A stretch of DNA of 64,000 nt from Kribbella capetownensis (GTDB taxonomy: Bacteria > Actinomycetota > Actinomycetes > Propionibacteriales > Kribbellaceae). The stretch covers positions 1,860,001 to 1,924,000 of the forward strand of contig NZ_SJKD01000001.1 in the NCBI RefSeq assembly GCF_004331485.1. The letters are read 5' to 3'. Under the pieces are notes generated by a model. It was not told the DNA's origin. It searched no databases and saw nothing but the letters and a program-made list of their open reading frames with translations. This document shows, piece after piece, positions 1-64,000 of the stretch (position 1 is its first letter; every line of letters begins with the position of its first letter). Made by a program: the position numbers and the translations under genes.

Positions 1-293
1 CGGCCCAGATCTCGGCTGACCTGGTCACCGGCCGATACCAGGGGGTGCTGACCGCGTCGACCGTCAGCGTCGAGGACGGCGAGTTCTGGGTGCTGGAGGA
101 GGCGCTCGGTGACGAGGGGAGGGTGTTGCTGCCCGAGCCGCAGCGCACCCGGCTGGTCCCGCTCGACGACTCCCGGCTGATCGCCGCCGAGCCCGAGCGC
201 GGTGTCCACACCGTGCTGGCGTTCCGGGATCCGGTGGACGGCCGGGCGGCGTACTTGTTCCAGGGAGGGCGGCTGACCCCGCGCAGCCGATGA
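1..293 (+). CDS. C-terminal part of an unknown protein (5' end outside window)
   Basis: The reading frame is open from base 3 to the TGA at 291-293 and has no stop upstream, so the gene begins before the window. The visible 96 residues are acidic and charged, without membrane segments, cysteines or a motif I recognise. They end in a short basic tail (LTPRSR). An internal ATG-like start near base 45 exists but nothing marks it as the true start. The function cannot be assigned from this fragment. A 292-base spacer without a convincing gene follows. Confidence 0.6.
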   Translation, partial: AQISADLVTGRYQGVLTASTVSVEDGEFWVLEEALGDEGRVLLPEPQRTRLVPLDDSRLIAAEPERGVHTVLAFRDPVDGRAAYLFQGGRLTPRSR

Positions 294-475
294 GAACACT
301 CGTTTCAAGCGGACTGCCCGGTGCATGAAGTCCGGTAGCACTGGGAAGGAGTGTCAGTGACGTGCGGCGTGGCTGGGGCCGTGGCACGCCGCGCTGTCAC
401 CGAGAGTCACCTGCCTCACCCTCACCGGGTCGTTGCCTGGTCACCCTTTGTGATTGCGGACGGCAACTATTGTGA

Positions 476-513
476 GGGTGTACCGCGCCCTTGATAACGG
501 ATTGCGTACACCC
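476..513. promoter_or_regulatory. Inverted repeat in the 292-base spacer 294-585
   Basis: GGGTGTAC at 476-483 and its exact complement GTACACCC at 506-513 are separated by 22 bases. The element lies about 75 bases before the small membrane protein gene and could be an operator or a weak hairpin. I see no other gene, riboswitch fold or terminator that I can support in 294-585. Confidence 0.35.
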
Positions 514-585
514 TGTCGCCAAGTAGTCGACCTGGAGTTATGGTGATTACTCGGGGGAACGGGGTGAGTACGGGGTGGTGAGGCT

Positions 586-804
586 ATGGCGTGGCAACTG
601 TGGGTGGCGATCGCACTCGCAGCGACCGGGCTCGTGATCCTGGTCGTGTGGCGACTGCGGCACGCTCAGCACGTCTTCGACGACATCACCCGCATCGACC
701 GTTCCGCCGAGAGTAGCCAGTCCGATCCATCCGGTGACGAGCTCGCCCAGGCGAGGGCTCGCCGGATCCCACCGCCGTCGCCGCCACGCCGCAAGCACGG
801 CTGA
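586..804 (+). CDS. Small single-pass membrane protein
   Basis: The 72-residue product opens with a hydrophobic helix (residues about 5-22, LWVAIALAATGLVILVVW) followed by a basic Arg-Leu-Arg-His stop-transfer stretch. The cytoplasmic tail is polar and ends in a Pro/Arg/Lys cluster. This looks like an N-out, C-in single-pass protein, with the topology inferred from the positive charges after the helix. GGTGAGG sits 5-6 bases before the ATG. No family is recognised. It stands alone and converges on the downstream LuxR regulator gene. Confidence 0.65.
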   Translation: MAWQLWVAIALAATGLVILVVWRLRHAQHVFDDITRIDRSAESSQSDPSGDELAQARARRIPPPSPPRRKHG

Positions 805-921
805 CGCGACTCGGGAAGACGCCCGGTCCCCACCCGGGTTCCGCCCAAGCCGCTCACGTTCGGTGGCCCGCACAGCGCCGAACGTGAGCGGCTGTGGGAC
901 AGCCTCGGAGACTGTGGGATC

Positions 922-3840
922 TCAGTCCAGCAGCCCGTCCCGCCGCGCGACCGCGGCCGCCTCGGTGCGCGACCGGACGCCCAGCTTGCCGAGGATGTTC
1001 GACACGTGCACGCTCACGGTCTTCTCGCTGATGTACAGCTCCCGGGCCAACTGCCGGTTCGTCCGCCCGTCGGCGACCAGCTTCAGTACCTCGGTCTCTC
1101 GCGCGGTCAGCGCACCGGAACCCAGTCCCGGACCGTCGACCCCGCCGAGTTCGTCCAGCAGCGGCTTCGACCCCAGCTCCCGGCCGACCTCCGCGGCCAG
1201 CGCCGCCTGCTCGTTCGCCTCGGCCACCCGGCCCGCCGCGCGGAGCGCAGCCGACAGCCGCACCCGCGACCACGCCTGCTCGAAGACGTACCCGTACCCG
1301 AAGGCGTCCATGGTCCGTCGCCACACGGCCACGTGCTCCTCCGGTGACGGCGGATCGATCCCGGTCAGCCACCGGAGCCGCTCCCACTCCGCCTCCAGCC
1401 GCGACAGCCAGGCCAGCCCTTCGACACCTATCAACCGGCCGGGCGGCAGCCCCTTCTCCACTGTCGCCTGTCCCGTCGCGAGCAGTTCGGAGCCTCGGGC
1501 AACGAGTTCCTCGGCCGCCGACGGCTCGCTCACCGCCCGGTGGCACAGTAGTTGCAGTCCGAGCGTGGTGAACCGGATCTGCGCCATGAACCACTCGGTC
1601 TGGAACACGTCCGCCAGCAGCGCGGACACATCCGCGATCAGCTTCTCCGCCTCGGCGACCTGGTCGAGCTGGCGGTAGGCGTCCACGGCCGGCTGCAGCC
1701 CGATGATCGGCAGCATGACGTCCAGGTCCCACCACTTCCGCATCCGCTCCAGCTCTTCCGCGACCGAGGTGTCCCCGCGGCCGCTCCGGACCGCGAAGTC
1801 CACCGCACGCAGCGCCGCCGCCGATGCGGCCGGAGTCCCCGAGTCCGTCCGGGCGGTGACCGTCGCGTCGTCCCATTCGCCCAGGACGAACTGCGTCAGC
1901 GCCAGCATCCGCCGGGCGTCGAACCCGTACGCCGCCCACTGCCGGCCAAGCTCACCGGCGCGCTCCGAGGCATGGACGAGCGCTGTCTTCGCCTCCTGCA
2001 GGTCGCCCTCCTCGTAGTACGTCGAACCGAGCAGGAACCGGCTCCGCACCTCCGCCGCCGCGTCACCGGTCAACTGCGCCCGGACGGCGGCCTCCTCCAA
2101 CTGCCTGGCCGCCGCGACCGGGTCACCGGCGCGGCGCCGGAGCTGGGCCAGCGTGATCCCGGCGTCGCCGGCGGCCGACTCCTGGCCGGCCTCGCGAGCG
2201 ATCTCGAGCGCCTTGTGCGCCCAGCGCTCCGCCTCCATCGGGCGGCCGAGCGCGTCGGACACCCGCGCGTACAACGAGGCGACCTGGGCCTTGAAGACGG
2301 TCGACGGCTCGTCGGACACCAGCTTGAGCGCCTGGGTGACGGCTTCGTTCGCCTCCTGGTCGTGGTCGATGATCAGCGCGATGTCCGCGAGCGGCAGCAG
2401 CAACTGAGCCCGCTGCAGCTTCGGCGCGTCCGGCGGCAGATCCACGAGCGCCTTGCGGAGCATCTTGAGCGCGCGCAGGTGCTGCGAGGACAGCGTGGCC
2501 GCCAGGGCGGTGTCGACGATCAGCCAGGTCTTGTCGATGGTGTTGTCCGGCGACGCGTTCGGGAACAGTTCCAGCGCCATCTCGTAGTGCTTCAGCGCCT
2601 CCTGCGGCGCGGCGACCGTGATGGCCTCCTGCCCGGCCCGGACGCGCGCCTCGAACGCGGTGGCGAGATCGTGCGACCGGGTGGCGTGCCCGGCGAGCTC
2701 GGCCGCCGTACCTGCGACGGTCTGGTCCTTCAGCGCCTGCACGTAGGCCGCATGCTGGCGGACTCGTTCGCCCGGCAGCAGGTCGTCGTACACGGCCTCG
2801 GCCAGCAGGGCGTGCCGGAAGTAGTAGCTCGCGTTCCCCGGTACGTCGATGATGTGGGCGTCGATGAGCTCGCGCAGGGCCTGGTCGAGCTCGCGATCGG
2901 GCAGGCCGGCGACGGTGGTGAGCAGCGTGTGTGGCACTCGGCGGCCGGCGACGGCGATCACGCGGGCGACCTGCCGGGCGTCGTCGGACAGCGGATCGAG
3001 CCGGACCAGCAGCAGATCGGCCAGATCGGGTGGTACGGCGTCGCCGTCACCCATCGAGGCCGCGGCCACCAACTCCTCGGTGAAGAACGCGTTCCCACCG
3101 GCCCGGTCGAGGATCCGGCGTACCTCGGCCTCCGAGAGCGGTTTGGAGACCAGCGAGTCCAGCAATGTGCGGGACTCGTCGGAGTCCAGGGGCGCCACGT
3201 TGACGCGGCGTACGCGCGGGTTCCGGGACCACTCGGCGATCGGGCGGCGCAGCGGGTGACGGCGGTGCAGATCGTCGCTGCGGTAGGACACCACCAGGGC
3301 CAGGCGCTGTGAGGTCAGCCGGGTGATGAGGAAGCCGATCAGGTCGCGGGTGGAGTCGTCGGCCCAGTGGGTGTCCTCGATGATCACCAGCAGCGGCTCA
3401 CTGGTGGACAGCGCGGTGAACGCGCCCAGGACGGCGTCGAACAGGGCGGCCCGGTCCAGCTGGCCCTCCTGGGGCACGGTCTGGGCGCCGATCAGACGGT
3501 GCGTGGGCAGAAGCCGGCCGATCGCCGGGAAGTTCGTCAGGACGCTCTCGACCAGCTCCGGCCGCTCGCCGGCCAGCCGGCCGAACATCTCGGTGAACGG
3601 CAGGTACGGCAGGCCGGCGTCGCCGAAGTCGGTGCAGTGCCCGACCAGGACGCCGAAACCGCGCTCGTGGGCCCCGGTGGCCACTTCGTCCAGCAGGCGG
3701 GTCTTCCCTACCCCCGCATCACCGGACAGCACAACGGCGCCGGCGCGGCGCGTGCGGGCGTCGTCGACGGCACTGAGGAGGGCGGCCATCTCGGTCGAGC
3801 GGCCGACGAGAGGTGTCGAGGTCCAGGGCACATCGTCCAT
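922..3840 (-). CDS. LuxR-family (LAL-type) ATPase transcriptional regulator
   Basis: This 972-residue protein has the layout of large ATP-binding LuxR regulators. Near the N terminus is a Walker A motif (GDAGVGKT, about residues 40-47) and a Walker B motif ([11 protein letters not shown], about 151-161). A long helical TPR-like middle follows. The last 65 residues are a LuxR DNA-binding domain ([18 protein letters not shown], then [13 protein letters not shown]). An upstream start at 3957 is possible, but a strong terminator hairpin lies between it and the ATG at 3840, and AGGGGCGAAG precedes 3840, so the shorter form is preferred. Three tiny paralogous genes lie immediately upstream on the same strand and are candidates for functional partners. 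The regulated targets are unknown. Confidence 0.88.
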
Positions 3841-3906
3841 CTTCGCCCCTGGAGCCGACACAAATCGACGGCATCCCGTCCGCTGACCCTCCCGGGCAAC
3901 GAAAAC

Positions 3907-3942
3907 GCCGTCCCTGACCGGTTCTGTCGGGTCAGGGACGGC
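3907..3942 (-). terminator. Rho-independent terminator after the small-protein genes
   Basis: Perfect 13-bp arms (3907-3919 and 3930-3942, GCCGTCCCTGACC and its complement) enclose a 10-base loop. On the minus strand the hairpin is followed by GTTTTC. It ends transcription of the three small genes about 65 bases before the LuxR regulator start and argues that the regulator has its own transcript and starts at 3840. Confidence 0.8.
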
Positions 3943-3953
3943 GGTCCCGGCCG

Positions 3954-4115
3954 TCATGCCGCCGTAGTGGGTCGGAGGGTCCGGCGCGCGTGCCGCGGCT
4001 CGGGCTGGTGCGCCCGCTCCGCGTGCTCCCGGCGCGTCGCCGTCCGGAACTCACGCTTGGTCCGCTCCAGCTTGTAGGCGGTCTCCGCCTGGATCGTCTG
4101 AGGTGTGATGAACAT
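3954..4115 (-). CDS. Small basic protein, paralogue 1 of 3
   Basis: The 53-residue protein starts at an ATG with GGGAGG six bases upstream. Its N terminus ([18 protein letters not shown], then TKREF) matches the two genes upstream at a shared pattern: aromatic residue 2, then (Q/K)AE(T/V)xY(K/R)xxR, and a basic residue followed by (D/E)F. The C-terminal half is Arg/His/Pro-rich and unlike the other copies. It begins 13 bases after the stop of paralogue 2, so the two are co-transcribed, and a terminator follows directly. No known domain is recognised. Many actinomycetes carry such tiny genes beside LuxR-type regulators, but no function is established to my knowledge. Confidence 0.7.
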
Positions 4116-4128
4116 GGTCTGCCTCCCT

Positions 4129-4257
4129 TCAGGCTTTCCGGCCGAACAGGTGGACGAGGTTCCGGCGGGCCCGGGTGTTCCGGTGCTGCCGGAAGTCGCG
4201 GCTGAGGCGCTCCCTGCGGTAGGCGACCTCCGCCTTGACCGTTTCGTTGAAGTACAT
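4129..4257 (-). CDS. Small basic protein, paralogue 2 of 3
   Basis: A 42-residue protein (MYFNETVKAEVAYRRERL, then SRDF) with AGGAGG seven bases before the ATG. A longer in-frame reading from an ATG at 4329, itself preceded by GGGAGG, would add 24 residues. The shorter form is preferred because it aligns with both paralogues from residue 1. It is strongly basic (Arg-rich) after the conserved helix-like segment. Its leader contains a 64-base block that recurs before paralogue 3. Confidence 0.68.
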   Translation of the reverse strand: MYFNETVKAEVAYRRERLSRDFRQHRNTRARRNLVHLFGRKA

Positions 4258-4303
4258 GGATTCCTCCTGGTCTGGTGCCGGCTCCTGCCGACACCCCTCA
4301 ATC

Positions 4304-4367
4304 TGCTCGTCTGAGGTGACCCCGCACATCGGAGTTCCTCCCTATCCCTGCGCCTCAGGTGGCCTTA
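4304..4367 (-). promoter_or_regulatory. Conserved leader block upstream of paralogue 2
   Basis: Read on the minus strand, the block runs TAAGGCC, 15 bases, ATAGGGAG, 5 bases, CCGATGTG, 8 variable bases, then CCTCAGACGAGCA. The same words in the same order occur before paralogue 3 (4675-4737) with nearly equal spacing. Conservation of non-coding words argues for a shared promoter or operator, perhaps with a short leader ORF at the ATGTG. Confidence 0.55.
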
Positions 4368-4388
4368 GGCGGTCCTGGTACGGCGCAG

Positions 4389-4406
4389 GGGGTCCCTAGG
4401 GACCCC
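4389..4406. repeat. 18-bp perfect palindrome
   Basis: GGGGTCCCTAGGGACCCC reads the same on both strands. It lies between paralogues 3 and 2, just upstream of the conserved leader block, and is a candidate operator for a dimeric regulator. Confidence 0.5.
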
Positions 4407-4416
4407 GGAACGACGG

Positions 4417-4448
4417 TGCGGCCGGCTCCCCGGAGGGAACCGGCCGCA
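4417..4448 (-). terminator. Hairpin after paralogue 3 (no U-tract)
   Basis: Arms of 14 bases (4417-4430 and 4435-4448) pair with one mismatch around a 4-base loop. It lies 33 bases beyond the stop of paralogue 3. No T-run follows on the minus strand, so termination by this hairpin is plausible but unproven. Confidence 0.45.
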
Positions 4449-4480
4449 GGGACGGACGGGGGACGGCGGGTCTCTCGCGT

Positions 4481-4639
4481 TCACATCGCCGGACGGGCCC
4501 GCAGTTCGGGCGCGCAGGGCTCGGCAGGCTGCACCTTGTGCTTGCGCTGGAACCAGGACGGGCGCTGGAAGTCACGCCGCAGGCGGTTCTGTCGGTAACG
4601 GACTTCGGCCTGGAGCGAGTCTGGTGAGTAGAAGAACAT
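4481..4639 (-). CDS. Small basic protein, paralogue 3 of 3
   Basis: A 52-residue protein (MFFYSPDSLQAEVRYRQN, then RLRRDF) with GGAGGAG upstream of the ATG. It shares the AEV-x-Y-R-x-x-R-L-x-R-D-F core with paralogues 1 and 2, then diverges into a Trp/Lys/Pro-containing basic tail with one cysteine. It is separated from paralogue 2 by 223 bases holding a hairpin, a palindrome and the repeated leader block, so it probably has its own transcript. Confidence 0.68.
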   Translation of the reverse strand: MFFYSPDSLQAEVRYRQNRLRRDFQRPSWFQRKHKVQPAEPCAPELRARPAM

Positions 4640-4674
4640 TGATCTCCTCCGGGAGCTTGTCGATGAGGAGAGAG

Positions 4675-4760
4675 TGCTCGCCTGAGGGGGAGGGCCACAT
4701 CGGCACAACTCCCTATGCCCGGGCGATCCAGGCCTTACAGAGGCTTACAGAGCCTTAGAA
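4675..4760 (-). promoter_or_regulatory. Leader block of paralogue 3 with three 10-bp repeats
   Basis: Bases 4675-4737 repeat the leader block found at 4304-4367. Directly upstream, 4731-4760 is three 10-base units in line (ggccttacag, aggcttacag, agccttagaa). A 10-base period puts each unit on the same face of the helix, as expected for cooperative binding of one protein. The last units overlap the end of the GntR gene. Confidence 0.55.
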
Positions 4761-5462
4761 GCCGTAACTGAGGCTCAGCTCGAAGTGTTCGGGGTCCAGC
4801 AGGCAGTCGGCCTGCTCCGCGAAGGTGTCCGCCGCGGTCCAGCTGGTCCGCTCGGTGTGCAGGAACCAGGTCCCCTCGGGCCGGCCCAGCAGTGCGGCCT
4901 CGGCATGGTTCAACGGGCGGCCGCGGAGCCGTTGCTCACAGTGGTCGAGATGCAGTCCCGCCCGGCTCAGCGTCGTACTGATCGAGCCGTTGTCGAGGCC
5001 GCGGCCGGGCAGGTCGCGCAACGACTCCAGGGCCGGGATCCGGCTGCGCTCCAAGGAGATCGGGACACCGTCCGATAGTTGCCTGACCCGCTCGATCACG
5101 ATCACGTCGGGGTCGTCCAGCCCGAGCCGCCCGGCCAGGCCGGGATCCCGTTCGAGGGCGATCTTCACCGTCCGCATCCGGGTCTCCACGCCCTGCTCGG
5201 ACAGCGCGTGCGTCCAGCCGAGCCGGCCGTCCAGCGGCCGCCCGTCGAACAGCACGAACGATCCCTTGCCGGTCCGGGTGGCGATCAGACCGTCGTCGGT
5301 CAGTACGGCGAGCGCGGCGCGGACCGTGTTCCGGCTGACCGAGAACCGCCGGGCCAGTTCGACCTCAGCGGGCAGCCGCGCGCCCCGGCGTACCAGGCCG
5401 GAACGGATCTCCCGGGCCAGGACAGCCGCGACGCGTTCGTGCTTCAGCTCGATCCCGGGCAT
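4755..5462 (-). CDS. GntR-family (HutC/UTRA-type) transcriptional regulator
   Basis: The 235-residue protein has an N-terminal winged helix (about residues 8-72; LPAEVELARRFSVSRNTVRA is the recognition region) and a C-terminal UTRA-like ligand domain ending in the usual FAEQADCLLDPEHF-type segment. The ATG lies 7 bases after the stop of the hydrolase gene, so it is the last gene of a permease-hydrolase-regulator operon. It probably controls this operon in response to the transported compound or a derivative; the ligand is not evident. A longer reading from 5576 overlaps the hydrolase and is rejected. Confidence 0.88.
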   Translation of the reverse strand: MPGIELKHERVAAVLAREIRSGLVRRGARLPAEVELARRFSVSRNTVRAALAVLTDDGLIATRTGKGSFVLFDGRPLDGRLGWTHALSEQGVETRMRTVKIALERDPGLAGRLGLDDPDVIVIERVRQLSDGVPISLERSRIPALESLRDLPGRGLDNGSISTTLSRAGLHLDHCEQRLRGRPLNHAEAALLGRPEGTWFLHTERTSWTAADTFAEQADCLLDPEHFELSLSYGF

Positions 5463-5469
5463 CGGCGGC

Positions 5470-6000
5470 TCACTGGGTACTGCGGAGTTGGTCGATCGTG
5501 ACGATCTCGAGCATCGGTGCGTAGAGCCGCATGATGTCGAGCGCCTTGCGGTGGTTGTCCGCGGTCGAGCCGGCACACGCCTCCTCGACCACCTGGACCT
5601 GGATCCCGGCGTCCACAGCGGCCAGCGCCGTGCTGATCACGCAACAGTCGGTCGTGACGCCGCCGAGCACCAGCCGTCCGTCCGGCGCGGCTGCCTGCGC
5701 CAGCTCCGGACCCCATTTGCCGAGGGTGGTCTTGTCCAGAGTTGCAGCGCCCTTGAACTCGTCGACGAGTTGGTAGTCGGCCGACTCCGGCGGCTGCAAT
5801 GCGAACGGGAACTCCTGGTAGTACGCGACCCAGGAACCGGTTGGTTTGTCCGGCGCCACGAACCGCGTGAAGACCATGTCCGGCGCGAACAGTTCGACCA
5901 GTTGCCTGGTCGGCTCGACCACTCGCCGGAAGTCCGGGGCGGCCCAGCCGGAGGTGGGATCGGCGAAGATCCGCTGCAGGTCGATCAGCGCGAGGACCAT
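5470..6000 (-). CDS. Isochorismatase-family cysteine hydrolase
   Basis: The 176-residue length and fold signature match this family of amidases and hydrolases. The catalytic triad is visible: Asp in ALIDLQ near residue 7, a Lys in the TTLGKWG region, and the nucleophile Cys in GVTTDCCVIST. Its ATG overlaps the stop of the permease (ATGA), which indicates translational coupling. Partner permeases of the NCS1 type carry nucleobases, hydantoins, allantoin or related compounds, so the hydrolase probably opens or deamidates an imported nitrogen compound (inference). The exact substrate cannot be read from sequence. Confidence 0.85.
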   Translation of the reverse strand: MVLALIDLQRIFADPTSGWAAPDFRRVVEPTRQLVELFAPDMVFTRFVAPDKPTGSWVAYYQEFPFALQPPESADYQLVDEFKGAATLDKTTLGKWGPELAQAAAPDGRLVLGGVTTDCCVISTALAAVDAGIQVQVVEEACAGSTADNHRKALDIMRLYAPMLEIVTIDQLRSTQ

Positions 6001-7460
6001 CAGGCGACCGACTCCTGTGTGCGTACGGCGGCCGCACCCGCGAACCGCTGGACGACGAAGCCGAGCACCAGCGCGACCAGGATGCCCAGGTTCGCGAAGG
6101 CCCAGTCGCCCTCCTTGCCGCCGAGGCCGAGCGGCCCGAGCAGGTAGCCCTGCCAGGTCAGCCACGACGCCAGCGTGTTCGTGACCAGTCCCCAGCCGAT
6201 GCCGGTGGCAACGACCATCGTGATCACCGGCAACCACCGGACGTCGCCGTACCGGCCGCGGACGTCGTACAGGTCGGCCTCGGCATAGTCGCGGCGGCGG
6301 GTGGCGAGGTCGGCGAGCATGATGCCGCACCAGGCCGCGATCGGGACGCCGAGCGTGATCAGGAAGCCCTGGAACTGAGCCAGGAACTCGCCGCCGTAGA
6401 AGACCACATAGATGGTGCCGGCAATCATCACGACGCCGTCGATCAACGCGGCGACGTACCGCGGTGCCGGCAGACCGATCGCCAGCAGGGACAGGCCGGA
6501 CGAGTAGATGTCCAGCACCGCGCCACCCACCAGGCCGAGCACTGCCACGATCACGAACGGCACCAGGAACCAGGTCGGCAACGCCTCAGCGAGCGCACCG
6601 ATCGGATCCGCAGCGATCGCGGCGCTCAGGTCCTGCGACGACCCGGCCAGCAGGAGTCCGAACACCAGCAGTACGACGGGTGCCACGGAGCCGCCGAACG
6701 TCGTCCAACCGACCACGCCGCGACTCGACGACCCACGGGGCAGGTAGCGGGAGTAGTCGGCGGCCGCGTTCACCCAGCCGAGCCCGAAGCCGGTCATCAG
6801 GAACACCAGCGCCCCGATCACCTGCTGGCTCGAACCGCTCGGCAGCGCGGACACGGTGCTCCAGTGGATCTGGTCGGCGACCAGGATCATGTAGACGACG
6901 GTGAGTACGCCGGTCACCACGGTGATGATCGTCTGCGCCCGCATGATCAGGTCGAACCCGAGCACGCCGCAGGCAACGATCAGTACGCCGACCACGATCA
7001 GCGCGATCACCTTCGTCAGGGTGCCGCCGCCCCAGCCGAGGCGTTCGAAGACGGTCGCGGTCGCCAGCGTGGCGAGGATCGTCAGCACGGTCTCCCAGCC
7101 GACCGTCAGCAGCCACGACACCACCGACGGCAGTTTGTTGCCGCGGACACCGAACGCCGCGCGGCCGAGCACCATCGTCGGCGCCGAACCGCGCTTGCCG
7201 GCCAGCGCGATCAGCCCGCAGAGCAGGAACGAGAACACCACCCCGATCAGGCCGGCGATGACGGCCTGCCAGAACGAGATCCCGAAGCCCAGCGCGAACG
7301 CGCCGTAGCTCAGACCGAGGACAGAGACGTTCGCCCCGAACCACGGCCAGAACAGCTGGCTCGGCCGGCCCTTCCGGTCCGCGTCCGCGATCACGTTCAG
7401 CCCGTTGCTCTCCACCGCGAGCGCCCGGGTCTGCTGCTGCACCTCGAGCTGGTCAGCCAT
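6000..7460 (-). CDS. NCS1-family cytosine/purine/hydantoin-type permease
   Basis: A 486-residue protein with about twelve hydrophobic segments. It has NCS1 features early in the chain (LFWPWFGANVSVLGLSYGA, about residues 35-55) and the Asn-Ala-Ala-Asp-Tyr-Ser motif in the middle. The ATG at 7460 has GGGGAG seven bases upstream; the longer reading from 7502 covers the promoter region and is rejected. It heads the operon with the isochorismatase-like hydrolase and GntR regulator. It likely imports a nucleobase-like or amide nitrogen source. Confidence 0.88.
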   Translation of the reverse strand: MADQLEVQQQTRALAVESNGLNVIADADRKGRPSQLFWPWFGANVSVLGLSYGAFALGFGISFWQAVIAGLIGVVFSFLLCGLIALAGKRGSAPTMVLGRAAFGVRGNKLPSVVSWLLTVGWETVLTILATLATATVFERLGWGGGTLTKVIALIVVGVLIVACGVLGFDLIMRAQTIITVVTGVLTVVYMILVADQIHWSTVSALPSGSSQQVIGALVFLMTGFGLGWVNAAADYSRYLPRGSSSRGVVGWTTFGGSVAPVVLLVFGLLLAGSSQDLSAAIAADPIGALAEALPTWFLVPFVIVAVLGLVGGAVLDIYSSGLSLLAIGLPAPRYVAALIDGVVMIAGTIYVVFYGGEFLAQFQGFLITLGVPIAAWCGIMLADLATRRRDYAEADLYDVRGRYGDVRWLPVITMVVATGIGWGLVTNTLASWLTWQGYLLGPLGLGGKEGDWAFANLGILVALVLGFVVQRFAGAAAVRTQESVA

Positions 7461-7483
7461 AGTGACTCCCCACCCTGAATAGA

Positions 7484-7501
7484 CCTGTTCAGTCCTGTTC
7501 A
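7484..7501. promoter_or_regulatory. Direct-repeat candidate operator before the permease
   Basis: CCTGTTCA occurs at 7484-7491 and again at 7494-7501, exactly one helical turn apart. On the minus strand TTGAAC and TATTCA, 15 bases apart, could be -35 and -10 boxes, which the repeats would overlap. The operon's GntR protein is the natural candidate binder (inference). Confidence 0.5.
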
Positions 7502-7535
7502 ATCACGGTAGGACGGTGGGTCGGGGTGGTCAACA

Positions 7536-8390
7536 ATGAATGCCATGCTGAGCGACGCGGTGGACGGATTCACGCTGACGTACGACCGGGCCGGTGAGGG
7601 GCCTGCTGTGGTGCTGCTGCACGGATGGCCCGGCGACCGGACCGACTACCGGCTGCTCGCGCCGATGCTGGTCGAGCGTGGTTGCGAGGTGGTGGTGCCC
7701 GATCTGCGCGGCTTCGGCGAATCGGACCGGCAGTCGGCGGATCCTGCGCAGTACGGCGTCCAAGCGCAGGGGCGGAGTGTGGTCGGGCTGATCGAAGAGC
7801 TCGGGCTGGAGCGTCCGGTGCTCGCCGGGTACGACGTCGGCAGCCGGATCGCGCAGGGGATCGCGCGGACCCGGCCTGACCTGATCGAGGGCATGGTGGT
7901 CGCGCCACCGCTGCCGGGGATCGGGAAGCGGGTGTTCTCCGAGCACGCGCAGGCGGAGTTCTGGTACCAGGCCTTCCATCGGCTGCCGGTGATCGAGGAA
8001 CTGATCGACGGGAATCCCGACGCCGTCCGCTCCTATCTGCGGCACTTCTGGACGCACTGGTCCGGTCCGGGCTTCGAGCCGGAGCTGGATCAGCTGGTCG
8101 AGATCTACTCCGTGCCGGGTGCGTTCACCGCCTCGATCAACTGGTACCGGGCGGGTGCGGGCTCGGTCGCCACCTCCGCAGCCGAGTCGTCGCCGCCGTC
8201 GTACGACCGGATCGCCGTACCGACGGTGGTGCTGTGGCCGGAGTTCGATCCGCTGTTCCCGCGCGCTTGGTCCGATCGGCTCGACGACTTCTTCAGCGAC
8301 GTACGGCTGCGGCCGGTGGACGGTGTCGGACACTACGCGCCGCTGGAGTACCCAGAAATCCTCGCCGAGGAGATTGTCGGACTAGGCTGA
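7536..8390 (+). CDS. Alpha/beta hydrolase, epoxide hydrolase/haloalkane dehalogenase-like
   Basis: In this 284-residue protein the oxyanion-hole motif LLHGWPGD is at residues 27-34. The nucleophile elbow is GYDVGS with Asp100 in place of Ser, typical of epoxide hydrolases, dehalogenases and related acetylases. The catalytic His is in GVGHYAPLE near the C terminus, and an acidic residue sits in FDPLFP. It ends four bases before nuoB, so it could be co-transcribed with it, although nuoB also has its own TAGGCT box. A role linked to respiration is not implied by the family. An ATG three codons later (7545) is an alternative start. Confidence 0.85.
8383..8388 (+). promoter_or_regulatory. -10 box for a leaderless nuoB transcript
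   Basis: TAGGCT ends six bases before the nuoB ATG, and no Shine-Dalgarno sequence is visible. This spacing is the usual geometry of actinobacterial leaderless promoters. Confidence 0.5.
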
Positions 8391-8394
8391 CCAC

Positions 8395-8955
8395 ATGTCC
8401 CAGACCGAGCTGCCGATGCCGACCGTCAGGCCGGCTGTGGGTGCGCTGGCCAAGCTCGCGCCCGAGCCGGTCCGGTACCTGCTGAACTGGGGCCGCAAGT
8501 ACTCCCTCTGGGTGTTCAACTTCGGCCTGGCCTGCTGCGCGATCGAGTTCATCGCCGCGTCGATGGGCCGGCACGACTTCATCCGGCTCGGCGTGATCCC
8601 GTTCGCGCCCGGGCCGCGGCAGGCCGACCTGATGGTCGTCTCCGGCACCGTGACGGACAAGATGGCGCCGGCGATCAAGCGTCTCTACGACCAGATGCCG
8701 GAGCCGAAGTACGTGATCTCGTTCGGCTCCTGCTCGAACTCCGGTGGCCCGTACTGGGACTCGTACTGCGTGACCAAGGGCGTTGACCAGATCATCCCGG
8801 TCGACGTGTACGTGCCGGGCTGCCCGCCGCGGCCGGAGGCGCTGCTGCAGGGCATCCTGAAGCTGCAGGAGAAGATCGCCGGCGAGAACATGCCGAGCCG
8901 GTACGACGAGCCGTCCGCGGCCGCACTGACCCGCGACCTGGTGACGCCTCAGTGA
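8395..8955 (+). CDS. nuoB: NADH-quinone oxidoreductase subunit B
   Basis: The 186-residue protein carries all four cysteines that bind the terminal 4Fe-4S cluster N2: Cys47 and Cys48 (LACCAIE), Cys113 (GSCSNSGG) and Cys143 ([11 protein letters not shown]). It sits at the junction of the hydrophilic and membrane arms of complex I and hands electrons to quinone. Its stop overlaps nuoC (GTGA). nuoA, which usually precedes it, is replaced here by an alpha/beta hydrolase gene. Confidence 0.95.
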
Positions 8956-9701
8956 GCAGCGACGCGCTCGAGGCGCTGACCGCGGCCGGGATCGCCGCGA
9001 CCCAGTCCGACAGCTTCTCGCCGACGGCGATCGACGTACCCGCGGAGTCGTGGGTCGCAGCGCATGAGGTGCTGCGGGATGCGGTCGGGTACACGTTCTT
9101 CGATTTCTTGTCGGCCGCGGACGAGCTGACGGATGGGTTCCGGGTGGTCTCGCACCTGGCGGACTTCTGGGGTGGGGCGCATGTCGAGCATCTGCTCGTG
9201 CGGACGCTGATCCCGCGGGACAAGGCTGTCCTGCCGACGCTCTCGGAGTTGTACGCCGGTGCGAACTGGCATGAGCGGGAGACGTTCGAGATGTTCGGGA
9301 TCAGCTTCGAGGGCCATCCGAATCTGATTCCCTTACTGCTGCCGGATGGCTTCGAGGGCAACCCGCTGCGCAAGGAGTTCGTCCTCGCGTCCCGGGTCGC
9401 GAGGCCGTGGCCCGGCGCGAAGGAGCCAGGCGAGTCGGACCACGCTCCCGCCCACGGCGCCCCGAGCCGCCGGCGCACCCTCCCCCCAGGCGTCCCCGAC
9501 CCGGAAACCTGGGGCCCACGCCCACCCGGCTCACCCGACCCAGACCCCCTGGCACCCGCCCAAGCGGCCGCCACCCCTGCCCGCCCCCGCCGAGCAGGCG
9601 CAGACCGCCGAACCCGCAAACAAGCCGAAGCTCCGCCACCGCAAGCTCCTCCCGCGGACGCCCCCTCCGCCGAGGCTCCTCCTGCGGAGCCTGAAGGGTG
9701 A
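8952..9701 (+). CDS. nuoC: NADH-quinone oxidoreductase subunit C with a proline/alanine-rich tail
   Basis: The first 150 residues are the NuoC (30 kDa) domain, with the family signature [20 protein letters not shown] and [15 protein letters not shown]. The remaining about 95 residues are low-complexity, rich in Pro, Ala, Arg and Glu, and end PPAEPEG. Such a tail is not part of the usual fold. The GTG start overlaps the nuoB stop, and the stop overlaps the next gene's GTG. nuoD, the normal next gene and structural partner, is absent here. Confidence 0.9.
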
Positions 9702-10630
9702 TTCCTACTGCGGACGAATTGGCGCGGTACACGCTTGAGCGCCAGCACCCTCTCACGCGCACCTGGGTGGACGACTCGACCCGGCTGGAAGCGTTGGCAG
9801 AAGAACATGCCAGCCTGGACCTGCTGCTCGCCCAGGATCTCGACATCGCGGCCATCCGCGCCGCGCGCTTCGCCCCAGGACAGCCCGCCGAGTCCATGCT
9901 CAACTACTGGCTACCCGTCGGCGACGACCTGCACGCGATGGTCAGCATGCGCTTCGAAGGCCTCGACCCAACCAAGCCCTTCGTAGACGCAACCCCGATG
10001 ACCCGCGCGCCCCGCATCTCAGACCTCCCCGCCCTGGCCGCGGTCGCCCGCGAGACCTACGGCATCCACAACCCGCGCTACGTCCGCCTGTGGAGCGCCG
10101 ACCCCACAATCGAAGGCACACAACCCGACCGCCGCTTCTTCGCCGCACCAATCAGCCAGCTACAACCTCACGACGTACCACCCGAGCTCACCCTCGTCCC
10201 GGCGAGCAGCGTCGACCACTACGACGACGCACAGCGTGCGTACGACGCTGTGGTCGCGGCCCACCCGCATCACACCGAGGAAGCGTCACTCCAGGACCGC
10301 GATGACCTCGCCGAGTCAGCCGACGAGGGCTTCCTCTTCGACATCGTGGTCGACGGCGACTGGGCTGGATACGCCGCCGGAGTCCACAAGCCCGAGGACG
10401 CGCTAGGCCTCCCCGCGTACGTCGTACGCGAAATGATCCTCGCCCCGAAGTACCGAGGCCGAGGCTACGGCCGCCACCTCTCCGCCCTCCTGGCCCAGGC
10501 CCTGCCAGACCACACCCGCATCCTGATCGGCACCATCCACTCAGCCAACCAAGGCGCCCGCACCGCCGCCCTAACCGCCGGCCGCCACGACATCGGCGGC
10601 TGGCTCCAACTCCCGCTACCTCAAGCCTGA
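9698..10630 (+). CDS. GNAT-family N-acetyltransferase
   Basis: A 310-residue protein whose C-terminal part has the acetyl-CoA pyrophosphate-binding signature ([17 protein letters not shown], about residues 250-266), followed by an [13 protein letters not shown] segment typical of the fold. The N-terminal half has no recognised domain. Its GTG overlaps the nuoC stop (GTGA), so it is translationally coupled to nuoC although acetyltransferases are not known complex I components. The last bases overlap the convergent PIN toxin gene. Confidence 0.8.
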
Positions 10631-11046
10631 TCCAGCCGCTCCTGCCGCTGACCGGTGAGGTTGGCGATGAGTTCGAAATCCTTGTCCACATGAAGGACGA
10701 TCAGTCCGGACAGTTCTGCCGTTGCCGCAATCAGAAGATCCGGAACCGACGGTGCCCGATGGTGTCCCGCAGAGGCGAGTTGGGACTGCACGACCACAGC
10801 CCGACGCTCGATCGCAGGAGAGGCGTTCTCGATCGGCATCGCCGAGATCACCGGATTCTGCAAGGCCGATCGATGCACATCCGCGGACCGGGCCGGGTAA
10901 CCGACCTCGAGCAGGGTCACTGTGGCAATGTGCACCAGGCCGCGGTTGATTCGGTTCGCCCACTTGTCCCGGTTCGGACACGTGCCGAGGCGGACGAGGG
11001 CCGACTTGTCGATCAACCAGCGTCGGGATTCGGCGGTCGGGGTCAC
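10621..11046 (-). CDS. vapC: PIN-domain ribonuclease toxin (VapC-like)
   Basis: The 141-residue protein has the conserved acidic residues of PIN nucleases in order: Asp in WLIDKSAL, Glu in TLLEVGYP, Asp in VPDLLIAA and Asp in HVDKDF. VapC toxins cut specific RNAs, often tRNA, and are neutralised by the antitoxin encoded just upstream. The GTG start overlaps the last codon of the antitoxin frame (GTGA), the standard VapBC arrangement. The antitoxin reading frame is disrupted here, which raises the question whether this toxin is still expressed or active. Confidence 0.85.
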
Positions 11047-11262
11047 GACCAGGCCTGGTCCATGACTTCAGGGTCGCCCAGATCGCGGACCGTGTCGGAG
11101 ACCGCTCCAGGTCGGCCGCCGTGACGACAGCATCCGAGCGGCCGGCCCGCTGGCTCAACTGTCGCCGAAGATATTCGCTTCTCGACAAGCCCAGGTCGCT
11201 CGCCTGTGGTCGATGACGGCGAGAACATCGTCGGGCACGTCTCGGATCAGTACGTCGCTCAT
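11043..11262 (-). pseudogene. vapB: VapB-type antitoxin gene with two frameshifts
   Basis: The start reads MSDVLIRDVPDDVLAVIDH, a typical actinobacterial VapB beginning, then stops after 34 codons. The family's next part (LGLSRSEYLRRQLSQRAG, then VTAADLE) continues in a second frame, and the end ([21 protein letters not shown]) in a third. Each change equals loss of one base, near 11203 and near 11105, both at a GG pair. The final frame overlaps the toxin GTG, which shows the ancestral reading. Real inactivation or two assembly errors would both explain it. Confidence 0.75.
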
Positions 11263-11281
11263 CGCGCCACCGCCTGTCGCC

Positions 11282-11297
11282 GATATCGGACGATATC
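11282..11297. promoter_or_regulatory. Palindromic operator before vapBC
   Basis: GATATCG and CGATATC form a perfect inverted repeat with a 2-base centre, 19 bases upstream of the antitoxin ATG. VapBC complexes usually repress their own promoter through such palindromes. It also touches the stop codon of the neighbouring NmrA-like gene. Confidence 0.55.
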
Positions 11298-12507
11298 AGG
11301 GGTGTGATTGCATGTAATAGAAGACTTCCTCGCGGGTTATTTGGCCGGTGGTGACTGTGCAGAGGGAGAGTTTGATGGTTTGGGAGCGGTGGCCGGTGGT
11401 GCGGTTGCGCTCGTCGAAGGTGAAGCGGATGGCGAAGCGGTCGTCGTCGAGCAGGGGGCCGAGCACCTGGATGCCTTCGTAGTCGATGCCGGCGCTGAGG
11501 CGCTGGGCGTTCTCGAGGATGGCGTCGCCCTGGAGCGCGACCTCTTCGCCGTTGGTTTCGAGTGGCGCGATGCGGACGTAGTCGGGAGCGGTGTACGCCA
11601 TGGCCACCGTGACGCGGCCGGCGCTCAGCGCATCGACGTAGCGGTTCGCGACCTCGGCTGTGGAGAGGACGCGGAACTCGTCAGCGTGCTCCCGGGCCCA
11701 GTCGGCGAACGTCAGCGCCGGACGGCCGGTGAGCTCGGCGACCGTGGTCGTGACGGGCTCGGGTTCGTCGACGAGCTTCGCCCAGTAGGTCACCGCGCTC
11801 TCCGCCAGTGACGGGTCAGCGCCCTGGTCGAGCATCACCTGCCGTGCCTGCTCGTCGGACAGTTCCTCGACGCGCATCTCCTTGCCCACAACTCGCGCAA
11901 TGGTCTCCACCTGCTCCGCCTGCGTCAGCACCTCCGGCCCGGTCAGGTCGTACGCCTGCCCGATGTGCCGATCGTCCAGCAGCGTGAGTACGGCGACCGC
12001 CGCGATGTCCCGCTCGTGGATCAGCGACCGCCCGGCCTTCGGATACGGCAGCCGTACGACGTCACCGCTCCGGAAGTCCCCGGCCCACCCCTGCGCGTTG
12101 ACGGCGAATCCGCCGGGCCGTAGCGCGGTCCAGTCCTTACCCGCCCGTCGGAGCAACTCCTCGACGTCGCCCCAGACACCACCGGCCGGTGCGTTCAGCG
12201 AGGACAGGTACACGACACGCCGCGGCAGCTCCGCGACGATCGCCTCCGCGCCATCCGCGCTGTACGCCGGCCACAGCAGGAACGCCGCATCCATGCCGGC
12301 CGCAGCCCGTCGTACCGCTGCCGGATCGTAGATATCGCCCTGGATCAGCTCGACGTCCGGCGGCAACGCAGCGCGGTCAGGTTTTCGGACCAGTGCGCGG
12401 ACGCTCACACCCGCCGCGCGCAGTCCATCCACCACATGCCGGCCGACGCGCCCGGTCGCTCCGGTCACCAGCACGGTGCTCAGCTGAATCTGTTTCTCAT
12501 CGGTCAT
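11296..12507 (-). CDS. NmrA-like NAD(P)-binding protein fused to an NTF2-like domain
   Basis: Residues about 10-285 form an atypical short-chain reductase of the NmrA type. They contain the nucleotide-binding motif VTGATGRVGRHV, strand-end RGD-like GDIYDP, and the substrate-domain segment LTGPEVLTQAEQ. The last about 115 residues (from FRVLSTAEVANRYVDAL) resemble a SnoaL/NTF2-like domain, so this appears to be a fusion of about 403 residues. The ATG at 12507 has GGGTGG upstream, and a GTG three codons earlier is possible. A perfect inverted repeat of the SoxR type lies immediately upstream. Related reductases in actinomycetes are induced by redox-active compounds. Confidence 0.8.
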   Translation of the reverse strand: MTDEKQIQLSTVLVTGATGRVGRHVVDGLRAAGVSVRALVRKPDRAALPPDVELIQGDIYDPAAVRRAAAGMDAAFLLWPAYSADGAEAIVAELPRRVVYLSSLNAPAGGVWGDVEELLRRAGKDWTALRPGGFAVNAQGWAGDFRSGDVVRLPYPKAGRSLIHERDIAAVAVLTLLDDRHIGQAYDLTGPEVLTQAEQVETIARVVGKEMRVEELSDEQARQVMLDQGADPSLAESAVTYWAKLVDEPEPVTTTVAELTGRPALTFADWAREHADEFRVLSTAEVANRYVDALSAGRVTVAMAYTAPDYVRIAPLETNGEEVALQGDAILENAQRLSAGIDYEGIQVLGPLLDDDRFAIRFTFDERNRTTGHRSQTIKLSLCTVTTGQITREEVFYYMQSHP

Positions 12508-12519
12508 ACGACCCACCCT

Positions 12520-12545
12520 TTGACCTCAACGGTGGTTGAGGTCAA
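12520..12545. promoter_or_regulatory. SoxR/MerR-type inverted repeat between NmrA-like gene and nuoH
   Basis: TTGACCTCAAC (12520-12530) and its exact complement (12535-12545) flank a 4-base centre. The inner 18 bases have the form CCTCAA, six bases, TTGAGG, the layout of the SoxR box. On the minus strand TTGACC could be the -35 box, with a 19-base spacer to AAGGGT and a transcript start at the NmrA-like ATG. Confidence 0.65.
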
Positions 12546-12556
12546 GTCGGACTCGA

Positions 12557-12562
12557 TAGGGT
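12557..12562 (+). promoter_or_regulatory. -10 box for a leaderless nuoH transcript
   Basis: TAGGGT is followed by six bases and the nuoH ATG, with no ribosome-binding site. nuoH therefore seems to have its own promoter, next to the SoxR-type repeat. Confidence 0.5.
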
Positions 12563-12568
12563 GCGGTC

Positions 12569-13519
12569 ATGCTGGAGTTCGTGGTGCGGGTGGTCGGCGT
12601 CCTCGTCGCCTTCCTGGTGGCGCCCCTGCTGGTCGGCCAGGCCGAGCACAAGGTGATGGCGCACATGCAGTCACGGCTCGGTCCGATGTACGCCGGCGCG
12701 TTCCACGGCTGGGCGCAACTGGTCGCGGACGGCGTCAAGTTCGTCCAGAAGGAGAGCGTGGTCCCGGCGGCCGCGGACCGGCGGGTGTTCGAATGGGCCC
12801 CGATCGTCGCGATCCTGCCGTACCTGGCCGCGCTGGCCGCGATCCCGCTGGCGCCGGGCATCGTCGGCGCGGACCTCGACTCCGGGCTGTTCTTCGTGCT
12901 CGCGGTGATGAGTATCGGCGTACTCGGATCGCTGATGGCGGGCTGGGGGAGCGGCAACAAGTACAGCCTGCTCGGCGGACTCCGGGTCGCGGCGCAGCTG
13001 ATGAGCTACGAGTTGCCGTTCGTGCTGTCCGCGGCGAGCGTCGCGGTCGCGGCTGGTTCGCTGAGCCTGTCGGGGATCGCAACGGCATGGAACCCGTGGT
13101 GGCTGCTGTGGCAGCTGCCCGGTCTGGTCGTGTTCTTCATCGCCGGGTTGGCCGAGTTGCAGCGGCCGCCGTTCGACATGCCGGTCGCGGACTCCGAGGT
13201 GATCTTCGGGCCGTACACGGAGTACACCGGCCTGCGCTTCGCGATGTTCCTGCTCGCCGAGTACGCCGGCATCGTCGTACTGGCCGGGCTGACGACGGTG
13301 CTGTTCCTGGGTGGTTGGAGCGGCCCCGGGCCCGACTCGATCGGCTGGATCTGGACCATCCTGAAGGTCGCGCTGGTCTCGGTCGTCGTCATCTGGGTGC
13401 GGGTGTCGTTCCCCCGGATGCGAGCCGACCAGCTCCAAAAGCTCGCCTGGCAAGCCCTGGTCCCGATCGCCCTCCTCCAACTGGCAATCACCGGCGTCGG
13501 GGTAACCCTCTTCAACTGA
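12569..13519 (+). CDS. nuoH: NADH-quinone oxidoreductase subunit H
   Basis: The 316-residue membrane protein has about eight hydrophobic helices. It carries the family hallmarks near the N terminus (AEHKVMAHMQSRLGPMYAG, then LVADGVKF) and the loop that lines the quinone chamber (ELQRPPFDMPVADSE). NuoH couples quinone reduction to the proton-pumping arm. It is isolated here, 3 kb after nuoC and 13 kb before nuoI. It converges with, and overlaps by 8 bases, the LLM oxidoreductase gene. Confidence 0.94.
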   Translation: MLEFVVRVVGVLVAFLVAPLLVGQAEHKVMAHMQSRLGPMYAGAFHGWAQLVADGVKFVQKESVVPAAADRRVFEWAPIVAILPYLAALAAIPLAPGIVGADLDSGLFFVLAVMSIGVLGSLMAGWGSGNKYSLLGGLRVAAQLMSYELPFVLSAASVAVAAGSLSLSGIATAWNPWWLLWQLPGLVVFFIAGLAELQRPPFDMPVADSEVIFGPYTEYTGLRFAMFLLAEYAGIVVLAGLTTVLFLGGWSGPGPDSIGWIWTILKVALVSVVVIWVRVSFPRMRADQLQKLAWQALVPIALLQLAITGVGVTLFN

Positions 13520-14327
13520 CAGGCGGACCGGCGGCCAGGCGGGTGTGGAGGTCTTCGGGGGAGATCTCGGAGCCGTCTTGGAACCACCAGGTGACGCCGG
13601 CCTCTTCGTACTGCGCGGCCAGGTCAGCGTCCGGGGCGCCGGCCTGGCTCGGGGACCAGATGGCGATGTCGGCGTTCGGGCGTCCGCCGGACTTCTCGAA
13701 GTCGGCGCGGATGGTGCCGAGTTCGTCGATGGTGGGGAGCCGGAAGTCGTCGGCCTCGTCCCTGATCTGCGGGAACAGGCCGTCCGCGTTGCGCGCACCT
13801 CGGACCGGACCGGTCCGTGGCCAGAAGCCGCTGGTCCAGATCGGGATCTCGCTGCGAGGGAAGCGGACGTCGGTGGCTCGGTAGTACGTGCCCTCGTGCT
13901 CGACGGGGTCGCCGGCGAGGAACTGGTGCAGCAGCTCGGCGCCTTCGTCGAGCCGCTCGGCGAGCTCTGTGCGCTTGGCGGACTCGCCGAACCGGGTGTA
14001 GTCCCAGCCCGCGCCTGTTCCGAGACCGAGGATGAGACGACCGTCCGAGAGGTCCTGCAGCGTGCTTGCCTCGAGCGCAAGCTTGGCCGGTCGCCGTCGA
14101 GGCAGCGGGACGACCATCGGTCCGATCAGGATTGTGCTGGTGGCTTCGGCGATCGCGGCGAGCGTCACCCAGGGATCCGCCACCGGCGGGTCGTACGTCG
14201 GGGAACTGAGCAGGTCCCAGACGAAGAACCCGTCCCAGCCGTGGTCCTCGGTCGCCTTGCCGAGATCGCGGAGGACCTTCGGACTGCCGTACTCACCGAA
14301 CGACTTCACATAAGTGCCGTAGCGCAT
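13512..14327 (-). CDS. LLM-class flavin-dependent oxidoreductase
   Basis: The 271-residue TIM-barrel-type protein has the features of luciferase-like monooxygenases. It begins MRYGTYVKSFGEYG, and contains GWDGFFVWDLL and the SDGRLILGLGTGAGW segment that binds flavin (FMN or F420). The ATG has GGAGAG upstream. Longer upstream readings pass through an inverted-repeat region and lack support. The substrate is unknown. Confidence 0.87.
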   Translation of the reverse strand: MRYGTYVKSFGEYGSPKVLRDLGKATEDHGWDGFFVWDLLSSPTYDPPVADPWVTLAAIAEATSTILIGPMVVPLPRRRPAKLALEASTLQDLSDGRLILGLGTGAGWDYTRFGESAKRTELAERLDEGAELLHQFLAGDPVEHEGTYYRATDVRFPRSEIPIWTSGFWPRTGPVRGARNADGLFPQIRDEADDFRLPTIDELGTIRADFEKSGGRPNADIAIWSPSQAGAPDADLAAQYEEAGVTWWFQDGSEISPEDLHTRLAAGPPVS

Positions 14328-14372
14328 GGTCTCTCCAACCTGCTCCGTTCGCACCGGAATTCCTGGACCGCG

Positions 14373-14472
14373 TGCACACCGACAGGTAGTGCGCCGGCGA
14401 GACACCGTACACCGGCGGGCACGTGCGCCCAGGTGCACTATGAACCGCCGGGCACTACCTGTCGGGCTGCAC
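14373..14472. repeat. Long spaced inverted repeat between the FAD enzyme and LLM genes
   Basis: The arms at about 14373-14392 and 14451-14472 share GACAGGTAGTGC and its complement exactly and extend to about 21 bases with two mismatches. The 58-base centre also holds GTGC/GCAC-rich short repeats. It could be a stem-loop ending the upstream transcript or a pair of binding sites for a regulator of the LLM gene. No U-tract is present. Confidence 0.5.
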
Positions 14473-14483
14473 AGCGCCCCCGG

Positions 14484-15623
14484 TCAGGCGGCTTCTTCGC
14501 GGGGGAAGAACGGGAGTTCTACGCTGACGCGGTCGGCGGCGGCGAGGATCTTCTCGCGGTCGTCCACCGGTGGATGGATGGCCTGGTTGATGCCCTTCTT
14601 GACCGCCGCACCGTCGGCGCCGGACGCCATGACTCGGCGGTCCCAGCCCCGCGTGAAGACTCCACCTGCGGCGCCCAGATCCAGGCACGTGACGTACGGG
14701 CCGGGAGTGAAGTCGCGCAGAGGTACGCCGAGCAGATCAGCCGCCGCGTTGTACCCGGCAACCTTGCCGAGCGGCGTCGCGTGCTGACACGCCTGCATGA
14801 CCGTGTGCTCAGCGTCGAACGCCGCCGCAGCCGTATCCCCCGCGACGAACACCTCGGGAAGCGCACGCAGCCGATCGTCCACTCGCACCCGGCCCAGGTG
14901 GTCGAGCTCGTCGGAGATCTGACGGGTGAGCTCACTGGCTCGCATCCCCACCGACCAAACAACGACGTCCGCGTCGACCTTGCTGCCATCGGACAGTACG
15001 GCGTACCCGTCGCCGACCTCCGTCACCGTCGTACTGAGGCGGCGTTCGATCCGCAATTCGTCCAGCGCGGCCTCGATCTCGCGGCGCGGCCCCGGGCCGA
15101 GCTGTGCCCCGACCACAGCGGACCGGTCCACCAGCAGCACTCGGCCTCTCGAGGCCAACTCGGTCGCGGCCTCCAGGCCGACGAACCCGGCGCCGACGAC
15201 CACGACGGCGTAGTCGCGCCGATCGCGCAGATGGTCGGTCAGCCGCCGGGCACCATCCAGCGTGTCGATGTCGAAGAGTCGCTCAGCGCCCGGCAACCCG
15301 TCGGGCTGAATCAGCTTGCTCCCGGCCGCGAGCACCAGGCGGTCGTAGCCGATCTCGTGGCCGTCAGCCACCACCACGCGGCGCTCGGTGTCGATCGTGC
15401 TGACCGAGGCTCGCAGGTGTTCGACGCCGATCGGCCCGAGGACCCGGCTGAGCTCCACCTTGGCCAGGTCCGGCTCCGGTTCGTACAGGCGTGGCCGCAG
15501 TACCAGGTGCTCGTTCGGTGCGATGAGGGTGATGCGCATATCCGCGTCGCCGCGTGCGAGCGCCGCTCCTGCCGCGCTCCAGACACCGGCGAAGCCGCCC
15601 CCGATGATCACAACGTGTGGCAC
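14484..15623 (-). CDS. FAD-dependent NAD(P)H oxidoreductase (NDH-2/pyridine nucleotide-disulfide type)
   Basis: A 379-residue protein with two dinucleotide-binding motifs: VVIIGGGFAGVWSA at the N terminus for FAD, and VVVVGAGFVGLEAA in the middle for NAD(P)H. It also has the second FAD motif VFVAGDTAAA near residue 285. Layout and length match type-2 NADH dehydrogenase-like enzymes, which lack proton pumping. GTG at 15623 has AGGACGAG upstream; a GTG at 15647 is the alternative. It lies 66 bases downstream of the ECF41-type sigma factor gene, which fits that group's habit of pairing with an oxidoreductase. Confidence 0.85.
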   Translation of the reverse strand: MPHVVIIGGGFAGVWSAAGAALARGDADMRITLIAPNEHLVLRPRLYEPEPDLAKVELSRVLGPIGVEHLRASVSTIDTERRVVVADGHEIGYDRLVLAAGSKLIQPDGLPGAERLFDIDTLDGARRLTDHLRDRRDYAVVVVGAGFVGLEAATELASRGRVLLVDRSAVVGAQLGPGPRREIEAALDELRIERRLSTTVTEVGDGYAVLSDGSKVDADVVVWSVGMRASELTRQISDELDHLGRVRVDDRLRALPEVFVAGDTAAAAFDAEHTVMQACQHATPLGKVAGYNAAADLLGVPLRDFTPGPYVTCLDLGAAGGVFTRGWDRRVMASGADGAAVKKGINQAIHPPVDDREKILAAADRVSVELPFFPREEAA

Positions 15624-15640
15624 AGTCTCGTCCTCTCTCA

Positions 15641-15669
15641 GCCGCACCCCGCGGATCGGGGCGTGCGGC
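15641..15669 (-). other. GC-rich hairpin between the sigma factor and FAD oxidoreductase genes
   Basis: GCCGCACCCCG at 15641-15651 pairs with CGGGGCGTGCGGC at 15657-15669, leaving one bulged base. It may reduce read-through or stabilise the mRNA; there is no T-run. Confidence 0.4.
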
Positions 15670-15689
15670 AGGGAGACAACACAGCTGAC

Positions 15690-16562
15690 TCAGATGTGAC
15701 CGAGGTGCGCCAGCTTCTCGGGATTGACCTGCCGCCGGAACGCCGTGATCCGCCCGTCGGCGACCTCCACCGTGTCGAGCCAGACGAGCGTGCCGCCGCG
15801 GTACGTCGCCAGCGCCGGCTGTCCGTTCACCTCGATGATCCGGACCGTGTCGGGACGCCTCAGCTCGATCTGCCTGACCGTCAGCTTGGCGATCCGCTCG
15901 GGACCCGTGACCGGCTTCCGTGCGGCGGTCACCTTGCCGCCGCCGTCGGCGACGTACACAGCCCCGGGGTCCAGCAGTGCGACGAGCCCAGCCAGGTCTC
16001 CTGCGTCGGCGGCTGCCTTGAACGCCTTGAGTACACGTTCGGTCTCGATCTTGGAGGCCCGTGGCGTCTCCTCGACGGTGGCGACCCGTGCCCGCGCGCG
16101 GGAGGCGAGCTTGCGGCTGGCGGCGGGCGTCGTACCGAGCACCTCGGCGATCCGGGCGAACGGGAAGTCGAAGACGTCGTGCAGCACGAGCGCGACGCGT
16201 TCGGCGGGGGTGAGCGTCTCCATCACCACCAGCATCGCGGTGCTCACCGACTCGTCCATGAGCACCGCGGCGGCGGCGTCCGGCCCGGTCAGCAGCGGTT
16301 CGGGCAGCCAGGGCCCGACGTAGGACTCGCGCCGGACGCGCGCCGACTTCAGCACGTTGTACGACGTACGCGCGGCCAGAGTCACCAGCCAGGCGCGCAG
16401 ATCGCGAACCTCGGACAGGTCGGCGGCCGCCGCACGCAACCAGACGTCCTGCGTCACGTCCTCGGCCTCCGTCACGGTGCCGAGGATCCGGTACGCCGCG
16501 CCGAAGACCGCGGGACGATGCGCTTCCCAGTCGGCCTCCGACAACGCCTTGGTCCGCTCCAC
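15690..16562 (-). CDS. ECF sigma factor of the ECF41 type with C-terminal SnoaL-like domain
   Basis: Of 290 residues, about 10-75 form region 2 (TEAEDVTQDVWLRA) and about 110-165 region 4 (LTPAERVALVLHDVF). A SnoaL/NTF2-like extension follows. Three signatures I know from ECF41 proteins are present: WLPEP in the linker, DGGGK in the extension and an NPxKL-type motif (NPEKL) at the end. In that group the extension regulates promoter use. The GTG start has GGGAGGGTGAG upstream. The downstream FAD oxidoreductase is its probable target and partner. Confidence 0.87.
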   Translation of the reverse strand: MERTKALSEADWEAHRPAVFGAAYRILGTVTEAEDVTQDVWLRAAAADLSEVRDLRAWLVTLAARTSYNVLKSARVRRESYVGPWLPEPLLTGPDAAAAVLMDESVSTAMLVVMETLTPAERVALVLHDVFDFPFARIAEVLGTTPAASRKLASRARARVATVEETPRASKIETERVLKAFKAAADAGDLAGLVALLDPGAVYVADGGGKVTAARKPVTGPERIAKLTVRQIELRRPDTVRIIEVNGQPALATYRGGTLVWLDTVEVADGRITAFRRQVNPEKLAHLGHI

Positions 16563-16581
16563 CTCACCCTCCCGCCGCCTC

Positions 16582-16598
16582 TGTGATCGATGATCACA
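16582..16598. promoter_or_regulatory. 17-bp palindrome upstream of the sigma factor
   Basis: TGTGATC and GATCACA flank a 3-base centre, 20 bases before the GTG. It resembles a CRP-type site but the spacer is seven rather than six bases between TGTGA and TCACA. It abuts the end of the ABC permease gene. Confidence 0.4.
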
Positions 16599-17801
16599 CT
16601 AGGGCGTCGCCAGCGCCTCGGTGGGGGAGAGCCGGGAGGCGCGGATCGCTGGGTAGAGGCCGGCCAGGGCGCCGATGACCAGGGTGGCCGCGATACCGCC
16701 GACCAAGGCCCAGACGGGGATGACGGTCAGCCAGTTCTGGTACGACGCGTAGGCGGTGGTGACCGCTGATCCGAGTAACGCTCCGCCGACCCCGCCGAGT
16801 GCGGACAGGAGCAACGACTCGGTCAGGAACTGGGTCCGGATCTGACCGCGGGTAGCTCCGAGTGAGCGGCGCAGGCCGATCTCGGCCCGGCGTTCGAGCA
16901 CCGAGATCACCATGATGTTCGCGACGCCGACGCCGCCGACCAGCAGCGCGACCGCGCCGAGACCGAGCAGTAGTCCGGTGAACGCCTGCCCCGCGGCCTG
17001 TTTCGCGGCCAGCGCGTCGGAGGGCCGGGAGACCTCGACCTCGTTCGGTGACTCCGGGTTGGCTGTTGCCCCGAGCACCGATCGGACCGCCTCCACCTGG
17101 GCGTCGTCCGAACGGGTGTAGATCGTCGTCGGGTGCCCGTCGAAGGACAGCGTGGTGTCCGCGGCCGGCCAGCCCATCAGGGCCGCACTGTCCAGTTCCG
17201 GCGCCAGCGCGGCCGGTTCGAGGATGCCGAGCACGGTGAACCACTTGTTGCCGATCAGCACCTGCGCATCCGGACCGGCGCGGGTGATGCCGAGCCGGTC
17301 AGCGGCCGTTGCGCCGAGCACGGTGGCGGGATACTTCCCGGTCGCCGCGTCGATCCACTTGCCACTGCGGACGGTCGCCCCGATCGTCTCGAGCAGGTTG
17401 GTACGGGCGGCGTACGCGAGGATGCCGTTGGTCTCGACGACCGGGATCTTGTTGCTGCGGTAGACGGAGGCATCGTCCACCTTGCCGACCGCCGACTCCG
17501 CCCGGACCGGTCCGATCCGGCCGACCATCCCTTCGGCGGTGAGGGGCAGTTGGGCCTCCTCTCCGGTCAGCCGGACGCCGGGCGCGACGGTCAGCAGATT
17601 GGTGCCGAGGGCATCGAGTTGGCCGTCGAGCTCGGCCCGCGAGGACGACGAGATGCCAACCACCGCGACCATCGCGGCGATCCCGATCGCGATGCCCAGC
17701 GCGGACAGGAAGGCGCGCAGCGGGCGGGTCCGCAGCCCGACCGCGCCGACCCTGACCACATCCCGCGGCCACAACCTGGCAGGTTTCAGTACGTCGCTCA
17801 T
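16599..17801 (-). CDS. MacB-type ABC transporter permease
   Basis: The 400-residue protein has an N-terminal helix (about residues 25-50), a large extracytoplasmic domain (about 55-270) and three C-terminal helices. This is the four-helix FtsX/MacB layout, with [20 protein letters not shown] between helices as in that family. Its ATG overlaps the ATPase stop. With the ATPase, the adaptor and a lipoprotein it forms a minus-strand operon. MacB-type systems act as mechanotransmitters or exporters rather than importers. Confidence 0.88.
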
Positions 17802-18463
17802 GCCAGTACCTCCTCGATGATGCGACCGTCGCGCATCCGGACCTGCCGGGGTAGCGACGCGGCGATGTCCCGGTCGTGCGTGATGATCACGACCGTCGTA
17901 CCGCCGGCATGGAGATCCCGCAGGAGTTGCATGACACCGGCGCCTGACGCGGAGTCCAGTGCGCCGGTCGGCTCATCAGCCAGCAGTACGGCGGGTTGAC
18001 CGGCGACCGCTCGCGCCACGGCGACTCGTTGCCGCTCGCCACCGGACAGCTCATGCGGCCGGTGATCCATCCGGTGCCCGAGACCGACCCGCTCTAACGC
18101 GGCCGCGGCGCGCTTGCGGCGTTGCGCCGGCCGCAGCCCGGAGTACAGGAGCCCGTCCGCCACGTTGTCGAGTGCCCGTACGCCGGACGCCAGGTGGAAC
18201 TGCTGGAAGACGAAACCGATCCGGGTCGCCCGCAACGCCGACAGACCCGTGTCGGGGAGGCGGGCGACGTCGTACCGGTCGATCCGGACCGTGCCGGTGG
18301 TCGGTCGGTCCAGGGTGCCGAGCACGTTCAGCATGGTCGACTTGCCTGACCCGGACGGGCCGACGATCGCGACCAGCTCGCCGCGATCGATCCGCAGGCT
18401 GACCCCGCCGAGCGCCGCGACGCCGCCCGCGTACACCTTGGTGACTTCGGTCAGCTCGATCAC
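17798..18463 (-). CDS. ABC transporter ATPase (MacB/LolD type)
   Basis: A 221-residue nucleotide-binding subunit with Walker A (GPSGSGKST, near residue 35), Q-loop (FVFQQFHL), signature (LSGGERQRV), Walker B ([12 protein letters not shown]) and His switch (IITHD). The sequence is closest to the LolD/MacB/FtsE branch. It overlaps both neighbours by 4 bases, so the complex is made in fixed order: adaptor, ATPase, permease. Confidence 0.92.
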
Positions 18464-19512
18464 TTCGGGATCCCCACCACGGTGCCGGCCTTGATCCCCG
18501 CACCGCTGATCTCGACCTGGCCGCCGGCGAAGAGGCCTGTTTTCACCGGCTGATAGTTCGACGACTTACCGTCGGTAACTTCCACGCCGAAGCCGCCTTC
18601 GCGCAGCGCGACCAGGGCCGACACCGCAACGGTCAGGACGTTCTTCCGTTCCGAGGCGGTGAAGACCACGTCGACGGCCGCGAGCGACCAGGCCGCCACC
18701 GCCTTCTGGTTGTCGATGGCAACGATCACCTCGATCTTGGTCTCCGGGTCCTTGTCCGCGCCGTCGGCCGGGATGATCACCGTCGACACCTTCTGCACCT
18801 TGCCCGGCACGGTCGCACCGTCCGGCAGGGTGACCGAGACCTTCGCGTCCGGCTTCGCCAGCCGCTGGTCCGATGCGTCCAGCTGGACCGTGACGGCCTT
18901 TGTCGTGCCGGTGTAGGTGAGCACGGTCTGGTTCGGGCCGATCGGCGCACCTTCCTGGGCCTGCACGCTGTCGACCCGGATCCGGCTGGGTGCGAACAGG
19001 ACACTGCCCAGGTCGACCACGCCGGTCTCATCCAGGCCGCGGTCCTCCTGCCAGTCCTCCACCGCCTCGGCGGTGGCGTCGGTGTACTCGTCGTCGACGG
19101 TGAAGCCCGTGTAGCCCATCGCACTGAGGTTCTGTTCGAGCTGGAGGACGTCCGGTCCTTCACTCCCGTCGGCGAGCCTCCTGTACGCCGGCAGCGCGCC
19201 GTACAGGAGTGTGGTGGGCTTGTTGTCGAGGCTGTAGACGGTCTGGCCGCGGCTGAGTTCCTGTCCGCTGTCAGGCAGTCCGGTGATCGTCCCCGCGGTC
19301 CGGTTGACCGCGCTGGACGTCGTACCGAAGCCCAGCTCGCCATCAGCGGTCTCAGTGTCCTTGAGAGTCTGCTGGGTGACCTTGGCCGTGCTGACCGGCA
19401 ACGCGACAGTGGCGTGGTCCGCGGCCTGACTGGTGTCGCCGCGGTTCACCAGGAACGCGCTCGCCACGCCACCGGCGGCGAGGACGACCACAGCGGTGAG
19501 TGCTCGGCGCAT
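18460..19512 (-). CDS. Periplasmic-adaptor-like protein with peptidoglycan-binding domain
   Basis: A 350-residue protein with an N-terminal signal anchor ([19 protein letters not shown]), then adaptor-like beta segments. About residues 115-160 form a PG-binding-1-like repeat ([16 protein letters not shown], then [11 protein letters not shown]), and the C-terminal half resembles HlyD/MacA adaptors. This is the usual partner of MacB-type pumps in Gram-positive actinobacteria and probably links the transporter to the cell wall. The ATG overlaps the lipoprotein stop (TGATG). Confidence 0.83.
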
Positions 19513-20030
19513 CACTTACCTGCCAGGATGCTCTGGCAGGTCTCCTGCGCCTTCTTGAAGTCGGGGTCGTCGGCGACGCCAGGGCCGATCATGACGCCGC
19601 GCTGACCGGGCTTGGGGTCCGGGAACTTCTCCACACCGTTCTTCCGCATGCACTCGGCGAACTTGCGGCCGTTCTCCTCCTGCTGCGGATTCGGACCGCT
19701 CTCGCCCTGCGGGTTGTACTGCCGGCAGGCCTCCATGGCTGCGTCCACCTTCTCCCTGGTGACGCCGGAGTTCTTGTCGAACTTGAGCATCGGCCCCTTG
19801 CCAGGCTCCGGGTCGGGAACATCCAGGCCCTGCTCCCGCAGGCACTGGGTGAACTTGACCGCCATCTCGTCCCGGCTGAGGCTCGCCGGCGCGCTGCTCG
19901 GGGCAGTCGCCTGCGGCTGCCCGCCGGTGCCGGACGCGACCTGGACCTCCGGTTCGTCCGCACCGCAGCCGGTCAGCAGCAGTACGGCGGCCGCCAGCAT
20001 CGCCGCGGCCAGAGTGGGCTTGCGCATCAC
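19512..20030 (-). CDS. Lipoprotein with internally duplicated Cys-containing repeat
   Basis: The 172-residue protein has a lipoprotein signal with lipobox LLTGC (Cys22). Two repeats of about 55 residues follow: KFTQCLREQGLDVPDPEPG ... AMEACRQY and KFAECMRKNGVEKFPDPKPG ... AQETCQSIL. Each repeat has two cysteines that could form a disulfide. GTG at 20030 has AGGAG seven bases upstream; the ATG one codon later is the alternative. It is first in the ABC operon and divergent from the two-component system, so it may act as sensor or substrate-handling part (inference). Confidence 0.8.
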   Translation of the reverse strand: MMRKPTLAAAMLAAAVLLLTGCGADEPEVQVASGTGGQPQATAPSSAPASLSRDEMAVKFTQCLREQGLDVPDPEPGKGPMLKFDKNSGVTREKVDAAMEACRQYNPQGESGPNPQQEENGRKFAECMRKNGVEKFPDPKPGQRGVMIGPGVADDPDFKKAQETCQSILAGK

Positions 20031-20079
20031 GTCTCGTCTCCTTCGCTGGGTTCAGGCCGTCAGCCTTCGCCGTGCGCCG

Positions 20080-20096
20080 TTTCCGGAGGGTTTCCG
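20080..20096. promoter_or_regulatory. Direct-repeat candidate site for the response regulator
   Basis: TTTCCG occurs at 20080-20085 and 20091-20096, 11 bases apart, the spacing of OmpR/PhoB half-sites. GGGGAAAC at 20111 adds an inverted half-site. The element lies in the divergent spacer between the lipoprotein operon and the regulator gene. Confidence 0.5.
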
Positions 20097-20142
20097 CAGT
20101 CGCTAACACCGGGGAAACACCGGCGTCGGGGATCATGGGTGC

Positions 20143-20799
20143 GTGCGGGTGCTGGTGGTCGAGGACGAACCGTTGCTGGCGGCAGCCATCGCGGAGTGGC
20201 TGCGCGACGACTCGCATGCCGTCGACGTGACCGGAGACGGCGGTGCCGCGCTCGAGCGGTTGTCCGTGAACGAGTACGACGTACTGGTGCTGGACCGCGA
20301 CATTCCCGTCGTCCATGGGGACGACGTGTGCCGGCAGCTCGTGGAATCCGGGTCGGCCACGCGGGTGCTGATGCTGACCGCCGCGGCCGCCGTCACAGAT
20401 CGAGTGGAGGGGCTTGGATTGGGCGCGGACGACTATCTGACCAAGCCGTTCGCCTTCACCGAACTGGCGGCCCGGGTGCTGGCGCTGGGACGTCGGAGCC
20501 GTCCGGCCGATCCGCCGGTACTGCGGCGCGCGGGAGTGACTCTGGACCCGGCCAGGCACGAGGTGTTCCGGGACGGCCGGTACGTGCCGCTGTCGAAGAA
20601 GGAGTTCGCCGTACTCGCGGAACTCCTCCGAGCGGACGGTGCGACCGTGTCCGCCGAACAACTGCTGGAGAAGGCATGGGACGAGCACGTGGATCCGTTC
20701 ACCGGAGCGGTTCGGCTGACCATCCTCAAGCTGCGCCGGAAGCTGGGGGAGCCGGGACTGGTGGAGACGGTCACCGGCGTCGGCTACCGCATCCCCTGA
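20143..20799 (+). CDS. OmpR-family response regulator
   Basis: The 218-residue protein has a receiver domain (about 1-115) with the acidic pair in VVEDEP, the phosphoacceptor Asp in VLVLDRDIP near residue 51, and the conserved Lys in YLTKPFAF. A winged-helix DNA-binding domain follows (LSKKEFAVLAELLRADG ... VRLTILKLRRKLGEPG). The GTG start is followed directly by the histidine kinase gene. It faces the lipoprotein-ABC operon, a common layout in which the pair controls the transporter. Confidence 0.92.
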   Translation: MRVLVVEDEPLLAAAIAEWLRDDSHAVDVTGDGGAALERLSVNEYDVLVLDRDIPVVHGDDVCRQLVESGSATRVLMLTAAAAVTDRVEGLGLGADDYLTKPFAFTELAARVLALGRRSRPADPPVLRRAGVTLDPARHEVFRDGRYVPLSKKEFAVLAELLRADGATVSAEQLLEKAWDEHVDPFTGAVRLTILKLRRKLGEPGLVETVTGVGYRIP

Positions 20800-22052
20800 G
20801 GCGACTGAGCCTGCGGGGTCGCCTGACGCTGCTGTACGGCGGCCTGTTCCTGGTCGCCGGTGTGCTGCTGCTCGGGGTGACGTATGTGCTGTTCAGCCAG
20901 AACTTCGCCGGGCAGTACCGGGTACTGATCCAGGGCACCTATCTCAGACCACCGGCTGCCACGTCCACCGCCGTACCGGCGCCGCGGCCCGACCAGTTGT
21001 TCGTGCTGAACAAGGAGGGCGACGTACTAACCGGCGCGGACGCCGAACAGGTCATCAAGGCGCAGCGCGAGGAGGTCAGACAAGCCGCGATCGAGTCGCT
21101 GCTCACCCAGGGCAGCATCGCTCTGGTCGTGGTGGGCGCGCTGGCCGCGGGCCTCGGCTGGCTGGTCGCCGGCCGAGTTCTGACACCACTGCACCGCGTC
21201 ACCGACACCGCCCGCCGGATCGCGGCCGCACCCGCGGCCGGGCACGGGCTGCACGAACGGATCGCGCTGCGCGGGCCGGACGACGAGGTGAAGGACCTGG
21301 CCGACGCCTTCGACACCATGGTCGAGCGGCTGGACCACTCGTTCGACGGTCAACGGCGGTTCGTCGCCAACGCCTCCCACGAGTTGCGTACGCCGCTCAC
21401 TGTCGGCCGCGCCCTGGTCGAGGTTGCGATGCACCGTCGTACCGCGTCCGCCGATGTGAAGGAACTCGGCGAGAGCCTGCTGACGATCAACGCGCGGCAC
21501 GAGCAACTGATCAACGGGCTGCTGATCCTCGCCGATTCCGAGAAACAACTGACCACGGTCTACCCGGTCAACCTTGGCGACATCGTCACCCACGTCGCCG
21601 GCCAACTCTCCGCCGAAGCCGCGGCCGCAGGCGTCGAAATGATCCACGGCCCGGGTGACGCCCCGACCCGCGGAGACGCCCTCCTGCTGGAGCGGCTCGT
21701 CCACAACCTGGTGGAGAACGGGATCCGTCACAACCTCCGGGCGCGGACCGACTCGGACGAGCGCTGGGTGCGTGTGGTGAGCAAGACCGAGGGCGATCAC
21801 GTGGAGCTCGTCGTGACCAACACTGGGCCGGACATCCCGCCGTACGAGGTGGAATCGCTCTTCAAACCCTTCTACCGCCTGGGCGCCGAACGCCTGGTCG
21901 CGGGTAAGGGCTCCGGTCTGGGCCTGTCCATCGTCCGCTCGGTCGCCGAGGCTCACGGCGGCACAGTCGTGGCAACTCCCCGCCCGACCGGCGGTCTGGA
22001 AATCCGCGTCACCCTTGACATGGAGCGTGCTCCAGAAGGCAGTCTCGGGTAG
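20796..22052 (+). CDS. Sensor histidine kinase (apparent CTG start)
   Basis: Two membrane helices (about residues 12-32 and 105-130) flank a short extracytoplasmic segment. A HAMP domain (LVAGRVLTPLHRVTDTA), the dimerisation box with the phosphorylated His (FVANASHELRTPLT) and an ATPase domain (LVHNLVENGIRHN, then GSGLGLSIV) follow. The frame has no ATG, GTG or TTG before the first helix. The CTG at 20796 overlaps the regulator's TGA in the way GTGA overlaps do elsewhere, so it is the best start. The next GTG (20862) lies inside the first helix. Confidence 0.88.
   Translation: MRRLSLRGRLTLLYGGLFLVAGVLLLGVTYVLFSQNFAGQYRVLIQGTYLRPPAATSTAVPAPRPDQLFVLNKEGDVLTGADAEQVIKAQREEVRQAAIESLLTQGSIALVVVGALAAGLGWLVAGRVLTPLHRVTDTARRIAAAPAAGHGLHERIALRGPDDEVKDLADAFDTMVERLDHSFDGQRRFVANASHELRTPLTVGRALVEVAMHRRTASADVKELGESLLTINARHEQLINGLLILADSEKQLTTVYPVNLGDIVTHVAGQLSAEAAAAGVEMIHGPGDAPTRGDALLLERLVHNLVENGIRHNLRARTDSDERWVRVVSKTEGDHVELVVTNTGPDIPPYEVESLFKPFYRLGAERLVAGKGSGLGLSIVRSVAEAHGGTVVATPRPTGGLEIRVTLDMERAPEGSLG
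22015..22045 (+). promoter_or_regulatory. MerR-type promoter for the aldo/keto reductase
   Basis: TTGACA at 22015-22020, a 19-base spacer holding the palindrome TGGAGC-GT-GCTCCA, and CAGTCT at 22040-22045. Over-long spacers with a palindrome between the boxes are the hallmark of promoters activated by MerR-family proteins. The transcript would start at the ATG 22053, inside the end of the kinase operon. Confidence 0.6.
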
Positions 22053-23029
22053 ATGATCAACCGAACCATTGGCAATCGCCGGTCCGTCAGCGCGTTGTGT
22101 CTCGGCGCCATGAACTTCGGCAGTTCGACGGATCCCGAGACAGCGATCGCGATCCTCGACCGGTTCGTCGAAGCCGGCGGGACGTTCATCGACACGTCCA
22201 ACAACTACAACAGTGGACCGGCAACGGTGGTGAGAGTGAGGAGCTGCTGGGCCGCTGGATGCGTTCGCGCGGCAACCGCGACCAGCTCTTCATCGCTACG
22301 AAGTGCGGCGCCCGGACGACCGTGCCAGGCGACCCGGACGACAAGCATTGGGAAGGGCTCGGCGCGTCAGTCATCGACTCCGCTGTCAAGAGCAGTCTCG
22401 AGCGGCTGGGCACCGACCGCATCGATCTGTACTACGCGCACATGGACAACCGATCCACTCCGCTCGAAGAGACCGTAGGCGCCTTCGGCCGACTCGCCGC
22501 CGACGGCGTTGTCGACCTGGTCGGCTGCAGCAACACCACCAGTTGGAGGCTGGACCGTGCGCGCCAACTGGCCGCCGGCCAAGGCGTGGAACCCTACTCG
22601 GTCATTCAGCAGCACTACACCTATCTCTGGCCCAGCCCGCTCGCGCAGACCGGCGTCGAACGTCTCGGCACTCCCCACTTGCCCCACGCAGGAGTCGAGC
22701 ACTTCGACTACCTCAACGAGCACCCAGACGTCACCCTGGTCGCCTACGCGTCCCTCCTGGCCGGCTCTTATGCCCACCTGGACCGCCCCTTCCCCGCCGA
22801 GCGCGGTTATGCCCATCCGACGGCGTACGCCCGCTTCGAGGTACTTCGCCAGGTAGCCAACGAACTCGGCGCCACTCCCAACCAAGTAGTCCTGGCCTGG
22901 ATGCTCCACCACGACGCACCAGTCGTCCCCCTCTTCGGAGCCTCCTCCCTGACCCAACTGGACGAAGCCCTCGATGCGGTGAACCTCACCTTGGACGCCG
23001 GCCTGATGGACCGCCTCAACAACGCCTGA
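22053..23029 (+). pseudogene. Aldo/keto reductase gene with one frameshift
   Basis: The first about 55 codons (MINRTIGNRRSVSALCLG ... TFIDTSNNY) match the N terminus of aldo/keto reductases. The rest of the barrel (ESEELLGRWM, DLYYAHMDN, VEPYSVIQQHY, then ATPNQVVLAWMLHHDAP) is in the next frame. Loss of one base near 22207-22215 restores the whole 325-residue protein. Without the shift the product would be complete and ordinary, so this is either a recent inactivation or a sequence error. Confidence 0.78.
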
Positions 23030-23045
23030 CGCGGGTGTCGTTGCC

Positions 23046-23072
23046 TGTCGATCCGGGCTGAGCCTGTTCGTG
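23046..23072 (+). promoter_or_regulatory. Candidate ECF42-dependent promoter
   Basis: TGTCGA at 23046-23051 and CGTG 17 bases later. TGTCGA is the -35 sequence reported for ECF42 sigma factors. The position, about 35 bases before the DGPF-protein gene, fits self-activation of this gene pair. Confidence 0.45.
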
Positions 23073-23104
23073 TAGGGGTGACAGGAACTTACGAGGAGGC
23101 CGAG

Positions 23105-23449
23105 ATGAACCAGTACCTGCTCAGCATCTATCAGCCGGATGGACCGCCGCCGGAGCCGGAGGTTCTGGACCCGATCATGCGGGAGTTGGGGGAGTTGAAC
23201 GAGGAGATGCAGGCCGCGGGGGTCTGGGTGTTTGCGGCCGGGTTGCATCCGCCGGAGACTGCGACTGTGCTGAAGGTGTCCGGTGACGACGTGCTCGTGA
23301 CGGACGGGCCGTTCACCGAGGGGAAAGAGCACCTGGGTGGGTTCACCGTGATCGAGGTCGAGGATCTGGATGCGGCGTTGGGGTGGGCGCGGCGGTTGGC
23401 TCGGGTGTTGAGTCCGCTGTCGATCGAGGTGCGGCCCTTTGCCGGCTGA
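23105..23449 (+). CDS. DGPF-motif (YCII-related) protein
   Basis: The 114-residue protein contains the exact DGPF motif ([11 protein letters not shown]) that names this branch of YCII-like proteins, with a beta-alpha ferredoxin-like pattern around it. GAGGAGG precedes the ATG at 23105; the reading from 23078 is not needed. DGPF proteins are encoded beside ECF42 sigma factors, and the next gene is one. Their biochemical role is not settled. Confidence 0.87.
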
Positions 23450-24668
23450 CACCGGACCCCGACGACCCGCCGCCACGCCTGAGCGGATTGCCCGTGTGTT
23501 CAGGGCTGAGCACGGGCGGGCGGTTGCGGTGCTGGCTCGGGTGTTCGGGGACCTGGGGATCGCGGAGGACGCCGTACAGGATGCGTTTGCGGCAGCCGTC
23601 GAGAAGTGGGCGGACAGCGGCGTACCGCCCAGTCCGGCGGGGTGGATCATCACGACGGCGCGGAACCGGGCGATCGATCGGCTGCGGCGGGAGTCGGTAC
23701 GCGAGGACAAGCAGGCGCAGGCGGCGTTGCTGCATGCGCAGGAGGAACCGGTGGAGGAGGGCGTTGTGCACGACGACCGCCTCCGGCTGATCTTCACCTG
23801 CTGCCACCCGGCGCTCGCGCTCAACGTGCGGGTCGCGTTGACGCTGCGGATGCTCGGCGGGCTCACCACAGCCGAGATCGCCCGCGCGTTCCTGGTGCCG
23901 GAGTCGACGATGGCGCAGCGCCTGGTCCGCGCCAAGGCGAAGATCCGCGCGGCCGGCATTCCGTATCGCGTCCCGTACGAGGCCGACCTGCCCGAGCGCG
24001 TCCGCGGCGTACTCGCCGTTGTCTACCTGATCTTCAACGAGGGGTACGCCGCTTCGTCCGGCGAGACTCTCGTCCGCGACGAACTGTCCGCGGAGGCGAT
24101 CCGGCTCGGCCGCGTGCTGGTCGACCTGATGCCTGACGAACCCGACGCCGTCGGTCTGCTCGCGCTGATGCTCCTCCAGCAATCCCGCCGTTTGGCGCGG
24201 GTGGGGTCGGACGGTTCCATGGTTCTGCTGGCAGACCAGGATCGCGACCGCTGGGACCGCGAGCTGATCGCGGAGGGCCAGGAGCTCGTACGCCGCTGCC
24301 TCCGCCGGAACCAGCCTGGTCCTTATCAACTGCAAGCCGCCATCAACGCCGTGCACTCGGATGCTGCTGCCGCGGCCGACACGGACTGGCCGCAGATCCT
24401 GCAGCTCTACAACCACCTGCTCACGCTCACCCCGACCCCGATCGTCGCGCTCAACCGCGCCGTAGCGGTCGCCGAGGTCGAAGGCCCAGCCGCCGCCCTC
24501 ATCCTGATCGACGACCTCGATCTGAGCTCCTACTACCTCTTCCACGCCATCCGCGCCGACGTCCTCACCCGCCTCGACCGCCCCGACGAAGCTCGCACGG
24601 CCTACGAGGCTGCCCTCAACCTCACCTCCAACGAAGCCGAACAGGCGTTCCTGCGTACCCGCATCTAA
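23439..24668 (+). CDS. ECF sigma factor of the ECF42 type
   Basis: The 409-residue protein starts at TTG, overlapping the DGPF gene by 11 bases. It has region 2 ([17 protein letters not shown]), region 4 ([20 protein letters not shown]) and a long C-terminal extension of about 200 residues made of helical, TPR-like segments. That extension ([34 protein letters not shown]) is typical of ECF42 and is needed for activity in studied members. No anti-sigma gene is adjacent, as usual for the group. Confidence 0.9.
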
Positions 24669-24925
24669 CGGAGCCGGTACTTGCGCTTCTCGCGTTGGTT
24701 GTGGGTGTCGCGACGTCGGCTGGCGGGCCGGGTGATGCGGATCGCGAGCGCGCCGAGGGCTCCGACGATCGCGCCGAAGACGGCCGCGATAGGACTCATG
24801 AAGATCGCGGAATCAGTCCACTCGTCATGATTCGGCCCAGTCGCGAACCACGAGAACGCCACATTGGCAAACACCATCACCAGAGCACCAACCACCGCGC
24901 CGGCCAGTACCTGAGAGCGCCCCAT
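24665..24925 (-). CDS. Small two-helix membrane protein
   Basis: The 86-residue protein has two hydrophobic segments (about residues 5-28 and 43-65) separated by a short polar loop with an acidic cluster (HDEWTD). A strongly basic C terminus ([21 protein letters not shown] region) is probably cytoplasmic. TACGCT six bases before the ATG suggests a leaderless transcript. Its stop overlaps the convergent sigma factor gene. No family recognised. Confidence 0.65.
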
Positions 24926-24931
24926 CTCACG

Positions 24932-24937
24932 AGCGTA
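24932..24937 (-). promoter_or_regulatory. -10 box for the small membrane protein
   Basis: TACGCT on the minus strand, six bases before the ATG at 24925, with no ribosome-binding site. Confidence 0.4.
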
Positions 24938-25024
24938 AGTACCGCACCGGAATGCCGAAACCCGACCGGGCGCGCCGCGAACGTCCCGGCCCGCCGAGCA
25001 CCCCGCCGGCCCCGGGATTGTTAG

Positions 25025-25030
25025 TAGGGT
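25025..25030 (+). promoter_or_regulatory. -10 box for the MTHFR-like gene
   Basis: TAGGGT followed by six bases and the GTG at 25037; supports that GTG over the TTG at 25031. Confidence 0.45.
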
Positions 25031-25036
25031 TTGGGG

Positions 25037-25795
25037 GTGCGGGGATTCGAGGTGGTGTGTGAGGTGGAGCCGCCGACGCGGCCGGATCTGAAGCGGGTTC
25101 GGCACCAGATCGGGGTGATGAGTCCGATCGCGGACGCGTTTCTGATCCCGGACAATCACATCGGGCGGGCGACCGTGTCGAGTGTGGCGGTGGCGAACGA
25201 GGTACAGGCGATGGGGTCGCGTGGGATCGCCTGCCTGAACTCGCGCGACCGGAACCTGCTCGGGTTTCGCCGGGATCTGCTGACGGCGGCGGCGTACGGC
25301 GTTGAGCAGTTCCTGTTCGTGCACGGAGACGACCCGGCCGAGGGTGCGCGGACCAGTCAATTGACGGTTCGCACCATGATCGAGCAGGCGCGCGAGACGT
25401 CGTACCCGGGCTGCAATCCGTTCCAGGTCGGGGCGGCGACGCGGCTGCGGGCGGTGCCGAGGTGGAAGGCCGAGGCGGACTTCCTGTACGTGCAGGTCAG
25501 CTACGAGCTCGACGAACTGCTGCGCTGGCGAGACAGCGTCAGCCTCGACATCCCGGTGTACGCCGGGGTGATGGTGCTCGCCAGCGCCAAGATGGCCCAC
25601 AACCTGGCCGCACTCCCGCAACTCACGATCCCCGACACGCTGATCGAGGCAGTCGAGCGCGACCAGGACGCCGGCGTCGACCACGCCTGCGAACTGATCC
25701 TGAGCATCCGCGACAGCGGCGCGTTCGACGGCGTACACCTCATCCCCGTCAGCCGCTACCGCCAGGTCGCAGCCCGCCTCGAACGCGAACTCTGA
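25037..25795 (+). CDS. Methylenetetrahydrofolate reductase-like protein
   Basis: At 252 residues this is shorter than the usual MetF (about 290-310). The N-terminal strand with its Glu (FEVVCEVEPPTRPDL), the mid-protein FLFVHGDDP and the following LTVRTMIEQAR helix follow the MTHFR barrel pattern. It may be a specialised paralogue rather than the main methionine-pathway enzyme, since no methionine genes are nearby. It stands as a single-gene unit. Confidence 0.65.
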   Translation: MRGFEVVCEVEPPTRPDLKRVRHQIGVMSPIADAFLIPDNHIGRATVSSVAVANEVQAMGSRGIACLNSRDRNLLGFRRDLLTAAAYGVEQFLFVHGDDPAEGARTSQLTVRTMIEQARETSYPGCNPFQVGAATRLRAVPRWKAEADFLYVQVSYELDELLRWRDSVSLDIPVYAGVMVLASAKMAHNLAALPQLTIPDTLIEAVERDQDAGVDHACELILSIRDSGAFDGVHLIPVSRYRQVAARLEREL

Positions 25796-25810
25796 CCACC
25801 CCGATGTGTG

Positions 25811-25816
25811 TATAGT
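25811..25816 (+). promoter_or_regulatory. -10 box for the toxin-antitoxin pair
   Basis: TATAGT, seven bases before the antitoxin ATG at 25824; a near-consensus -10 with leaderless geometry. Confidence 0.5.
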
Positions 25817-25823
25817 TAGGCGC

Positions 25824-26111
25824 ATGCCCCGCATGCAGATCTACCTGCCCGACGACCTTTACGCGGAGGTCAAGCGGCGCAAGCTCCGGGCCTCGGAGCT
25901 CGCTCAGCAGGCACTGCGCGCCGAGATCCGCCGGCAGGAGTTGGGCGATGCGGCTGACGAGTACCTGCAGGAGCTGATGGCAGAGGTTGGCGAGCCGACG
26001 CCGCAGGAGCTTGCCCGGGCCGAGGACTTCGTCGCCCAGATCAAGGCTCACAAGGCCAAGTCGGATGAGCCCGAGACGCCCGCCGGTCAGTCCGGCAAGC
26101 AGGCGAGCTGA
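25824..26111 (+). CDS. Antitoxin of a PIN-type toxin-antitoxin pair
   Basis: A 95-residue protein with an N-terminal ribbon-helix-helix-like segment (MPRMQIYLPDDLYAEVKRRK). A long charged helix and a polar Lys/Glu-rich tail follow, the usual antitoxin layout of DNA-binding head and toxin-wrapping tail. It ends five bases before the PIN toxin gene. Unlike the pair at 11 kb, both frames here are intact. Confidence 0.8.
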   Translation: MPRMQIYLPDDLYAEVKRRKLRASELAQQALRAEIRRQELGDAADEYLQELMAEVGEPTPQELARAEDFVAQIKAHKAKSDEPETPAGQSGKQAS

Positions 26112-26116
26112 TCGCC

Positions 26117-26497
26117 GTGTACGTGCTGGACAGCGGAGCGATCACGATGCTGGCCGAGCGATCGACCAGGGCAGCGGCCATCCTCGCCGTACTGAGGGTC
26201 GAGGACGAGTGGCCCCCGGTGGTTCCGTCGGCGGTCCTGGTCGAATGCCTGATCGGCAAGCCGGATCTGGATGCCCGGACGAATCAGTTCCTGAAGACCT
26301 GTGACGTCGAGCCCCGGCTGGCCGAAGGACAGGCTCGCCGTGCGGCGAAGCTGCGCACCGCCGCCGGCCGTGGATCCGCTGTCGATGCCATTGTCGTCGC
26401 CATGGCGGAGCCGGGCGGGACTGTCGTGACGGGTGACACGGCGGACATCTCTGCGCTCGCAGCCAACGCGATCGGTGTCGAGACGCTGACCATCTGA
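26117..26497 (+). CDS. PIN-domain ribonuclease toxin
   Basis: The 126-residue protein has the acidic PIN residues in sequence: Asp5 (YVLDSGAI), Glu in LVECLIG, Asp in SAVDAIVV and Asp in VVTGDTADI. It is expected to be an Mg-dependent RNase held inactive by the upstream antitoxin. The GTG start is five bases from the antitoxin stop. Confidence 0.86.
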   Translation: MYVLDSGAITMLAERSTRAAAILAVLRVEDEWPPVVPSAVLVECLIGKPDLDARTNQFLKTCDVEPRLAEGQARRAAKLRTAAGRGSAVDAIVVAMAEPGGTVVTGDTADISALAANAIGVETLTI

Positions 26498-26573
26498 CCG
26501 CGGGGTCGCACCGTACGGGGCCTGGACCGACTAGTGTCCTGCTTGCAAGGGCGGTACTGACGGAGGAGGAGGC

Positions 26574-27095
26574 GTGGGTGTTCCTGGCAAGGGGTTGATC
26601 GAGGGGCTGAAGGTCACCGCGAAGACGCTGGCCCGTCGGTCCGTCACCGAGCAGTACCCGGATGTCCAGCCGGAGCTGCCGCCGCGCAGTCGCGGGGTGA
26701 TCGCGCTGCTGGAGGAGAACTGCACCTCCTGCATGCTGTGCGCCCGCGAGTGCCCGAGCTGGTGCATCTACATCGACCCGCACACCGAGACCGCACCGTC
26801 GGTCGGTGAGCAGGCCCGGGAGCGCAGCCGGAACGTGCTGGACCGGTTCGCGATCGACTTCAGCCTGTGCATGTACTGCGGGATCTGCATCGAGGCCTGC
26901 CCGTTCGACGCGCTGTTCTGGTCGCCGGAATTCGAGTACGCCGAGACCGACATCCGCAACCTGACCCACGAGAAGGAGCGGCTCCGCGACTGGATGTGGA
27001 CGGTCCCCGCGCCGCAGCCGATCGACCCCGGCCCGACCGTCACCGAGGCAGTAGGTCACGAAGCAGGGAGTTCGGAAGCAGGGAGCGAGGAGTGA
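26574..27095 (+). CDS. nuoI: NADH-quinone oxidoreductase subunit I
   Basis: The 173-residue protein carries two 4Fe-4S motifs, [12 protein letters not shown] (Cys50, 53, 56, 60) and [12 protein letters not shown] (Cys99, 102, 105, 109), which hold clusters N6a and N6b in the connecting arm. GGAGGAGG lies just before the GTG. It heads the nuoI-N operon. The Cys pattern is complete, so the subunit should be functional if NuoD and an electron-input module are supplied from elsewhere. Confidence 0.95.
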
Positions 27096-27592
27096 CCACT
27101 GCTCTCTTCGCCGTCGCCGGCGCGGTGGCGGTCGTTGCCGCTGTCCTCGTGGTGACCTCCCGCCGGATCGTGCACGCCGCACTCTGGCTGGTCGTCGCCC
27201 TCGGCGCGGTCGCCGGCTGCTTCGGCGCGCTGCATGCCGAGTTCGTCGCCCTGGTCCAGATCCTCGTGTACGTCGGAGCGATCGTCGTACTCGTGCTGTT
27301 CGCGCTGATGCTGACCCGCGCACCGACGAATCCGCTGCCCAACCTGACCACCGGCCGCAGCCCGTTCGCCGCCGTGGTCGCCGGCGTCCTGGCCGTGCTG
27401 CTCGGCACCGGTGTTGTAATTGCCTTTGGCAACGAGAAGGTCGACCCCGTGCCGGCCGGATCCGCCACCGACGTGGGTACGGCGATCTTCAAGACCTGGG
27501 TGCTGCCGTTCGAGGTGCTGTCGGTGCTGTTGCTGGCGGCCCTGATCGGTGCCATCGCCCTGTCCCAGCGCAAGAAGGCGAAGGAGGACTGA
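27092..27592 (+). CDS. nuoJ: NADH-quinone oxidoreductase subunit J
   Basis: A 166-residue membrane protein with five hydrophobic helices, including the signature [20 protein letters not shown] where one helix has a pi bulge in known structures. The GTG overlaps the nuoI stop (GTGA). The C-terminal Lys-rich end (SQRKKAKED) is cytoplasmic. Confidence 0.94.
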
Positions 27593-27593
27593 C

Positions 27594-27947
27594 GTGCCGC
27601 TGATCCTCCCGCTGCTGCTCGCCGTCGTCCTGTTCTGCATCGGGGTGTACGGCGTCCTGGCCCGGCGCAACGCGATCACCCTGCTGATGTCGTTCGAACT
27701 GATGCTCAACGCGGTGAACCTGAACCTCATCGCGTTCGATGCCTGGCGCGTCGACGGCCTGGCCACCGGCCAGACGCTGGCGGTCTTCGTGATCACGCTG
27801 GCCGCGGCCGAGATCGGCCTCGGGCTCGCGATCGTCCTGCTGCTGTTCCGCGGCCACGGCCACGTCGACGCCGACGCGGCCCGCGACCTGGCCGAGCAAG
27901 AGCGGCAGGAGACGCCGGAGCTGCAGGAGAAGGGTGCGGCGACGTGA
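27594..27947 (+). CDS. nuoK: NADH-quinone oxidoreductase subunit K
   Basis: A 117-residue three-helix subunit with the conserved glutamates in the helices (SFELMLNAVNL and AAAEIGLGLAI) that take part in proton transfer. The GTG follows AAGGAGG. A C-terminal acidic extension of about 20 residues follows the third helix. Confidence 0.94.
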   Translation: MPLILPLLLAVVLFCIGVYGVLARRNAITLLMSFELMLNAVNLNLIAFDAWRVDGLATGQTLAVFVITLAAAEIGLGLAIVLLLFRGHGHVDADAARDLAEQERQETPELQEKGAAT

Positions 27948-29707
27948 TCGCAACCGCCTGGCGGGTGGCCGGCGTCGGCTTCTCCCTGCTCGTCGTCCTC
28001 GCCGCGGGCCTGCTGTACGGCGTCTCGCCGGACCAAGCCGCGTTCCTCAACTCGTCCGTCGGCGACCTCACCATCGGCTTCGCGGTCCGCACCGATGACC
28101 TGACGGTGCTGATGCTCGCGGTCGTCGGTGTGATCGCGACCTGCGTCCAGGTCTACTCACTCGGCTACCTGCACCAACGCGCGGCGTCGTACCACGCGCT
28201 CGTCACGCTGTTCACCGCGGCGATGGTGACCGTCGTGATCTCGGACAGCCTGTTCTTCCTGCTGATCGGGTGGGAGGTGATGGGCGCCTGCTCGTACCTG
28301 CTGATCGGTCACTACTGGGAGCGTCGCGACGCCCGCTCCGGCGCGATCAAGGCGTTCCTGATGACCCGGCTCGGCGATGTCGGGTTCCTGTTCGGCATCT
28401 TCGTCCTCGGCCTCGGCGCCGGCACGTTCCGGATCTCCGAGCTCGACCCGGCGGCGATCTCGCCCGGCCTACTGACCGGCGGGACCCTGCTGCTCCTGGT
28501 CGGCGTGGTCGGCAAGTCGGCCCAGGTCCCGTTGCAGACCTGGCTCCCGGACGCGATGCCCGGCCCGAGTCCGGTCAGCGCGCTGATCCACGCGGCCACG
28601 ATGGTTGCCGCCGGCGTCTTCCTGATCGCCCGTCTGTACGACGTGTTCTCCGCGTCCCAGACCACGATGACCGTGCTGGCTGTGGTGGCCTGCGTGACCA
28701 TGCTGTTCGCCGCGCTGTGTGCGATGGCCGCGGTCGAAGTCAAGCGGGTGCTCGCCTGGTCGACCGTGAGCCAACTGGCGATCATGTTCTCGGCTCTGTC
28801 CCTGGGTACGACGGCCGGTCGGCATGCAGCGTTGTTCCACTTGGTCACGCACGCGGCGTTCAAGGGGTTGCTGTTCCTCTGCGCCGGTGTGCTGCTGCAC
28901 CAGGTCGGCAGTGCGGCGTTCGTGGTGCTGCGGCGCTACACCCGGCGCGGCCGGCTGCGGAAGGCGCTGCGGGTCACGTTCGTGACGATGACGATCGGTC
29001 TCGCGTCCCTGGCCGGCGTGCCGGGGTTCGCCGGGTTCTTCTCCAAGGACACGGTGATCGAGGCGGCCTGGCATCACGCGCGGGACGGTTCGGTCGTTGG
29101 ATGGATCGTGCTGGTATCGGTTTGTCTGACTGCGGCGTTCACCGCGTTCTACTGCATGCGGATGTGGCTGTGGGTGTTCTTCCGGACGCCCGCCCTCGCC
29201 GGGGCGCTCGGTGCCTTCGAGGACGAGAACGCGACGGCAGACCTCGACGAGCCCGATACGTCCAAGCTGCGCGACGCCCCGTGGGTGATGCTCGCGCCGT
29301 TGGTGCTGCTCGCGTTCGCCGCGATCGCGCTCGGGTACGTCGACGGCGTCCACCTGGACTGGGTCATCGCCTCGGTGTCGACCGTCCTCGTACTGCTTGG
29401 CGCGTTGCCGGCGTACTCCTTGTGGTCGCGGGGCGCGGATCCGCGGCCGGTCCTGCTCGAGCGTGAGTTCGGCGTCGGCACGGCGTACCACGTGATGTTC
29501 GTGGTGCCGGTGCAACTGCTGGCGAAGCTGACGGTCGCGGGGGATCGGGACGTGATCGGGGGCTACGTGCGGGGGGCCGGGCGCGCGGGAACGCTGGCGT
29601 CGCAGGGGTTCCGGAAGCTGCAGACCGGGAACGTGCAGACCTATCTGACCGCGGCTGTTGTCGGGGTGGTCGCGCTGGCGGTCCTCGCTGGGGTGATCGG
29701 CTCGTGA
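27944..29707 (+). CDS. nuoL: NADH-quinone oxidoreductase subunit L
   Basis: The 587-residue antiporter-like subunit contains the conserved Glu in LLIGWEVMGACSYLLIG, the Lys in GVVGKSAQVPLQTWLPDAM and the Lys of AAFKGLLFLCAG, all in the proton channel. The C-terminal part carries the amphipathic segment and final helix (FRKLQTGNVQTYLTAAVVG) expected for the NuoL lateral arm. Length is slightly short but complete. The start is GTGA-overlapped with nuoK. Confidence 0.95.
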   Translation: MIATAWRVAGVGFSLLVVLAAGLLYGVSPDQAAFLNSSVGDLTIGFAVRTDDLTVLMLAVVGVIATCVQVYSLGYLHQRAASYHALVTLFTAAMVTVVISDSLFFLLIGWEVMGACSYLLIGHYWERRDARSGAIKAFLMTRLGDVGFLFGIFVLGLGAGTFRISELDPAAISPGLLTGGTLLLLVGVVGKSAQVPLQTWLPDAMPGPSPVSALIHAATMVAAGVFLIARLYDVFSASQTTMTVLAVVACVTMLFAALCAMAAVEVKRVLAWSTVSQLAIMFSALSLGTTAGRHAALFHLVTHAAFKGLLFLCAGVLLHQVGSAAFVVLRRYTRRGRLRKALRVTFVTMTIGLASLAGVPGFAGFFSKDTVIEAAWHHARDGSVVGWIVLVSVCLTAAFTAFYCMRMWLWVFFRTPALAGALGAFEDENATADLDEPDTSKLRDAPWVMLAPLVLLAFAAIALGYVDGVHLDWVIASVSTVLVLLGALPAYSLWSRGADPRPVLLEREFGVGTAYHVMFVVPVQLLAKLTVAGDRDVIGGYVRGAGRAGTLASQGFRKLQTGNVQTYLTAAVVGVVALAVLAGVIGS

Positions 29708-31233
29708 GCGCGATCCTGCTGGGGATCCTGGCCCTGCCCATCCTCGCCGCACTCGCGTTGTGGGCGATCCCGGCCTCGATCGGTGACCGGCTGGCGGCGA
29801 TGTACGGCTCGGTGATCTCGGGGCTCGTACTGATCGGGTCGCTGCTGCTCTGGCCGCGCAGCGAAGGCTGGTTCGCGTACGTACCGTCGCAGGACCAGTT
29901 GCTGCGTGAGGGCAGCCGGCCGCTGCAGGCCGTGACGGACGTGCCCTGGATCCCTGCGCTCGGCGTGCGGTTCCACGTCGCGGTGGACTCGATCTCGATG
30001 CCGCTGATCGTGCTGACCGCGCTGCTCACCTTCGTGTGCTGCCTGTACTCGTTGAAGATCACGCCGCGGATCGGCCGGACCCGGTCGCTGATCGCGCTGC
30101 TGCTGGTGATCGAGGCCGGCGTGATCGGCGCCTTCTCGTCGATGGACCTGGTGCTGTTCTTCGTCTGCTTCGAGATCGTGCTGATCCCGATGTGGCTGGT
30201 CATCGACATCTGGGGCGACGACCACGACCCGGTCGGACGGAAGCGGGCGGCGAACACCTTCGTGCTGATGACGGTGCTCGGGTCGGCGCTGATGCTGCTC
30301 GGGTTCCTGCTGGTCTACCGGCAGGCTGGGACGTTCGACCTCGTCCAGTTGACCAACTCGCCGGTGCTCGGCGGACACGGTGTTCCGTTGGCCGCGGCGC
30401 TCCTGATCGCGGTCGGCCTGGCGGTGAAGGTGCCGCTGTGGCCGCTGCACATCTGGCTGCCGGACGCGCACGCGAAGGCGCCGACGGTCGGGTCGGTCCT
30501 GCTGGCGGGCGTGCTGCTGAAGCTGGGGACGTACGGCCTGATCCGGATCCTGGTCCCGGTCTTGCCGGACGCGACTGCGACGATGGCGCCGTACTTGGCC
30601 GGCTTCGCGACCGTGGCGATCATCGCCGGGTCGCTCGCGTGTCTGGCGCAGACCGACGTGAAGCGGCTGATCGCGTACTCGAGCGTCGGGCACATGGGGT
30701 TCATCGTGCTCGGCATCTCCACGCTGTCGCAGGCCGGTCTGCACGGCGCGCTGTTCGCGAACATCGCGCACGGGATCATCACCGGTCTGCTGTTCTTCCT
30801 GGCCGGCGCGATCAAGGACCGGCACGACACCAGCGATCTACGCACGATCGGGCGCGCCCTCTACGCTCGGTTGCCGCGGATCGGTGGGTTGCTGACCTTC
30901 GCCAGCCTGGCGTCGCTCGGGTTGCCCGGGCTGGCCGGGTTCTGGGGCGAGATGCTGGTCCTGCTCGGCGCCTACCGCCCGGCCGACTCGTTGCCTCGCA
31001 CAACCTACTTGGTCTTCATGGTGATCGCCGGCCTGGGCACGGTGCTGACCGCGGCGTACTTCCTGCGGCTAGTGCGCAACCTGTGCCAGGGTGACCCGGC
31101 CGAGAATCCGGCGTCGGCGTTCGCGGTCGACCTGAGCCGGATCGAGCTGATCACGTGGGCGCCGCTGATCACGCTGACCGTGCTGCTCGGGGTCTGGCCC
31201 GGGCTCCTTCTGCACCAGTGGGGGACCCTGTGA
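29704..31233 (+). CDS. nuoM: NADH-quinone oxidoreductase subunit M
   Basis: A 509-residue antiporter-like subunit with the key Glu in FFVCFEIVLIPMWLV, the Lys in VGLAVKVPLWPLHIWLPDAHAKAP, and the segment AYSSVGHMGFIVLGI. About fourteen helices are visible. The GTG overlaps the nuoL stop and its own stop overlaps nuoN, keeping the operon translationally coupled. Confidence 0.95.
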   Translation: MSAILLGILALPILAALALWAIPASIGDRLAAMYGSVISGLVLIGSLLLWPRSEGWFAYVPSQDQLLREGSRPLQAVTDVPWIPALGVRFHVAVDSISMPLIVLTALLTFVCCLYSLKITPRIGRTRSLIALLLVIEAGVIGAFSSMDLVLFFVCFEIVLIPMWLVIDIWGDDHDPVGRKRAANTFVLMTVLGSALMLLGFLLVYRQAGTFDLVQLTNSPVLGGHGVPLAAALLIAVGLAVKVPLWPLHIWLPDAHAKAPTVGSVLLAGVLLKLGTYGLIRILVPVLPDATATMAPYLAGFATVAIIAGSLACLAQTDVKRLIAYSSVGHMGFIVLGISTLSQAGLHGALFANIAHGIITGLLFFLAGAIKDRHDTSDLRTIGRALYARLPRIGGLLTFASLASLGLPGLAGFWGEMLVLLGAYRPADSLPRTTYLVFMVIAGLGTVLTAAYFLRLVRNLCQGDPAENPASAFAVDLSRIELITWAPLITLTVLLGVWPGLLLHQWGTL

Positions 31234-32681
31234 CCCTGACCTGGACCGATTGGCAGGCCATCGCCGTACCGCTCGTGCTCGCGGTCGGTGCGGTCGCCGT
31301 GCTGCTGATCGACAGCTTCTGGCGCAGCGCATCGGTGCAACTGCGGCACACGGTGGTCACGCTGCTGACCGTGGCCCTGATTCTGTTCGGGCTCGTGTTC
31401 GTCTGGGCTCAGCGGGACGACTTCAAGCCCGCGTTCTGCCGTCCCGCGGTGGAAGGGCCGGCCGAGTGCAGCCTGGTGTTCGAGCCGTTGACCGCCGGGT
31501 TGTGGGCGGTGTTGCTGATCGGCGCCCTCGGCGTCGTCGGATTGTCGGCGTACCGGTTGCTGTCGGCGGACGTCCCGGTCGGTGAGTACCACTTCCTGCT
31601 GCTCAGCGCGCTGGTTGGTGCGACTGTGCTGGCCGGTGCGCGGGATCTCGCGACGGTCGTGATCGGGCTCGAGGTCGTGTCGCTGCCGAGCTTCGCGATG
31701 GTCGCCCTGCGCCGGGATCGACGCGGGTCCGAGGGCGCGCTGAAGGCGTTCCTGGTCTCGGTGCTGTCCACCGCGGTGATGCTGTTCGGCATCTCCTACT
31801 TGTACGGCGTGACCGGCTCGCTGTACCTGTCCACCATCGCTAACCGGTTGAGCGGCCTCGATCCGGAGCTGCGCCGGGTCGCCTTCGCGGCCGGGCTGTT
31901 CGTGATCGTCGGGTTCGGGTTCAAGATCGCGGCCGTGCCGTTCCACGGCTGGTTGCCCGACACGTACGTCGGTGCGCCGGTCGAGGTGACCGCCTTCCTC
32001 GCAGTGGTGTCGAAGTCGGCCGGTGTCGCCGGTCTGCTCGTGCTGGTGACGTCCGGTGTCGCGCCGAGCGGCTCGGAACTGCGGACCGTGGTCGCGATCC
32101 TGGCCGCGCTGACGATGACGGTCGGCAACCTGGCCGCGCTGCGTCAGCAGGAGGCGGTGCGGCTGCTCGCGTGGTCGTCGATCGGTCAGGTCGGCTTCCT
32201 GCTCGCGCCGCTCGCGGTCGGTGATGCGCAGGCGGTGGTCGGGTATCTGGCGGCGTACGTGGTCGTCACGGTCGGCGCGTTCGGAGCTGTCGCGGTCGTC
32301 CAGCGGCACCGTCCGGGCGGGCTGCTGACCGACTACCGCGGTATGGTGCGCTCCGAGCCGGGCCTGGCCGGCGCGTTGATCTTCTTCCTGGTCGTGCTGG
32401 CGGGTCTGCCACCGGGTCTCGCCGGCCTGTTCACGAAGTTCGCCGCGTTCCAGGCGGTCATCGACGCGCACCTCGGCTGGCTCGCGATCGTGATGGCGAT
32501 CAACGTGATGATCGGCCTGGCCGTCTACCTGCGCTGGGTCGCCGAACTCTTCCGCCTGCCCGCCGAGGATCCCTTCTCGGTCGACATCGAGTCCCCGGCC
32601 GTCGCCATGATCTCCCTGTGCGCCGCCACCGCCGCCGTCCTCTCCATCCTTCCCAGCACCCTGTTCTCCCTGGCCATCTGA
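31230..32681 (+). CDS. nuoN: NADH-quinone oxidoreductase subunit N
   Basis: A 483-residue antiporter-like subunit with the conserved Glu in ATVVIGLEVVSLPSFAMVAL, the Lys in GFGFKIAAVPFHGWLPDTYVGAP, and LLAWSSIGQVGFLLAPLA. The GTG overlaps the nuoM stop. The operon ends here: 25 bases separate it from a convergent gene, with only a short CGTGA/TCACG hairpin at 32699-32711. Confidence 0.95.
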   Translation: MTLTWTDWQAIAVPLVLAVGAVAVLLIDSFWRSASVQLRHTVVTLLTVALILFGLVFVWAQRDDFKPAFCRPAVEGPAECSLVFEPLTAGLWAVLLIGALGVVGLSAYRLLSADVPVGEYHFLLLSALVGATVLAGARDLATVVIGLEVVSLPSFAMVALRRDRRGSEGALKAFLVSVLSTAVMLFGISYLYGVTGSLYLSTIANRLSGLDPELRRVAFAAGLFVIVGFGFKIAAVPFHGWLPDTYVGAPVEVTAFLAVVSKSAGVAGLLVLVTSGVAPSGSELRTVVAILAALTMTVGNLAALRQQEAVRLLAWSSIGQVGFLLAPLAVGDAQAVVGYLAAYVVVTVGAFGAVAVVQRHRPGGLLTDYRGMVRSEPGLAGALIFFLVVLAGLPPGLAGLFTKFAAFQAVIDAHLGWLAIVMAINVMIGLAVYLRWVAELFRLPAEDPFSVDIESPAVAMISLCAATAAVLSILPSTLFSLAI

Positions 32682-32706
32682 CCCCTTCCTGCCATCATCG
32701 TGATCG

Positions 32707-33558
32707 TCACGACGCGCGGGATTTCGCCAGGAAGTCCTCATACTGCGACCAGACCCGGCGCCAGAGTTGGTCACGGTCGGCCTGGGTGTAGTGGGGGAGC
32801 GGGAGGAGGAACACATCCGCCAGTACGGCGAAGTAGTCGGTCGGGTTCTCGATGATGGTGGTGTCGATCCTGTCGGGGTACGTCTCGGAGAAGCCGAGAG
32901 AGCGCAGTACGACGACTGACGACGGCTTGCGGCGGAACGCGGAGGCCAGCCGGCGGAACGCGGAGTCCGGGTTGGTCGACAGGTTCGCGTGCTGGGCGGC
33001 GAAGGCGTCCAGGCCGACCGTGGCGGACTCGAAGTCCATGCCGATCAGGTTGGCCCGCGGGTCGTGGTCCAGCCGCCAGCCATCGACCTTCTCGGACCGA
33101 CGCAGCCGCAGCTGGAACGGCTCCTGATACGCGCTGCCCTCCTCCAGCGGCAGCGGATGCACCAGGGCCTCGCCGAGGCCGGCATCGGCCATCCAGACCT
33201 GGTCCGGATCCTCGACCAGTCCGCTCACCGTGAGCACCATGTGGCTGGCGTCGACGTCGCCCGCGCGGGTCGGAGTCTCCGCGCCGCCACGGTGCATCTG
33301 CACGCGGTAGCCGAGCTCGGTGAGCAGGAGGGCCAAGGTCCCGTTCAGCTGGAAGCAGTACCCACCGGTCTCCCGCGCGATGATCCGCTTCGCCGACTCC
33401 TCCGGCTCCAGCGGTCCACCCGGGGCGAGCTGGAACTGCACGGATTCGTACGGCACCTGGCCGACGAACGCCTCATGCAGGCGCGACAAACCCTCCAGCC
33501 GCGGCGGTCCGTCGTACTCGCTGAGTCCGATTCGCTGGAGGAACGCCTGGGTGTCCAT
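32707..33558 (-). CDS. Arylamine N-acetyltransferase
   Basis: The 283-residue protein has the complete catalytic triad: Cys68 in GGYCFQLN, His106 in DASHMVLTV and Asp125 in MADAGLGE. These enzymes move acetyl or related acyl groups from CoA to arylamines and hydrazines. TAGCCT lies six bases before the ATG at 33558, which favours that start over the ATG two codons earlier. It is divergent from an acetyltransferase gene with an overlapping -10 region. Confidence 0.92.
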   Translation of the reverse strand: MDTQAFLQRIGLSEYDGPPRLEGLSRLHEAFVGQVPYESVQFQLAPGGPLEPEESAKRIIARETGGYCFQLNGTLALLLTELGYRVQMHRGGAETPTRAGDVDASHMVLTVSGLVEDPDQVWMADAGLGEALVHPLPLEEGSAYQEPFQLRLRRSEKVDGWRLDHDPRANLIGMDFESATVGLDAFAAQHANLSTNPDSAFRRLASAFRRKPSSVVVLRSLGFSETYPDRIDTTIIENPTDYFAVLADVFLLPLPHYTQADRDQLWRRVWSQYEDFLAKSRAS

Positions 33559-33563
33559 CCGCA

Positions 33564-33570
33564 TAGGCTA
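33564..33570. promoter_or_regulatory. Bidirectional -10 element
   Basis: TAGGCT reads rightward at 33564-33569, seven bases before the GTG at 33577. TAGCCT reads leftward at 33570-33565, six bases before the ATG at 33558. The two boxes share five base pairs, so both leaderless transcripts would start from the same opened bubble. Confidence 0.5.
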
Positions 33571-33576
33571 GGTCAC

Positions 33577-34134
33577 GTGATCGACGTACTCGCCCCGGCC
33601 GAAGCCGTTGACGCCGCCCCCGAGCTGGCCGAGGTTTTCGTCTCCGCCTTCGGCGCACCGGGGTACGACGAGGACCGGGCCGACGCCGAGCGGTTCGCCA
33701 CCGAGCAGCTTCCGGTGCACGCCGAACGGGACGATTTCAAACTCGTTGCCGCCCGCTCGGACGGCAGGATCGTCGGGTTCGCGTACGGGTTCACCGGGCA
33801 GCGCGGCCAGTGGTGGCCGGACCGGGTCGCGGCCGTGGTGCCGGCGGAGCTTGCAGAGGAGTGGATCGGCGGTCACTTCGAGGTCGTGGAGCTCGCCGTC
33901 GCAGTCGGGGCGCAGCGCCAAGGGCTCGGGACGGCCTTGATGGACGCGCTGATGACCGGTCTCCCGCATCGGAAGGCTCTCCTCTCGACGTACGTTGATG
34001 ATCGCCCGGCGCCGCGGCTGTACCAGCGGATGGGCTGGCAGTTGCTCGTCCCCGATCTGGGCTGGGGGTCGGCGCTCTACGGATTGGACAGGACGATGCC
34101 GGCGGCAGCGGGACCTGGCAGGGTAGGGGCATGA
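33577..34134 (+). CDS. GNAT-family N-acetyltransferase
   Basis: A 185-residue protein with the fold's acetyl-CoA loop (VGAQRQGLGTALMDAL) preceded by the beta strand FEVVELAV, and followed by a conserved tyrosine region (APRLYQRMGWQLL). The substrate is unknown. Its stop overlaps the next gene (ATGA), so the two are likely made together. Confidence 0.84.
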   Translation: MIDVLAPAEAVDAAPELAEVFVSAFGAPGYDEDRADAERFATEQLPVHAERDDFKLVAARSDGRIVGFAYGFTGQRGQWWPDRVAAVVPAELAEEWIGGHFEVVELAVAVGAQRQGLGTALMDALMTGLPHRKALLSTYVDDRPAPRLYQRMGWQLLVPDLGWGSALYGLDRTMPAAAGPGRVGA

Positions 34135-35147
34135 CTTCTGAGCGGATCTATGTCGGGAGCTACACCAGTCAGCCGGGCGGTGGGGACGGCATCGGGTTCG
34201 GGCCGCTGGAGGCGATCGCGCTCGCCGTGACGACCGCGGATCCGTCTTTCCTGGTCAGGTCCGCCGACGGCCGGTTCCTCTACGCGACCAGCGAAGGCGC
34301 GCAGGGTCACGTCAGCGCGTTCGCGATCCAGCCCGACGGTGGGCTCGAGTTGCGCAACGAGCAGCCGACCGAGGGCAAGGACCCCTGCCACCTGGAGATC
34401 GACCCGTCCGGGCGCTATCTGCTGACCGCCAACTACACCTCGGGCTCGCTCGCAATCCACCCGATCAATGCCGATGGCTCGCTTGGTACGGCGTCCCAGT
34501 TCCTGCAGCGTGAGGGCAGCGGGCCGAACAAGGAGCGCCAGGAGGGTCCGCATGCCCACCAGGTCGTGTTCGACCCGTCCGGGACGTACACGTTCGACGT
34601 TGACCTCGGTTCGGACACCGTCTACACGTCCACACTGACTGCGGACGGACAGCTGGAGGAGGTCGATCGGCTCCGCATCCGCCCGGGCGCCGGTCCGCGG
34701 CATCTGGTCTTCCACCCGCGCGCCGGGGCGGCGTACGTGATCAACGAGCTCGACTCGACGCTAACCGTCTGCAGCTACTCCGACGGCAAGTTGCAGATCG
34801 TGCAGACCGCGTCGACGCGGCCGGCTGACTCGCCGGGCGAGAACTTCCCGGCCGAGCTGCTGATCTCCGCCGACGGGCGCTTCCTGTACGGCTCGAACCG
34901 CGGCGACAACACCATCGCGGTGTTCGCGATCGCTACCGACGGGCTGTCGGTCGAGCTGGTGCAGACGATCGGGTCCGGCGGGGACTGGCCGCGACACCTT
35001 GCCTTCAGCAACGACGGGAGCCAGTTGTACGCCGCGAACGAGCAGTCGGACACGATCGCGACGTTCGCGATCGACGGCGACGGCAAGCTGACCGCCGACG
35101 GCCCCGGAATCAGCTGGCCGAAGCCGGTCTGCATCCTCCCGGTCTGA
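34131..35147 (+). CDS. Lactonase-family seven-bladed propeller protein (6-phosphogluconolactonase-like)
   Basis: A 338-residue protein built of repeated beta-propeller units, with the diagnostic stretches DPCHLEIDPSGRYLLTANY, HAHQVVFDPSG and GPRHLVFHP, and a C-terminal WPRHLAFSNDG. It resembles the Pgl/YbhE branch, which hydrolyses sugar lactones. No signal peptide is seen, so it should be cytosolic. It is coupled to the acetyltransferase upstream. Confidence 0.86.
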   Translation: MTSERIYVGSYTSQPGGGDGIGFGPLEAIALAVTTADPSFLVRSADGRFLYATSEGAQGHVSAFAIQPDGGLELRNEQPTEGKDPCHLEIDPSGRYLLTANYTSGSLAIHPINADGSLGTASQFLQREGSGPNKERQEGPHAHQVVFDPSGTYTFDVDLGSDTVYTSTLTADGQLEEVDRLRIRPGAGPRHLVFHPRAGAAYVINELDSTLTVCSYSDGKLQIVQTASTRPADSPGENFPAELLISADGRFLYGSNRGDNTIAVFAIATDGLSVELVQTIGSGGDWPRHLAFSNDGSQLYAANEQSDTIATFAIDGDGKLTADGPGISWPKPVCILPV

Positions 35148-35162
35148 CGCACTGCGGCCGGG

Positions 35163-35765
35163 TCAGCCGGTGATGTCGGCGGCTAGTTTCTCGGCGTCCT
35201 GCTGGGTGAAGTTGCCGGCGATCTGGACTTTGCCGGCGGTGATCGGCGCGCTGACGACCGGCGCGCTCACCACCTTGTCGCCGACCACGATCGCGAGCTG
35301 GTTGCGCGGCGGTTCGCCCGCAGCCAGCTTGGTCGTGAGCGCTCCGAACAGCTTGGCGCCCTCCGTATCCAAGGTCAGCTGGACGACCCAGTCCGGTCCG
35401 GGCTGGCCCTGGGCGGCCTCCACCTCGGACACCCGACTACCGTCGAGCTCGACCTTGCCAAGCGTGTAACGAGTCCCGTCCCCGCCGCAACGAGTGTCCT
35501 CCGCCTGCGGACCACTCGACTGCCCGTTGCACGCCTGCGGGTCAGCAGACAAAACCGACCGGAACTGCACCGAATCCGCAGCAGCCGGCTTACTCCCGGC
35601 GGCGGCCGTCGGCTTGTCATCACGTCCGCGCAGGAGCAGCGCCGTCGCAGTCGCCAGCACCGCGACCAGCACCAGACCGAGAACAGTCACCAGCACTACC
35701 GGCCCCCGGCTCCGCTTCGGTGGTACGCCGTACTGCGGCGGAGGGTAGGGAGTCTGCTGCGCCAT
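35163..35765 (-). CDS. Membrane-anchored protein with a SecD P1-head-like domain
   Basis: The 200-residue protein has a Pro/Tyr/Gln-rich cytosolic start, one helix (about residues 21-45) and a Lys/Ala linker. The outer domain's end (VSAPVVSAPITAGKVQIAG, then NFTQQDAEKLA) closely resembles the P1-head region of SecD. Two cysteines (ACNGQ and TRCGGD) could pair. The rest of SecD, including its channel helices, is absent. TAGCAT eight bases before the ATG suggests a leaderless transcript. It may act in export or folding outside the membrane, but that is only inferred. Confidence 0.7.
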   Translation of the reverse strand: MAQQTPYPPPQYGVPPKRSRGPVVLVTVLGLVLVAVLATATALLLRGRDDKPTAAAGSKPAAADSVQFRSVLSADPQACNGQSSGPQAEDTRCGGDGTRYTLGKVELDGSRVSEVEAAQGQPGPDWVVQLTLDTEGAKLFGALTTKLAAGEPPRNQLAIVVGDKVVSAPVVSAPITAGKVQIAGNFTQQDAEKLAADITG

Positions 35766-35773
35766 GACACGCG

Positions 35774-35779
35774 ATGCTA
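35774..35779 (-). promoter_or_regulatory. -10 box for the SecD-like gene
   Basis: TAGCAT on the minus strand, eight bases before the ATG at 35765; overlaps the end of the MFS gene. Confidence 0.4.
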
Positions 35780-36937
35780 CGGCTTCCGGGGCGCAACGAC
35801 GGTGGCCAACGCAAGGCCCGCGCCGGCGAGAAGCGCCGCGGCCAGGAACCCGGTGCCGCGCCCGGACGCGGCGGCGACCAGCCCGAAGCTGGCCGGACCG
35901 AGTCCCGCGGCCAGGTCGATGCTCATGCTGACGGTCCCCATCACCGCGCCGTGTTCGACCGCCGGTGCTCGTTGCAGCGCGAGCATCATGATCGCAGGTG
36001 TGCCGAGCGCGACACCGACGCCCAGCAGCACCGTGCCACTGACCAGCCCGGGCACCGTTCGCCAGCCGCCCATGACCAGCAGCCCGATTGTGGCGCACAG
36101 CAACGAGATTCGGACGCTCCGGCGGGCACCCAACCGGTCGGGGATGCGAGCCCCGACGCTCCGGATCAGTACGACGATCCCGGCGAAGCCGCCGAGCAGG
36201 AAGCCGGCATTCGGCAGACCGAGGTCGAACGCGTAGAGCGGCACGAAGGCGAGGAACCCCGCCATCCCCCACACCAACGCGAGCGGCAGGAAGGCAGGTA
36301 CGACGGGCGCCCGCGGGATGAGCCGGACAGCCTCGGCCCGTGTTCCAACAGTCGGCGCGCGAGTGTCGCCGACCCGCAGGGCGAGCAGTACGCCGACGCC
36401 GGCCGAGCCCGCCGCGACCATCCAGACCGTGGTGAATCCCGCAGTGTTGATGAGTACTTCACCGATCGCCGGGCCGATCGCGAGCCCGGCGTACAGGGAG
36501 AGGGAGAACAGGCTGATCGCCTCGCCGCGGCGTTCGGGCGGCGCCAGGTCACTCATCGCGGTGACGGCGCCGACGAAGAAGAAGGCGTCGCCGATGCCGG
36601 TGAGCAGCCGGAGCGCTGCGAGTGCGCCGAGCGAGTCGGTCACGCCGTACGCGGCGACCGAGCAGGCGAAGATGATGCCGCCGCCGACCATCGCGATCGA
36701 CCGGCCGCGCCGATCCACCAGTCGTCCGGCCCAGGGACGCAGGACCAGGGCGGACAGGCTGAACGCCGCCACGACCAGGCCGACCGCGATGTTACCGCCG
36801 GTAAGTTCGCCGGCGACATACCGAGGCACGGCCGGCACGAGGATCCCTTCGGCGAGGAAGTAGGCCAGCCCGGCCGCGCCGAGGACGACGAACTGCGGGG
36901 TGACGAGTCGAGGGGCGGCGGAAGTCGCTGTACTCAT
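35777..36937 (-). CDS. Major facilitator superfamily transporter
   Basis: A 386-residue protein with twelve predicted helices. It carries the MFS loop motif between helices 2 and 3 (RPWAGRLVDRRGRSIAMVGG) and a motif-C-like stretch in helix 5 (LYAGLAIGPAIGEVL), which points to a drug/H+ antiporter. AGGAGGAG lies just before the ATG. It is divergent from the HD-GYP/LuxR gene across a 117-base spacer holding a CCCATC ... GATGGG inverted repeat near 37000. Confidence 0.87.
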   Translation of the reverse strand: MSTATSAAPRLVTPQFVVLGAAGLAYFLAEGILVPAVPRYVAGELTGGNIAVGLVVAAFSLSALVLRPWAGRLVDRRGRSIAMVGGGIIFACSVAAYGVTDSLGALAALRLLTGIGDAFFFVGAVTAMSDLAPPERRGEAISLFSLSLYAGLAIGPAIGEVLINTAGFTTVWMVAAGSAGVGVLLALRVGDTRAPTVGTRAEAVRLIPRAPVVPAFLPLALVWGMAGFLAFVPLYAFDLGLPNAGFLLGGFAGIVVLIRSVGARIPDRLGARRSVRISLLCATIGLLVMGGWRTVPGLVSGTVLLGVGVALGTPAIMMLALQRAPAVEHGAVMGTVSMSIDLAAGLGPASFGLVAAASGRGTGFLAAALLAGAGLALATVVAPRKP

Positions 36938-37054
36938 GGCATCTCCTCCTGTCAGGCCCACAATGGGCCTGCGGGCTCCAGCGGAGCATCGGTAGATCTG
37001 CCCATCTCCGAGCGGATGGGGAGGTGTACTCCGAGGGGACCGGGGAGGTGCGCC

Positions 37055-38569
37055 ATGGCGGAGGACGATCTGCGACTCGCTGAGCTCCTCTGCGCGCTGT
37101 CGGTCACTCTCGACCTCGCGATGGCGCAGGCCCCGGAGAAGTCGATCCGCAGTTGCCTGGTCGCCACCCGGCTTGCGGACAGGCTCGCCGTCGACGACCA
37201 GCGCACGGTCTACTACGCGACACTGCTGCGCCATCTCGGCTGCACTGCGACAACACATGAAGAGGCACACCGGATGGGTCCGCGCGCCGGTGAACTCCGT
37301 CCGCTCGCCGAGCGCACCGACGTCGCCAACCGCCGCGAGTCGCTCACAGTCCTTCGACAGATCGGCCAAGGCGCAGGCATCCGCCGCCTCCAGTACGTCG
37401 CCCGCACCCTCACCGCCGGGGAGGACGACATCCTGCTGGCGATCTGCGAGGTCGGCAGCATGCTCGCCGACCGCTTGGGGCTCGGCCCGTCCGTGGCCGA
37501 AGCGCTCTACCAGAACCTGGAACGCTGGGACGGCACCGGTACGCCGAGGGGACTGGCCGGCGCCGAGATCCACATCGCCACCCGGATCGCGGAGGTCGCG
37601 ACCCAGGCCGTCATCTTCCACAGTCTGGGCGAGCCGGTCCAGGCAACGCTCACGCGGCGCCAGGGCACCTGGCTCGACCCGGAGGTGGTTGCCGCGTACG
37701 ACGACTCCCTGCTGGCCGACCTCGCCGAGATCGACGTGTGGCAAGAGACTCTGGACACCGAGCCACGCCCCTGGTCACTCATCCGGCCGGACCGGCTGGA
37801 CGACGTGGCCCGGACCTTCGCCTACTTCGTCGACCTCAAATCGCCGTACCTGTTCGGTCACTCGACCGGAGTGGCGACGCTGGCCGACGAGGCTGCGCGG
37901 CTGCTGCATCTGGACGACGCCGACCGGGCAACCCTGCGACGGGCAGCACTCCTGCACGACCTCGGGCGGGTCGCCGTACCGACGAGTGTCTGGGAGCGGC
38001 CTGGTGAGTTGCGCCGCGCCGACTGGGAGCAGGTGCGCCTGCACCCGTACCGGTCCGAGCGGATCCTCGCGCGCTCCGCAGTACTCGAGCCGGTCGCGGC
38101 ACTGGCCGCTCTCCACCACGAGAGGATCGACGGCACCGGCTATCCACGCCAGGTCAAGGGCAGCGAGTTGTCGACAGCGGCGCGGATCCTCGCTGCGGCC
38201 GATTGCTATCAGGCACTGACCCAGGACCGGCCACACCGGGCCGCGCACTCACCGGAGAGAGCTGCGGAGATCGTCCTGGCCGAGGCAGCGGCCGGCAGGC
38301 TGGATGCCGACTGTGTGAAGGCCGTACTCGGAGCGGCCGGGCACCAGGTGCCCGGCCGCGTGAGCCGCCCGGCCGGCCTCACCGAGCGGGAGGTCGACGT
38401 ACTGCGTCTGCTCGCACGTGGCTCGTCCAATGCAGAAATCGCGCGCGAGCTGGTGGTGTCACGCCGTACCGCTGAGCATCACGTCCAGCACATCTACGCC
38501 AAGCTCGGCGTGTCCACCCGAGCCGGTGCCGCGCTGTTCGCGATGCAGCACGGCCTGTTCACACCGTGA
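37055..38569 (+). CDS. Tandem HD / HD-GYP phosphohydrolase with C-terminal LuxR domain
   Basis: Residues about 265-430 of 504 are an HD-GYP domain with HD at 301-302 (LLHDLGRVAVP) and the GYP motif in HHERIDGTGYP (354-364). The N-terminal half repeats the pattern but has lost the metal ligands (LLRHLGCT near 60; LERWDGTGTP at 155-164). Residues 440-504 are a LuxR helix-turn-helix. HD-GYP enzymes degrade cyclic nucleotides such as c-di-GMP, so this may couple nucleotide turnover or sensing to transcription. GGGGAGG precedes the ATG. Confidence 0.88.
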   Translation: MAEDDLRLAELLCALSVTLDLAMAQAPEKSIRSCLVATRLADRLAVDDQRTVYYATLLRHLGCTATTHEEAHRMGPRAGELRPLAERTDVANRRESLTVLRQIGQGAGIRRLQYVARTLTAGEDDILLAICEVGSMLADRLGLGPSVAEALYQNLERWDGTGTPRGLAGAEIHIATRIAEVATQAVIFHSLGEPVQATLTRRQGTWLDPEVVAAYDDSLLADLAEIDVWQETLDTEPRPWSLIRPDRLDDVARTFAYFVDLKSPYLFGHSTGVATLADEAARLLHLDDADRATLRRAALLHDLGRVAVPTSVWERPGELRRADWEQVRLHPYRSERILARSAVLEPVAALAALHHERIDGTGYPRQVKGSELSTAARILAAADCYQALTQDRPHRAAHSPERAAEIVLAEAAAGRLDADCVKAVLGAAGHQVPGRVSRPAGLTEREVDVLRLLARGSSNAEIARELVVSRRTAEHHVQHIYAKLGVSTRAGAALFAMQHGLFTP

Positions 38570-38867
38570 CGAGCTTCTCGAAGAAGAACTCGTGCTTGAG
38601 GAACGAGACGTCGTACTCGTGTCCCGGGAACGGCGGCAGGAGCTGGGCCGCCTGGAAGAGACGCCAGCCGTCCTTCAGCGCGTCCAGACCGGTCGCGTAC
38701 GGCGGGACGTCGCTGTCACCCGTGGTCGGGTGGGTCGCACCGGTTCCGTCGTACGTCGACCAGCCGACCACGCGGGCGTCCAGCGCGGAGGACGCCAGGT
38801 AGAGGACCAGGACCTGCTGGCGGACCGTCTGCTGACCGGTCTCGGCGGGGGCAGCGGTGGCGGTCAT
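38559..38867 (-). CDS. Uncharacterised protein coupled to the dioxygenase gene
   Basis: A 102-residue protein without recognised domain, rich in aromatics near the end (LKDGWRLFQAAQLLPPFPG ... FLKHEFFFEKL). AGGAG lies before its ATG, which overlaps the stop of the dioxygenase gene (ATGA), so the two form an operon. The product may be an accessory or small subunit of that enzyme (inference). The stop overlaps the convergent HD-GYP gene by 11 bases. Confidence 0.7.
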   Translation of the reverse strand: MTATAAPAETGQQTVRQQVLVLYLASSALDARVVGWSTYDGTGATHPTTGDSDVPPYATGLDALKDGWRLFQAAQLLPPFPGHEYDVSFLKHEFFFEKLVTV

Positions 38868-39727
38868 GCCATCTCCTTCTTCGTGGCGTGCGGGTTCAGG
38901 CTTCGCTGCGCGACCACCCGTTGCGGGCGGTTCGACACCCGCGTGACCCAGAACTCCGGGTCGAAAGTGTCGTCGCCGGTGAGCGCCTGCCACAGCTTGA
39001 TCCGGTTGTACTTCTCCAGCCGGCCGGTGGCGTTCTCGTACCAGGGGAACGACTGGTCCAGCTCGCGCGCGACCTCGGGGTCGTACAGGTCCTCGAGGTT
39101 CCACAGCCGGACCTGACGGACGGTCGGGTTGAACCGGATCTTGAACATGTACCGGTCGATGGAGCTGTCGTTCTTGCGGCCGCCGTGCCAGATGCCGTGG
39201 TGCAGTAACTGCACTGTGCCGGCCGGGCAGACCAGGCGGGTCTGGCCGAGCAGGTTCTGGTAGCGGCCGGTGTCGGACTCGTTGGTCCGGCGCAGATGGC
39301 TGCCGGGCACGCTGAGCGTGCCGCCCATCTCCAGCGTCACGTCCTGCGGGTAGTACATCAGCTGGACGTCGAACGCGTCCGGGCGGACGTCGATGATCGC
39401 GTCACCGTGCAGGTTCTGCGCCTCACCCTCGTTCGCCTTGCGGATGTGTACGGCGTGGTGGTCGACGGTCGGCTCCGGCCCGACCAGGCTGTGGATCGCA
39501 CCGGCGACCTCCGGCAGCTGCACCAGGCGCTGGACGAACTCGCTGTCCACGAACGCCTCCGACAGCGGGGTGCCGTACGGGACGCCGGGGATGCCGGCTT
39601 TCAGGACCTCGAGCGCCTGCTGGTTCATCTCGTCGGGAACGACGGCGTCCATCCGGAACGACCCGGTGGCCACGAAGTGCGCCATCTGAACCGAGGTGAG
39701 CAGGTTCTTCTGATGCGGGTGGGGCAT
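38864..39727 (-). CDS. Phytanoyl-CoA dioxygenase (PhyH)-like enzyme
   Basis: A 287-residue Fe(II)/2-oxoglutarate-type oxygenase. The metal ligands are visible as HxD in NLHGDAII and the distal His in LLHHGIWHGG, with an Arg in DRYMFKIRF available to bind 2-oxoglutarate. GAGGGAG precedes the ATG. It faces an AraC-family regulator, and repeated sites in the spacer suggest control by it. The substrate is unknown. Confidence 0.82.
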   Translation of the reverse strand: MPHPHQKNLLTSVQMAHFVATGSFRMDAVVPDEMNQQALEVLKAGIPGVPYGTPLSEAFVDSEFVQRLVQLPEVAGAIHSLVGPEPTVDHHAVHIRKANEGEAQNLHGDAIIDVRPDAFDVQLMYYPQDVTLEMGGTLSVPGSHLRRTNESDTGRYQNLLGQTRLVCPAGTVQLLHHGIWHGGRKNDSSIDRYMFKIRFNPTVRQVRLWNLEDLYDPEVARELDQSFPWYENATGRLEKYNRIKLWQALTGDDTFDPEFWVTRVSNRPQRVVAQRSLNPHATKKEMA

Positions 39728-39747
39728 GAGACTCCCTCTCGGGGGTA

Positions 39748-39829
39748 GTGGTAACTACTCCACCAGGTTAGATTCTTTCCACGTTGCAACGCGTTGGTTG
39801 TGTTCACCACTGGTGGTAATTTCTCACCA
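39748..39829. promoter_or_regulatory. Paired direct repeats (candidate AraC operators) and araC -10 box
   Basis: GTGGTAACTACTCCACCA (39748-39765) and GGTGGTAATTTCTCACCA (39812-39829) share TGGTAA, TCTC-like and ACCA words. One copy lies 20 bases before the dioxygenase gene; the other abuts the regulator's ATG. TAATTT at 39817-39822, six bases before that ATG, fits a leaderless -10, so binding there would repress the regulator itself. Confidence 0.55.
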
Positions 39830-40602
39830 TGATCGAGCTGCACCTGGCCGAGCCGCCGGAGGTGGTGAACGTCGGCGTCGGGATCCACGGGGTGCGCAGC
39901 CTGCGGGACGTGTTCCGGCTGCCGGACCTGTGGCAGTTGCATCTGTACTCGTACTCCGCCGATCTCACCGTCGCGGGTACGACGTACTCCGTGGCGCCCG
40001 GATACGTGTCGCTGACGCCGGCCGGGTCGCAGGTGCGGTTCGACTACCGGGGACGGTCCGAGCACCTGTACGCCCACTTCCGGCCGGTCGTGGCGGGCGA
40101 GCCGTCGTACCTCCCCGTCGTACAGGACGCGGGCGCCGCCGCGCCGATGCTGTCCGACCTGCTGCGCTGGGCCGTCGAGGCGTCGCCGTCAGGATCGTCG
40201 CGGACGACGGCCGAGGTGTGGACCGCGTTGTGGCGCATCGTCGACCTGACCGCTGCGACCACCGAGGGCGATTCCCGCCACCCGGCCGTCGCCACCGCCA
40301 TCGCCTACATCGAGGCCAACCTCGCCCAGCCGCTCACAGTCCCCGCCCTCGCCCGCCTGGCCGGCGTCTCGCACAACCATCTGACGCGCCTGTTCCAGGC
40401 CGAGACCGGGCAGACCGTCATCGCCTACATCCGCCGCCGTCGGATGGGTCGCGCCCGACACCTTCTGGTCTCCTCGACCCTGTCGATCCCGGCCGTCGCT
40501 GCCTCGGTGGGCATCCCCGATCTCCAGGCTTTCAACAAGACGTGCCGCCGCGAACTCGGCGGCTCTCCTCGCACCGTGCGTACGGCGGGACCGACCGGCT
40601 AG
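39829..40602 (+). CDS. AraC-family transcriptional regulator
   Basis: The 257-residue protein has an N-terminal cupin-like sensing domain (about 10-110) and the two C-terminal helix-turn-helix motifs of the family (LTVPALARLAGVSHNHLTRL, then IPAVAASVGIPDLQAFNKTC). It is divergent from the PhyH-like operon with repeated sites between them, so it is the likely local regulator. Confidence 0.9.
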   Translation: MIELHLAEPPEVVNVGVGIHGVRSLRDVFRLPDLWQLHLYSYSADLTVAGTTYSVAPGYVSLTPAGSQVRFDYRGRSEHLYAHFRPVVAGEPSYLPVVQDAGAAAPMLSDLLRWAVEASPSGSSRTTAEVWTALWRIVDLTAATTEGDSRHPAVATAIAYIEANLAQPLTVPALARLAGVSHNHLTRLFQAETGQTVIAYIRRRRMGRARHLLVSSTLSIPAVAASVGIPDLQAFNKTCRRELGGSPRTVRTAGPTG

Positions 40603-41351
40603 GCGGAGTGGGTGCCGGGAAAGGCCGTCGCGACCGCCGCCGTCCGGCTGGTCACGCCGAGGCGCTCGTAGATGTTCTCCAGATGCTTGCGAACGGTGCC
40701 CTCGGCAACAAATAGCCGATGCGCGATCTGAGTGTTGCTGTGCCCGTCGGCGACCAGGCGGAGTAGCTGCAGCTGACGGCTGGTCAGGTCCGGTACGCCG
40801 GCCCGGCGGCGTTCGTGGGCGTGGCCGATCTCGACGATGTGCGGCCGGAGCATCGTGAGCAGCAGCCGTTCGCGTTCGGTGAAGTCGCGGCCGGAGGCGC
40901 GGAACAGCAGCAGTCGGCGGTCTTCCGCACCGCGGACGGGCAACGGGACGGTCATCTCATGGCGGATGCCGCAGAGGCGGAACCACTCGCCGACGATCGA
41001 GTTCCCCAGCTTGCGCCCGGGCAGGTAGTCCGAGACCTTCCAGACGGTGTCGTAGTCGCCGGTGCGCTGCGGCCGGCTGCACGCCTCGCCTTCCCAGTAC
41101 GACCGCCAGAACAGATCCTCCCAGTCGTGGTCGAGCTCGACGGTGTCGCCGGTCGCCTCCTCGAGCCCGACGATCTCGCGTTCCAGCGGGCGGCTGCGCT
41201 GGAACGTGATGTCCTCGGCGGGGATCAGGTCGGTCAGTGCGCGCAGCAGACCGCGCGGGAAGTACTCCTCGGGGTCGGCCTCCCGACCTCGTTCGACGAC
41301 GTCCAGCAGTTGGCGCAGGTCTCGTTCGGTGACGGTCAGCTGGCTCCCCAT
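40599..41351 (-). CDS. LuxR-family transcriptional regulator
   Basis: A 250-residue protein with an N-terminal domain of about 180 residues resembling GAF/PAS-like sensing regions (no motif recognised) and a C-terminal LuxR helix-turn-helix (LTSRQLQLLRLVADGHSN ... EGTVRKHLENIYERLG). AGGGGAGGGG lies upstream of the ATG at 41351. It lacks an ATPase domain and a phospho-receiver, so any signal must act through the N-terminal domain. The stop overlaps the end of the AraC gene. Confidence 0.86.
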   Translation of the reverse strand: MGSQLTVTERDLRQLLDVVERGREADPEEYFPRGLLRALTDLIPAEDITFQRSRPLEREIVGLEEATGDTVELDHDWEDLFWRSYWEGEACSRPQRTGDYDTVWKVSDYLPGRKLGNSIVGEWFRLCGIRHEMTVPLPVRGAEDRRLLLFRASGRDFTERERLLLTMLRPHIVEIGHAHERRRAGVPDLTSRQLQLLRLVADGHSNTQIAHRLFVAEGTVRKHLENIYERLGVTSRTAAVATAFPGTHSA

Positions 41352-41499
41352 GACGTACCCCTCCCCTCCCGTCAGGCTAGGCCTGGTCCGGCGGTTTGCG
41401 AATACGTCGAACGTCGTATGGCCGCAGACGGTCCGGCGCGGTGATGGTGGCGGTGGTGGGGGCGGCGTCGTGTCGTTCCGTTGTTCGAGGGGGAACGTC

Positions 41500-42735
41500 A
41501 TGAGGTCGCTGTCTCGTCCGGCCACGCTGTTGATCGTCGGGGCGCTGGCGCTCACCGGCGCGGGGTTGTCGCCGATGCCATCGGTGGCGTCTGCTTCAGC
41601 GAGCGCCTCGCCAGTGCTCGACTGGAGCCGGATTGCCACCCAGACGATCGTGGCCGGGCGGCCACCGGCCAGTTCGGAGGTGCTGCTGGGGATCGTGCAC
41701 ATCGCGATCGCCGACACCGTGGCCGGACTGGGACAAGGGCAGCCGTTCCGGTTCGCCGTACGACCAGATCGGAAGGCGTCTGCCGCGGCTGCGGTCGCCA
41801 CCGCGACGTACGACGTACTCCGGGCTCGAGTGCCCGCGTCCGGGCTGGACGGGACGTACGCCGACTACCTGGCTGGTGTGCCGGACGGGGGCGCGAAGAC
41901 TCGCGGGATCACGCTGGGCCGGACTGTGGCGGCCGCCGTACTCGCGTGGCGCGCGGGAGACGGTCTGGACAACACAGTGCCCTACAAGCAGCCCCCGCTA
42001 GGGCCGGGAGTGTGGGAGCCGACAGCTCCGACCCCTCCCGTCGACATCGTCCTCACGCAGGTCCGCCCGTTGGCTTTGCGCTACCGAGCGCAGTTCCGGC
42101 CCGGTGGTCCGGACCCTCTGACAGGCAAGCGCTACGCGCGTGACGTTGCCGAGGTGGCTTCACTCGGCCGCAAGGACAGTACGACGCGCACCGCCAAGCA
42201 GAGCGAGTCGGCGATGTTCTGGTCGGAGCAGACCGCTCAGCAGTGGAGCCGAGCCTTGCTACAGCTGGCAACTGATCGGCACCTCTCTCTGGGAGCCGCG
42301 GCGCAGATGCTCGCACTGGTGCACGTGTCTGCCGGTGACTCGGTGATCGCGTGCTGGGACGCCAAGTTCCACTACCTGTCCTGGCGACCGGTGCACGCCA
42401 TCCAGCGCGCGGACACGGACGGCAACCCGCGTACGCAGGCTGACCCGACCTGGCAGTCCCTGCTGAACGTCAACCACCCCGAGTACCCGTCCGGGCATGC
42501 CTGCTTCACCGCCGGCGCGGCCGGTGCGCTGCGGGCGTTCTTCCACACCAGCAACCTGCGTGTGGTGATGAGCAGCGTGGTCACCAACACCACTCGCGTG
42601 TACCCGGACCTGTCCGCCGTACGCAGCGACGTACGCGAAGCCCGCATCGTCTCCGGACTGCACTTCCGCCACTCCATGAACGACGGCGACATCCTGGGCA
42701 CCCAGGTCGCCAGGTGGATCGCTGCCCGGCACTGA
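41500..42735 (+). CDS. Secreted vanadium haloperoxidase/PAP2-type acid phosphatase-like protein
   Basis: A 411-residue protein with a Sec signal (LLIVGALALTGAGLSP, cleavage near ASA). The active-site motifs of the superfamily are visible: Lys and Arg in AKFHYLSWRP, the second motif around HPEYPSGHACFTAGAAGAL, and Arg/His in HFRHSMNDG. These residues bind vanadate or phosphate. Bacterial secreted members are often annotated as haloperoxidases; phosphatase activity is equally possible. GAGGGGG precedes the ATG. The 148 bases before it hold no other gene. Confidence 0.87.
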   Translation: MRSLSRPATLLIVGALALTGAGLSPMPSVASASASASPVLDWSRIATQTIVAGRPPASSEVLLGIVHIAIADTVAGLGQGQPFRFAVRPDRKASAAAAVATATYDVLRARVPASGLDGTYADYLAGVPDGGAKTRGITLGRTVAAAVLAWRAGDGLDNTVPYKQPPLGPGVWEPTAPTPPVDIVLTQVRPLALRYRAQFRPGGPDPLTGKRYARDVAEVASLGRKDSTTRTAKQSESAMFWSEQTAQQWSRALLQLATDRHLSLGAAAQMLALVHVSAGDSVIACWDAKFHYLSWRPVHAIQRADTDGNPRTQADPTWQSLLNVNHPEYPSGHACFTAGAAGALRAFFHTSNLRVVMSSVVTNTTRVYPDLSAVRSDVREARIVSGLHFRHSMNDGDILGTQVARWIAARH

Positions 42736-42779
42736 TGCGGTGGCCGGTCTAATGCGTGGTCGGTGCCCTGTCTGCGGTC

Positions 42780-42785
42780 TAGCGT
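42780..42785 (+). promoter_or_regulatory. -10 box for the GNAT gene
   Basis: TAGCGT, seven bases before the ATG at 42793, with no Shine-Dalgarno sequence. Confidence 0.4.
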
Positions 42786-42792
42786 TCTGCAC

Positions 42793-43527
42793 ATGTATGA
42801 GCTGATCCCGGTCGCCCAGGCACCGCAGTACGACGAGGAAGCCGAGCAGCGCTTCGCGGAGGAGTGGCCGGAGTTCATCTTCCACGACCTGGAGGTGCGC
42901 AAGTACATCGATCGGCGGCAGGAGTACTTCCCGGAGTGGGAGTTCTATCTGGTGTCCGACGACGAGCGGCTGATCGCGGGGTGCTGGGGTGTGCCGCTCG
43001 TGTGGGACGGGACCGTCGAGGGTCTTCCTGGTGGGTTCACGGATTCTCTGGTTCGCTCGGTGGTCGGGTACGAGGAGGGCGTCGTACCGAACACCTTCGT
43101 GCTGATGGCGGCCGCCGTACGCTCCGACGAACAGGGCCGCGGCCACGCCGGCCGGGTCATCACCTCCGTCCGCGACCGGGCGGTGGCCGGCGGCCTCGCC
43201 CAGGTGATCGCCCCGGTCCGCCCGACGCTGAAGTCGAGCTATCCACTGACCCCCATCGAAACCTTCATGACCTGGACCCGCGAAGACGGCCTCCCGCTGG
43301 ACCCCTGGCTCCGCACCCACGTCCGCCTGGGCGCTCGCCTGCTGGCCCCCGCCACGGCATCCCAAACCATGACCGGCACCGTCGCCGACTGGGAGAAGTG
43401 GACCAAAATGCCCTTCCCCTCCTCAGGCACCTACACAATCCCCGCCGGCCTGACCACCCTCGACATCAACCACTCCACCGACCAGGGCCTCTACAAAGAA
43501 CCCAACGTCTGGCTCCGCCACGCCTAG
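42793..43527 (+). CDS. GNAT-like acetyltransferase
   Basis: A 244-residue protein with a GNAT-type core: strand NTFVLMAAAVR followed by the loop SDEQGRGHAGRVITSVRD at about residues 115-132. The C-terminal about 90 residues are an extension with a TWTREDGLPLDPWLRTHVRLG pattern, met in a subset of uncharacterised actinobacterial transferases. The stop overlaps the convergent phosphotransferase gene by 4 bases. Confidence 0.72.
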   Translation: MYELIPVAQAPQYDEEAEQRFAEEWPEFIFHDLEVRKYIDRRQEYFPEWEFYLVSDDERLIAGCWGVPLVWDGTVEGLPGGFTDSLVRSVVGYEEGVVPNTFVLMAAAVRSDEQGRGHAGRVITSVRDRAVAGGLAQVIAPVRPTLKSSYPLTPIETFMTWTREDGLPLDPWLRTHVRLGARLLAPATASQTMTGTVADWEKWTKMPFPSSGTYTIPAGLTTLDINHSTDQGLYKEPNVWLRHA

Positions 43528-44471
43528 CTCATCGCGAGGGCGGCGAGGCCTTTGCTGAGGATGCCTTTGGTTACTTGGAGGGCGTAGGCGTTGTCGGGGC
43601 CGGTGATGGCTTGGTCGGCCCAGCCGAAGACGTCCTCGAAGGCTCGGACGTGGCGGTAGTAGCGGACCGCGTCGTCGTCGATGGTGTGTGGGCCATAGCC
43701 GGTGAGGAAGGCGTCGAGGTGTTCGGGGCGGGTGGGGCCGACGTCACCCATGCCGCCGAGCATGAACATCAGGTCCTGTTCACGCGGCGCGAGGATCACG
43801 TCGTCCCAGTCGATCAAGTGCAACTGATCGTCGACGAGAACGTTGCCGAGGTGCGGGTCGCCATGGCAGATCACCCGGGGACCAGCCGGCTCCGGCGGCC
43901 GCGCGGTCAGCAGGTGCGTGATCGTGTCCTCGTACTCCTTCCAGACCGCCCCCAACTCCTCCTCGACCTCGTTCTCCGGCGCCTGCGTGGCGAGCCGTGT
44001 CAGCAGCTTCTCGGCGATCGCCGGGACCCGCGCGTCGATGTGACTGTGCTTGGGCAACGCATCCCGCAGCCTGAGTGGCGGCTCCGAGTCATGCACCCGC
44101 CGGAGGAGAACGCCGTACGCCGTCCACTGCTCGGTGGTCAGCCCGATCTCGGCCGCGCGCACGCCGTTGATCCACGGCGTGATCGTGAGCCGCTTCTTGG
44201 CGTGCACGCTCCACAGGCCGCTGTCCGTCGTACGGATCATCTCCGGCACACCCGGCAGCCCGCTGTCCGCCAGGAACGCCGCCACCTGGTGGCCGGTGTT
44301 CGTGCCGGCGCCGCTCCACTTGACGGCGTACGTGTTGGTCGCCGTACTCGCCTTCCACACCTGCGCGGCGATGTCGGCCCCGTGGGCCACCGGTGAGAGT
44401 TCCACCACATCCAGCCCGAAGTCCTCGGCCAACCACCGCCGCATCAATGTGTCACCCACGCCCGCCAGCAT
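43524..44471 (-). CDS. Aminoglycoside phosphotransferase (APH)-family kinase
   Basis: A 315-residue kinase-like protein with the catalytic loop VICHGDPHLGNVLV and the metal-binding Asp in HLIDWDDVI. The N-terminal Lys (YAVKWSGAG) would bind ATP. The family includes antibiotic kinases and many small-molecule kinases, and the substrate is not evident here. The start is uncertain among ATG 44471, GTG 44459 and a TTG at 44492. Confidence 0.85.
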   Translation of the reverse strand: MLAGVGDTLMRRWLAEDFGLDVVELSPVAHGADIAAQVWKASTATNTYAVKWSGAGTNTGHQVAAFLADSGLPGVPEMIRTTDSGLWSVHAKKRLTITPWINGVRAAEIGLTTEQWTAYGVLLRRVHDSEPPLRLRDALPKHSHIDARVPAIAEKLLTRLATQAPENEVEEELGAVWKEYEDTITHLLTARPPEPAGPRVICHGDPHLGNVLVDDQLHLIDWDDVILAPREQDLMFMLGGMGDVGPTRPEHLDAFLTGYGPHTIDDDAVRYYRHVRAFEDVFGWADQAITGPDNAYALQVTKGILSKGLAALAMS

Positions 44472-44546
44472 GCCCGCCAACCACCCGCCCAAGCGACCCG
44501 ATTACCAGGCATCCGCCTGCCCACGGGTACGACGTACGCGGAGATC

Positions 44547-45038
44547 TCAGCGGTAGTTGACGAACTGGACGGCGAAGTCGAGGTCCTGGCCCTTGATCAG
44601 CGCCTGGACCGACTGCAGGTCGTCGCGGCTCTTGCTGGAGACCCGCAGTTCCTCGCCCTGGATCTGCGCCTTGACGCCCTTCGGGCCCTCGTCGCGGATC
44701 AGCTTGGACAGCTTCTTCGCGTTCTCCTGAGTGATGCCGGCGCTGATCGAGGCGTTGATCTTGTAGATCTTCCCGGACAGCTTCGGCTCGTCGGTCTCGA
44801 GGCCCTTGAGCGAGATCTGCCGCTTGACGAGCTTGTCCTTGAACACGTCCAGTACGGCGTTCACCCGCTCCTCGGTGTTCGCCTGCATGTCGATCGCCTC
44901 ACCGGACAACTTGATCCCAGCGTCCACGTTCTTGAAGTCGAACCGCTGGCTGATCTCCTTCGCCGCCTGGTTCACGGCGTTGTCCACCTCCTGACGGTCG
45001 ACCTTGTTCACGATGTCGAAGGAGGACTCCGAAGCCAT
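44547..45038 (-). CDS. YajQ-family nucleotide-binding protein
   Basis: The 163-residue protein matches the YajQ family from end to end ([20 protein letters not shown] ... [12 protein letters not shown]). It contains two similar alpha-beta halves. Members bind nucleotides, and some bind c-di-GMP. AAGGA lies eight bases before the ATG. It is divergent from the tRNA-Tyr gene. Confidence 0.93.
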
Positions 45039-45081
45039 GGGCACATCCTTTCCGATTTGCTGTCAGGGGCACTGTCTGTTG

Positions 45082-45087
45082 TATCGT
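45082..45087 (+). promoter_or_regulatory. -10 box for tRNA-Tyr
   Basis: TATCGT, 34 bases before the tRNA; the likely -35 is degenerate (TGCTGTCA near 45057). Confidence 0.35.
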
Positions 45088-45121
45088 CTCCCACGCTGGT
45101 TCACGAACCGGCACCACCCTG

Positions 45122-45207
45122 GCGGGTTGCCCGAGCGGCCAAAGGGAGCAGACTGTAAATCTGTCGGCGTATGCCTACGCAGGTTCGAACCCTGCACCCG
45201 CCACCAG
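45122..45207 (+). tRNA. tRNA-Tyr (anticodon GUA)
   Basis: The acceptor arms GGCGGGT (45122-45128) and ACCCGCC (45197-45203) pair, followed by ACCA with the CCA end encoded. The anticodon loop CTGTAAA gives GUA. The T-arm GGTTCGAACCC is standard and the variable arm is long, as expected for a bacterial tRNA-Tyr. Confidence 0.95.
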
Positions 45208-45302
45208 CACGAAAAACAGCCCCTGACCTGCGGAGACGTGGTCGGGGGCTGGTTCGTTGTGGGGCGGTAAATCTGGAGACTTTCGGGGGTCGGGTCGGGA
45301 GA

Positions 45303-46055
45303 ATGGCCGGCGTGGATGAGGTTGAGGTTGTTGTTGCTCACAGTGAGCGGGCGACGCTGCGGGTGGGGGACGTGTTTCTGAAGGTTGATGGTGATCAGAC
45401 GCGTCTGGACGTCGAGGTCGAGGCGATGGGGTTGGCGCCGGTTCCGACTCCGGAGGTGTTGTGGCGGAGGCCGCCTGTACTGGCGCTTGCAGCGGTCTCG
45501 GGGACGGCGCTCGGCGTTCTTGGGGAGCCGTCGAGTGCGTCGGCGGAGGCGTGGGCTGCGGCGGGTGCCGCCGTACGGACGTTGCACGACGCGTCGCTGC
45601 CGCCGTGGCGTAGTCAGGGCATCGACGAGATCGCGGCGCACCTCGACGGCGAATGCGAGTGGCTCGTCGCGAACGGCGTCCTGCCCGCCGACCTGGTCAG
45701 GCGGAACCGCGAGATTGCCGAGGTTGCGCTCCGGCCGTGGAAACCGGTGTTCACGCACGGGGACCTGCAGATCACCCACGTGTTCGTCGATGGTGACGAG
45801 GTCACGGGTGTGATCGACTGGTCCGAGGCGAGCCAGGGCGATGCGATGTTCGACCTCGCCATTCTGACGCTCGGGCACGAGGAGCGCCTTGCCGACCTCC
45901 TCGCCGGCTACGGCACCGACGTCGACCTCGACGTGATCCGCGCGTGGTGGTCGTTGCGAAGCCTGGGGGCGTCCCGCTGGCTGATCGAGCACGGCTTCGA
46001 CCCAGCCTCGCCAGGCTGCGAGTTCGAGGTGCTCAGATCCCAGATGTCAGGCTGA
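45303..46055 (+). CDS. APH-family phosphotransferase
   Basis: A 250-residue protein with the catalytic loop FTHGDLQITHVFVD and the metal-binding Asp in VTGVIDWSEAS. The N-terminal lobe is compact with a Lys in DVFLKVDGD. It is smaller than the APH-like kinase at 44 kb and not closely similar outside the motifs. GGGAGA lies immediately before the ATG; a GTG three codons later is possible. Substrate unknown. Confidence 0.84.
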   Translation: MAGVDEVEVVVAHSERATLRVGDVFLKVDGDQTRLDVEVEAMGLAPVPTPEVLWRRPPVLALAAVSGTALGVLGEPSSASAEAWAAAGAAVRTLHDASLPPWRSQGIDEIAAHLDGECEWLVANGVLPADLVRRNREIAEVALRPWKPVFTHGDLQITHVFVDGDEVTGVIDWSEASQGDAMFDLAILTLGHEERLADLLAGYGTDVDLDVIRAWWSLRSLGASRWLIEHGFDPASPGCEFEVLRSQMSG

Positions 46056-46151
46056 TGCCCGCCGCATACCCCGGCATGCCCGCGGGAATAGGGGTGGGTC
46101 AGGCTGGAGTTGGCTGTTACGTCGGAGTGTGAGCGCGAGAGAGAGCAGGCG

Positions 46152-47255
46152 ATGAAGCCCACTGAGTTCGTGAAGGTGAACGGTCAGTTCTGGGGGGAGC
46201 ACCTCAAGGGGGTGGGGGAGCATCTGGCCGGGAGTCACCGGAACGAGCTGCCGGGGCCGTTGCTGTTTCCGCGGATGATGGTACTGACGGAGACGCCGGA
46301 CTGGAACATTCTCGAGCTGGTCGGGGTGAGCCGGGAGTACCGGTCGCTGGACGTACGGCGGCGGAAGGCGGCGAGCGTCGAGGAGTACTTCGGACTCGGC
46401 GACGGCGCGGCTGTGGTCGCATTGCCCGGCGAGAACCTGTTCAAGGACGCCACCGTCGCGACCGAGGTCGGCCGGCGGGAGCTGGTGGATCGGTTCCCGG
46501 GTGCGGACAAGATGCTCGGCAACGAGTTCGTCGGGCCGGGTGAGCAGCTCCTGCAGTTCGCGCCGGGCAACTACTCGCTGTTCGACCGGGTCCTGCTCGT
46601 GCACACCGTCGGCGCGTCGATCCGGGTCCACTGGACGTTCTTCGCGCTCGCGATCCACCGGTCCGAGCCGGCCGACAAGTATCTCGCCTTCCTGCGGAAC
46701 TACGCGCAGGCCGCGGACCACCTCGACCCGATCGGCACCCTGAGCGTGCCGGTGGGCGATCTGGATCTGAAGGGTTCCCCGTTCGCCAGCACGTACCTCG
46801 GACACGGCCTGCCGGATTCGACCGTCGACCGGTTCCTCCAGGACAACGAGAGCATCCTGCTGTCGGCGTTCGACGCGACCCGGCTGATCCGCCGGCCGTT
46901 CCTCGAGCGGCAGGAGGACGGCGACGCGCTGCAGCCGGACTTCATCCTCGAGACCGCGGACGGCAACCACATCGTTGGCGACCTCGGCCTCCCGCTGCTG
47001 GAGGGCAAGAAGCACCACCGCACGACGTCGGTGCAGGACGGCGCGGCCGCCCTCGCCCGGTACGCGGACTACTTCACGTCCCCCGAGCACCGTGCCTTCG
47101 CGCAGACGAAGTACGGCGTCGAGATCAGCGACCCGCGCAAGCTGCTGGTGATCGGCACCCAGGACACGGTCAGCCCGGCCGACGTGACCGACGCCGCCAT
47201 CGAGATCGTCGACTACGACTCCATCCTCCGACTCCACCTGGCCGCGAACTCCTGA
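46152..47255 (+). CDS. Shedu-like (DUF4263-like) protein with altered nuclease motif
   Basis: The C-terminal 150 of 367 residues follow the pattern of Shedu anti-phage nucleases: FLQDNESIL (228-236), QPDFILETADGN (261-272), then a strand-motif region, a helix with ALARYADYF (300-308) and the strand PRKLLVIG (328-335). Where active members have an (E/D)LK-type motif after the PDF element, this protein reads DLGLPLLEGKK (277-287), so the usual catalytic Lys seems replaced by Gly. The N-terminal 210 residues have no recognised domain. The assignment is from memory of the family pattern; a degenerate PD-(D/E)xK fold is the most likely reading. Confidence 0.55.
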   Translation: MKPTEFVKVNGQFWGEHLKGVGEHLAGSHRNELPGPLLFPRMMVLTETPDWNILELVGVSREYRSLDVRRRKAASVEEYFGLGDGAAVVALPGENLFKDATVATEVGRRELVDRFPGADKMLGNEFVGPGEQLLQFAPGNYSLFDRVLLVHTVGASIRVHWTFFALAIHRSEPADKYLAFLRNYAQAADHLDPIGTLSVPVGDLDLKGSPFASTYLGHGLPDSTVDRFLQDNESILLSAFDATRLIRRPFLERQEDGDALQPDFILETADGNHIVGDLGLPLLEGKKHHRTTSVQDGAAALARYADYFTSPEHRAFAQTKYGVEISDPRKLLVIGTQDTVSPADVTDAAIEIVDYDSILRLHLAANS

Positions 47256-47260
47256 CCGGC

Positions 47261-47266
47261 TAGGGT
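47261..47266 (+). promoter_or_regulatory. -10 box for the YCII-like gene
   Basis: TAGGGT, eight bases before the GTG at 47275, directly after the Shedu-like gene. Confidence 0.4.
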
Positions 47267-47274
47267 CCGGTCCC

Positions 47275-47796
47275 GTGGAGTACTTCGTGTACGGACGGGA
47301 CCGGGTCGGTGGGTACGACGTCAAGGTGAGCCTCAACGAGGAGCACTGGGCGTTCATGGATCGGTACGCCGAGGAGCTCGTCGCCCGTGGTCCGACGCTC
47401 ACCGCGGACGGCGAGGAAACGACCGGCAGCCTGCACATCGTCGATCTCCCGGACGATGACGCCGTCAACACCTTCGCGTACGACGAGCCGTACTACCGCG
47501 CCGGTGCCTTCGACTCGATCCAGCTCCACCGTTTCCGCAAGCACGTCGGCACCACCATGTGGGACTTCGCGAACGCCGTCGAGGGCTACAACCGCTACCT
47601 CGTCATCACCCAGGACGAGCCGCAGCCGCTCACCTCACCGCACCTCATCATGTACGGCGACCTCCTCAGCCTCGACGCGGGCAAACACCTGGGCCGTGCC
47701 GCGCTCGTCGAAGCTCCCGAGCCACAAGCCGCCGCAGCGCTCGTCGAGGCACCCGACGCCGAAGTCCTCCCGTGGGAGTTCGGCGGCCGCCGCTGA
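47275..47796 (+). CDS. YCII-related domain protein
   Basis: The first about 95 of 173 residues follow the YCII pattern (FVYGRDRVGGYDVKV, EEHWAFMDRYAEEL, RGPTLTADG, TGSLHIVDLPDDDAVNTF, EPYYRAGAF). The rest is a C-terminal extension ending in Ala/Glu-rich repeats (LVEAPEPQAAAALVEAPD). YCII domains resemble muconolactone isomerase-type ferredoxin folds. No enzyme activity can be assigned. It begins 19 bases after the Shedu-like gene. Confidence 0.82.
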   Translation: MEYFVYGRDRVGGYDVKVSLNEEHWAFMDRYAEELVARGPTLTADGEETTGSLHIVDLPDDDAVNTFAYDEPYYRAGAFDSIQLHRFRKHVGTTMWDFANAVEGYNRYLVITQDEPQPLTSPHLIMYGDLLSLDAGKHLGRAALVEAPEPQAAAALVEAPDAEVLPWEFGGRR

Positions 47797-47798
47797 CC

Positions 47799-48473
47799 TC
47801 ACCACCTGTCGGGCAGGTGATCCACCACCGCCTCGACGATCAGCCGGCCATCCGTCGTGTCCACGCCCAGCGAGGACGCCGCGTGGTCGAGTCCCTCGAA
47901 CTCCAAACACACGTAGCCGATGCCGCGGAGCACCGGCTTCAGGCGTCGTACCCGGTTGATCGCCTTGTCCGCAGTCCCGGCGTACACGATCTTGGTGCCG
48001 TTGAAGCATCTGAGCTCGTGGTGCCAGTCGTGGGATCGGTACGCGCGCCAGAACTCCAACGCCGGCCGGCGTAGGCGAGGCTCCCGCTCCATCCGGCGCA
48101 TGTCGCCGTCGGTCGGGAAGCCAATCGGCGCGACCCCGCCCATGACCAGACCCGCCGCGCGGCTCGTCGACCGCGCGACCATCGCCGCCATGCAGGCCGG
48201 CTGGGAGAACCCCCACACCGCGAACCGGTCGATGCCCTCGTGGTCGAGCACCGCCAGCACCTGCTCGCCGATGCTCCCGAAGTCGTACTCCGCCGGCCGC
48301 TCACTCGCGCCGAACCCGACCGGATGCACCTGCACCACCCGGAACCGGTCAGCGAGCCAGTCGGCCGGCCGAAAGTCCCGCGGCCGCCGGTTGTTCCGGA
48401 TCAGTACGACGGCCGGCCCGTCACCACTGACCTCGTAGGCGATCCGAGCCCCAGCGCGGACGACCTCGGCCAC
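47799..48473 (-). CDS. Alpha/beta hydrolase
   Basis: A 224-residue protein of the alpha/beta hydrolase fold with the nucleophile Ser in VWGFSQPACMAA and the catalytic His probably in EGLDHAASS. The oxyanion-hole region (VVLIRNNRRPRDF) departs from the usual HG motif. The GTG start is immediately next to the MarR gene stop, so the two form an operon. Confidence 0.78.
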   Translation of the reverse strand: MAEVVRAGARIAYEVSGDGPAVVLIRNNRRPRDFRPADWLADRFRVVQVHPVGFGASERPAEYDFGSIGEQVLAVLDHEGIDRFAVWGFSQPACMAAMVARSTSRAAGLVMGGVAPIGFPTDGDMRRMEREPRLRRPALEFWRAYRSHDWHHELRCFNGTKIVYAGTADKAINRVRRLKPVLRGIGYVCLEFEGLDHAASSLGVDTTDGRLIVEAVVDHLPDRW

Positions 48474-48893
48474 TCAGGCCTCGGCGACGATCTTCTGGAG
48501 GGTTGTCGCGAGGGTACGACGGTCGGCCGCGGTCAGGCCCGTGGTCATCGCGTCGATGCGCTCGGTGAAGCCGTTGTGGGCGTCGTGCGCCAGCGCGAGG
48601 CCGGAAGTGGTCAGCTCGATCTGGCAGGCGCGACGGTCGGTGGGATTGGGGATCCGGCTGACCAGGTCGCGGCGTTCGAGGCGGTCGACCATGCTGGTCA
48701 GGCTGGAGCGTTCGATGCTGAGGATGCGGCTGAGCTCGGTCATCCCGAGCGGGCCGCCGAGCAGAACGCACAGCAGGTGCGCCTGCTGCGGGGTGAGGCC
48801 GAGCGGCCGGCTGGTCTCGGCGTACAGGTCCTGCAGCACGTGCATCGTCTGGACCAGCGCACCGGCCAGGTCCGCGTCGCGCGTTGTCGCCAT
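48474..48893 (-). CDS. MarR-family transcriptional regulator
   Basis: A 139-residue winged-helix dimer-type regulator with the MarR core (LTPQQAHLLCVLLGGPLGMT, SSLTSMVDRLERRDLVSRIP, DRRACQIELT). It is divergent from an LLM oxidoreductase gene, and the spacer contains two perfect inverted repeats. It likely represses both directions until a phenolic-type or oxidised ligand binds (family behaviour). Confidence 0.9.
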   Translation of the reverse strand: MATTRDADLAGALVQTMHVLQDLYAETSRPLGLTPQQAHLLCVLLGGPLGMTELSRILSIERSSLTSMVDRLERRDLVSRIPNPTDRRACQIELTTSGLALAHDAHNGFTERIDAMTTGLTAADRRTLATTLQKIVAEA

Positions 48894-48914
48894 GTCCTCA
48901 TGGTAGTCCGGTCA

Positions 48915-48971
48915 GCAAACAGTTTGCAGACCTCATAGTTCGTAGCATTACTATTTAGGCCTACGAACTAT
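48915..48971. promoter_or_regulatory. Two inverted repeats: candidate MarR operators
   Basis: GCAAACAGTTTGC (48915-48927) is a perfect 13-base palindrome near the MarR start. ATAGTTCGTAG (48935-48945) is complemented exactly by CTACGAACTAT (48961-48971), 15 bases away, next to the GGAG of the LLM gene. Each could cover one of the divergent promoters. Confidence 0.6.
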
Positions 48972-48985
48972 AAGGAGACCTCATC

Positions 48986-49873
48986 ATGACCCCCAAGTTC
49001 GGCTACGGCTCCCCGGCCGGCGTCCACGACGTGACCGCCCTGCTGCGCCTGGCCGCGCAGGCCGACCGGGACGGGCTGGATCATGTCTCGGTCTCGGACC
49101 ACCCGTACGTCGCCGACCTCCTCGACGGCTACGCGACGATCGGCGTACTCCTCGGCCGCACCCAGCATCTGTCCGCGTTCGTCAACGTCACCAACCTCCC
49201 GCTACGCCCGGCCCCGGTGCTCGCGCGTACGGCGACCTCCCTGGCCGCACTGTCCGACGGGCGGTTCATCCTCGGCCTCGGTGCGGGCGGTGCGTGGGAC
49301 CGGATCACCACGATGGGTGTACCGGGAATGCGCCCCGCCGAAGCGGTCGAAGCCTTCGAGGAGGCGATGCAACTCCTCCACGCGATGTCCGACGGCGGCC
49401 GACCCGCTCCGACCAAGCACTACCCGATCGGTCAGCTCGAGCCGGCCAACGTTCCCGCGCCGCTCATCTGGACCGGATCGAACGGCCCGAAGTCGCTCGC
49501 CGCGACAGGCCGGCAGGCGGACGGCTGGATCCCGGGCCGTGCCGCGGACTGGCTGAGCGACCGCTACCGCTGGTCCCGACCGATCATCGACGAGGCCGCG
49601 CTGTCGGTCGGCCGCAAGCCGTCCGACGTCGCCACGATCTACAACTTCCCTGGTGCGCTCACCGCCTTGCCGGCGCGCCGTACCCGCGATGACGAAGGCC
49701 GCTGGATCGGCGGTTCCCCCGCGCAGTGGATCGAGGAACTCGCCGGGGCGATCCTCGAGCACGGCGCTGCCGGGTTCACGTTGTTCCCGCGAGGCGTCGA
49801 CGCCTATGACGTCCAGGTCGCGAGGTGGGCGCAGGAGGTAGTCCCTGCAGTCCGGGCTGCGATCAGCTCGTAA
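48986..49873 (+). CDS. LLM-class flavin- or F420-dependent oxidoreductase
   Basis: A 295-residue luciferase-like protein with the phosphate-binding GRFILGLGAGGAWDR segment and the N-terminal HVSVSDHPYVADL region. The C-terminal half holds the GSNGPKSLAATGRQADGW pattern common in F420-using members. AAGGAG precedes the ATG. Control by the adjacent MarR regulator is likely. Confidence 0.87.
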   Translation: MTPKFGYGSPAGVHDVTALLRLAAQADRDGLDHVSVSDHPYVADLLDGYATIGVLLGRTQHLSAFVNVTNLPLRPAPVLARTATSLAALSDGRFILGLGAGGAWDRITTMGVPGMRPAEAVEAFEEAMQLLHAMSDGGRPAPTKHYPIGQLEPANVPAPLIWTGSNGPKSLAATGRQADGWIPGRAADWLSDRYRWSRPIIDEAALSVGRKPSDVATIYNFPGALTALPARRTRDDEGRWIGGSPAQWIEELAGAILEHGAAGFTLFPRGVDAYDVQVARWAQEVVPAVRAAISS

Positions 49874-49876
49874 GCA

Positions 49877-50761
49877 TCAGCCCAGCGTGGCCAGCTCCGC
49901 CGGCGACAACCGGATGGCGCCGGCGGCGACGTTCTCCTCGAGTTGGGCGGGATTGCCGGTGCCCGGGATCGCCAGGACGTTCGCACCTTGGTGCAGAGTC
50001 CATGCGAGGCGGATCTGTTGAGGTGAGACGCCGTGCTGGGCGGCGATCGCCTCGACAGCAGACGAGTCCTCGGGCGTCGCGTCGCTCTCACGCTTCGGGC
50101 CGGCGATCGCGAAGAACGGGACGTATGCGATGTCCCGCTCCGCGCACAGCCGGATCAGCGCGTCCTCTTCACGGCGCAGGTCGACGGCATAGCTGTTCTG
50201 CACGCACACCACCGGCGCGATCGCGAGCGCCTCGTCCAGGTGGTCGGCGCGCACGTTCGATATCCCGAGCTGCCGGATCAGCCCGGCGTCCCGCAGGTCC
50301 GCGAGCGCCCCGAACCGCTCGGCGATCGAGTCGGCGCCCGGCTTCTTCATGATGCGCAGGTTCACCACGTCGAGGTGGTCGAGACCGAGCTGGCGCAGGT
50401 TCGTCTCGACCTGCGTCCGCAACTCGGCCGCGGTCGTCGCGTGGTAGAAACCACGCTCAGGGTCCTCGCCCGGCCCGACCTTGGTCGTGATCACGAGCTC
50501 ATCGGGGTACGGCGCCAACGCCTCACGGATCCGCTCGTTGGCATAGCGCACTTCGCCGTCGCCGACCCTCAGCGTCCCGCCCGGCGAACGGTAGAACGCA
50601 GCCGTGTCGATGTGGTTGACGCCGAGCTCGACCGCCCGTCGCAGGACCCGGATCGCCACGTGACGATCGGGGTTCGGGGTGATCCGCATGGCGCCGAAGC
50701 CCATCCGGTTGACGGTGACGTCGCCCAGCTTCCACGTGCCTGCGGCATCCGCGGTACTCAT
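49877..50761 (-). CDS. Aldo/keto reductase
   Basis: A 294-residue barrel enzyme with the catalytic Asp and Tyr in NHIDTAAFYRSPGG, the Lys in VITTKVGPGED, and the cofactor end AIPGTGNPAQLEENVAA. The usual active-site His region reads DVVNLRIMK, so the His is replaced by Asn, which occurs in some members. The ATG overlaps the stop of the RraA-like gene. Confidence 0.87.
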   Translation of the reverse strand: MSTADAAGTWKLGDVTVNRMGFGAMRITPNPDRHVAIRVLRRAVELGVNHIDTAAFYRSPGGTLRVGDGEVRYANERIREALAPYPDELVITTKVGPGEDPERGFYHATTAAELRTQVETNLRQLGLDHLDVVNLRIMKKPGADSIAERFGALADLRDAGLIRQLGISNVRADHLDEALAIAPVVCVQNSYAVDLRREEDALIRLCAERDIAYVPFFAIAGPKRESDATPEDSSAVEAIAAQHGVSPQQIRLAWTLHQGANVLAIPGTGNPAQLEENVAAGAIRLSPAELATLG

Positions 50762-51435
50762 TCCTCGATCGCTCCTCGAACTGCGCGTAGATGTTGCCGG
50801 AAAGTCAGTGAAGGATCAGCCGCCCGCGCCGTCAGGTACTCCGCGAACCGCACCTGCTCCCGCAACGACCGTCCGGCCCGGATCTCGGCCGCTTGCCGAT
50901 GCTCGGTATCGCGTATCGACTCGGCCAGCCCGGTCACCTCGTCGACCCGATCGGCCGGCACGAAGACCACACCGTCCTCATCACCCAGTACGACGTCGTC
51001 CCGGTTCACCGACCAGTCACCGATAGTTGCCGTGGACAACGCATCGTCGGGTTGCGGATCGAGCCGCAACGGCCCGGTCGGCATCGCGCCGAGACTGAAC
51101 ACCGGCAGTCCGATCGCCGTGATGTCGACCGTGTCGCGATGCAGTCCCCAGATCACGATCCCGGCGAGTCCGGCGGCCTTGGCCTCGAGCGCGACCAGGT
51201 CGCCCACGCACGCCTCGTCCCGCCGTCCGCCGTTGTCCACAACCAGTACGTCGCCGTCCTCGGCCGACTCCAACGCCTCCAAGAAGACGTCGACACTGCC
51301 CACGTGCTGCGCCGGCAACACGCGCCCAGCCACTCGGCCTCCGACCACAGCCGTCAGCGACGCGGTCCGCACCGGCACGCCGGCCCGAAGACACGCGTCC
51401 GCGACATGCGCTGTCGTCAACCCTTCGAACAGCAT
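50758..51435 (-). CDS. RraA-like family protein
   Basis: A 225-residue protein with the RraA/HMG-aldolase fold signature: VDNGGRRDEACVGDLVALEAKAAGLAGIVIWGLHRD near residues 95-130, then GLPVFSLGA. In this family an Asp-Arg-containing loop binds a metal and the enzymes are aldolases or decarboxylases; others bind RNase E. The N-terminal segment (LTTAHVADACLRAGV) fits the family. Paired here with an aldo/keto reductase, an enzymatic role in a small-molecule pathway is more likely (inference). Confidence 0.78.
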   Translation of the reverse strand: MLFEGLTTAHVADACLRAGVPVRTASLTAVVGGRVAGRVLPAQHVGSVDVFLEALESAEDGDVLVVDNGGRRDEACVGDLVALEAKAAGLAGIVIWGLHRDTVDITAIGLPVFSLGAMPTGPLRLDPQPDDALSTATIGDWSVNRDDVVLGDEDGVVFVPADRVDEVTGLAESIRDTEHRQAAEIRAGRSLREQVRFAEYLTARAADPSLTFRQHLRAVRGAIEE

Positions 51436-51478
51436 CCCCCAGGCCCCTCTCAATCGACTCCCTGAAGACCTTAGCTCG

Positions 51479-52027
51479 TCACTCGGACAAGAACGCGATG
51501 ATCTTCGAGAGCGACGGATTGTAGGTCTCGCTCGAGGTGTCGACCGTCAGCGCCGGAACGGGCAGATCGACCGCCTGGAAGGCGTTGTGGGTCCGCAGTC
51601 GCGCGTCCGCGCTGATCTGCGCGTCCTCGTGTGCGGTCCGTTTCGGGTCGGTCGCCGTACGCGCGGTGATGCGGGCCAGCGCGACGTCGGCGGGGACCGT
51701 GCAGTGGATGATCCGAAGGTCGGCGCGGTTGAGCAGCGGGCTCAGGCCGGGACTCCAGATCCGGTCCTGGAACGCGGCTTCGGCGACGATCGTCGTACCG
51801 CGGCCGACCAGCAGCCCGATCACGTCGAAGAAGGTGGACAGCGTCCGCATCGTCAGTGGATCACCGGGACCGGGTACGAACCCGGGCGTCGCGTGCGCCA
51901 TTCCCTCCTTGATCTCGTCCCGGCAGATCGCCGGGCACCCGATCGCGGCGGCCACCCGGTGCGCCAGCGTCGTCTTCCCGGTCCCTGGCGGGCCACTGAC
52001 CACTACGACAAGAGGTTTGGACTGCAC
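51479..52027 (-). CDS. P-loop kinase (AAA/zeta-toxin-like small kinase)
   Basis: A 182-residue protein with Walker A at residues 11-19 (SGPPGTGKT), a CRDEIKEG segment, and a distal VEAAF-like Asp/Glu strand (TTIVAEAAFQ). It belongs to the gluconate-kinase/chloramphenicol-phosphotransferase-like group of small kinases; the substrate is unknown. TAGGGT six bases before the GTG supports a leaderless start. Confidence 0.8.
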   Translation of the reverse strand: MQSKPLVVVVSGPPGTGKTTLAHRVAAAIGCPAICRDEIKEGMAHATPGFVPGPGDPLTMRTLSTFFDVIGLLVGRGTTIVAEAAFQDRIWSPGLSPLLNRADLRIIHCTVPADVALARITARTATDPKRTAHEDAQISADARLRTHNAFQAVDLPVPALTVDTSSETYNPSLSKIIAFLSE

Positions 52028-52033
52028 CGCCGC

Positions 52034-52039
52034 ACCCTA
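52034..52039 (-). promoter_or_regulatory. -10 box for the kinase gene
   Basis: TAGGGT on the minus strand, six bases before the GTG at 52027. Confidence 0.45.
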
Positions 52040-52076
52040 GCCACCCCCGCCCTCCGCTCGCACCAGGATTCCAGCA

Positions 52077-52119
52077 GACGTCACCGAAAAGTGTCCGTGG
52101 AGACAGCTAGCGTGACGTC
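52077..52119 (+). promoter_or_regulatory. Promoter region of the Ada/AlkA-like gene with inverted repeat
   Basis: GACGTCAC (52077-52084) and GTGACGTC (52112-52119) are exact complements 27 bases apart. TAGCGT at 52108-52113 lies nine bases before the ATG at 52123. TGTCCGTGGAGACA at 52092-52105 also forms a TGTC/GACA inverted repeat and could be a recognition site. Confidence 0.45.
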
Positions 52120-52122
52120 CGG

Positions 52123-53337
52123 ATGTGGCCAGACCGTCGGTGGGCAGGGGGTGACAGTGGACGGATGACGACCTATTCCGCGGTCCGTACGACGGGCATC
52201 TACTGCCGGCCCGGATGCAGGGCGAAACCGCTGGCGGAGAACGTCCGGACCTTCGAGCTCGCGGCGGCCGCGGAGGCGGCCGGATACCGCGCCTGCCTGC
52301 GCTGCCGGCCGTACCGGGTCGCGGGGACTGTGCCGGACGAGGCGCCCGAGCTCGTCTGTCGCGCCGTTCAGCTGATCATCGCCGGCGTGCTCGACGAGTC
52401 CGGCGAGGCGGCGCTCGGCGCGAGGCTCGGGCTGTCAGCTCGCCACCTGCGTAGGTTGTTCCACGAGCACCTCGGCGTCACACCGGACCAGTTCGCCCGC
52501 TCGAGACGGGCACATTTCGCGCGCAGACTCCTCGATGACAGTGATCTCTCCATCGCGGACATCGCGTTCGCATCCGGTTTCGGGAGTCTGCGGCAGTTCA
52601 ACCGGGCGATGCATGAGATCTTCCGGGCTTCCCCGCGCGAGCTCCGCGACCGTCGGCGCCGCACGGACCGCCTGGTCGCCGATGGTGGCCTGATACTCCG
52701 GCTGCCGTTCACCACGCCGTACGACTGGGAGGCGATGAGCGCGTTCCTCGCGTCGCAGGCGATCCCTGGCGTCGAGTCGGTCGAGGATGGTGTCTACCGC
52801 CGGACCATCACGCTCGACGGCGATCCGGGTCTGCTCGAGATCGGTTCAGGCGGTCCCGATCACCTGCTACTGCACGCACATCTCCCGTACTGGGAAGGTG
52901 TCATCCACGTTGTCGAACGAGCCGCGCGACTCGTCGCCGTCGAATCCAATCCAGATGTCCGCATGCCCGGCGCGTGGGGCCCGTTCGAGGTCGCGGTCCA
53001 GGCGGTCGTCCGCGACCAGCTTCCGCCCGAGGATGCGTACGACGTACTGCGCAAGCTCGTCGAGGTGTACGGCGTTCCGGTCGCGGGGCTCGGCCACGGA
53101 CTCACGCACGCATTCCCGGGTCCTGAGGCGCTGACCGAGGCCGAGCTCGTCGGGCCTTTGGCGCAAGCTGTTGCTTCGGGCCACGTCGTGCTCGACCACG
53201 ACGCCGGGATCGGCTCCTTGGAGACCGTGCCCGGCGTCAGCGCCAACGCAGCTCGCCAGATCGCGATGCGGCTCGACGGTCAGCGGAGCAAAGAGTTGAG
53301 TTTGCCGAACTCGGCTGCAGTGGACAGGGCCTCGTAG
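52123..53337 (+). CDS. Shortened Ada/AlkA-type DNA alkylation repair protein
   Basis: The 404 residues hold, in order, an Ada-type zinc domain with its four cysteines (Cys28 in IYCRPGC, Cys32, Cys58 and Cys61 in ACLRC), an AraC-type helix-turn-helix (about 85-175) and an AlkA N-terminal domain (about 185-270). The glycosylase part then ends early. The helix-hairpin-helix (LETVPGVSANAARQIAMR) is followed by a foreign-looking tail (SKELSLPNSAAVDRAS), without the catalytic Asp that follows the hairpin in AlkA. The usual LGQQVS-like region reads VRDQLPP. The end overlaps the convergent gene by 58 bases. A start at 52165 is possible. Confidence 0.78.
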   Translation: MWPDRRWAGGDSGRMTTYSAVRTTGIYCRPGCRAKPLAENVRTFELAAAAEAAGYRACLRCRPYRVAGTVPDEAPELVCRAVQLIIAGVLDESGEAALGARLGLSARHLRRLFHEHLGVTPDQFARSRRAHFARRLLDDSDLSIADIAFASGFGSLRQFNRAMHEIFRASPRELRDRRRRTDRLVADGGLILRLPFTTPYDWEAMSAFLASQAIPGVESVEDGVYRRTITLDGDPGLLEIGSGGPDHLLLHAHLPYWEGVIHVVERAARLVAVESNPDVRMPGAWGPFEVAVQAVVRDQLPPEDAYDVLRKLVEVYGVPVAGLGHGLTHAFPGPEALTEAELVGPLAQAVASGHVVLDHDAGIGSLETVPGVSANAARQIAMRLDGQRSKELSLPNSAAVDRAS

Positions 53338-54053
53338 GTACCGCTCGTGAGCAGTTCCTTCGCCGCGGCGGTCGCCAACCCGTAGGCACCGGCGGTGATC
53401 GCCGGCCCGACACTGATCCGCGTCACCCCAAGTGCGGTGAGCTCGGCAACCGTCGGTGCACCCGGACCGACCATCACGTTCAGCGGCAGCGGCGACGCGG
53501 CCACCAGCTCGCGAATGGCCGGAGCATCAACGACACCTGGGACGAACAGCACATCGGCGCCGGCTTCGGCGTACAGCTTGGCGCGTTCGATCGTGCCGCT
53601 CCCGTCGCCGAACAGATAGGTGTCGGTCCGCGCGTTGATGACGAGCTCGGGGTCAGTGGCCCGAGCGGCAGCGATCCGCTCGGCGTGCAAGGCCGGAGCG
53701 ATCAGCGAGCCACCGGAGCTGTCTTCGAGGTTGATGCCAACAGCCCCGGCTTCGATGACTTCGGCAACCGTTGCCTCGACATCGCCGTAGCCGGACTCGA
53801 CGTCCGCAGTCACCGGCACCGACACCGCCGCGACGATCGCGCGGAGCGCCGCGATCGCCGCCGTACGATCCAACCCGCCGGCATCGGTGACCCCAGCCGC
53901 CCACGAGACACCCGCGCTCGTGGTCGCGATCGCGGCAGCACCCGCCGCCTCGATCGCCCGCGCCGAACCAGCATCCCAGGCATTCGGCAACACCAACGGC
54001 GGCCGCTCGTGCAAGGCGCGCAACCGCCGCGCCAACTCGCCCTGGCTGCTCAC
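53280..54053 (-). CDS. Isocitrate lyase/PEP mutase family protein
   Basis: A 257-residue barrel protein with the family's NAWDAGSARAIEAAGAAAIA start, the metal-binding region VTADVESGYGD, and LVINARTDTYLFG. Such proteins are lyases or phosphonate-type enzymes acting on oxaloacetate-like substrates. GTG at 54053 overlaps the upstream gene's stop, so the two are coupled. Substrate unknown. Confidence 0.85.
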   Translation of the reverse strand: MSSQGELARRLRALHERPPLVLPNAWDAGSARAIEAAGAAAIATTSAGVSWAAGVTDAGGLDRTAAIAALRAIVAAVSVPVTADVESGYGDVEATVAEVIEAGAVGINLEDSSGGSLIAPALHAERIAAARATDPELVINARTDTYLFGDGSGTIERAKLYAEAGADVLFVPGVVDAPAIRELVAASPLPLNVMVGPGAPTVAELTALGVTRISVGPAITAGAYGLATAAAKELLTSGTYEALSTAAEFGKLNSLLR

Positions 54054-54346
54054 AAGCTCACCACCAGTTCATGATCGATCTCGACGAACTCCACGATCAG
54101 CCCGGCGAACTTCCCCGCGATCAACTCCCGGTACGCCGCCGACCCGGTGTGCGCGTCGTATGCCGCCTGATCCGCGAAGTGCTCCACGAAGAGCAGGTAG
54201 TCCGGGTTCGCCGGATCGCGATAGACGCGGAACGACAACGTCCCCTCCTCGGCCCCCGGCCCCACCGGCGCGAACTCCCGCACCAGCTCCTCGGCCACCG
54301 CCTGATTGCCATCCCTCAACTTGATCGGAAACACCTTGGCCAGCAC
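54050..54346 (-). CDS. Antibiotic biosynthesis monooxygenase (ABM)-like small protein
   Basis: A 98-residue ferredoxin-fold protein (VLAKVFPIKLRDGNQAVAEE, then LSFRVYRDPANPDYLLFVEHFAD and AAYDAHTGSAAYREL) typical of ABM dimers such as YgiN. GTG at 54346 follows AGGAGG; the longer reading from 54466 lacks such a signal. It is co-transcribed with the PEP-mutase-family gene. Confidence 0.84.
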   Translation of the reverse strand: MLAKVFPIKLRDGNQAVAEELVREFAPVGPGAEEGTLSFRVYRDPANPDYLLFVEHFADQAAYDAHTGSAAYRELIAGKFAGLIVEFVEIDHELVVSL

Positions 54347-54442
54347 TTGATTCCTCCTGACTCCGACTGAACGACTCAAGCGTCGCCCCCCTGCCACCTC
54401 CCGGTCTGGCCATATTCGGCCATCTACATGCATCCAATATTC

Positions 54443-54482
54443 GAGACGATATGTCTCACGACACAAGATTTTGGGTTAGCGT
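54443..54482 (+). promoter_or_regulatory. Promoter region of the methyltransferase gene
   Basis: GAGAC at 54443-54447 and GTCTC at 54453-54457 form an inverted repeat, followed by the -10-like TAGCGT at 54477-54482. The repeat would cover the -35 position, so it may be an operator. The rest of 54347-54515 holds no gene. Confidence 0.4.
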
Positions 54483-54515
54483 GAGAATCGTTGGTAGAGG
54501 GCAAAGGAGCCTGGG

Positions 54516-55310
54516 ATGAGCAACGTGTACACGCATGGGCATCATGAGTCGGTGTTGCGGTCGCACAGTTGGCGGACCGCGGAGAACTCGGCTGGGTACC
54601 TGCTGCCGCAGCTGCGGCCGGGGATGGCGTTGCTCGATGTCGGCGCGGGTCCCGGCACCATCACTGCTGACCTCGCTCGGCTGGTTGAGCCGGGGCCGAC
54701 TACTGCCCTGGAGGCGACGGACGAGGCGATCGACATCACCCGTGCGACCTTCGCGAAGCTCGATCTCGAGGTGGAGTTCGTGGTCGGCGACGTCCACGCG
54801 CTGGATCTTCCGGACGACACGTACGACGTCGTCCATGCGCACCAGGTGTTGCAGCACGTGGCGGATCCGGTGCAGGCGCTCCGGGAGATGCGGCGGGTCT
54901 GCAAGCCCGGCGGGATCGTCGCGGTCCGGGACTCGGACTACCACGGTTTCACCTGGTATCCGGAGCTGCCCGAACTGGACGAGTGGATGGACCTCTACCA
55001 GCGGATGGCGCGCGCGAACGGCGGCGAACCGGACGCAGGCCGGCGGCTGCTGAGCTGGGCCCTGGAGGCCGGCTTCGAGAAGGTGGACGCGACGACCAGC
55101 ACCTGGACCTTCGCGAACCCGGAGGACCGCGCGTTCTGGGGCGGCATGTGGGCAGACCGCGTCCTCAAGTCGGCGATGTCCGATCAGGCCCGCCGGGCAG
55201 GTGTGCCGGAGGAAACGCTGACCTCCATCTCGGCTGCTTGGCAGACCTGGGCGGCGCAGCCCGACGGCTGGATCGCCATCCTCCACGGCGAACTACTCTG
55301 CACCGCCTGA
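54516..55310 (+). CDS. SAM-dependent methyltransferase
   Basis: A 264-residue class I methyltransferase with motif I (LLDVGAGPGTITADLA, about residues 39-54), the acidic residue in VVGDVHALDLPDDTYD, and HVLQ-type HAHQVLQHVADP. The C-terminal helix bundle suggests a small-molecule substrate. AAAGGAG lies before the ATG. Substrate unknown. Confidence 0.87.
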   Translation: MSNVYTHGHHESVLRSHSWRTAENSAGYLLPQLRPGMALLDVGAGPGTITADLARLVEPGPTTALEATDEAIDITRATFAKLDLEVEFVVGDVHALDLPDDTYDVVHAHQVLQHVADPVQALREMRRVCKPGGIVAVRDSDYHGFTWYPELPELDEWMDLYQRMARANGGEPDAGRRLLSWALEAGFEKVDATTSTWTFANPEDRAFWGGMWADRVLKSAMSDQARRAGVPEETLTSISAAWQTWAAQPDGWIAILHGELLCTA

Positions 55311-55328
55311 TCAACACCGCCTGATCAA
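55301..55328. repeat. 14-bp tandem duplication at two convergent stop codons
   Basis: CACCGCCTGATCAA occurs twice in direct succession (55301-55314 and 55315-55328). The first copy contains the methyltransferase TGA, the second the stop of the convergent RNA methyltransferase gene. Confidence 0.8.
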
Positions 55329-56134
55329 ACCGACGACCGCTGGCGGGACACCTCGTAGAGGACGGCCGTGGCGGCGTTGGCGGCATTGAGGGAACTGGCC
55401 GATCCGGTGATCGGGATCCGCACCAGTTGATCCGCGGCCTCCCGCCACCCGGCGCTCAGCCCGCTGGTCTCGTTCCCGATGAGCAGCAGCGTCGGCTGGG
55501 TGAAGTCGAAGTCGAACACATCGACCGACCCGTGCTCGTCGGTGCCCACGACAACGATTGGTACGTCGGCCGACCGTCGTACCCACTCGATCACTTCACG
55601 CTGCGACGGCGCGCGTACGGCGGGAATGCCGAACAAGGATCCCGTGGTCGCGCGGACCGCCTTCGGGTCGTAGACATCGGCGGCGTGCCCGGTGACGATC
55701 ACGCCGTGCGCACCGAAGGCATCGGCGGACCGGATGATGGACCCGATGTTCCCCGGCCCGGTTGGCCGGTCGAACACGACGCCAAGGAAGTCGGGCCGCA
55801 CCGGGATGCGGTCCAGATCGTCCGGTGGCAGCTCCAGTACCGCGACGAGTTCGGGCGCGGCCTCGTCCTTCTCGCCGAGCTCGGCCAACAGCTCCGGCGC
55901 CATCGCAACGCGCTCGACGGACGGCAAGCGCTGCAGCAACTCCTGAGCCCAGCGGGACAACGGCCGCGAAGCGTCAGTAATCACGGTCCGCACAGGCCAT
56001 CCGTTGTCCACGGCAAGCGAAATCGGCCGGACGCCCTGGACCAGGAACTCACCCGCGCGCTGCCGCTTGGTCCGGTTGGTCAGGGACGCCTGCCACACCT
56101 GGAACCGCGCGTTCCGTGACGAGATCCGTTGCAC
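55325..56134 (-). CDS. TrmH/SpoU-family RNA 2'-O-methyltransferase
   Basis: A 269-residue SPOUT enzyme with an N-terminal substrate-binding segment (VQRISSRNARFQVWQASL) and the three family motifs: RPTGPGNIGSIIRSADAFGA, LLIGNETSGLS and IPITGSASSLNAANAATAV, which form the knot that binds SAM. TAGGGT seven bases before GTG 56134 supports that start over the GTG at 56143. It probably modifies a tRNA or rRNA ribose. Confidence 0.9.
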   Translation of the reverse strand: MQRISSRNARFQVWQASLTNRTKRQRAGEFLVQGVRPISLAVDNGWPVRTVITDASRPLSRWAQELLQRLPSVERVAMAPELLAELGEKDEAAPELVAVLELPPDDLDRIPVRPDFLGVVFDRPTGPGNIGSIIRSADAFGAHGVIVTGHAADVYDPKAVRATTGSLFGIPAVRAPSQREVIEWVRRSADVPIVVVGTDEHGSVDVFDFDFTQPTLLLIGNETSGLSAGWREAADQLVRIPITGSASSLNAANAATAVLYEVSRQRSSV

Positions 56135-56141
56135 GCCCTCC

Positions 56142-56147
56142 ACCCTA
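56142..56147 (-). promoter_or_regulatory. -10 box for the RNA methyltransferase
   Basis: TAGGGT on the minus strand, seven bases before the GTG at 56134; its last base overlaps the alternative GTG. Confidence 0.4.
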
Positions 56148-57218
56148 CGGCGGCGGCGCAGTGGACTCGCGCACGATCAACTCCGGCCGGAAGAGCAGCG
56201 ACTGCCCTTGCGACGGCCCGGGGTCGTCGAGCCGCGACCGCAGTTGGCTGAACGCGGCCGCCGCCATCTCACGCATCGGCTGCCGCACGGTGGTCAACGT
56301 CGGCGCGTACAGATCCGCCAGCACGATGTCGTCGAACCCCACGACCGACACATCCTTGCCCACCTCGAGCCCGCCGTCGCGCAGTCCACGGCAGACACCA
56401 AGCGCGCACATGTCGTTGATCGCCACGATCGCGGTCGGCGGTTCGTCGAGTGCGACCAGTTCCGCAGCCGCCGCGCGACCGAGCTCTGATGCCTCGACAT
56501 CCCCGAAGTCGTCGGCGCCGCTCCCGGTCGGTGCGCGCAGGGCCTCCGCCGGATCGAGGCCGGCCTGCTCCAACCCGGCGACGAAGCCGCGGTACCGCTC
56601 CTTGCGGTTCACGCTCGCCAGCGCGCCGGACACGTACGCCAGCCGGCGGTGACCGAGATCCGTCAGGTGCTGCGTCGCCAACTGGCTGCCGACGGCGTTG
56701 TCGACGCTGATGCTCACCAGCGACGCCGGGTCGCCGGCCTGCGACGTACGGTCGAACGCGACCAGTTGGAGTCCACGCTCGACCAGCGGCATGACGTGCT
56801 CGAGCGACGGCAGCGACGAACAGAGGACGACGCCATGAACGCCGTCCGCCCAGAGCTCGTCGATGTAATCGCGCTCGCGGCGCGGATCGCGCTCGGAGTT
56901 GCACAGCAGCACGTGGTAGCCCTCGGCCAGCGCGGCCGACTCGATGTGCCGGGCGAGCGCGCCCCAGAACGGGTTGCCGACCGACGGCACAACGAGGCCG
57001 ATCGTGCTGGTGCGCCCGGTGCGTAGCTGCCGGGCCGCCCGGTTCGGCCGATAGCCGAGCTTGTCGATCGCCGTTTCGATCCGCTGCCGGGTCTCCGGCA
57101 GCATCCGGTGGTTCCGCCCGTTCAGCAGATTCGACACCGTGCTCGGCGAGACGCCCGCCTCGGTCGCGACCTGCTGGATCGTCACCTCACCCATGCCCAC
57201 CCGCGCATTCTTCCTCAC
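56145..57218 (-). CDS. LacI-family transcriptional regulator
   Basis: A 357-residue repressor with the N-terminal helix-turn-helix and hinge (VTIQQVATEAGVSPSTVSNL ... GYRPNRAARQLRTG) and a periplasmic-binding-like ligand domain. It is divergent from the sugar ABC operon, whose promoter carries LacI-type palindromes. It therefore probably represses glycan-fragment uptake and breakdown. GTG 57218 has GGGGTGA upstream; ATG 57194 with GGGTGGGC is the alternative. Confidence 0.91.
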   Translation of the reverse strand: MRKNARVGMGEVTIQQVATEAGVSPSTVSNLLNGRNHRMLPETRQRIETAIDKLGYRPNRAARQLRTGRTSTIGLVVPSVGNPFWGALARHIESAALAEGYHVLLCNSERDPRRERDYIDELWADGVHGVVLCSSLPSLEHVMPLVERGLQLVAFDRTSQAGDPASLVSISVDNAVGSQLATQHLTDLGHRRLAYVSGALASVNRKERYRGFVAGLEQAGLDPAEALRAPTGSGADDFGDVEASELGRAAAAELVALDEPPTAIVAINDMCALGVCRGLRDGGLEVGKDVSVVGFDDIVLADLYAPTLTTVRQPMREMAAAAFSQLRSRLDDPGPSQGQSLLFRPELIVRESTAPPP

Positions 57219-57245
57219 CGTTCACCCCGTACTGCCGGATCGCAG

Positions 57246-57393
57246 TGCAACGATGCATCACCAGAGGCCGAAAGTCCAGCGATGGCGGAACCGGCCCGAC
57301 CCCTTGACGATCGCGGAGAACGCTTCCTAGCATGCGGTGCATCGTTGCACCAGTCCGCACCAGCTCCGCCGCGCCGACTGGTAGATCGTTGCA
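57246..57393 (+). promoter_or_regulatory. LacI-controlled promoter of the glycan operon
   Basis: TTGACG (57304-57309), an 18-base spacer and TAGCAT (57328-57333) make a good promoter. TGCATCGTTGCA at 57338-57349 covers its start point. The inverse form TGCAACGATGCA lies at 57246-57257, and a partial copy (TAGATCGTTGCA) at 57382-57393. The TGCAACG half-sites are LacI-type, and their spacing could allow looping. Confidence 0.72.
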
Positions 57394-57428
57394 CCACTCC
57401 TATCCCGCAGCACCACGAAAGGCGCGCC

Positions 57429-58718
57429 ATGGAGTACACCCGCAGATCAGTCCTGTCGGCCCTCGGGCTCGGCGCGTTCGCCGCCGCCACCGGGTGTTCC
57501 GCGGCGCCGTCCGGCGACGGCCAGGCGGCCGCCGACGGGCCCGCCGAGGGTGAGATCACGCTGCTCACCCCGATCTACGAGGGAAGCACCGGTAAGCAGT
57601 TGCTGGAGGGCAAGCTGCTGCCCGCGTTCAAGCAGAAGAACCCCAACGTCACGGTCAAGGTCGACTACACGACGTACGCCGCGCTGAACGAGAAGCTCAC
57701 CACCGGCCTGGCCGGCGGCCTGATGCCGGACGTGGTGATGCTCGGCGTCGGCTGGATCCCGCCGTTCGCGCACAAGAAGGTGCTCGCCGCGCTGCCCGAC
57801 GACCTGGGCCAGCGGTTCGACTACGAGGACCGGGTGCTCGAGCCGTGCCGGTACGACGGGAAGCTGTACGCGCTCCCGTTGATCCTGGACACCCGGATCG
57901 TCACCTATCGCAAGGACATGTTCGCCGAGGCCGGCATCAAGCAGCCGCCGAAGGACTGGACCGAACTCCGCGCGATGGCCAGGGAACTGACCCGCGCCGA
58001 CGGGTCCGGCAAGCTGACCCGGGTCGGGTTCGATCCGTTCTCGATCGATCTGCGGCAGTGCTGGGAAACGTTCCTGTTCGCCAACGACGGCACGCTGTTC
58101 GACGAGTCCGGGCAGCAGGTGAAGTTCAACGACGACCGTGGCGTCGAGGCGTTGCAGCTGTTCCTGGACGTGATCAAGGACAAGTCGGGCGACTACTCGT
58201 TCAAGTCCGCGGCAGGTCAGCCGAGCACGCTGGCGCAGGGCCGGTCCGCGATGATGATGGCGAACAACTCGCTGTGGGTGCAGTTGCAGGAGCAGACGCC
58301 GGAGTTGCTCAAGGAGGACAAGGTCGGCGCGTTCATGCTGGCCAACCGGGTGCCCGCGATGTTCCAGGGTGGCACGCTGGTGTCTCGCTCGGCGACGACC
58401 AAGCACGCCGCGGCGGCGCAGGCGCTGGTCGAGTTCCTGGGTACGCCGGACACCATCTTGCCGACCGCTGCGCAGCGGGGTGCGGTGCCGGGTGTGCAGG
58501 ACCTGCAGACGTCGGACTACGTGGAGAACAACGGGTTCGTGAAGCTTGCCCTGGGCAACATGGACAAGGCGCGGTCCGAGGGTGGTACGCCGGCCTGGAT
58601 GGAGATCCGGGAGAAGATCAAGACCACTCTGGAGACCGCCGTGGTTGGCCAGCGGACCGCCAAGGAGGCGATCGACGAGCTGGCGAACCAGAGCAAGGAA
58701 GCGATCTCCCGCCTATGA
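57429..58718 (+). CDS. Extracellular solute-binding lipoprotein of a sugar ABC transporter
   Basis: A 429-residue family-1 binding protein with a twin-arginine-containing signal (TRRSVLSALGLGAF) and lipobox ATGC near residue 23, so it is probably exported and lipid-anchored. The mature part has the family pattern (MPDVVMLGVGWIPPFAH, YALPLILDTRIVTYRKDMF). It hands a saccharide, here probably a uronate-containing glycan fragment (inference from the operon), to the two permeases. Confidence 0.9.
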   Translation: MEYTRRSVLSALGLGAFAAATGCSAAPSGDGQAAADGPAEGEITLLTPIYEGSTGKQLLEGKLLPAFKQKNPNVTVKVDYTTYAALNEKLTTGLAGGLMPDVVMLGVGWIPPFAHKKVLAALPDDLGQRFDYEDRVLEPCRYDGKLYALPLILDTRIVTYRKDMFAEAGIKQPPKDWTELRAMARELTRADGSGKLTRVGFDPFSIDLRQCWETFLFANDGTLFDESGQQVKFNDDRGVEALQLFLDVIKDKSGDYSFKSAAGQPSTLAQGRSAMMMANNSLWVQLQEQTPELLKEDKVGAFMLANRVPAMFQGGTLVSRSATTKHAAAAQALVEFLGTPDTILPTAAQRGAVPGVQDLQTSDYVENNGFVKLALGNMDKARSEGGTPAWMEIREKIKTTLETAVVGQRTAKEAIDELANQSKEAISRL

Positions 58719-59656
58719 CCGGGACGATGGTGCCGGAGCGCGTGCGCGAAGTCGTCGCTGGTCCGGCCACCAACCAACCACGCCGCCTGTTGCGCAGCCG
58801 GAGACGCGCCGGTCTGCTGATGGTCGCGCCGGCGTTGCTGCACGCGCTGATCTGGATCGGCATCCCACTGGTCGCGGCCGTCGTTCTGAGCTTCACGTCG
58901 TACGACGTCCTGACGCCACCGCGGTTCGCCGGGCTGGACAACTTCCGCGAGCTGGTCCACGACGACGTGTTCCGGCGTGCGGTCCTGAACACCAGCGTCT
59001 ACACCTTCTTCACCGTCCCGGTGGCGATGACGATCGCACTGCTGATCGCATTGATGCTGAACAGCAAACTGACCGGGCGGGCGATCTTCCGGACCGCGAT
59101 CTTCATCCCGCAGGTGACCGCGACGATCGCGGTCGCGTTGGTCTGGCTGTGGATCTACGACCCGCGCAGCGGCCTGGCCAACGCGATCCTGTCGTTCCTC
59201 GGCCTGGACGGACCGAACTGGCTGTCCTCGACCAGTTGGGCAATGCCGGCGGTGATCATGGTCGGCATCTGGCAGGGCATCGGTCTGAAGATGCTGATCT
59301 ACCTGGCCGCCCTGCAGAGTCTGCCGGGCGAGTTGTACGAGGCGGCGTCGGTGGACGGGGCGTCGAAGGTGCGGCAGTTCTTCAGCCTGACCGTGCCGTT
59401 GCTGAAGCCGGCCACGTTCTTCGTCTTCGTCACCTCGGTGATCGGCGCGTTCCAGTCCTTCGACCAGGTGTACATCCTCACCGACGGCGGTCCGGCGAAC
59501 AGCACCACGATGATGACCTACGAGATCTACAAGTCCGCGTTCCGGGAGTTCCGGATGGGCTACGCCTGCGCGCAGAGCCTGGTGCTGTTCGCGTTGCTGC
59601 TGATGCTGACCCTGGTCAACCGGCGGATCACCGGAGGTGACCGTGGCAGTCGTTGA
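58715..59656 (+). CDS. Sugar ABC transporter permease 1 (MalF-like)
   Basis: A 313-residue permease with six predicted helices and the EAA loop (LPGELYEAASVDGASKVRQFF, near residue 205) that contacts the ATPase. The ATG overlaps the binding-protein stop (ATGA). No ATPase gene is in the operon, so a shared MsiK-type ATPase encoded elsewhere is expected, as is common in actinomycetes. Confidence 0.92.
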   Translation: MTGTMVPERVREVVAGPATNQPRRLLRSRRRAGLLMVAPALLHALIWIGIPLVAAVVLSFTSYDVLTPPRFAGLDNFRELVHDDVFRRAVLNTSVYTFFTVPVAMTIALLIALMLNSKLTGRAIFRTAIFIPQVTATIAVALVWLWIYDPRSGLANAILSFLGLDGPNWLSSTSWAMPAVIMVGIWQGIGLKMLIYLAALQSLPGELYEAASVDGASKVRQFFSLTVPLLKPATFFVFVTSVIGAFQSFDQVYILTDGGPANSTTMMTYEIYKSAFREFRMGYACAQSLVLFALLLMLTLVNRRITGGDRGSR

Positions 59657-60524
59657 CGGAGTACGACGGGTCCGGGCCGGCCGGATCGCGCTCTACCTGA
59701 CCCTGGGCGCGATCTCGGTGGTGATGATCGTCCCGTTCGTGTGGATGCTGCTCACCTCGGTGAAAACCCCGGCCGACATCGCCGCGTTCCCGGTCCGGAT
59801 CCTCCCGACGAAATGGGCCTTCGGCAACTACGCGGACGCGTTGCAGGCTGCGCCGTTCGCGACGTACGCGCGGAACAGTTTCGTTATCGCGGCCAGTCAC
59901 ACCGTGCTGAACGTGGTGATTGCCTCGATGGCCGGGTACGCGCTGGCGCGGCTGCGGTTCCGGGGCAGCCAGCTGATCTTCCTCGGGTTCGTGGGTGCGC
60001 TGATGATTCCGACGTACACGAAGATCCTGCCCGAGTTCCTGATCGTGCGGTTCATGCCGCTGTTCGGCGGCAACGACATCACCGGCCAGGGCGGTACCGG
60101 CTGGCTGGACACGTGGTGGGCGCTGATCATCCCGGGTGCGGTGAGTCCGTTCTCGGTGTTCCTGTTCCGGCAGTTCTACCTGGACCTGCCGGTCGAGCTC
60201 GAGGAGGCGGCGCGGCTGGACGGCCTCGGTGAGCTGGGCATCTACGCCCGGATCATGACGCCGCTGGTGAAGCCGGCGTTCATCACCGTCGCGTTGCTCA
60301 CCTTCGAGGGATCATGGAACAACTTCCTCTGGCCCTTGCTGGTGACCAAGAGCGACAGCCTGCGGGTGATCCAGGTCGGCCTGTCGGTGTTCCGGACCGA
60401 GAACGACACGCAGTGGGCATTCCTGATGGCCGGTACGACGTTGGCCACCGTGCCGATGGTGGTGCTGTTCCTGATCGGGCAGCGCTATTTCGTCCAGGGT
60501 TTCGCGACCGCGGGGATCAAATGA
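59643..60524 (+). CDS. Sugar ABC transporter permease 2 (MalG-like)
   Basis: A 293-residue permease with six helices and the EAA loop (LPVELEEAARLDGLGELGIY). GTG 59643 follows GGAGGTGA with good spacing; the GTG at 59637 overlaps that Shine-Dalgarno sequence and is less likely. It overlaps the first permease gene. Confidence 0.92.
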   Translation: MAVVDGVRRVRAGRIALYLTLGAISVVMIVPFVWMLLTSVKTPADIAAFPVRILPTKWAFGNYADALQAAPFATYARNSFVIAASHTVLNVVIASMAGYALARLRFRGSQLIFLGFVGALMIPTYTKILPEFLIVRFMPLFGGNDITGQGGTGWLDTWWALIIPGAVSPFSVFLFRQFYLDLPVELEEAARLDGLGELGIYARIMTPLVKPAFITVALLTFEGSWNNFLWPLLVTKSDSLRVIQVGLSVFRTENDTQWAFLMAGTTLATVPMVVLFLIGQRYFVQGFATAGIK

Positions 60525-60547
60525 CATCGAGTGAAGGAGCTGGACCT

Positions 60548-61312
60548 ATGACCGAGGAACTGCAGGGCGCACGGGCGCTGGTGACCGGGGCCGGGCACGG
60601 CATCGGCCGGGGGATCGCGCTCGGTCTGGCGGCGGCCGGGGCGGACGTGGTGGTCCACTACGGCAAGTCCGCCGACGCGGCAGCACGGACCGTCGCCGAC
60701 ATCGAGACCCTCGGCCGGAAGGCGATCGCGGTCGGTGCCGACGTCACCAGTACGCCGGACGTCGACCGGCTGCTGGACGAGGCGGTCGGGTTCCTCGGCG
60801 GGCTGGACGTCCTGGTCTGCAACGCCGGCCACCTGATCGGCCGGGTCAAGGTGGAGGAGATGTCCGACGAGCACTACCAGCAGGTCGTCGACGTGAACCT
60901 CGGCGCCACCTTCCGCACCACCAGGGCCGCGATCCCGCACCTGGCGCAGTCGGCCAACCCGCGGATCATCACGATGGCCTCGCTCGCCGCGCACAACGGT
61001 GGCGGCCCGGGCTCGGTGATCTACGCGGCGGCCAAGGCCGGGATCCGCGGCTTCACCAAGGGCCTGGCCAAGGAACTCGGTCCCCGAGGCATCACGGTGA
61101 ACTCGGTCGCGCCCGGGTACATCGCCGAGACCGCGTTCCACCAGACGTTCTCCACCGCCGAAGCCCAGGCGAACATGGTCGCCGGGACGCCGATCGGCCG
61201 GGCCGGCCAGGTCGAGGACGTGGCGAACGCGGTCCGGTTCCTGGCGCTGCCGTCGTCGGGGTACCTGACCGGGATCACCATCGACATCGACGGTGGCACA
61301 TGGCCTCGCTGA
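60548..61312 (+). CDS. Short-chain dehydrogenase/reductase
   Basis: A 254-residue SDR with the cofactor motif TGAGHGIGRGIA, the NAG motif (VCNAGHLIG), catalytic Ser in ITMASLAAH, and Tyr and Lys in YAAAKAG. The C terminus has the usual GYLTGITIDIDGG. In this setting it could reduce an unsaturated uronate or deoxy-ketohexonate released by the lyases, like KduD-type enzymes (inference). AGGAG precedes the ATG at 60548. Confidence 0.9.
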   Translation: MTEELQGARALVTGAGHGIGRGIALGLAAAGADVVVHYGKSADAAARTVADIETLGRKAIAVGADVTSTPDVDRLLDEAVGFLGGLDVLVCNAGHLIGRVKVEEMSDEHYQQVVDVNLGATFRTTRAAIPHLAQSANPRIITMASLAAHNGGGPGSVIYAAAKAGIRGFTKGLAKELGPRGITVNSVAPGYIAETAFHQTFSTAEAQANMVAGTPIGRAGQVEDVANAVRFLALPSSGYLTGITIDIDGGTWPR

Positions 61313-63012
61313 CCGATCATCCGCCGACCGAGCGCGGTGGGTGGTGGCATCAGTATGTCTGCCCCGCCCACGGCGTCGAACTCGACCACGTCGGGTTCGA
61401 AACCGGTGAGTTTCCGGCCGGCGGCGTACCGTGCGCGTACGGCTGCCGCGTCGACACCGACGCGGTGCGCGGTGCGTGGCGGGTGCTCGCGCACCACTGG
61501 TGGGCTCGGCGGATCCGCCTGCTCTCGTACGACGGTGGCGGTGCTGAGCTGCTCACGTCGTACGCACGGTTGTACCTGGAGCTGACGAAGGCCGGGGAGC
61601 ACGAGCAAGCGCAGGGGTGGATGCAGCGCGGGCGCCTGTTCCACCAGGCACTGACCGATGCGGTCTGGGGTGTGCCGATCGCGCACGCGATCCGAAACCT
61701 GGCCGGTCGGGCGGAGCTGGCCGAGACGTTGCCGATGCTCGACGACATGGTCGACGGCGCACGGCGGGCTCGCGACGCGATGGTTGCCCAGGACAAATTC
61801 TCCTCGAACTACACCGCGTGGTTCAACGCCTTGGGTACGACGGCCGGCCAGGCTGCCGCAGCAGTTCGGGGCGAGCGGTGGGATGGCGAGAAGGAGTGGC
61901 TGACCGGTGAGCACGGTCAGTTCGCGCACCTGGAGGTTGCGACTGGGGAGGACGGCTGGGAGTGGGAGGCCAGCACGTATTACCACGGCTTCGTGCTCCG
62001 CGCGTATCTGCTGAGCCTTCGTGGTGCCGATCCCGCGCAGGTGCCGGATCGGCTGGAGACGATGATCGCTGCGCTCGCCGGGATCGCCACCGACGGCGGC
62101 ATCCTGCCGGCGCTCCACGACGGCCCGTACCGCCGAGTGCCGCTCGCTCTGGAATGGCTCGAGATCGTTGCCCTGGCGCGGCAATTCACCGCGAGCCACG
62201 GTCTCGACGCTGTCGCGGCGCACGCTCGTGCGGAGGTCGGTCCGGAGTACGACGGGCTCGAGGACAGGTTCGGTGGCTGGTTCGCCGGGCCGCCGCGCGC
62301 GGCAGGTTCGGTACGGTCGCTAGCCATCACCAGTTCCTACGCCGTGATCCGGGCTGGTGGGATCCACGCGATCCTCGACCACGGCGCACACGGCGGATCG
62401 CACGGGCATCACGACAAGCTCGCGCTGTATCTCTATGGCAAGACCACTCCGTGGCAGCCGGATCCTGGTCAGGTGCCCTACGGTCATGCGCTGTGGCGGC
62501 GGCACTACAAGTCCGCCGCTGCGCACCCCACCATCCGCATCGACGGCCTCGAGCCGGACGAGGCCACCGGCACCCTGAGACGGCACGAGAGTTCGGTGAC
62601 GGCCGAGGTGAACGGCTGGTACGAAGGCGTGCAGGCGACCCGGCAGGTAATTGCTGGCGACAACTACTTGGTCGACGTGGTTCATGTGACCGCGGATCGG
62701 GAGCGGGAGATCGTGCTGCAGTTCCGCCCCGACGTCGACCTGAGCGTGGACATCCGGCCGGGAGCAGTCCACACGACCTGGGTGGGTGACGAGACGCTGT
62801 ACGGCTACCACGTCGGCCCCGGGGTGCCTGTGACGTCGCCGGGACCAGGACCGGCGGACGACCCGCAACGAGTTCGGACTGCTCTCGACTGGACTGTCGT
62901 TGGCACCGCGGCGACCTTCTGCTCCGTCTACTCGATGACAGCCGTCGCCGTCGAGCTGACCGGCGACGCGGTAGCGGTCGATGGATACATACACCGGATC
63001 GGAGAGCGCTGA
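61300..63012 (+). CDS. Heparinase II/III-like polysaccharide lyase
   Basis: A 570-residue protein with an alpha/alpha-toroid N-terminal part (SSNYTAWFNALGTTAGQAAA) and a beta-sandwich C terminus. The metal/active region HGAHGGSHGHHDKLALYLYG (about residues 362-381) is typical of the family. No signal peptide is seen, so it may act in the cytoplasm on imported oligosaccharides. The ATG overlaps the SDR stop. Confidence 0.87.
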   Translation: MASLTDHPPTERGGWWHQYVCPAHGVELDHVGFETGEFPAGGVPCAYGCRVDTDAVRGAWRVLAHHWWARRIRLLSYDGGGAELLTSYARLYLELTKAGEHEQAQGWMQRGRLFHQALTDAVWGVPIAHAIRNLAGRAELAETLPMLDDMVDGARRARDAMVAQDKFSSNYTAWFNALGTTAGQAAAAVRGERWDGEKEWLTGEHGQFAHLEVATGEDGWEWEASTYYHGFVLRAYLLSLRGADPAQVPDRLETMIAALAGIATDGGILPALHDGPYRRVPLALEWLEIVALARQFTASHGLDAVAAHARAEVGPEYDGLEDRFGGWFAGPPRAAGSVRSLAITSSYAVIRAGGIHAILDHGAHGGSHGHHDKLALYLYGKTTPWQPDPGQVPYGHALWRRHYKSAAAHPTIRIDGLEPDEATGTLRRHESSVTAEVNGWYEGVQATRQVIAGDNYLVDVVHVTADREREIVLQFRPDVDLSVDIRPGAVHTTWVGDETLYGYHVGPGVPVTSPGPGPADDPQRVRTALDWTVVGTAATFCSVYSMTAVAVELTGDAVAVDGYIHRIGER

Positions 63013-64000
63013 TGCTGATCGAGGACCGCCTTGACGACCTGCGTGACGGACTCGACGGCCGGCATGCCGCCCGGTGGCGTCGGCTGCGTGAGCAGTGTGA
63101 CTGGTACCGCACCCAGACGCCGCCGACCGAGCATCCCTCCGCGAGCATCACGTACTTCGGCCCGGCTGCGGCGAACCTCGCGCTCGCCTACCGGCTGACC
63201 GGCGACCCCGGCTACCGCGCCGGGGCCGCGCGATGGATCTCCGCCGCGATCGGGTTCCCGCACTGGGGCAAGGCGCATCTGCCCGACCACGACCTCGACG
63301 CCGGCTGGCTGCTGCATGGGTTGTCGCTCGCGTACACCTGGCTCGGCGACGACTTCGTGCTGGCCGACGAGTTGCGCGCGAAGCTGGAGTTGCAGGGGGC
63401 GCGGCTGTACGAGTTCGCCGTCGAGTCCGAGGGTTCCTGGTGGAGTTCGTCGTACTGGCAGAACCACAACTGGATCTGCTACACGGGTCTGGCCGGTGCT
63501 GGGTACGCGCTCGGCAAGTCCAAGTGGACCGAGCGGGCGAAGGCGAACTTCGCGACCGTGATCGACCTACTGCCTGCGGACGGCTCCGACATGGAGGGTG
63601 TCGTCTACTGGCGGTACGGCGTCCCGTGGCTGGCGACGTACCTGGATCTGCTGCAGGACCAGGAGGGTCTGGACTGGTGGGATCGCTGCAAGTTCTTGGC
63701 GAACACGTTCTCCTACCGGCTGCAGCAGTGTGCACCGGGATTCGAGGAGAACATCGATCACGGCGACTGCCATGATCGGCGCAGCGGACACAGTGTTGCG
63801 CTGTACTACAAGCTCGCCGCCGCTTACCGGATCGGCGAGGCGCAGTGGCTCGGGGACCTCGTCGCCGATCGCTTCTTCTGGCGTGAGGCGTACGCGAGTG
63901 GCGTGAAGCCGGGCGTGATGCCGGAGGCCTACCTGGAGTTGCTCTGGTACGACGAATCGGTGCGGCCCGTGTCGCCATCCGAGCGCAGTCCGCTGTCGGC
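63012..64000 (+). CDS. Heparinase/DUF4962-type glycan-active protein (3' end outside window)
   Basis: The frame is open from the ATG at 63012 (TGATG overlap with the previous stop) to the window end, giving 329 residues. It looks like an alpha/alpha-toroid (HLPDHDLDAGWLLHGLSLAY, WSSSYWQNHNWICYTGLAGA, SDMEGVVYWRYGVPWLATYL). The Asn-His-Asn and Tyr-Trp motifs are typical of the catalytic domain of heparinase-type lyases. It is probably a second lyase of the same pathway; its C-terminal domain cannot be seen. Confidence 0.8.
   Translation, partial: MLIEDRLDDLRDGLDGRHAARWRRLREQCDWYRTQTPPTEHPSASITYFGPAAANLALAYRLTGDPGYRAGAARWISAAIGFPHWGKAHLPDHDLDAGWLLHGLSLAYTWLGDDFVLADELRAKLELQGARLYEFAVESEGSWWSSSYWQNHNWICYTGLAGAGYALGKSKWTERAKANFATVIDLLPADGSDMEGVVYWRYGVPWLATYLDLLQDQEGLDWWDRCKFLANTFSYRLQQCAPGFEENIDHGDCHDRRSGHSVALYYKLAAAYRIGEAQWLGDLVADRFFWREAYASGVKPGVMPEAYLELLWYDESVRPVSPSERSPLS

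Follow-up and report, generated by a model that had tools for sequence, protein, structure and literature searches.

The window analysed here, a 64,000-nucleotide stretch of the Kribbella capetownensis genome, contains on its minus strand a GntR gene (4755–5462), followed downstream by three tiny genes, termed g3, g2, and g1, and then by a gene for a LuxR-type regulator, termed LAL. The features of the locus are as follows:

922–3831, minus strand: STAND/LuxR regulator (LAL), ∼969 aa, with AAA_16, TPR, and GerE HTH (Pfam; predicted fold STAND-TPR, MalT)
3829–3844, minus strand: predicted leaderless promoter, with −10 element GAAGAT (3844–3839) 7 nt before the regulator GTG (36 of 36 orthologues)
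3898–3943, minus strand: intrinsic terminator between g1 and the regulator, with a 14-bp stem, CGCCGTCCCTGACC/GGTCAGGGACGGCG, plus TTTTCGTT (inverted repeat I3)
3954–4115, minus strand: g1, tiny basic protein of 53 aa (ORF list, alignment, core profile; core pN/pS 0.41)
4129–4257, minus strand: g2, tiny basic protein of 42 aa, MYFNETVKAEVAYRRERLSRDF... (ORF list, alignment, core profile; core pN/pS 0.48)
4296–4350, minus strand: conserved promoter/leader core of g2-g1 (R1 match, E = 1.1e-10)
4353–4368, minus strand: boxes before g2, CTAAGG (4368–4363) and CTGAGG (4358–4353) (sequence)
4389–4406, no strand: perfect palindrome of 18 bp, GGGGTCCCTAGGGACCCC, lying past the g3 hairpin and before the g2 promoter (sequence)
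4417–4448, minus strand: terminator-like hairpin after g3, with a 14-bp stem (∼11 of 22 Kribbella loci have a comparable long stem at this place; weak T tail)
4481–4639, minus strand: g3, tiny basic protein of 52 aa, MFFYSPDSLQAEVRYRQNRLRRDF... (ORF list, alignment, core profile; core pN/pS 0.44)
4662–4722, minus strand: conserved promoter/leader core of g3, ATAGGG-N7-CCGATGTG-N8-CCTCAG-N3-AGCA (R1 match, E = 7.6e-12)
4733–4758, minus strand: three box-like hexamers before g3, CTAAGG (4758–4753), TAAGCC (4747–4742), and GTAAGG (4738–4733) (sequence; 10-nt direct repeat D7)

Alignment of the products of g1, g2, and g3 reveals a common core, AExxY(R/K)xxRxxR(D/E)F, in which A, E, Y, R, R, and F are invariant. 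The three small genes, with products of 53, 42, and 52 aa, are the paralogues with a common N-terminal pattern that an earlier note on this DNA had described, and each is preceded by GGAGG or GGGAGG, as expected from that note's claim of a strong Shine-Dalgarno sequence at every one. g1 lacks a leader of its own and starts 13 nt past g2. Structure prediction yields a single helix for the g2 protein, comprising residues 4–39. Inspection of all listed tiny-protein sequences revealed neither an export signal nor a hydrophobic stretch.

A 36-position protein profile identifies family members in 38 of 38 Kribbella genomes, and the copy number is three in almost all of them. For 17 codons of the core, pN/pS is 0.41–0.48 in frame versus 0.93–1.65 in shifted frames, supporting translation of the tiny ORFs; the core of the tiny genes is selected as protein. 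The value for full-length g2 is weaker (0.91), in part because synonymous sites in g2 vary little. The C-terminal tails are kept within each orthologue group: ...RARPAM in g3, ...HLFGRKA or HLFTRNV in g2, and ...LRPTTAA in g1. A fourth g1-like paralogue is present elsewhere in the same genome (L107, G000:C27:57661-57774), without a leader and not beside a LAL gene; the DNA upstream of it (GTGTCGGATC...TTCGTAG) looks like an ECF-type promoter and is found again at a second locus (L108). In another family of the same taxonomic order (L101–L104), a g1-like ORF (IFNPRLTPDLIEAEKAYRLERARRSF...) precedes a YCII-like gene; this ORF has no ATG start, and the region upstream of it is ECF-like.

The regulator is a LAL of the MalT type. 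In particular, its N-terminal segment is an AAA/STAND ATPase with a Walker A motif (Pfam AAA_16, E = 5.7e-29), in which GDAGVGKT is largely invariant across 16 LAL orthologues; its middle segment matches TPR_12 (E = 5.2e-9) and is all-helical in the predicted structure; and its C-terminal segment is a LuxR (GerE) HTH (residues 911–965, E = 1.9e-20). The predicted structure has a mean pLDDT of 87.5 and matches PDB entries 6mfv (STAND-TPR) and 8bob (maltose regulator). No Pfam match to a SARP domain (OmpR-like HTH plus BTAD) was present in LAL. A NANNAT hexamer is located 6–7 nt before the GTG or ATG start in 36 of 36 distinct LAL orthologues, versus 6% of 172 control genes, indicating a leaderless LAL transcript. 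An upstream ATG of the LuxR ORF is overlapped by the g1 stop codon, and the true start is almost certainly the GTG at 3831.

The terminator between g1 and LAL comprises a perfect hairpin and a T run located 10–15 nt past the g1 stop codon. Its stem is at least 13 bp long in 26 of 28 Kribbella loci and contains paired changes, and a similar terminator is located between the tiny gene and LAL in Streptosporangium-like genomes.

The leader blocks of g3 and g2 align, with the words TAAGGCC, ATAGGGAG, CCGATGTG, and CCTCAG(A/G)CGAGCA in one order, bearing out the claim that two of the three genes have a leader block in common. Exact matches to ATAGGGAGN5CCGATGTG in the 8.8-Mb genome are these two blocks only, and the pair, ∼260–660 bp apart, recurs in nearly all 38 Kribbella genomes, indicating that the likeness is not due to chance. 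Upstream of ATAGGG in 121 filtered leaders, the hexamer CTRAGG was observed 119 times, versus 6.7 times in shuffled sequences. The positions at which it starts are clustered at −13, −23, −32, −43, and −54, and the step of 10–11 bp is as expected for a protein positioned on one face of the DNA; the three hexamers before g3 are spaced by ∼10 bp. The commonest spacing between CTRAGG and ATAGGG is 16–17 bp, which also fits a −35 element, so that a different factor, or an alternative sigma factor, could be what recognises the hexamer. The downstream CCTCAG is the same box in inverted orientation and can read CCTTAG where the upstream boxes read CTAAGG. From these properties, the block is best read as a promoter/operator rather than as an RNA leader. 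ATAGGG does not fit the TANNNT −10 pattern, which counts against the regulator–target model set out below, and the strong conservation past ATAGGG (CCGATGTG, CCTCAG, and GCA) is left unexplained by a simple activator model. The idea that CCGATGTG provides the start codon for a leaderless ORF upstream was rejected: the frame to the tiny gene is not kept, and a 2-nt shift in Micromonospora-like leaders also opposes it.

Beyond Kribbella, Nocardioides-like genomes contain one tiny gene (MFTTDSFLGAEIAYRQDRIRKDYG...) ∼50 nt upstream of the LAL orthologue, and its leader is similar. At the level of the class, the peptide profile alone matched 29 of 395 genomes, nearly all matches being directly before LAL, and the leaders of the class matches are mostly gap-free over 60 nt across families (gATAGGG-N7-CCGATGTG-N8-CCTCAG-N3-GCGCA-N3-T). 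A DNA-only scan with ATAGGRMN6CYGATGTSN8CCTCAG, using no protein information and one genome per species for 84,980 species, yielded at least 87 sites, from 80 of 96 matching stretches, against an estimated chance expectation of approximately two sites (257 billion bases, 19 specified bases). Among the 87 listed sites, 76 are directly upstream of a LAL orthologue of ∼980 aa and, among the remaining 11, 8 are truncated where the locus ends; counting only listed sites with enough flank, 76 of 79 precede a LAL orthologue, most of them with a tiny basic protein encoded between leader and LAL. A tiny protein visible to the profile is present at 67 of the 87. The genera represented among the listed sites include Kribbella, Nocardioides, Terrabacter, Terracoccus, Janibacter, Ornithinimicrobium, Intrasporangium, Pedococcus, Arsenicicoccus, Kineococcus, and Jatrophihabitans, and the LAL orthologues exhibit ∼45% identity over their length. 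Weaker leaders and more divergent tiny proteins (e.g. MFEYELHEIRSAEMIREADDYRRAR...) precede LALs in Streptosporangium-like and Streptomyces-like genomes, and a weaker version of the module is also present in Micromonospora-like genomes. In plasmid records, the leader pattern had no match and only three distant LALs were found. One leader-like match (L219, G529:C1, ∼2012–2440) is located before a WhiB-family gene that has a C-terminal RGRPRK and resembles WhiB7.

These results carry the claims of the earlier note further. Recurrence of the family beside LuxR-ATPase genes with the leader block, which the note had set as a test, was found across many actinobacterial families. Its view that a gene and its control region have been duplicated beside one regulator proved right, an independent case being a locus with two leader and tiny-gene units (L215). 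Its suggestion of an undescribed small-protein system is supported: neither the three tiny proteins nor their profile matched any entry in Pfam, NCBIfam, PADLOC, or PDB, and no description of the tiny-protein family, the promoter element, or the pairing with LAL was found in the open-access literature.

The same promoter is also located before an operon comprising an L-amino-acid ligase (ATP-grasp) gene and an MFS gene, or before an MFS gene alone, in the genome of the window and in eight other Kribbella genomes (L201–L209, among them L208, G000:C21:444800-450800). The ligase ORF has a tiny-protein N-terminus at two of these loci (L202 and L205); specifically, the L202 ligase starts with MFTTDSVKAEV, the start of a g2 protein, indicating that the promoter and the first codons moved together. 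The ligase/MFS loci fit a portable activation unit, and their gene content hints at a circuit that may govern export or peptide synthesis. A separate site, ATAGGGAGAAATCCCGAGGCG (L011, G000:C11:396593-396613), which is nearly palindromic, related to the ATAGGG core, and devoid of the downstream block, precedes an MFS transporter gene, with near-identical sites in most Kribbella genomes; ATAGGGAGAAWTCCCGA sites, located before an MFS gene in most of these genomes, lack that block and were not counted as part of the module.

The position of the tiny genes raises the question of whether they are leader peptides of an attenuator, whereby, as in whiB7- or tna-type systems, translation of the tiny ORF would decide if transcription continues past the terminator into LAL. 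The tiny ORF is directly before LAL in most genera, and the terminator past g1 is conserved in Kribbella. In every orthologue compared, however, a leaderless start signal precedes the regulator itself, and this separate start disfavours attenuation of LAL. The presence in Kribbella of both that promoter and the g1-LAL terminator makes it unlikely that the tiny ORFs are LAL leader peptides; moreover, the terminator belongs to the tiny genes themselves, the core is selected as protein, and inspection by eye of the g1-LAL spacer revealed no conserved antiterminator. Leader and tiny-gene units are also found kilobases from LAL (L220 and L230), and these units, together with the terminators and the two copies at L215, suggest that the tiny genes there are transcription units of their own. 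Attenuation is an unlikely reading. In lineages with terminators or separate units, the tiny genes look like independent transcription units, which argues against a pure leader-peptide role; in genera without the terminator, such as Nocardioides, read-through into LAL is possible.

The pairing of a small gene with a regulator whose predicted fold is STAND-TPR also recalls peptide signalling, in which the tiny proteins would be (pro)peptides sensed by the TPR region of LAL in an RRNPP-like manner, and in which paralogues alike at the N-terminus and different in their conserved C-termini would represent several signals. We regard this as improbable: the tiny proteins are strongly basic and have no signal peptide or hydrophobic stretch, what is conserved across genera is the N-terminal core and not a mature peptide at the C-terminus, and the HTH of LAL is of the C-terminal LuxR type. 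Control of tiny-ORF translation by a leader that is mainly a structured RNA, a riboswitch or a thermometer, would account for the very strong conservation past the presumed start region, and in some leaders (L118, L132, and L136) CCTCAG can pair with the Shine-Dalgarno region. Pairing in the leaders was, however, not significant against permuted partners (p = 0.067 and 0.085), the block has no match in Rfam, and the helical phasing of the upstream boxes is a property of DNA, so that we consider a structured RNA unlikely. Two candidate elements, a hairpin between CCTCAG and the Shine-Dalgarno region and a GGGC/GCCC dyad at ATAGGG, were rejected as weak and not significant against permuted partners.

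The reading that we favour, and consider probable, is a regulator–target module, in which LAL would activate an adjacent promoter whose products are tiny basic proteins of helical form. What was observed comprises the genes and their co-occurrence across the class, the promoter element and the phased boxes, the terminator, and a start signal of LAL that is separate; what the model adds by inference is that LAL binds the boxes, that it activates, and that the tiny proteins act on LAL or elsewhere. Specifically, LAL, with its STAND-type ATPase, TPR sensor, and LuxR DNA-binding domain, would be made from its own leaderless promoter, sense a signal, and switch on the neighbouring conserved promoter, binding the tandem CTRAGG boxes on one helix face, probably as an oligomer. 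The conserved promoter would drive one or more tiny basic proteins, each built from an AExxYRxER core and a basic tail that varies, and predicted to form one helix. Amplification of the target gene in Kribbella would have given two transcription units, g3 and g2-g1, each putatively closed by a hairpin. The tiny proteins most likely would act on gene control, either through feedback on LAL or on another component of the cell.

Protein partners control MalT, and the tiny protein may likewise be a partner of LAL, a dedicated cofactor that would adjust LAL activity by binding to its ATPase or TPR part, with several paralogues that differ in their tails tuning one regulator. We put this forward tentatively, as a possibility short of even likelihood.

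With LAL and other MalT-type STAND regulators, the regulator shares the AAA/STAND ATPase, the TPR region, the C-terminal GerE HTH, and a length of ∼970 aa; it differs in being coupled, across the class, to a dedicated promoter element and the gene for a tiny protein, a coupling of which no description was found for any LAL. The SARP-LAL PimR binds 7-mer repeats located 11 bp apart on one helix face (PMC5930380), so that the design of the boxes here, tandem short repeats with similar phasing, is known for a related type of regulator with a different repeat (CGGCAAG in PimR versus CTRAGG here); LAL here differs also in lacking a SARP domain and in having a tiny-protein gene as its presumed target. 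XRE-DUF397 pairs in Streptomyces likewise place a regulator gene beside a small-protein gene and are widespread in actinobacteria, but involve another regulator and another small protein, with the small gene downstream of the regulator (PMC10364602). RRNPP quorum-sensing pairs similarly place a small gene beside a TPR receptor (PMC10075063), but here there is no export signal and the regulator is a STAND ATPase with a C-terminal LuxR HTH.

If the tiny proteins are indeed cofactors of LAL, the pair would constitute a class-wide actinobacterial signalling module that went unnoticed because its genes have fewer than 80 codons. Actinobacteria, antibiotic producers among them, have many LAL regulators, few of them with a known signal or target. 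For one LAL orthologous group, the putative target promoter, nearly always adjoined by a gene for the protein product, is recognisable in dozens of genera from its sequence alone. Such a promoter would offer a direct route to the signal of these LALs, to their binding site, and to their output, and the tiny proteins add a widespread family that lies outside the coverage of family libraries.

Follow-up and report, generated by a model that had tools for sequence, protein, structure and literature searches.

The gene at positions 46152 to 47255 of the analysed window (the whole stretch of 64,000 nt, taken from a Kribbella genome) probably encodes a non-cleaving descendant of the Shedu nucleases, which is fixed in Kribbella, has lost its catalytic residues and is predicted to be transcribed by a SigR/SigH-type sigma factor. 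Its closest ortholog was that of K. pittospori (97% protein identity). The reading frame of 367 aa and the motifs PDF (residues 262–264), D-L-G (277–279), EGK (284–286) and ALARYADYF (300–308) were found as given in a preliminary description of this DNA. The features used below, in window coordinates, are as follows:

46085..46111, + strand: predicted SigR/SigH-type promoter, GGAAT-N19-GTT, starting 67 bases before the start codon (sequence pattern).
46152..47255, + strand: Shedu-derived protein, 367 aa, cysteine-free (translation; full-length PADLOC SduA match at 4e-34; cysteine count).
46152..46805, + strand: N-terminal part, residues 1–218, the more conserved half (invariant-residue count, pairwise identity).
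46815..47252, + strand: DUF4263-like nuclease-fold region, residues 222–367, lacking catalytic residues (structure and motifs).
46980..46988, + strand: former (E/D)xK site, D277-L278-G279 (ortholog alignment).
47004..47024, + strand: conserved basic loop GKKHHRT, residues 285–291 (similar loop in motif-intact relatives).
47275..47796, + strand: YCII-domain gene, 19 bases from the Shedu-derived gene (PF03795, 4.7e-15).

The Shedu-like C-terminal region proposed in the preliminary description was borne out, beyond chance resemblance, by the PADLOC SduA model PDLC00377, which matched residues 4–364 of the window protein (E 4e-34) and 36/36 orthologs. A Pfam search of the window protein returned no family at E ≤ 1, PF14082 included; ortholog L038 was matched by PF14082 at 7e-4, below the family cut-off. 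An AlphaFold2 model built from 36 orthologs (mean pLDDT 73.9) was most confident in the C-terminal region and at residues 70–170, and poor at residues 1–40 and 188–218. When this model was compared with the PDB using Foldseek, E. coli SduA took ranks 1 and 2 (8ps5 and 8ps4, E 1.3e-4 and 4.2e-4). The best VIA-align result was Z 7.3 over 155 aligned residues, all in the C-terminal half, at an rmsd of 4.5, and the B. cereus Shedu chain 8ti9_B was aligned at Z 5.8; these values are moderate, and according to the tool Z < 8 may reflect merely a common arrangement. The C-terminal half is thus predicted, at moderate strength, to fold like the solved Shedu nucleases of the PD-(D/E)xK type. Among solved structures no sequence relative was found. 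Comparison with a viral structure library gave weak matches only, several of them to PD-(D/E)xK proteins, and the N-terminal domain predicted alone (mean pLDDT 45) was too poor for a structure search.

The catalytic lysine, described beforehand as replaced in this protein (DLG), is missing from nearly all orthologs: position 279 is E in 15, A in 11, G in 4, R in 4, Q in 1 and K in 1 of the 36 aligned sequences, and the case goes beyond an oddity of one genome. At position 277, D was found in 20, R in 15 and Q in 1, the R-L-E form being fixed in one 15-member Kribbella clade, and D263 is invariant (36/36). Position 300, that of the conserved Shedu helix glutamine of the QxxxY type, is Q in 5/36 orthologs and A in the window protein, and it is deleted in three; the combination of D/E, K and Q was found in 0/36. 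In orthologs L055 (6001–6984), L051 (6001–7092) and L053 (6001–7092) the nuclease part has internal deletions in the neighbourhood of what was once the catalytic helix. When changes were mapped by parsimony on a tree built from the N-terminal part, position 279 changed 7 times and position 277 twice. In several clades the codon at the lysine position is a single change away from AAG, which suggests lysine as the ancestral state. Ortholog L038 (genome G019) retains D-L-K; the loss is therefore not universal in Kribbella, and L038 is a natural comparison for the lysine-less orthologs.

For comparison, 28 other DUF4263 proteins (L056, L110–L132, L134 and L096–L098, with the fragment L133 left out) were aligned and read by eye; the acid was kept in 28, the lysine in 24 and the glutamine in 27. 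Four of them, L125, L126, L127 and L129, belong to a different actinobacterial family and read E-I-E with the helix glutamine kept; judged by these motifs, they form a second Shedu-like lineage without the catalytic lysine. The site reads EIK in B. cereus Shedu, a second B. cereus chain sequence (8ti9/8tia) having A for E. In Vibrio SduA (VcSduA) defence is abolished by K557A, as stated in a passage of PMC12137116. In view of the lost motif residues, the comparators and this mutant, we take the Kribbella proteins, with the possible exception of L038, to be non-cleaving, and the alternative of lost cleavage, raised in the preliminary description, is supported.

The distribution of selective constraint was found to be inverted relative to other Shedu proteins, the N-terminal part being the better conserved half. 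Residues 1–205 include 67 that are invariant among the orthologs; of the 146 residues of the nuclease part, only 20 are. N-terminal exceeded C-terminal identity in 596 of 630 Kribbella pairs, whereas in other Shedu proteins C-terminal identity was the higher in 12 of 13 hand-picked pairs (exception L110/L111). Since dN/dS over all 630 pairs was saturated, 12 hand-picked close pairs were used, for which pooled values of 0.19 (N-part) and 0.28 (C-part) were obtained; both parts are therefore under purifying selection.

An ortholog was present in 37 of the 38 genomes of the Kribbella family within an order sample of 391; the remaining 353 genomes gave no ortholog. The family genome without it is G028, where the DUF520/tRNA-Tyr region was also found to contain no copy. 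Of the 35 ortholog stretches that were fetched and inspected by eye, 33 show DUF520, YCII, MarR or LLM, or several of these markers, close to the gene, and L023 and L025 show none of them. The gene is therefore a core gene with shared flank markers that is kept vertically in Kribbella, and it does not have the accessory, patchy distribution typical of Shedu. A GTDB scan gave 22 loci, 21 of them named Kribbella and one named Streptomyces sp. SID13031, which matches Kribbella genome G036. Outside Kribbella, the same N-terminal part was found in none of the plasmids, phages, IMG/VR, the order sample or the phylum draws, and in the class draw the N-terminal profile matched 1 of 266, namely the window's own protein. 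In Kribbella jiaozuonensis the gene lies on two contigs (L072, L073) with equal identity, either by assembly duplication or as a real second copy. Genome G003 carries, as a second Shedu, L056 (3317–4468), which has an intact D-L-K and a PF14082 match at 1.5e-11 and is probably an active accessory copy.

The reading frame begins 945 bp beyond tRNA-Tyr (45121–45206), as had been pointed out with the suggestion of a landing site for acquired genes; the position is correct, and the gene as tRNA-site cargo was rejected, being a core gene with shared flanks, with cargo such as APH lying between the tRNA and the gene. This APH-family phosphotransferase gene (window 45171–46055) had its sole tblastn match among the ortholog stretches in L021 (88%) and for that reason looks like tRNA-site cargo. 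Downstream, the YCII gene is likely co-transcribed with the Shedu-derived gene, as judged from the same strand and the short gap. Of the 36 ortholog loci, 20 have a YCII gene behind the Shedu-derived gene in the same orientation (at a distance of about 1.45 kb in L036), and in 10 of these 20 its frame opens at the stop codon of the Shedu-derived gene. As it is not universal, YCII is no required partner of the Shedu-derived protein.

Upstream, GGAAT-N(17–20)-GTT, which the preliminary description does not mention, was present in 37/37 orthologs, starting 60 to 99 bases before the start codon and with exactly N19 in 34; in shuffled upstream regions the N19 form was matched at 0.0014 each. The 37 sites all fit GGAATA-N(17/18)-GTT, the form of SigR/SigH promoters of the thiol-oxidative stress response. 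No SOS-like pattern was matched upstream of the gene. Among 11 other Shedu genes, the SigR-type pattern was found in none within the upstream stretch examined (shorter for L113). In the window genome, the stricter GGGAAT-N(18,19)-GTTG gave 17 matches vs 0 for a reversed control. Among the genes that follow these matches are those for a sigma factor of the SigH_actino type (sigR), thioredoxin reductase (trxB), DnaK, Lon, HflX, type B L31, RbpA, an ErpA-type protein, a DsbA-like protein, DUF427, YceI, an LLM protein, WhiA and the Shedu-derived protein. Behind matches L135 and L149 no gene could be assigned convincingly, and the SnoaL gene behind L141 is 134 bases away. L31 and RbpA are SigR targets. 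The sigma factor scored 340.7 bits with TIGR02947 (cut-off 251.55), and the pattern lies upstream of its own gene. According to passages of the cited papers, the recognition sequence of Streptomyces SigR is GGAAT-N18-GTT, and other stress-responsive genes have the N19 spacing (PMC2375139), the SigR regulon includes thioredoxin genes, chaperones and proteases (PMC5472188), and HflX is a member (PMC4921905). From the form of the promoter we infer that the Shedu-derived gene belongs to the SigR/SigH regulon.

Cysteine is absent from all 36 orthologs (13,235 residues), which would fit work in an oxidising cytoplasm. Some neighbour genes (DUF520, YCII, LLM), 5 of 27 comparator Shedu proteins (L133 dropped) and L056 are likewise cysteine-free, for which reason this is a weaker argument.

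Several other explanations were weighed against these data. It is quite improbable that the protein is an active Shedu nuclease which still cuts DNA ends with a lysine shifted to the GKK loop (K286/K287), a form of the replacement by EGK that the preliminary description had considered. K286 is K in 33/36 and K287 in 34/36 orthologs, and D263 is kept throughout, but EGK is no motif of the family, as only 2/36 orthologs, that of the window and its sister, have it contiguously; in 16/36 the motif acid has given way to R or Q, and the helix glutamine is lost in 31/36. Loops similar to GKK (VGKxNR, VGRxNR) moreover occur in relatives from Pantoea and Azospirillum whose E-F-K is intact, so the loop is not compensatory, and the shifted lysine was rejected on these grounds. 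A non-cleaving defence protein, protecting against phage by binding DNA ends or as a sensor while another effector cuts, would accord with the Shedu ancestry (PDLC00377 match) and with the sensing of DNA ends by Shedu N-terminal parts, as described in a passage of a review (PMC12904381). We consider it unlikely: the gene is core and vertical, not accessory, its stress-type promoter is common to housekeeping stress genes, and no partner is kept in all genomes, YCII being present in 20/36.

That an old defence gene is here decaying and has no function is a view that the loss of catalytic residues by several different routes and some C-terminal deletions might recommend. We hold it to be very improbable, since the frame is open in 36/36 aligned orthologs, the promoter is present in 37/37, dN/dS lies well below 1 for the N-part and the C-part alike, and in 10 loci the YCII frame opens at the stop codon. 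A role as regulator or immunity factor for co-resident Shedu nucleases could be imagined, as Shedu oligomers might take up an inactive paralog. Against this, PF14082 matched nothing in the window genome and was found in only 8 of 38 genus genomes, a count that is a floor, the search having missed L056. This role appears extremely improbable.

The reading of a non-cleaving, stress-controlled Shedu descendant is accordingly preferred. A Shedu (SduA) immune nuclease would have become fixed in the Kribbella lineage, and the descendant would have lost its DNA-cleaving residues. Under thiol-oxidative or proteotoxic stress, SigR would switch the gene on, and the cysteine-free protein would remain functional in the oxidising cytoplasm. 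The N-terminal domain would be the bearer of the conserved activity, and the inactive nuclease fold, whose basic loop is conserved, may serve as a non-cutting DNA-binding or oligomerisation module; to judge by the basic loop, the protein perhaps binds DNA. With the cutting residues lost and a promoter of the thiol-oxidative-stress type, the immune enzyme thus seems to have been turned into a non-cutting stress protein. A more specific version is rather doubtful and is put forward as a tentative proposal: the nuclease would have been domesticated near the base of the genus, its site dismantled (with D-to-R and K-to-E fixed in the 15-species clade) and its gene wired into the SigR regulon, and the cysteine-free protein would hold or shield DNA ends, or another substrate of the N-terminal domain, during oxidation of the cytoplasm.

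The gene provides a testable example, spread through a whole genus, of how a defence nuclease of prokaryotes can become a stress-controlled core protein that no longer cleaves. It also illustrates that defence-annotation models can call such genes Shedu even when the active site has been lost. The literature search, with the two main Shedu structure papers outside its scope, gave no paper on a catalytically dead or SigR-controlled Shedu, and no Shedu-type member was found in the SigR/SigH regulon literature searched. In its C-terminal fold, motif layout and single-gene, two-part architecture the Kribbella protein resembles Shedu SduA (E. coli 8ps4/8ps5, B. cereus 8ti8), but it differs from these nucleases in lacking the acid–lysine–glutamine set, in being encoded by a core gene with a stress-type promoter and in having the better conserved N-terminal part. 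PADLOC PDLC00377 matches it over its full length, yet this is a detection model that does not test the active site, and for that reason the Kribbella genes are matched despite the lost site. The nearest C-terminal layout (KYG, PRRW.VVG, YF helix) was found in the PDLC00383-type Shedu of Pantoea and Azospirillum plasmids (L096, L097), which differ in their intact E-F-K and glutamine, their plasmid location and an N-terminal part that was unmatched in the searches. With the actinobacterial SigR/SigH regulon (GGAAT-N18-GTT), the Kribbella promoter has in common its form and spacing range, which it shares with sigR and trxB.
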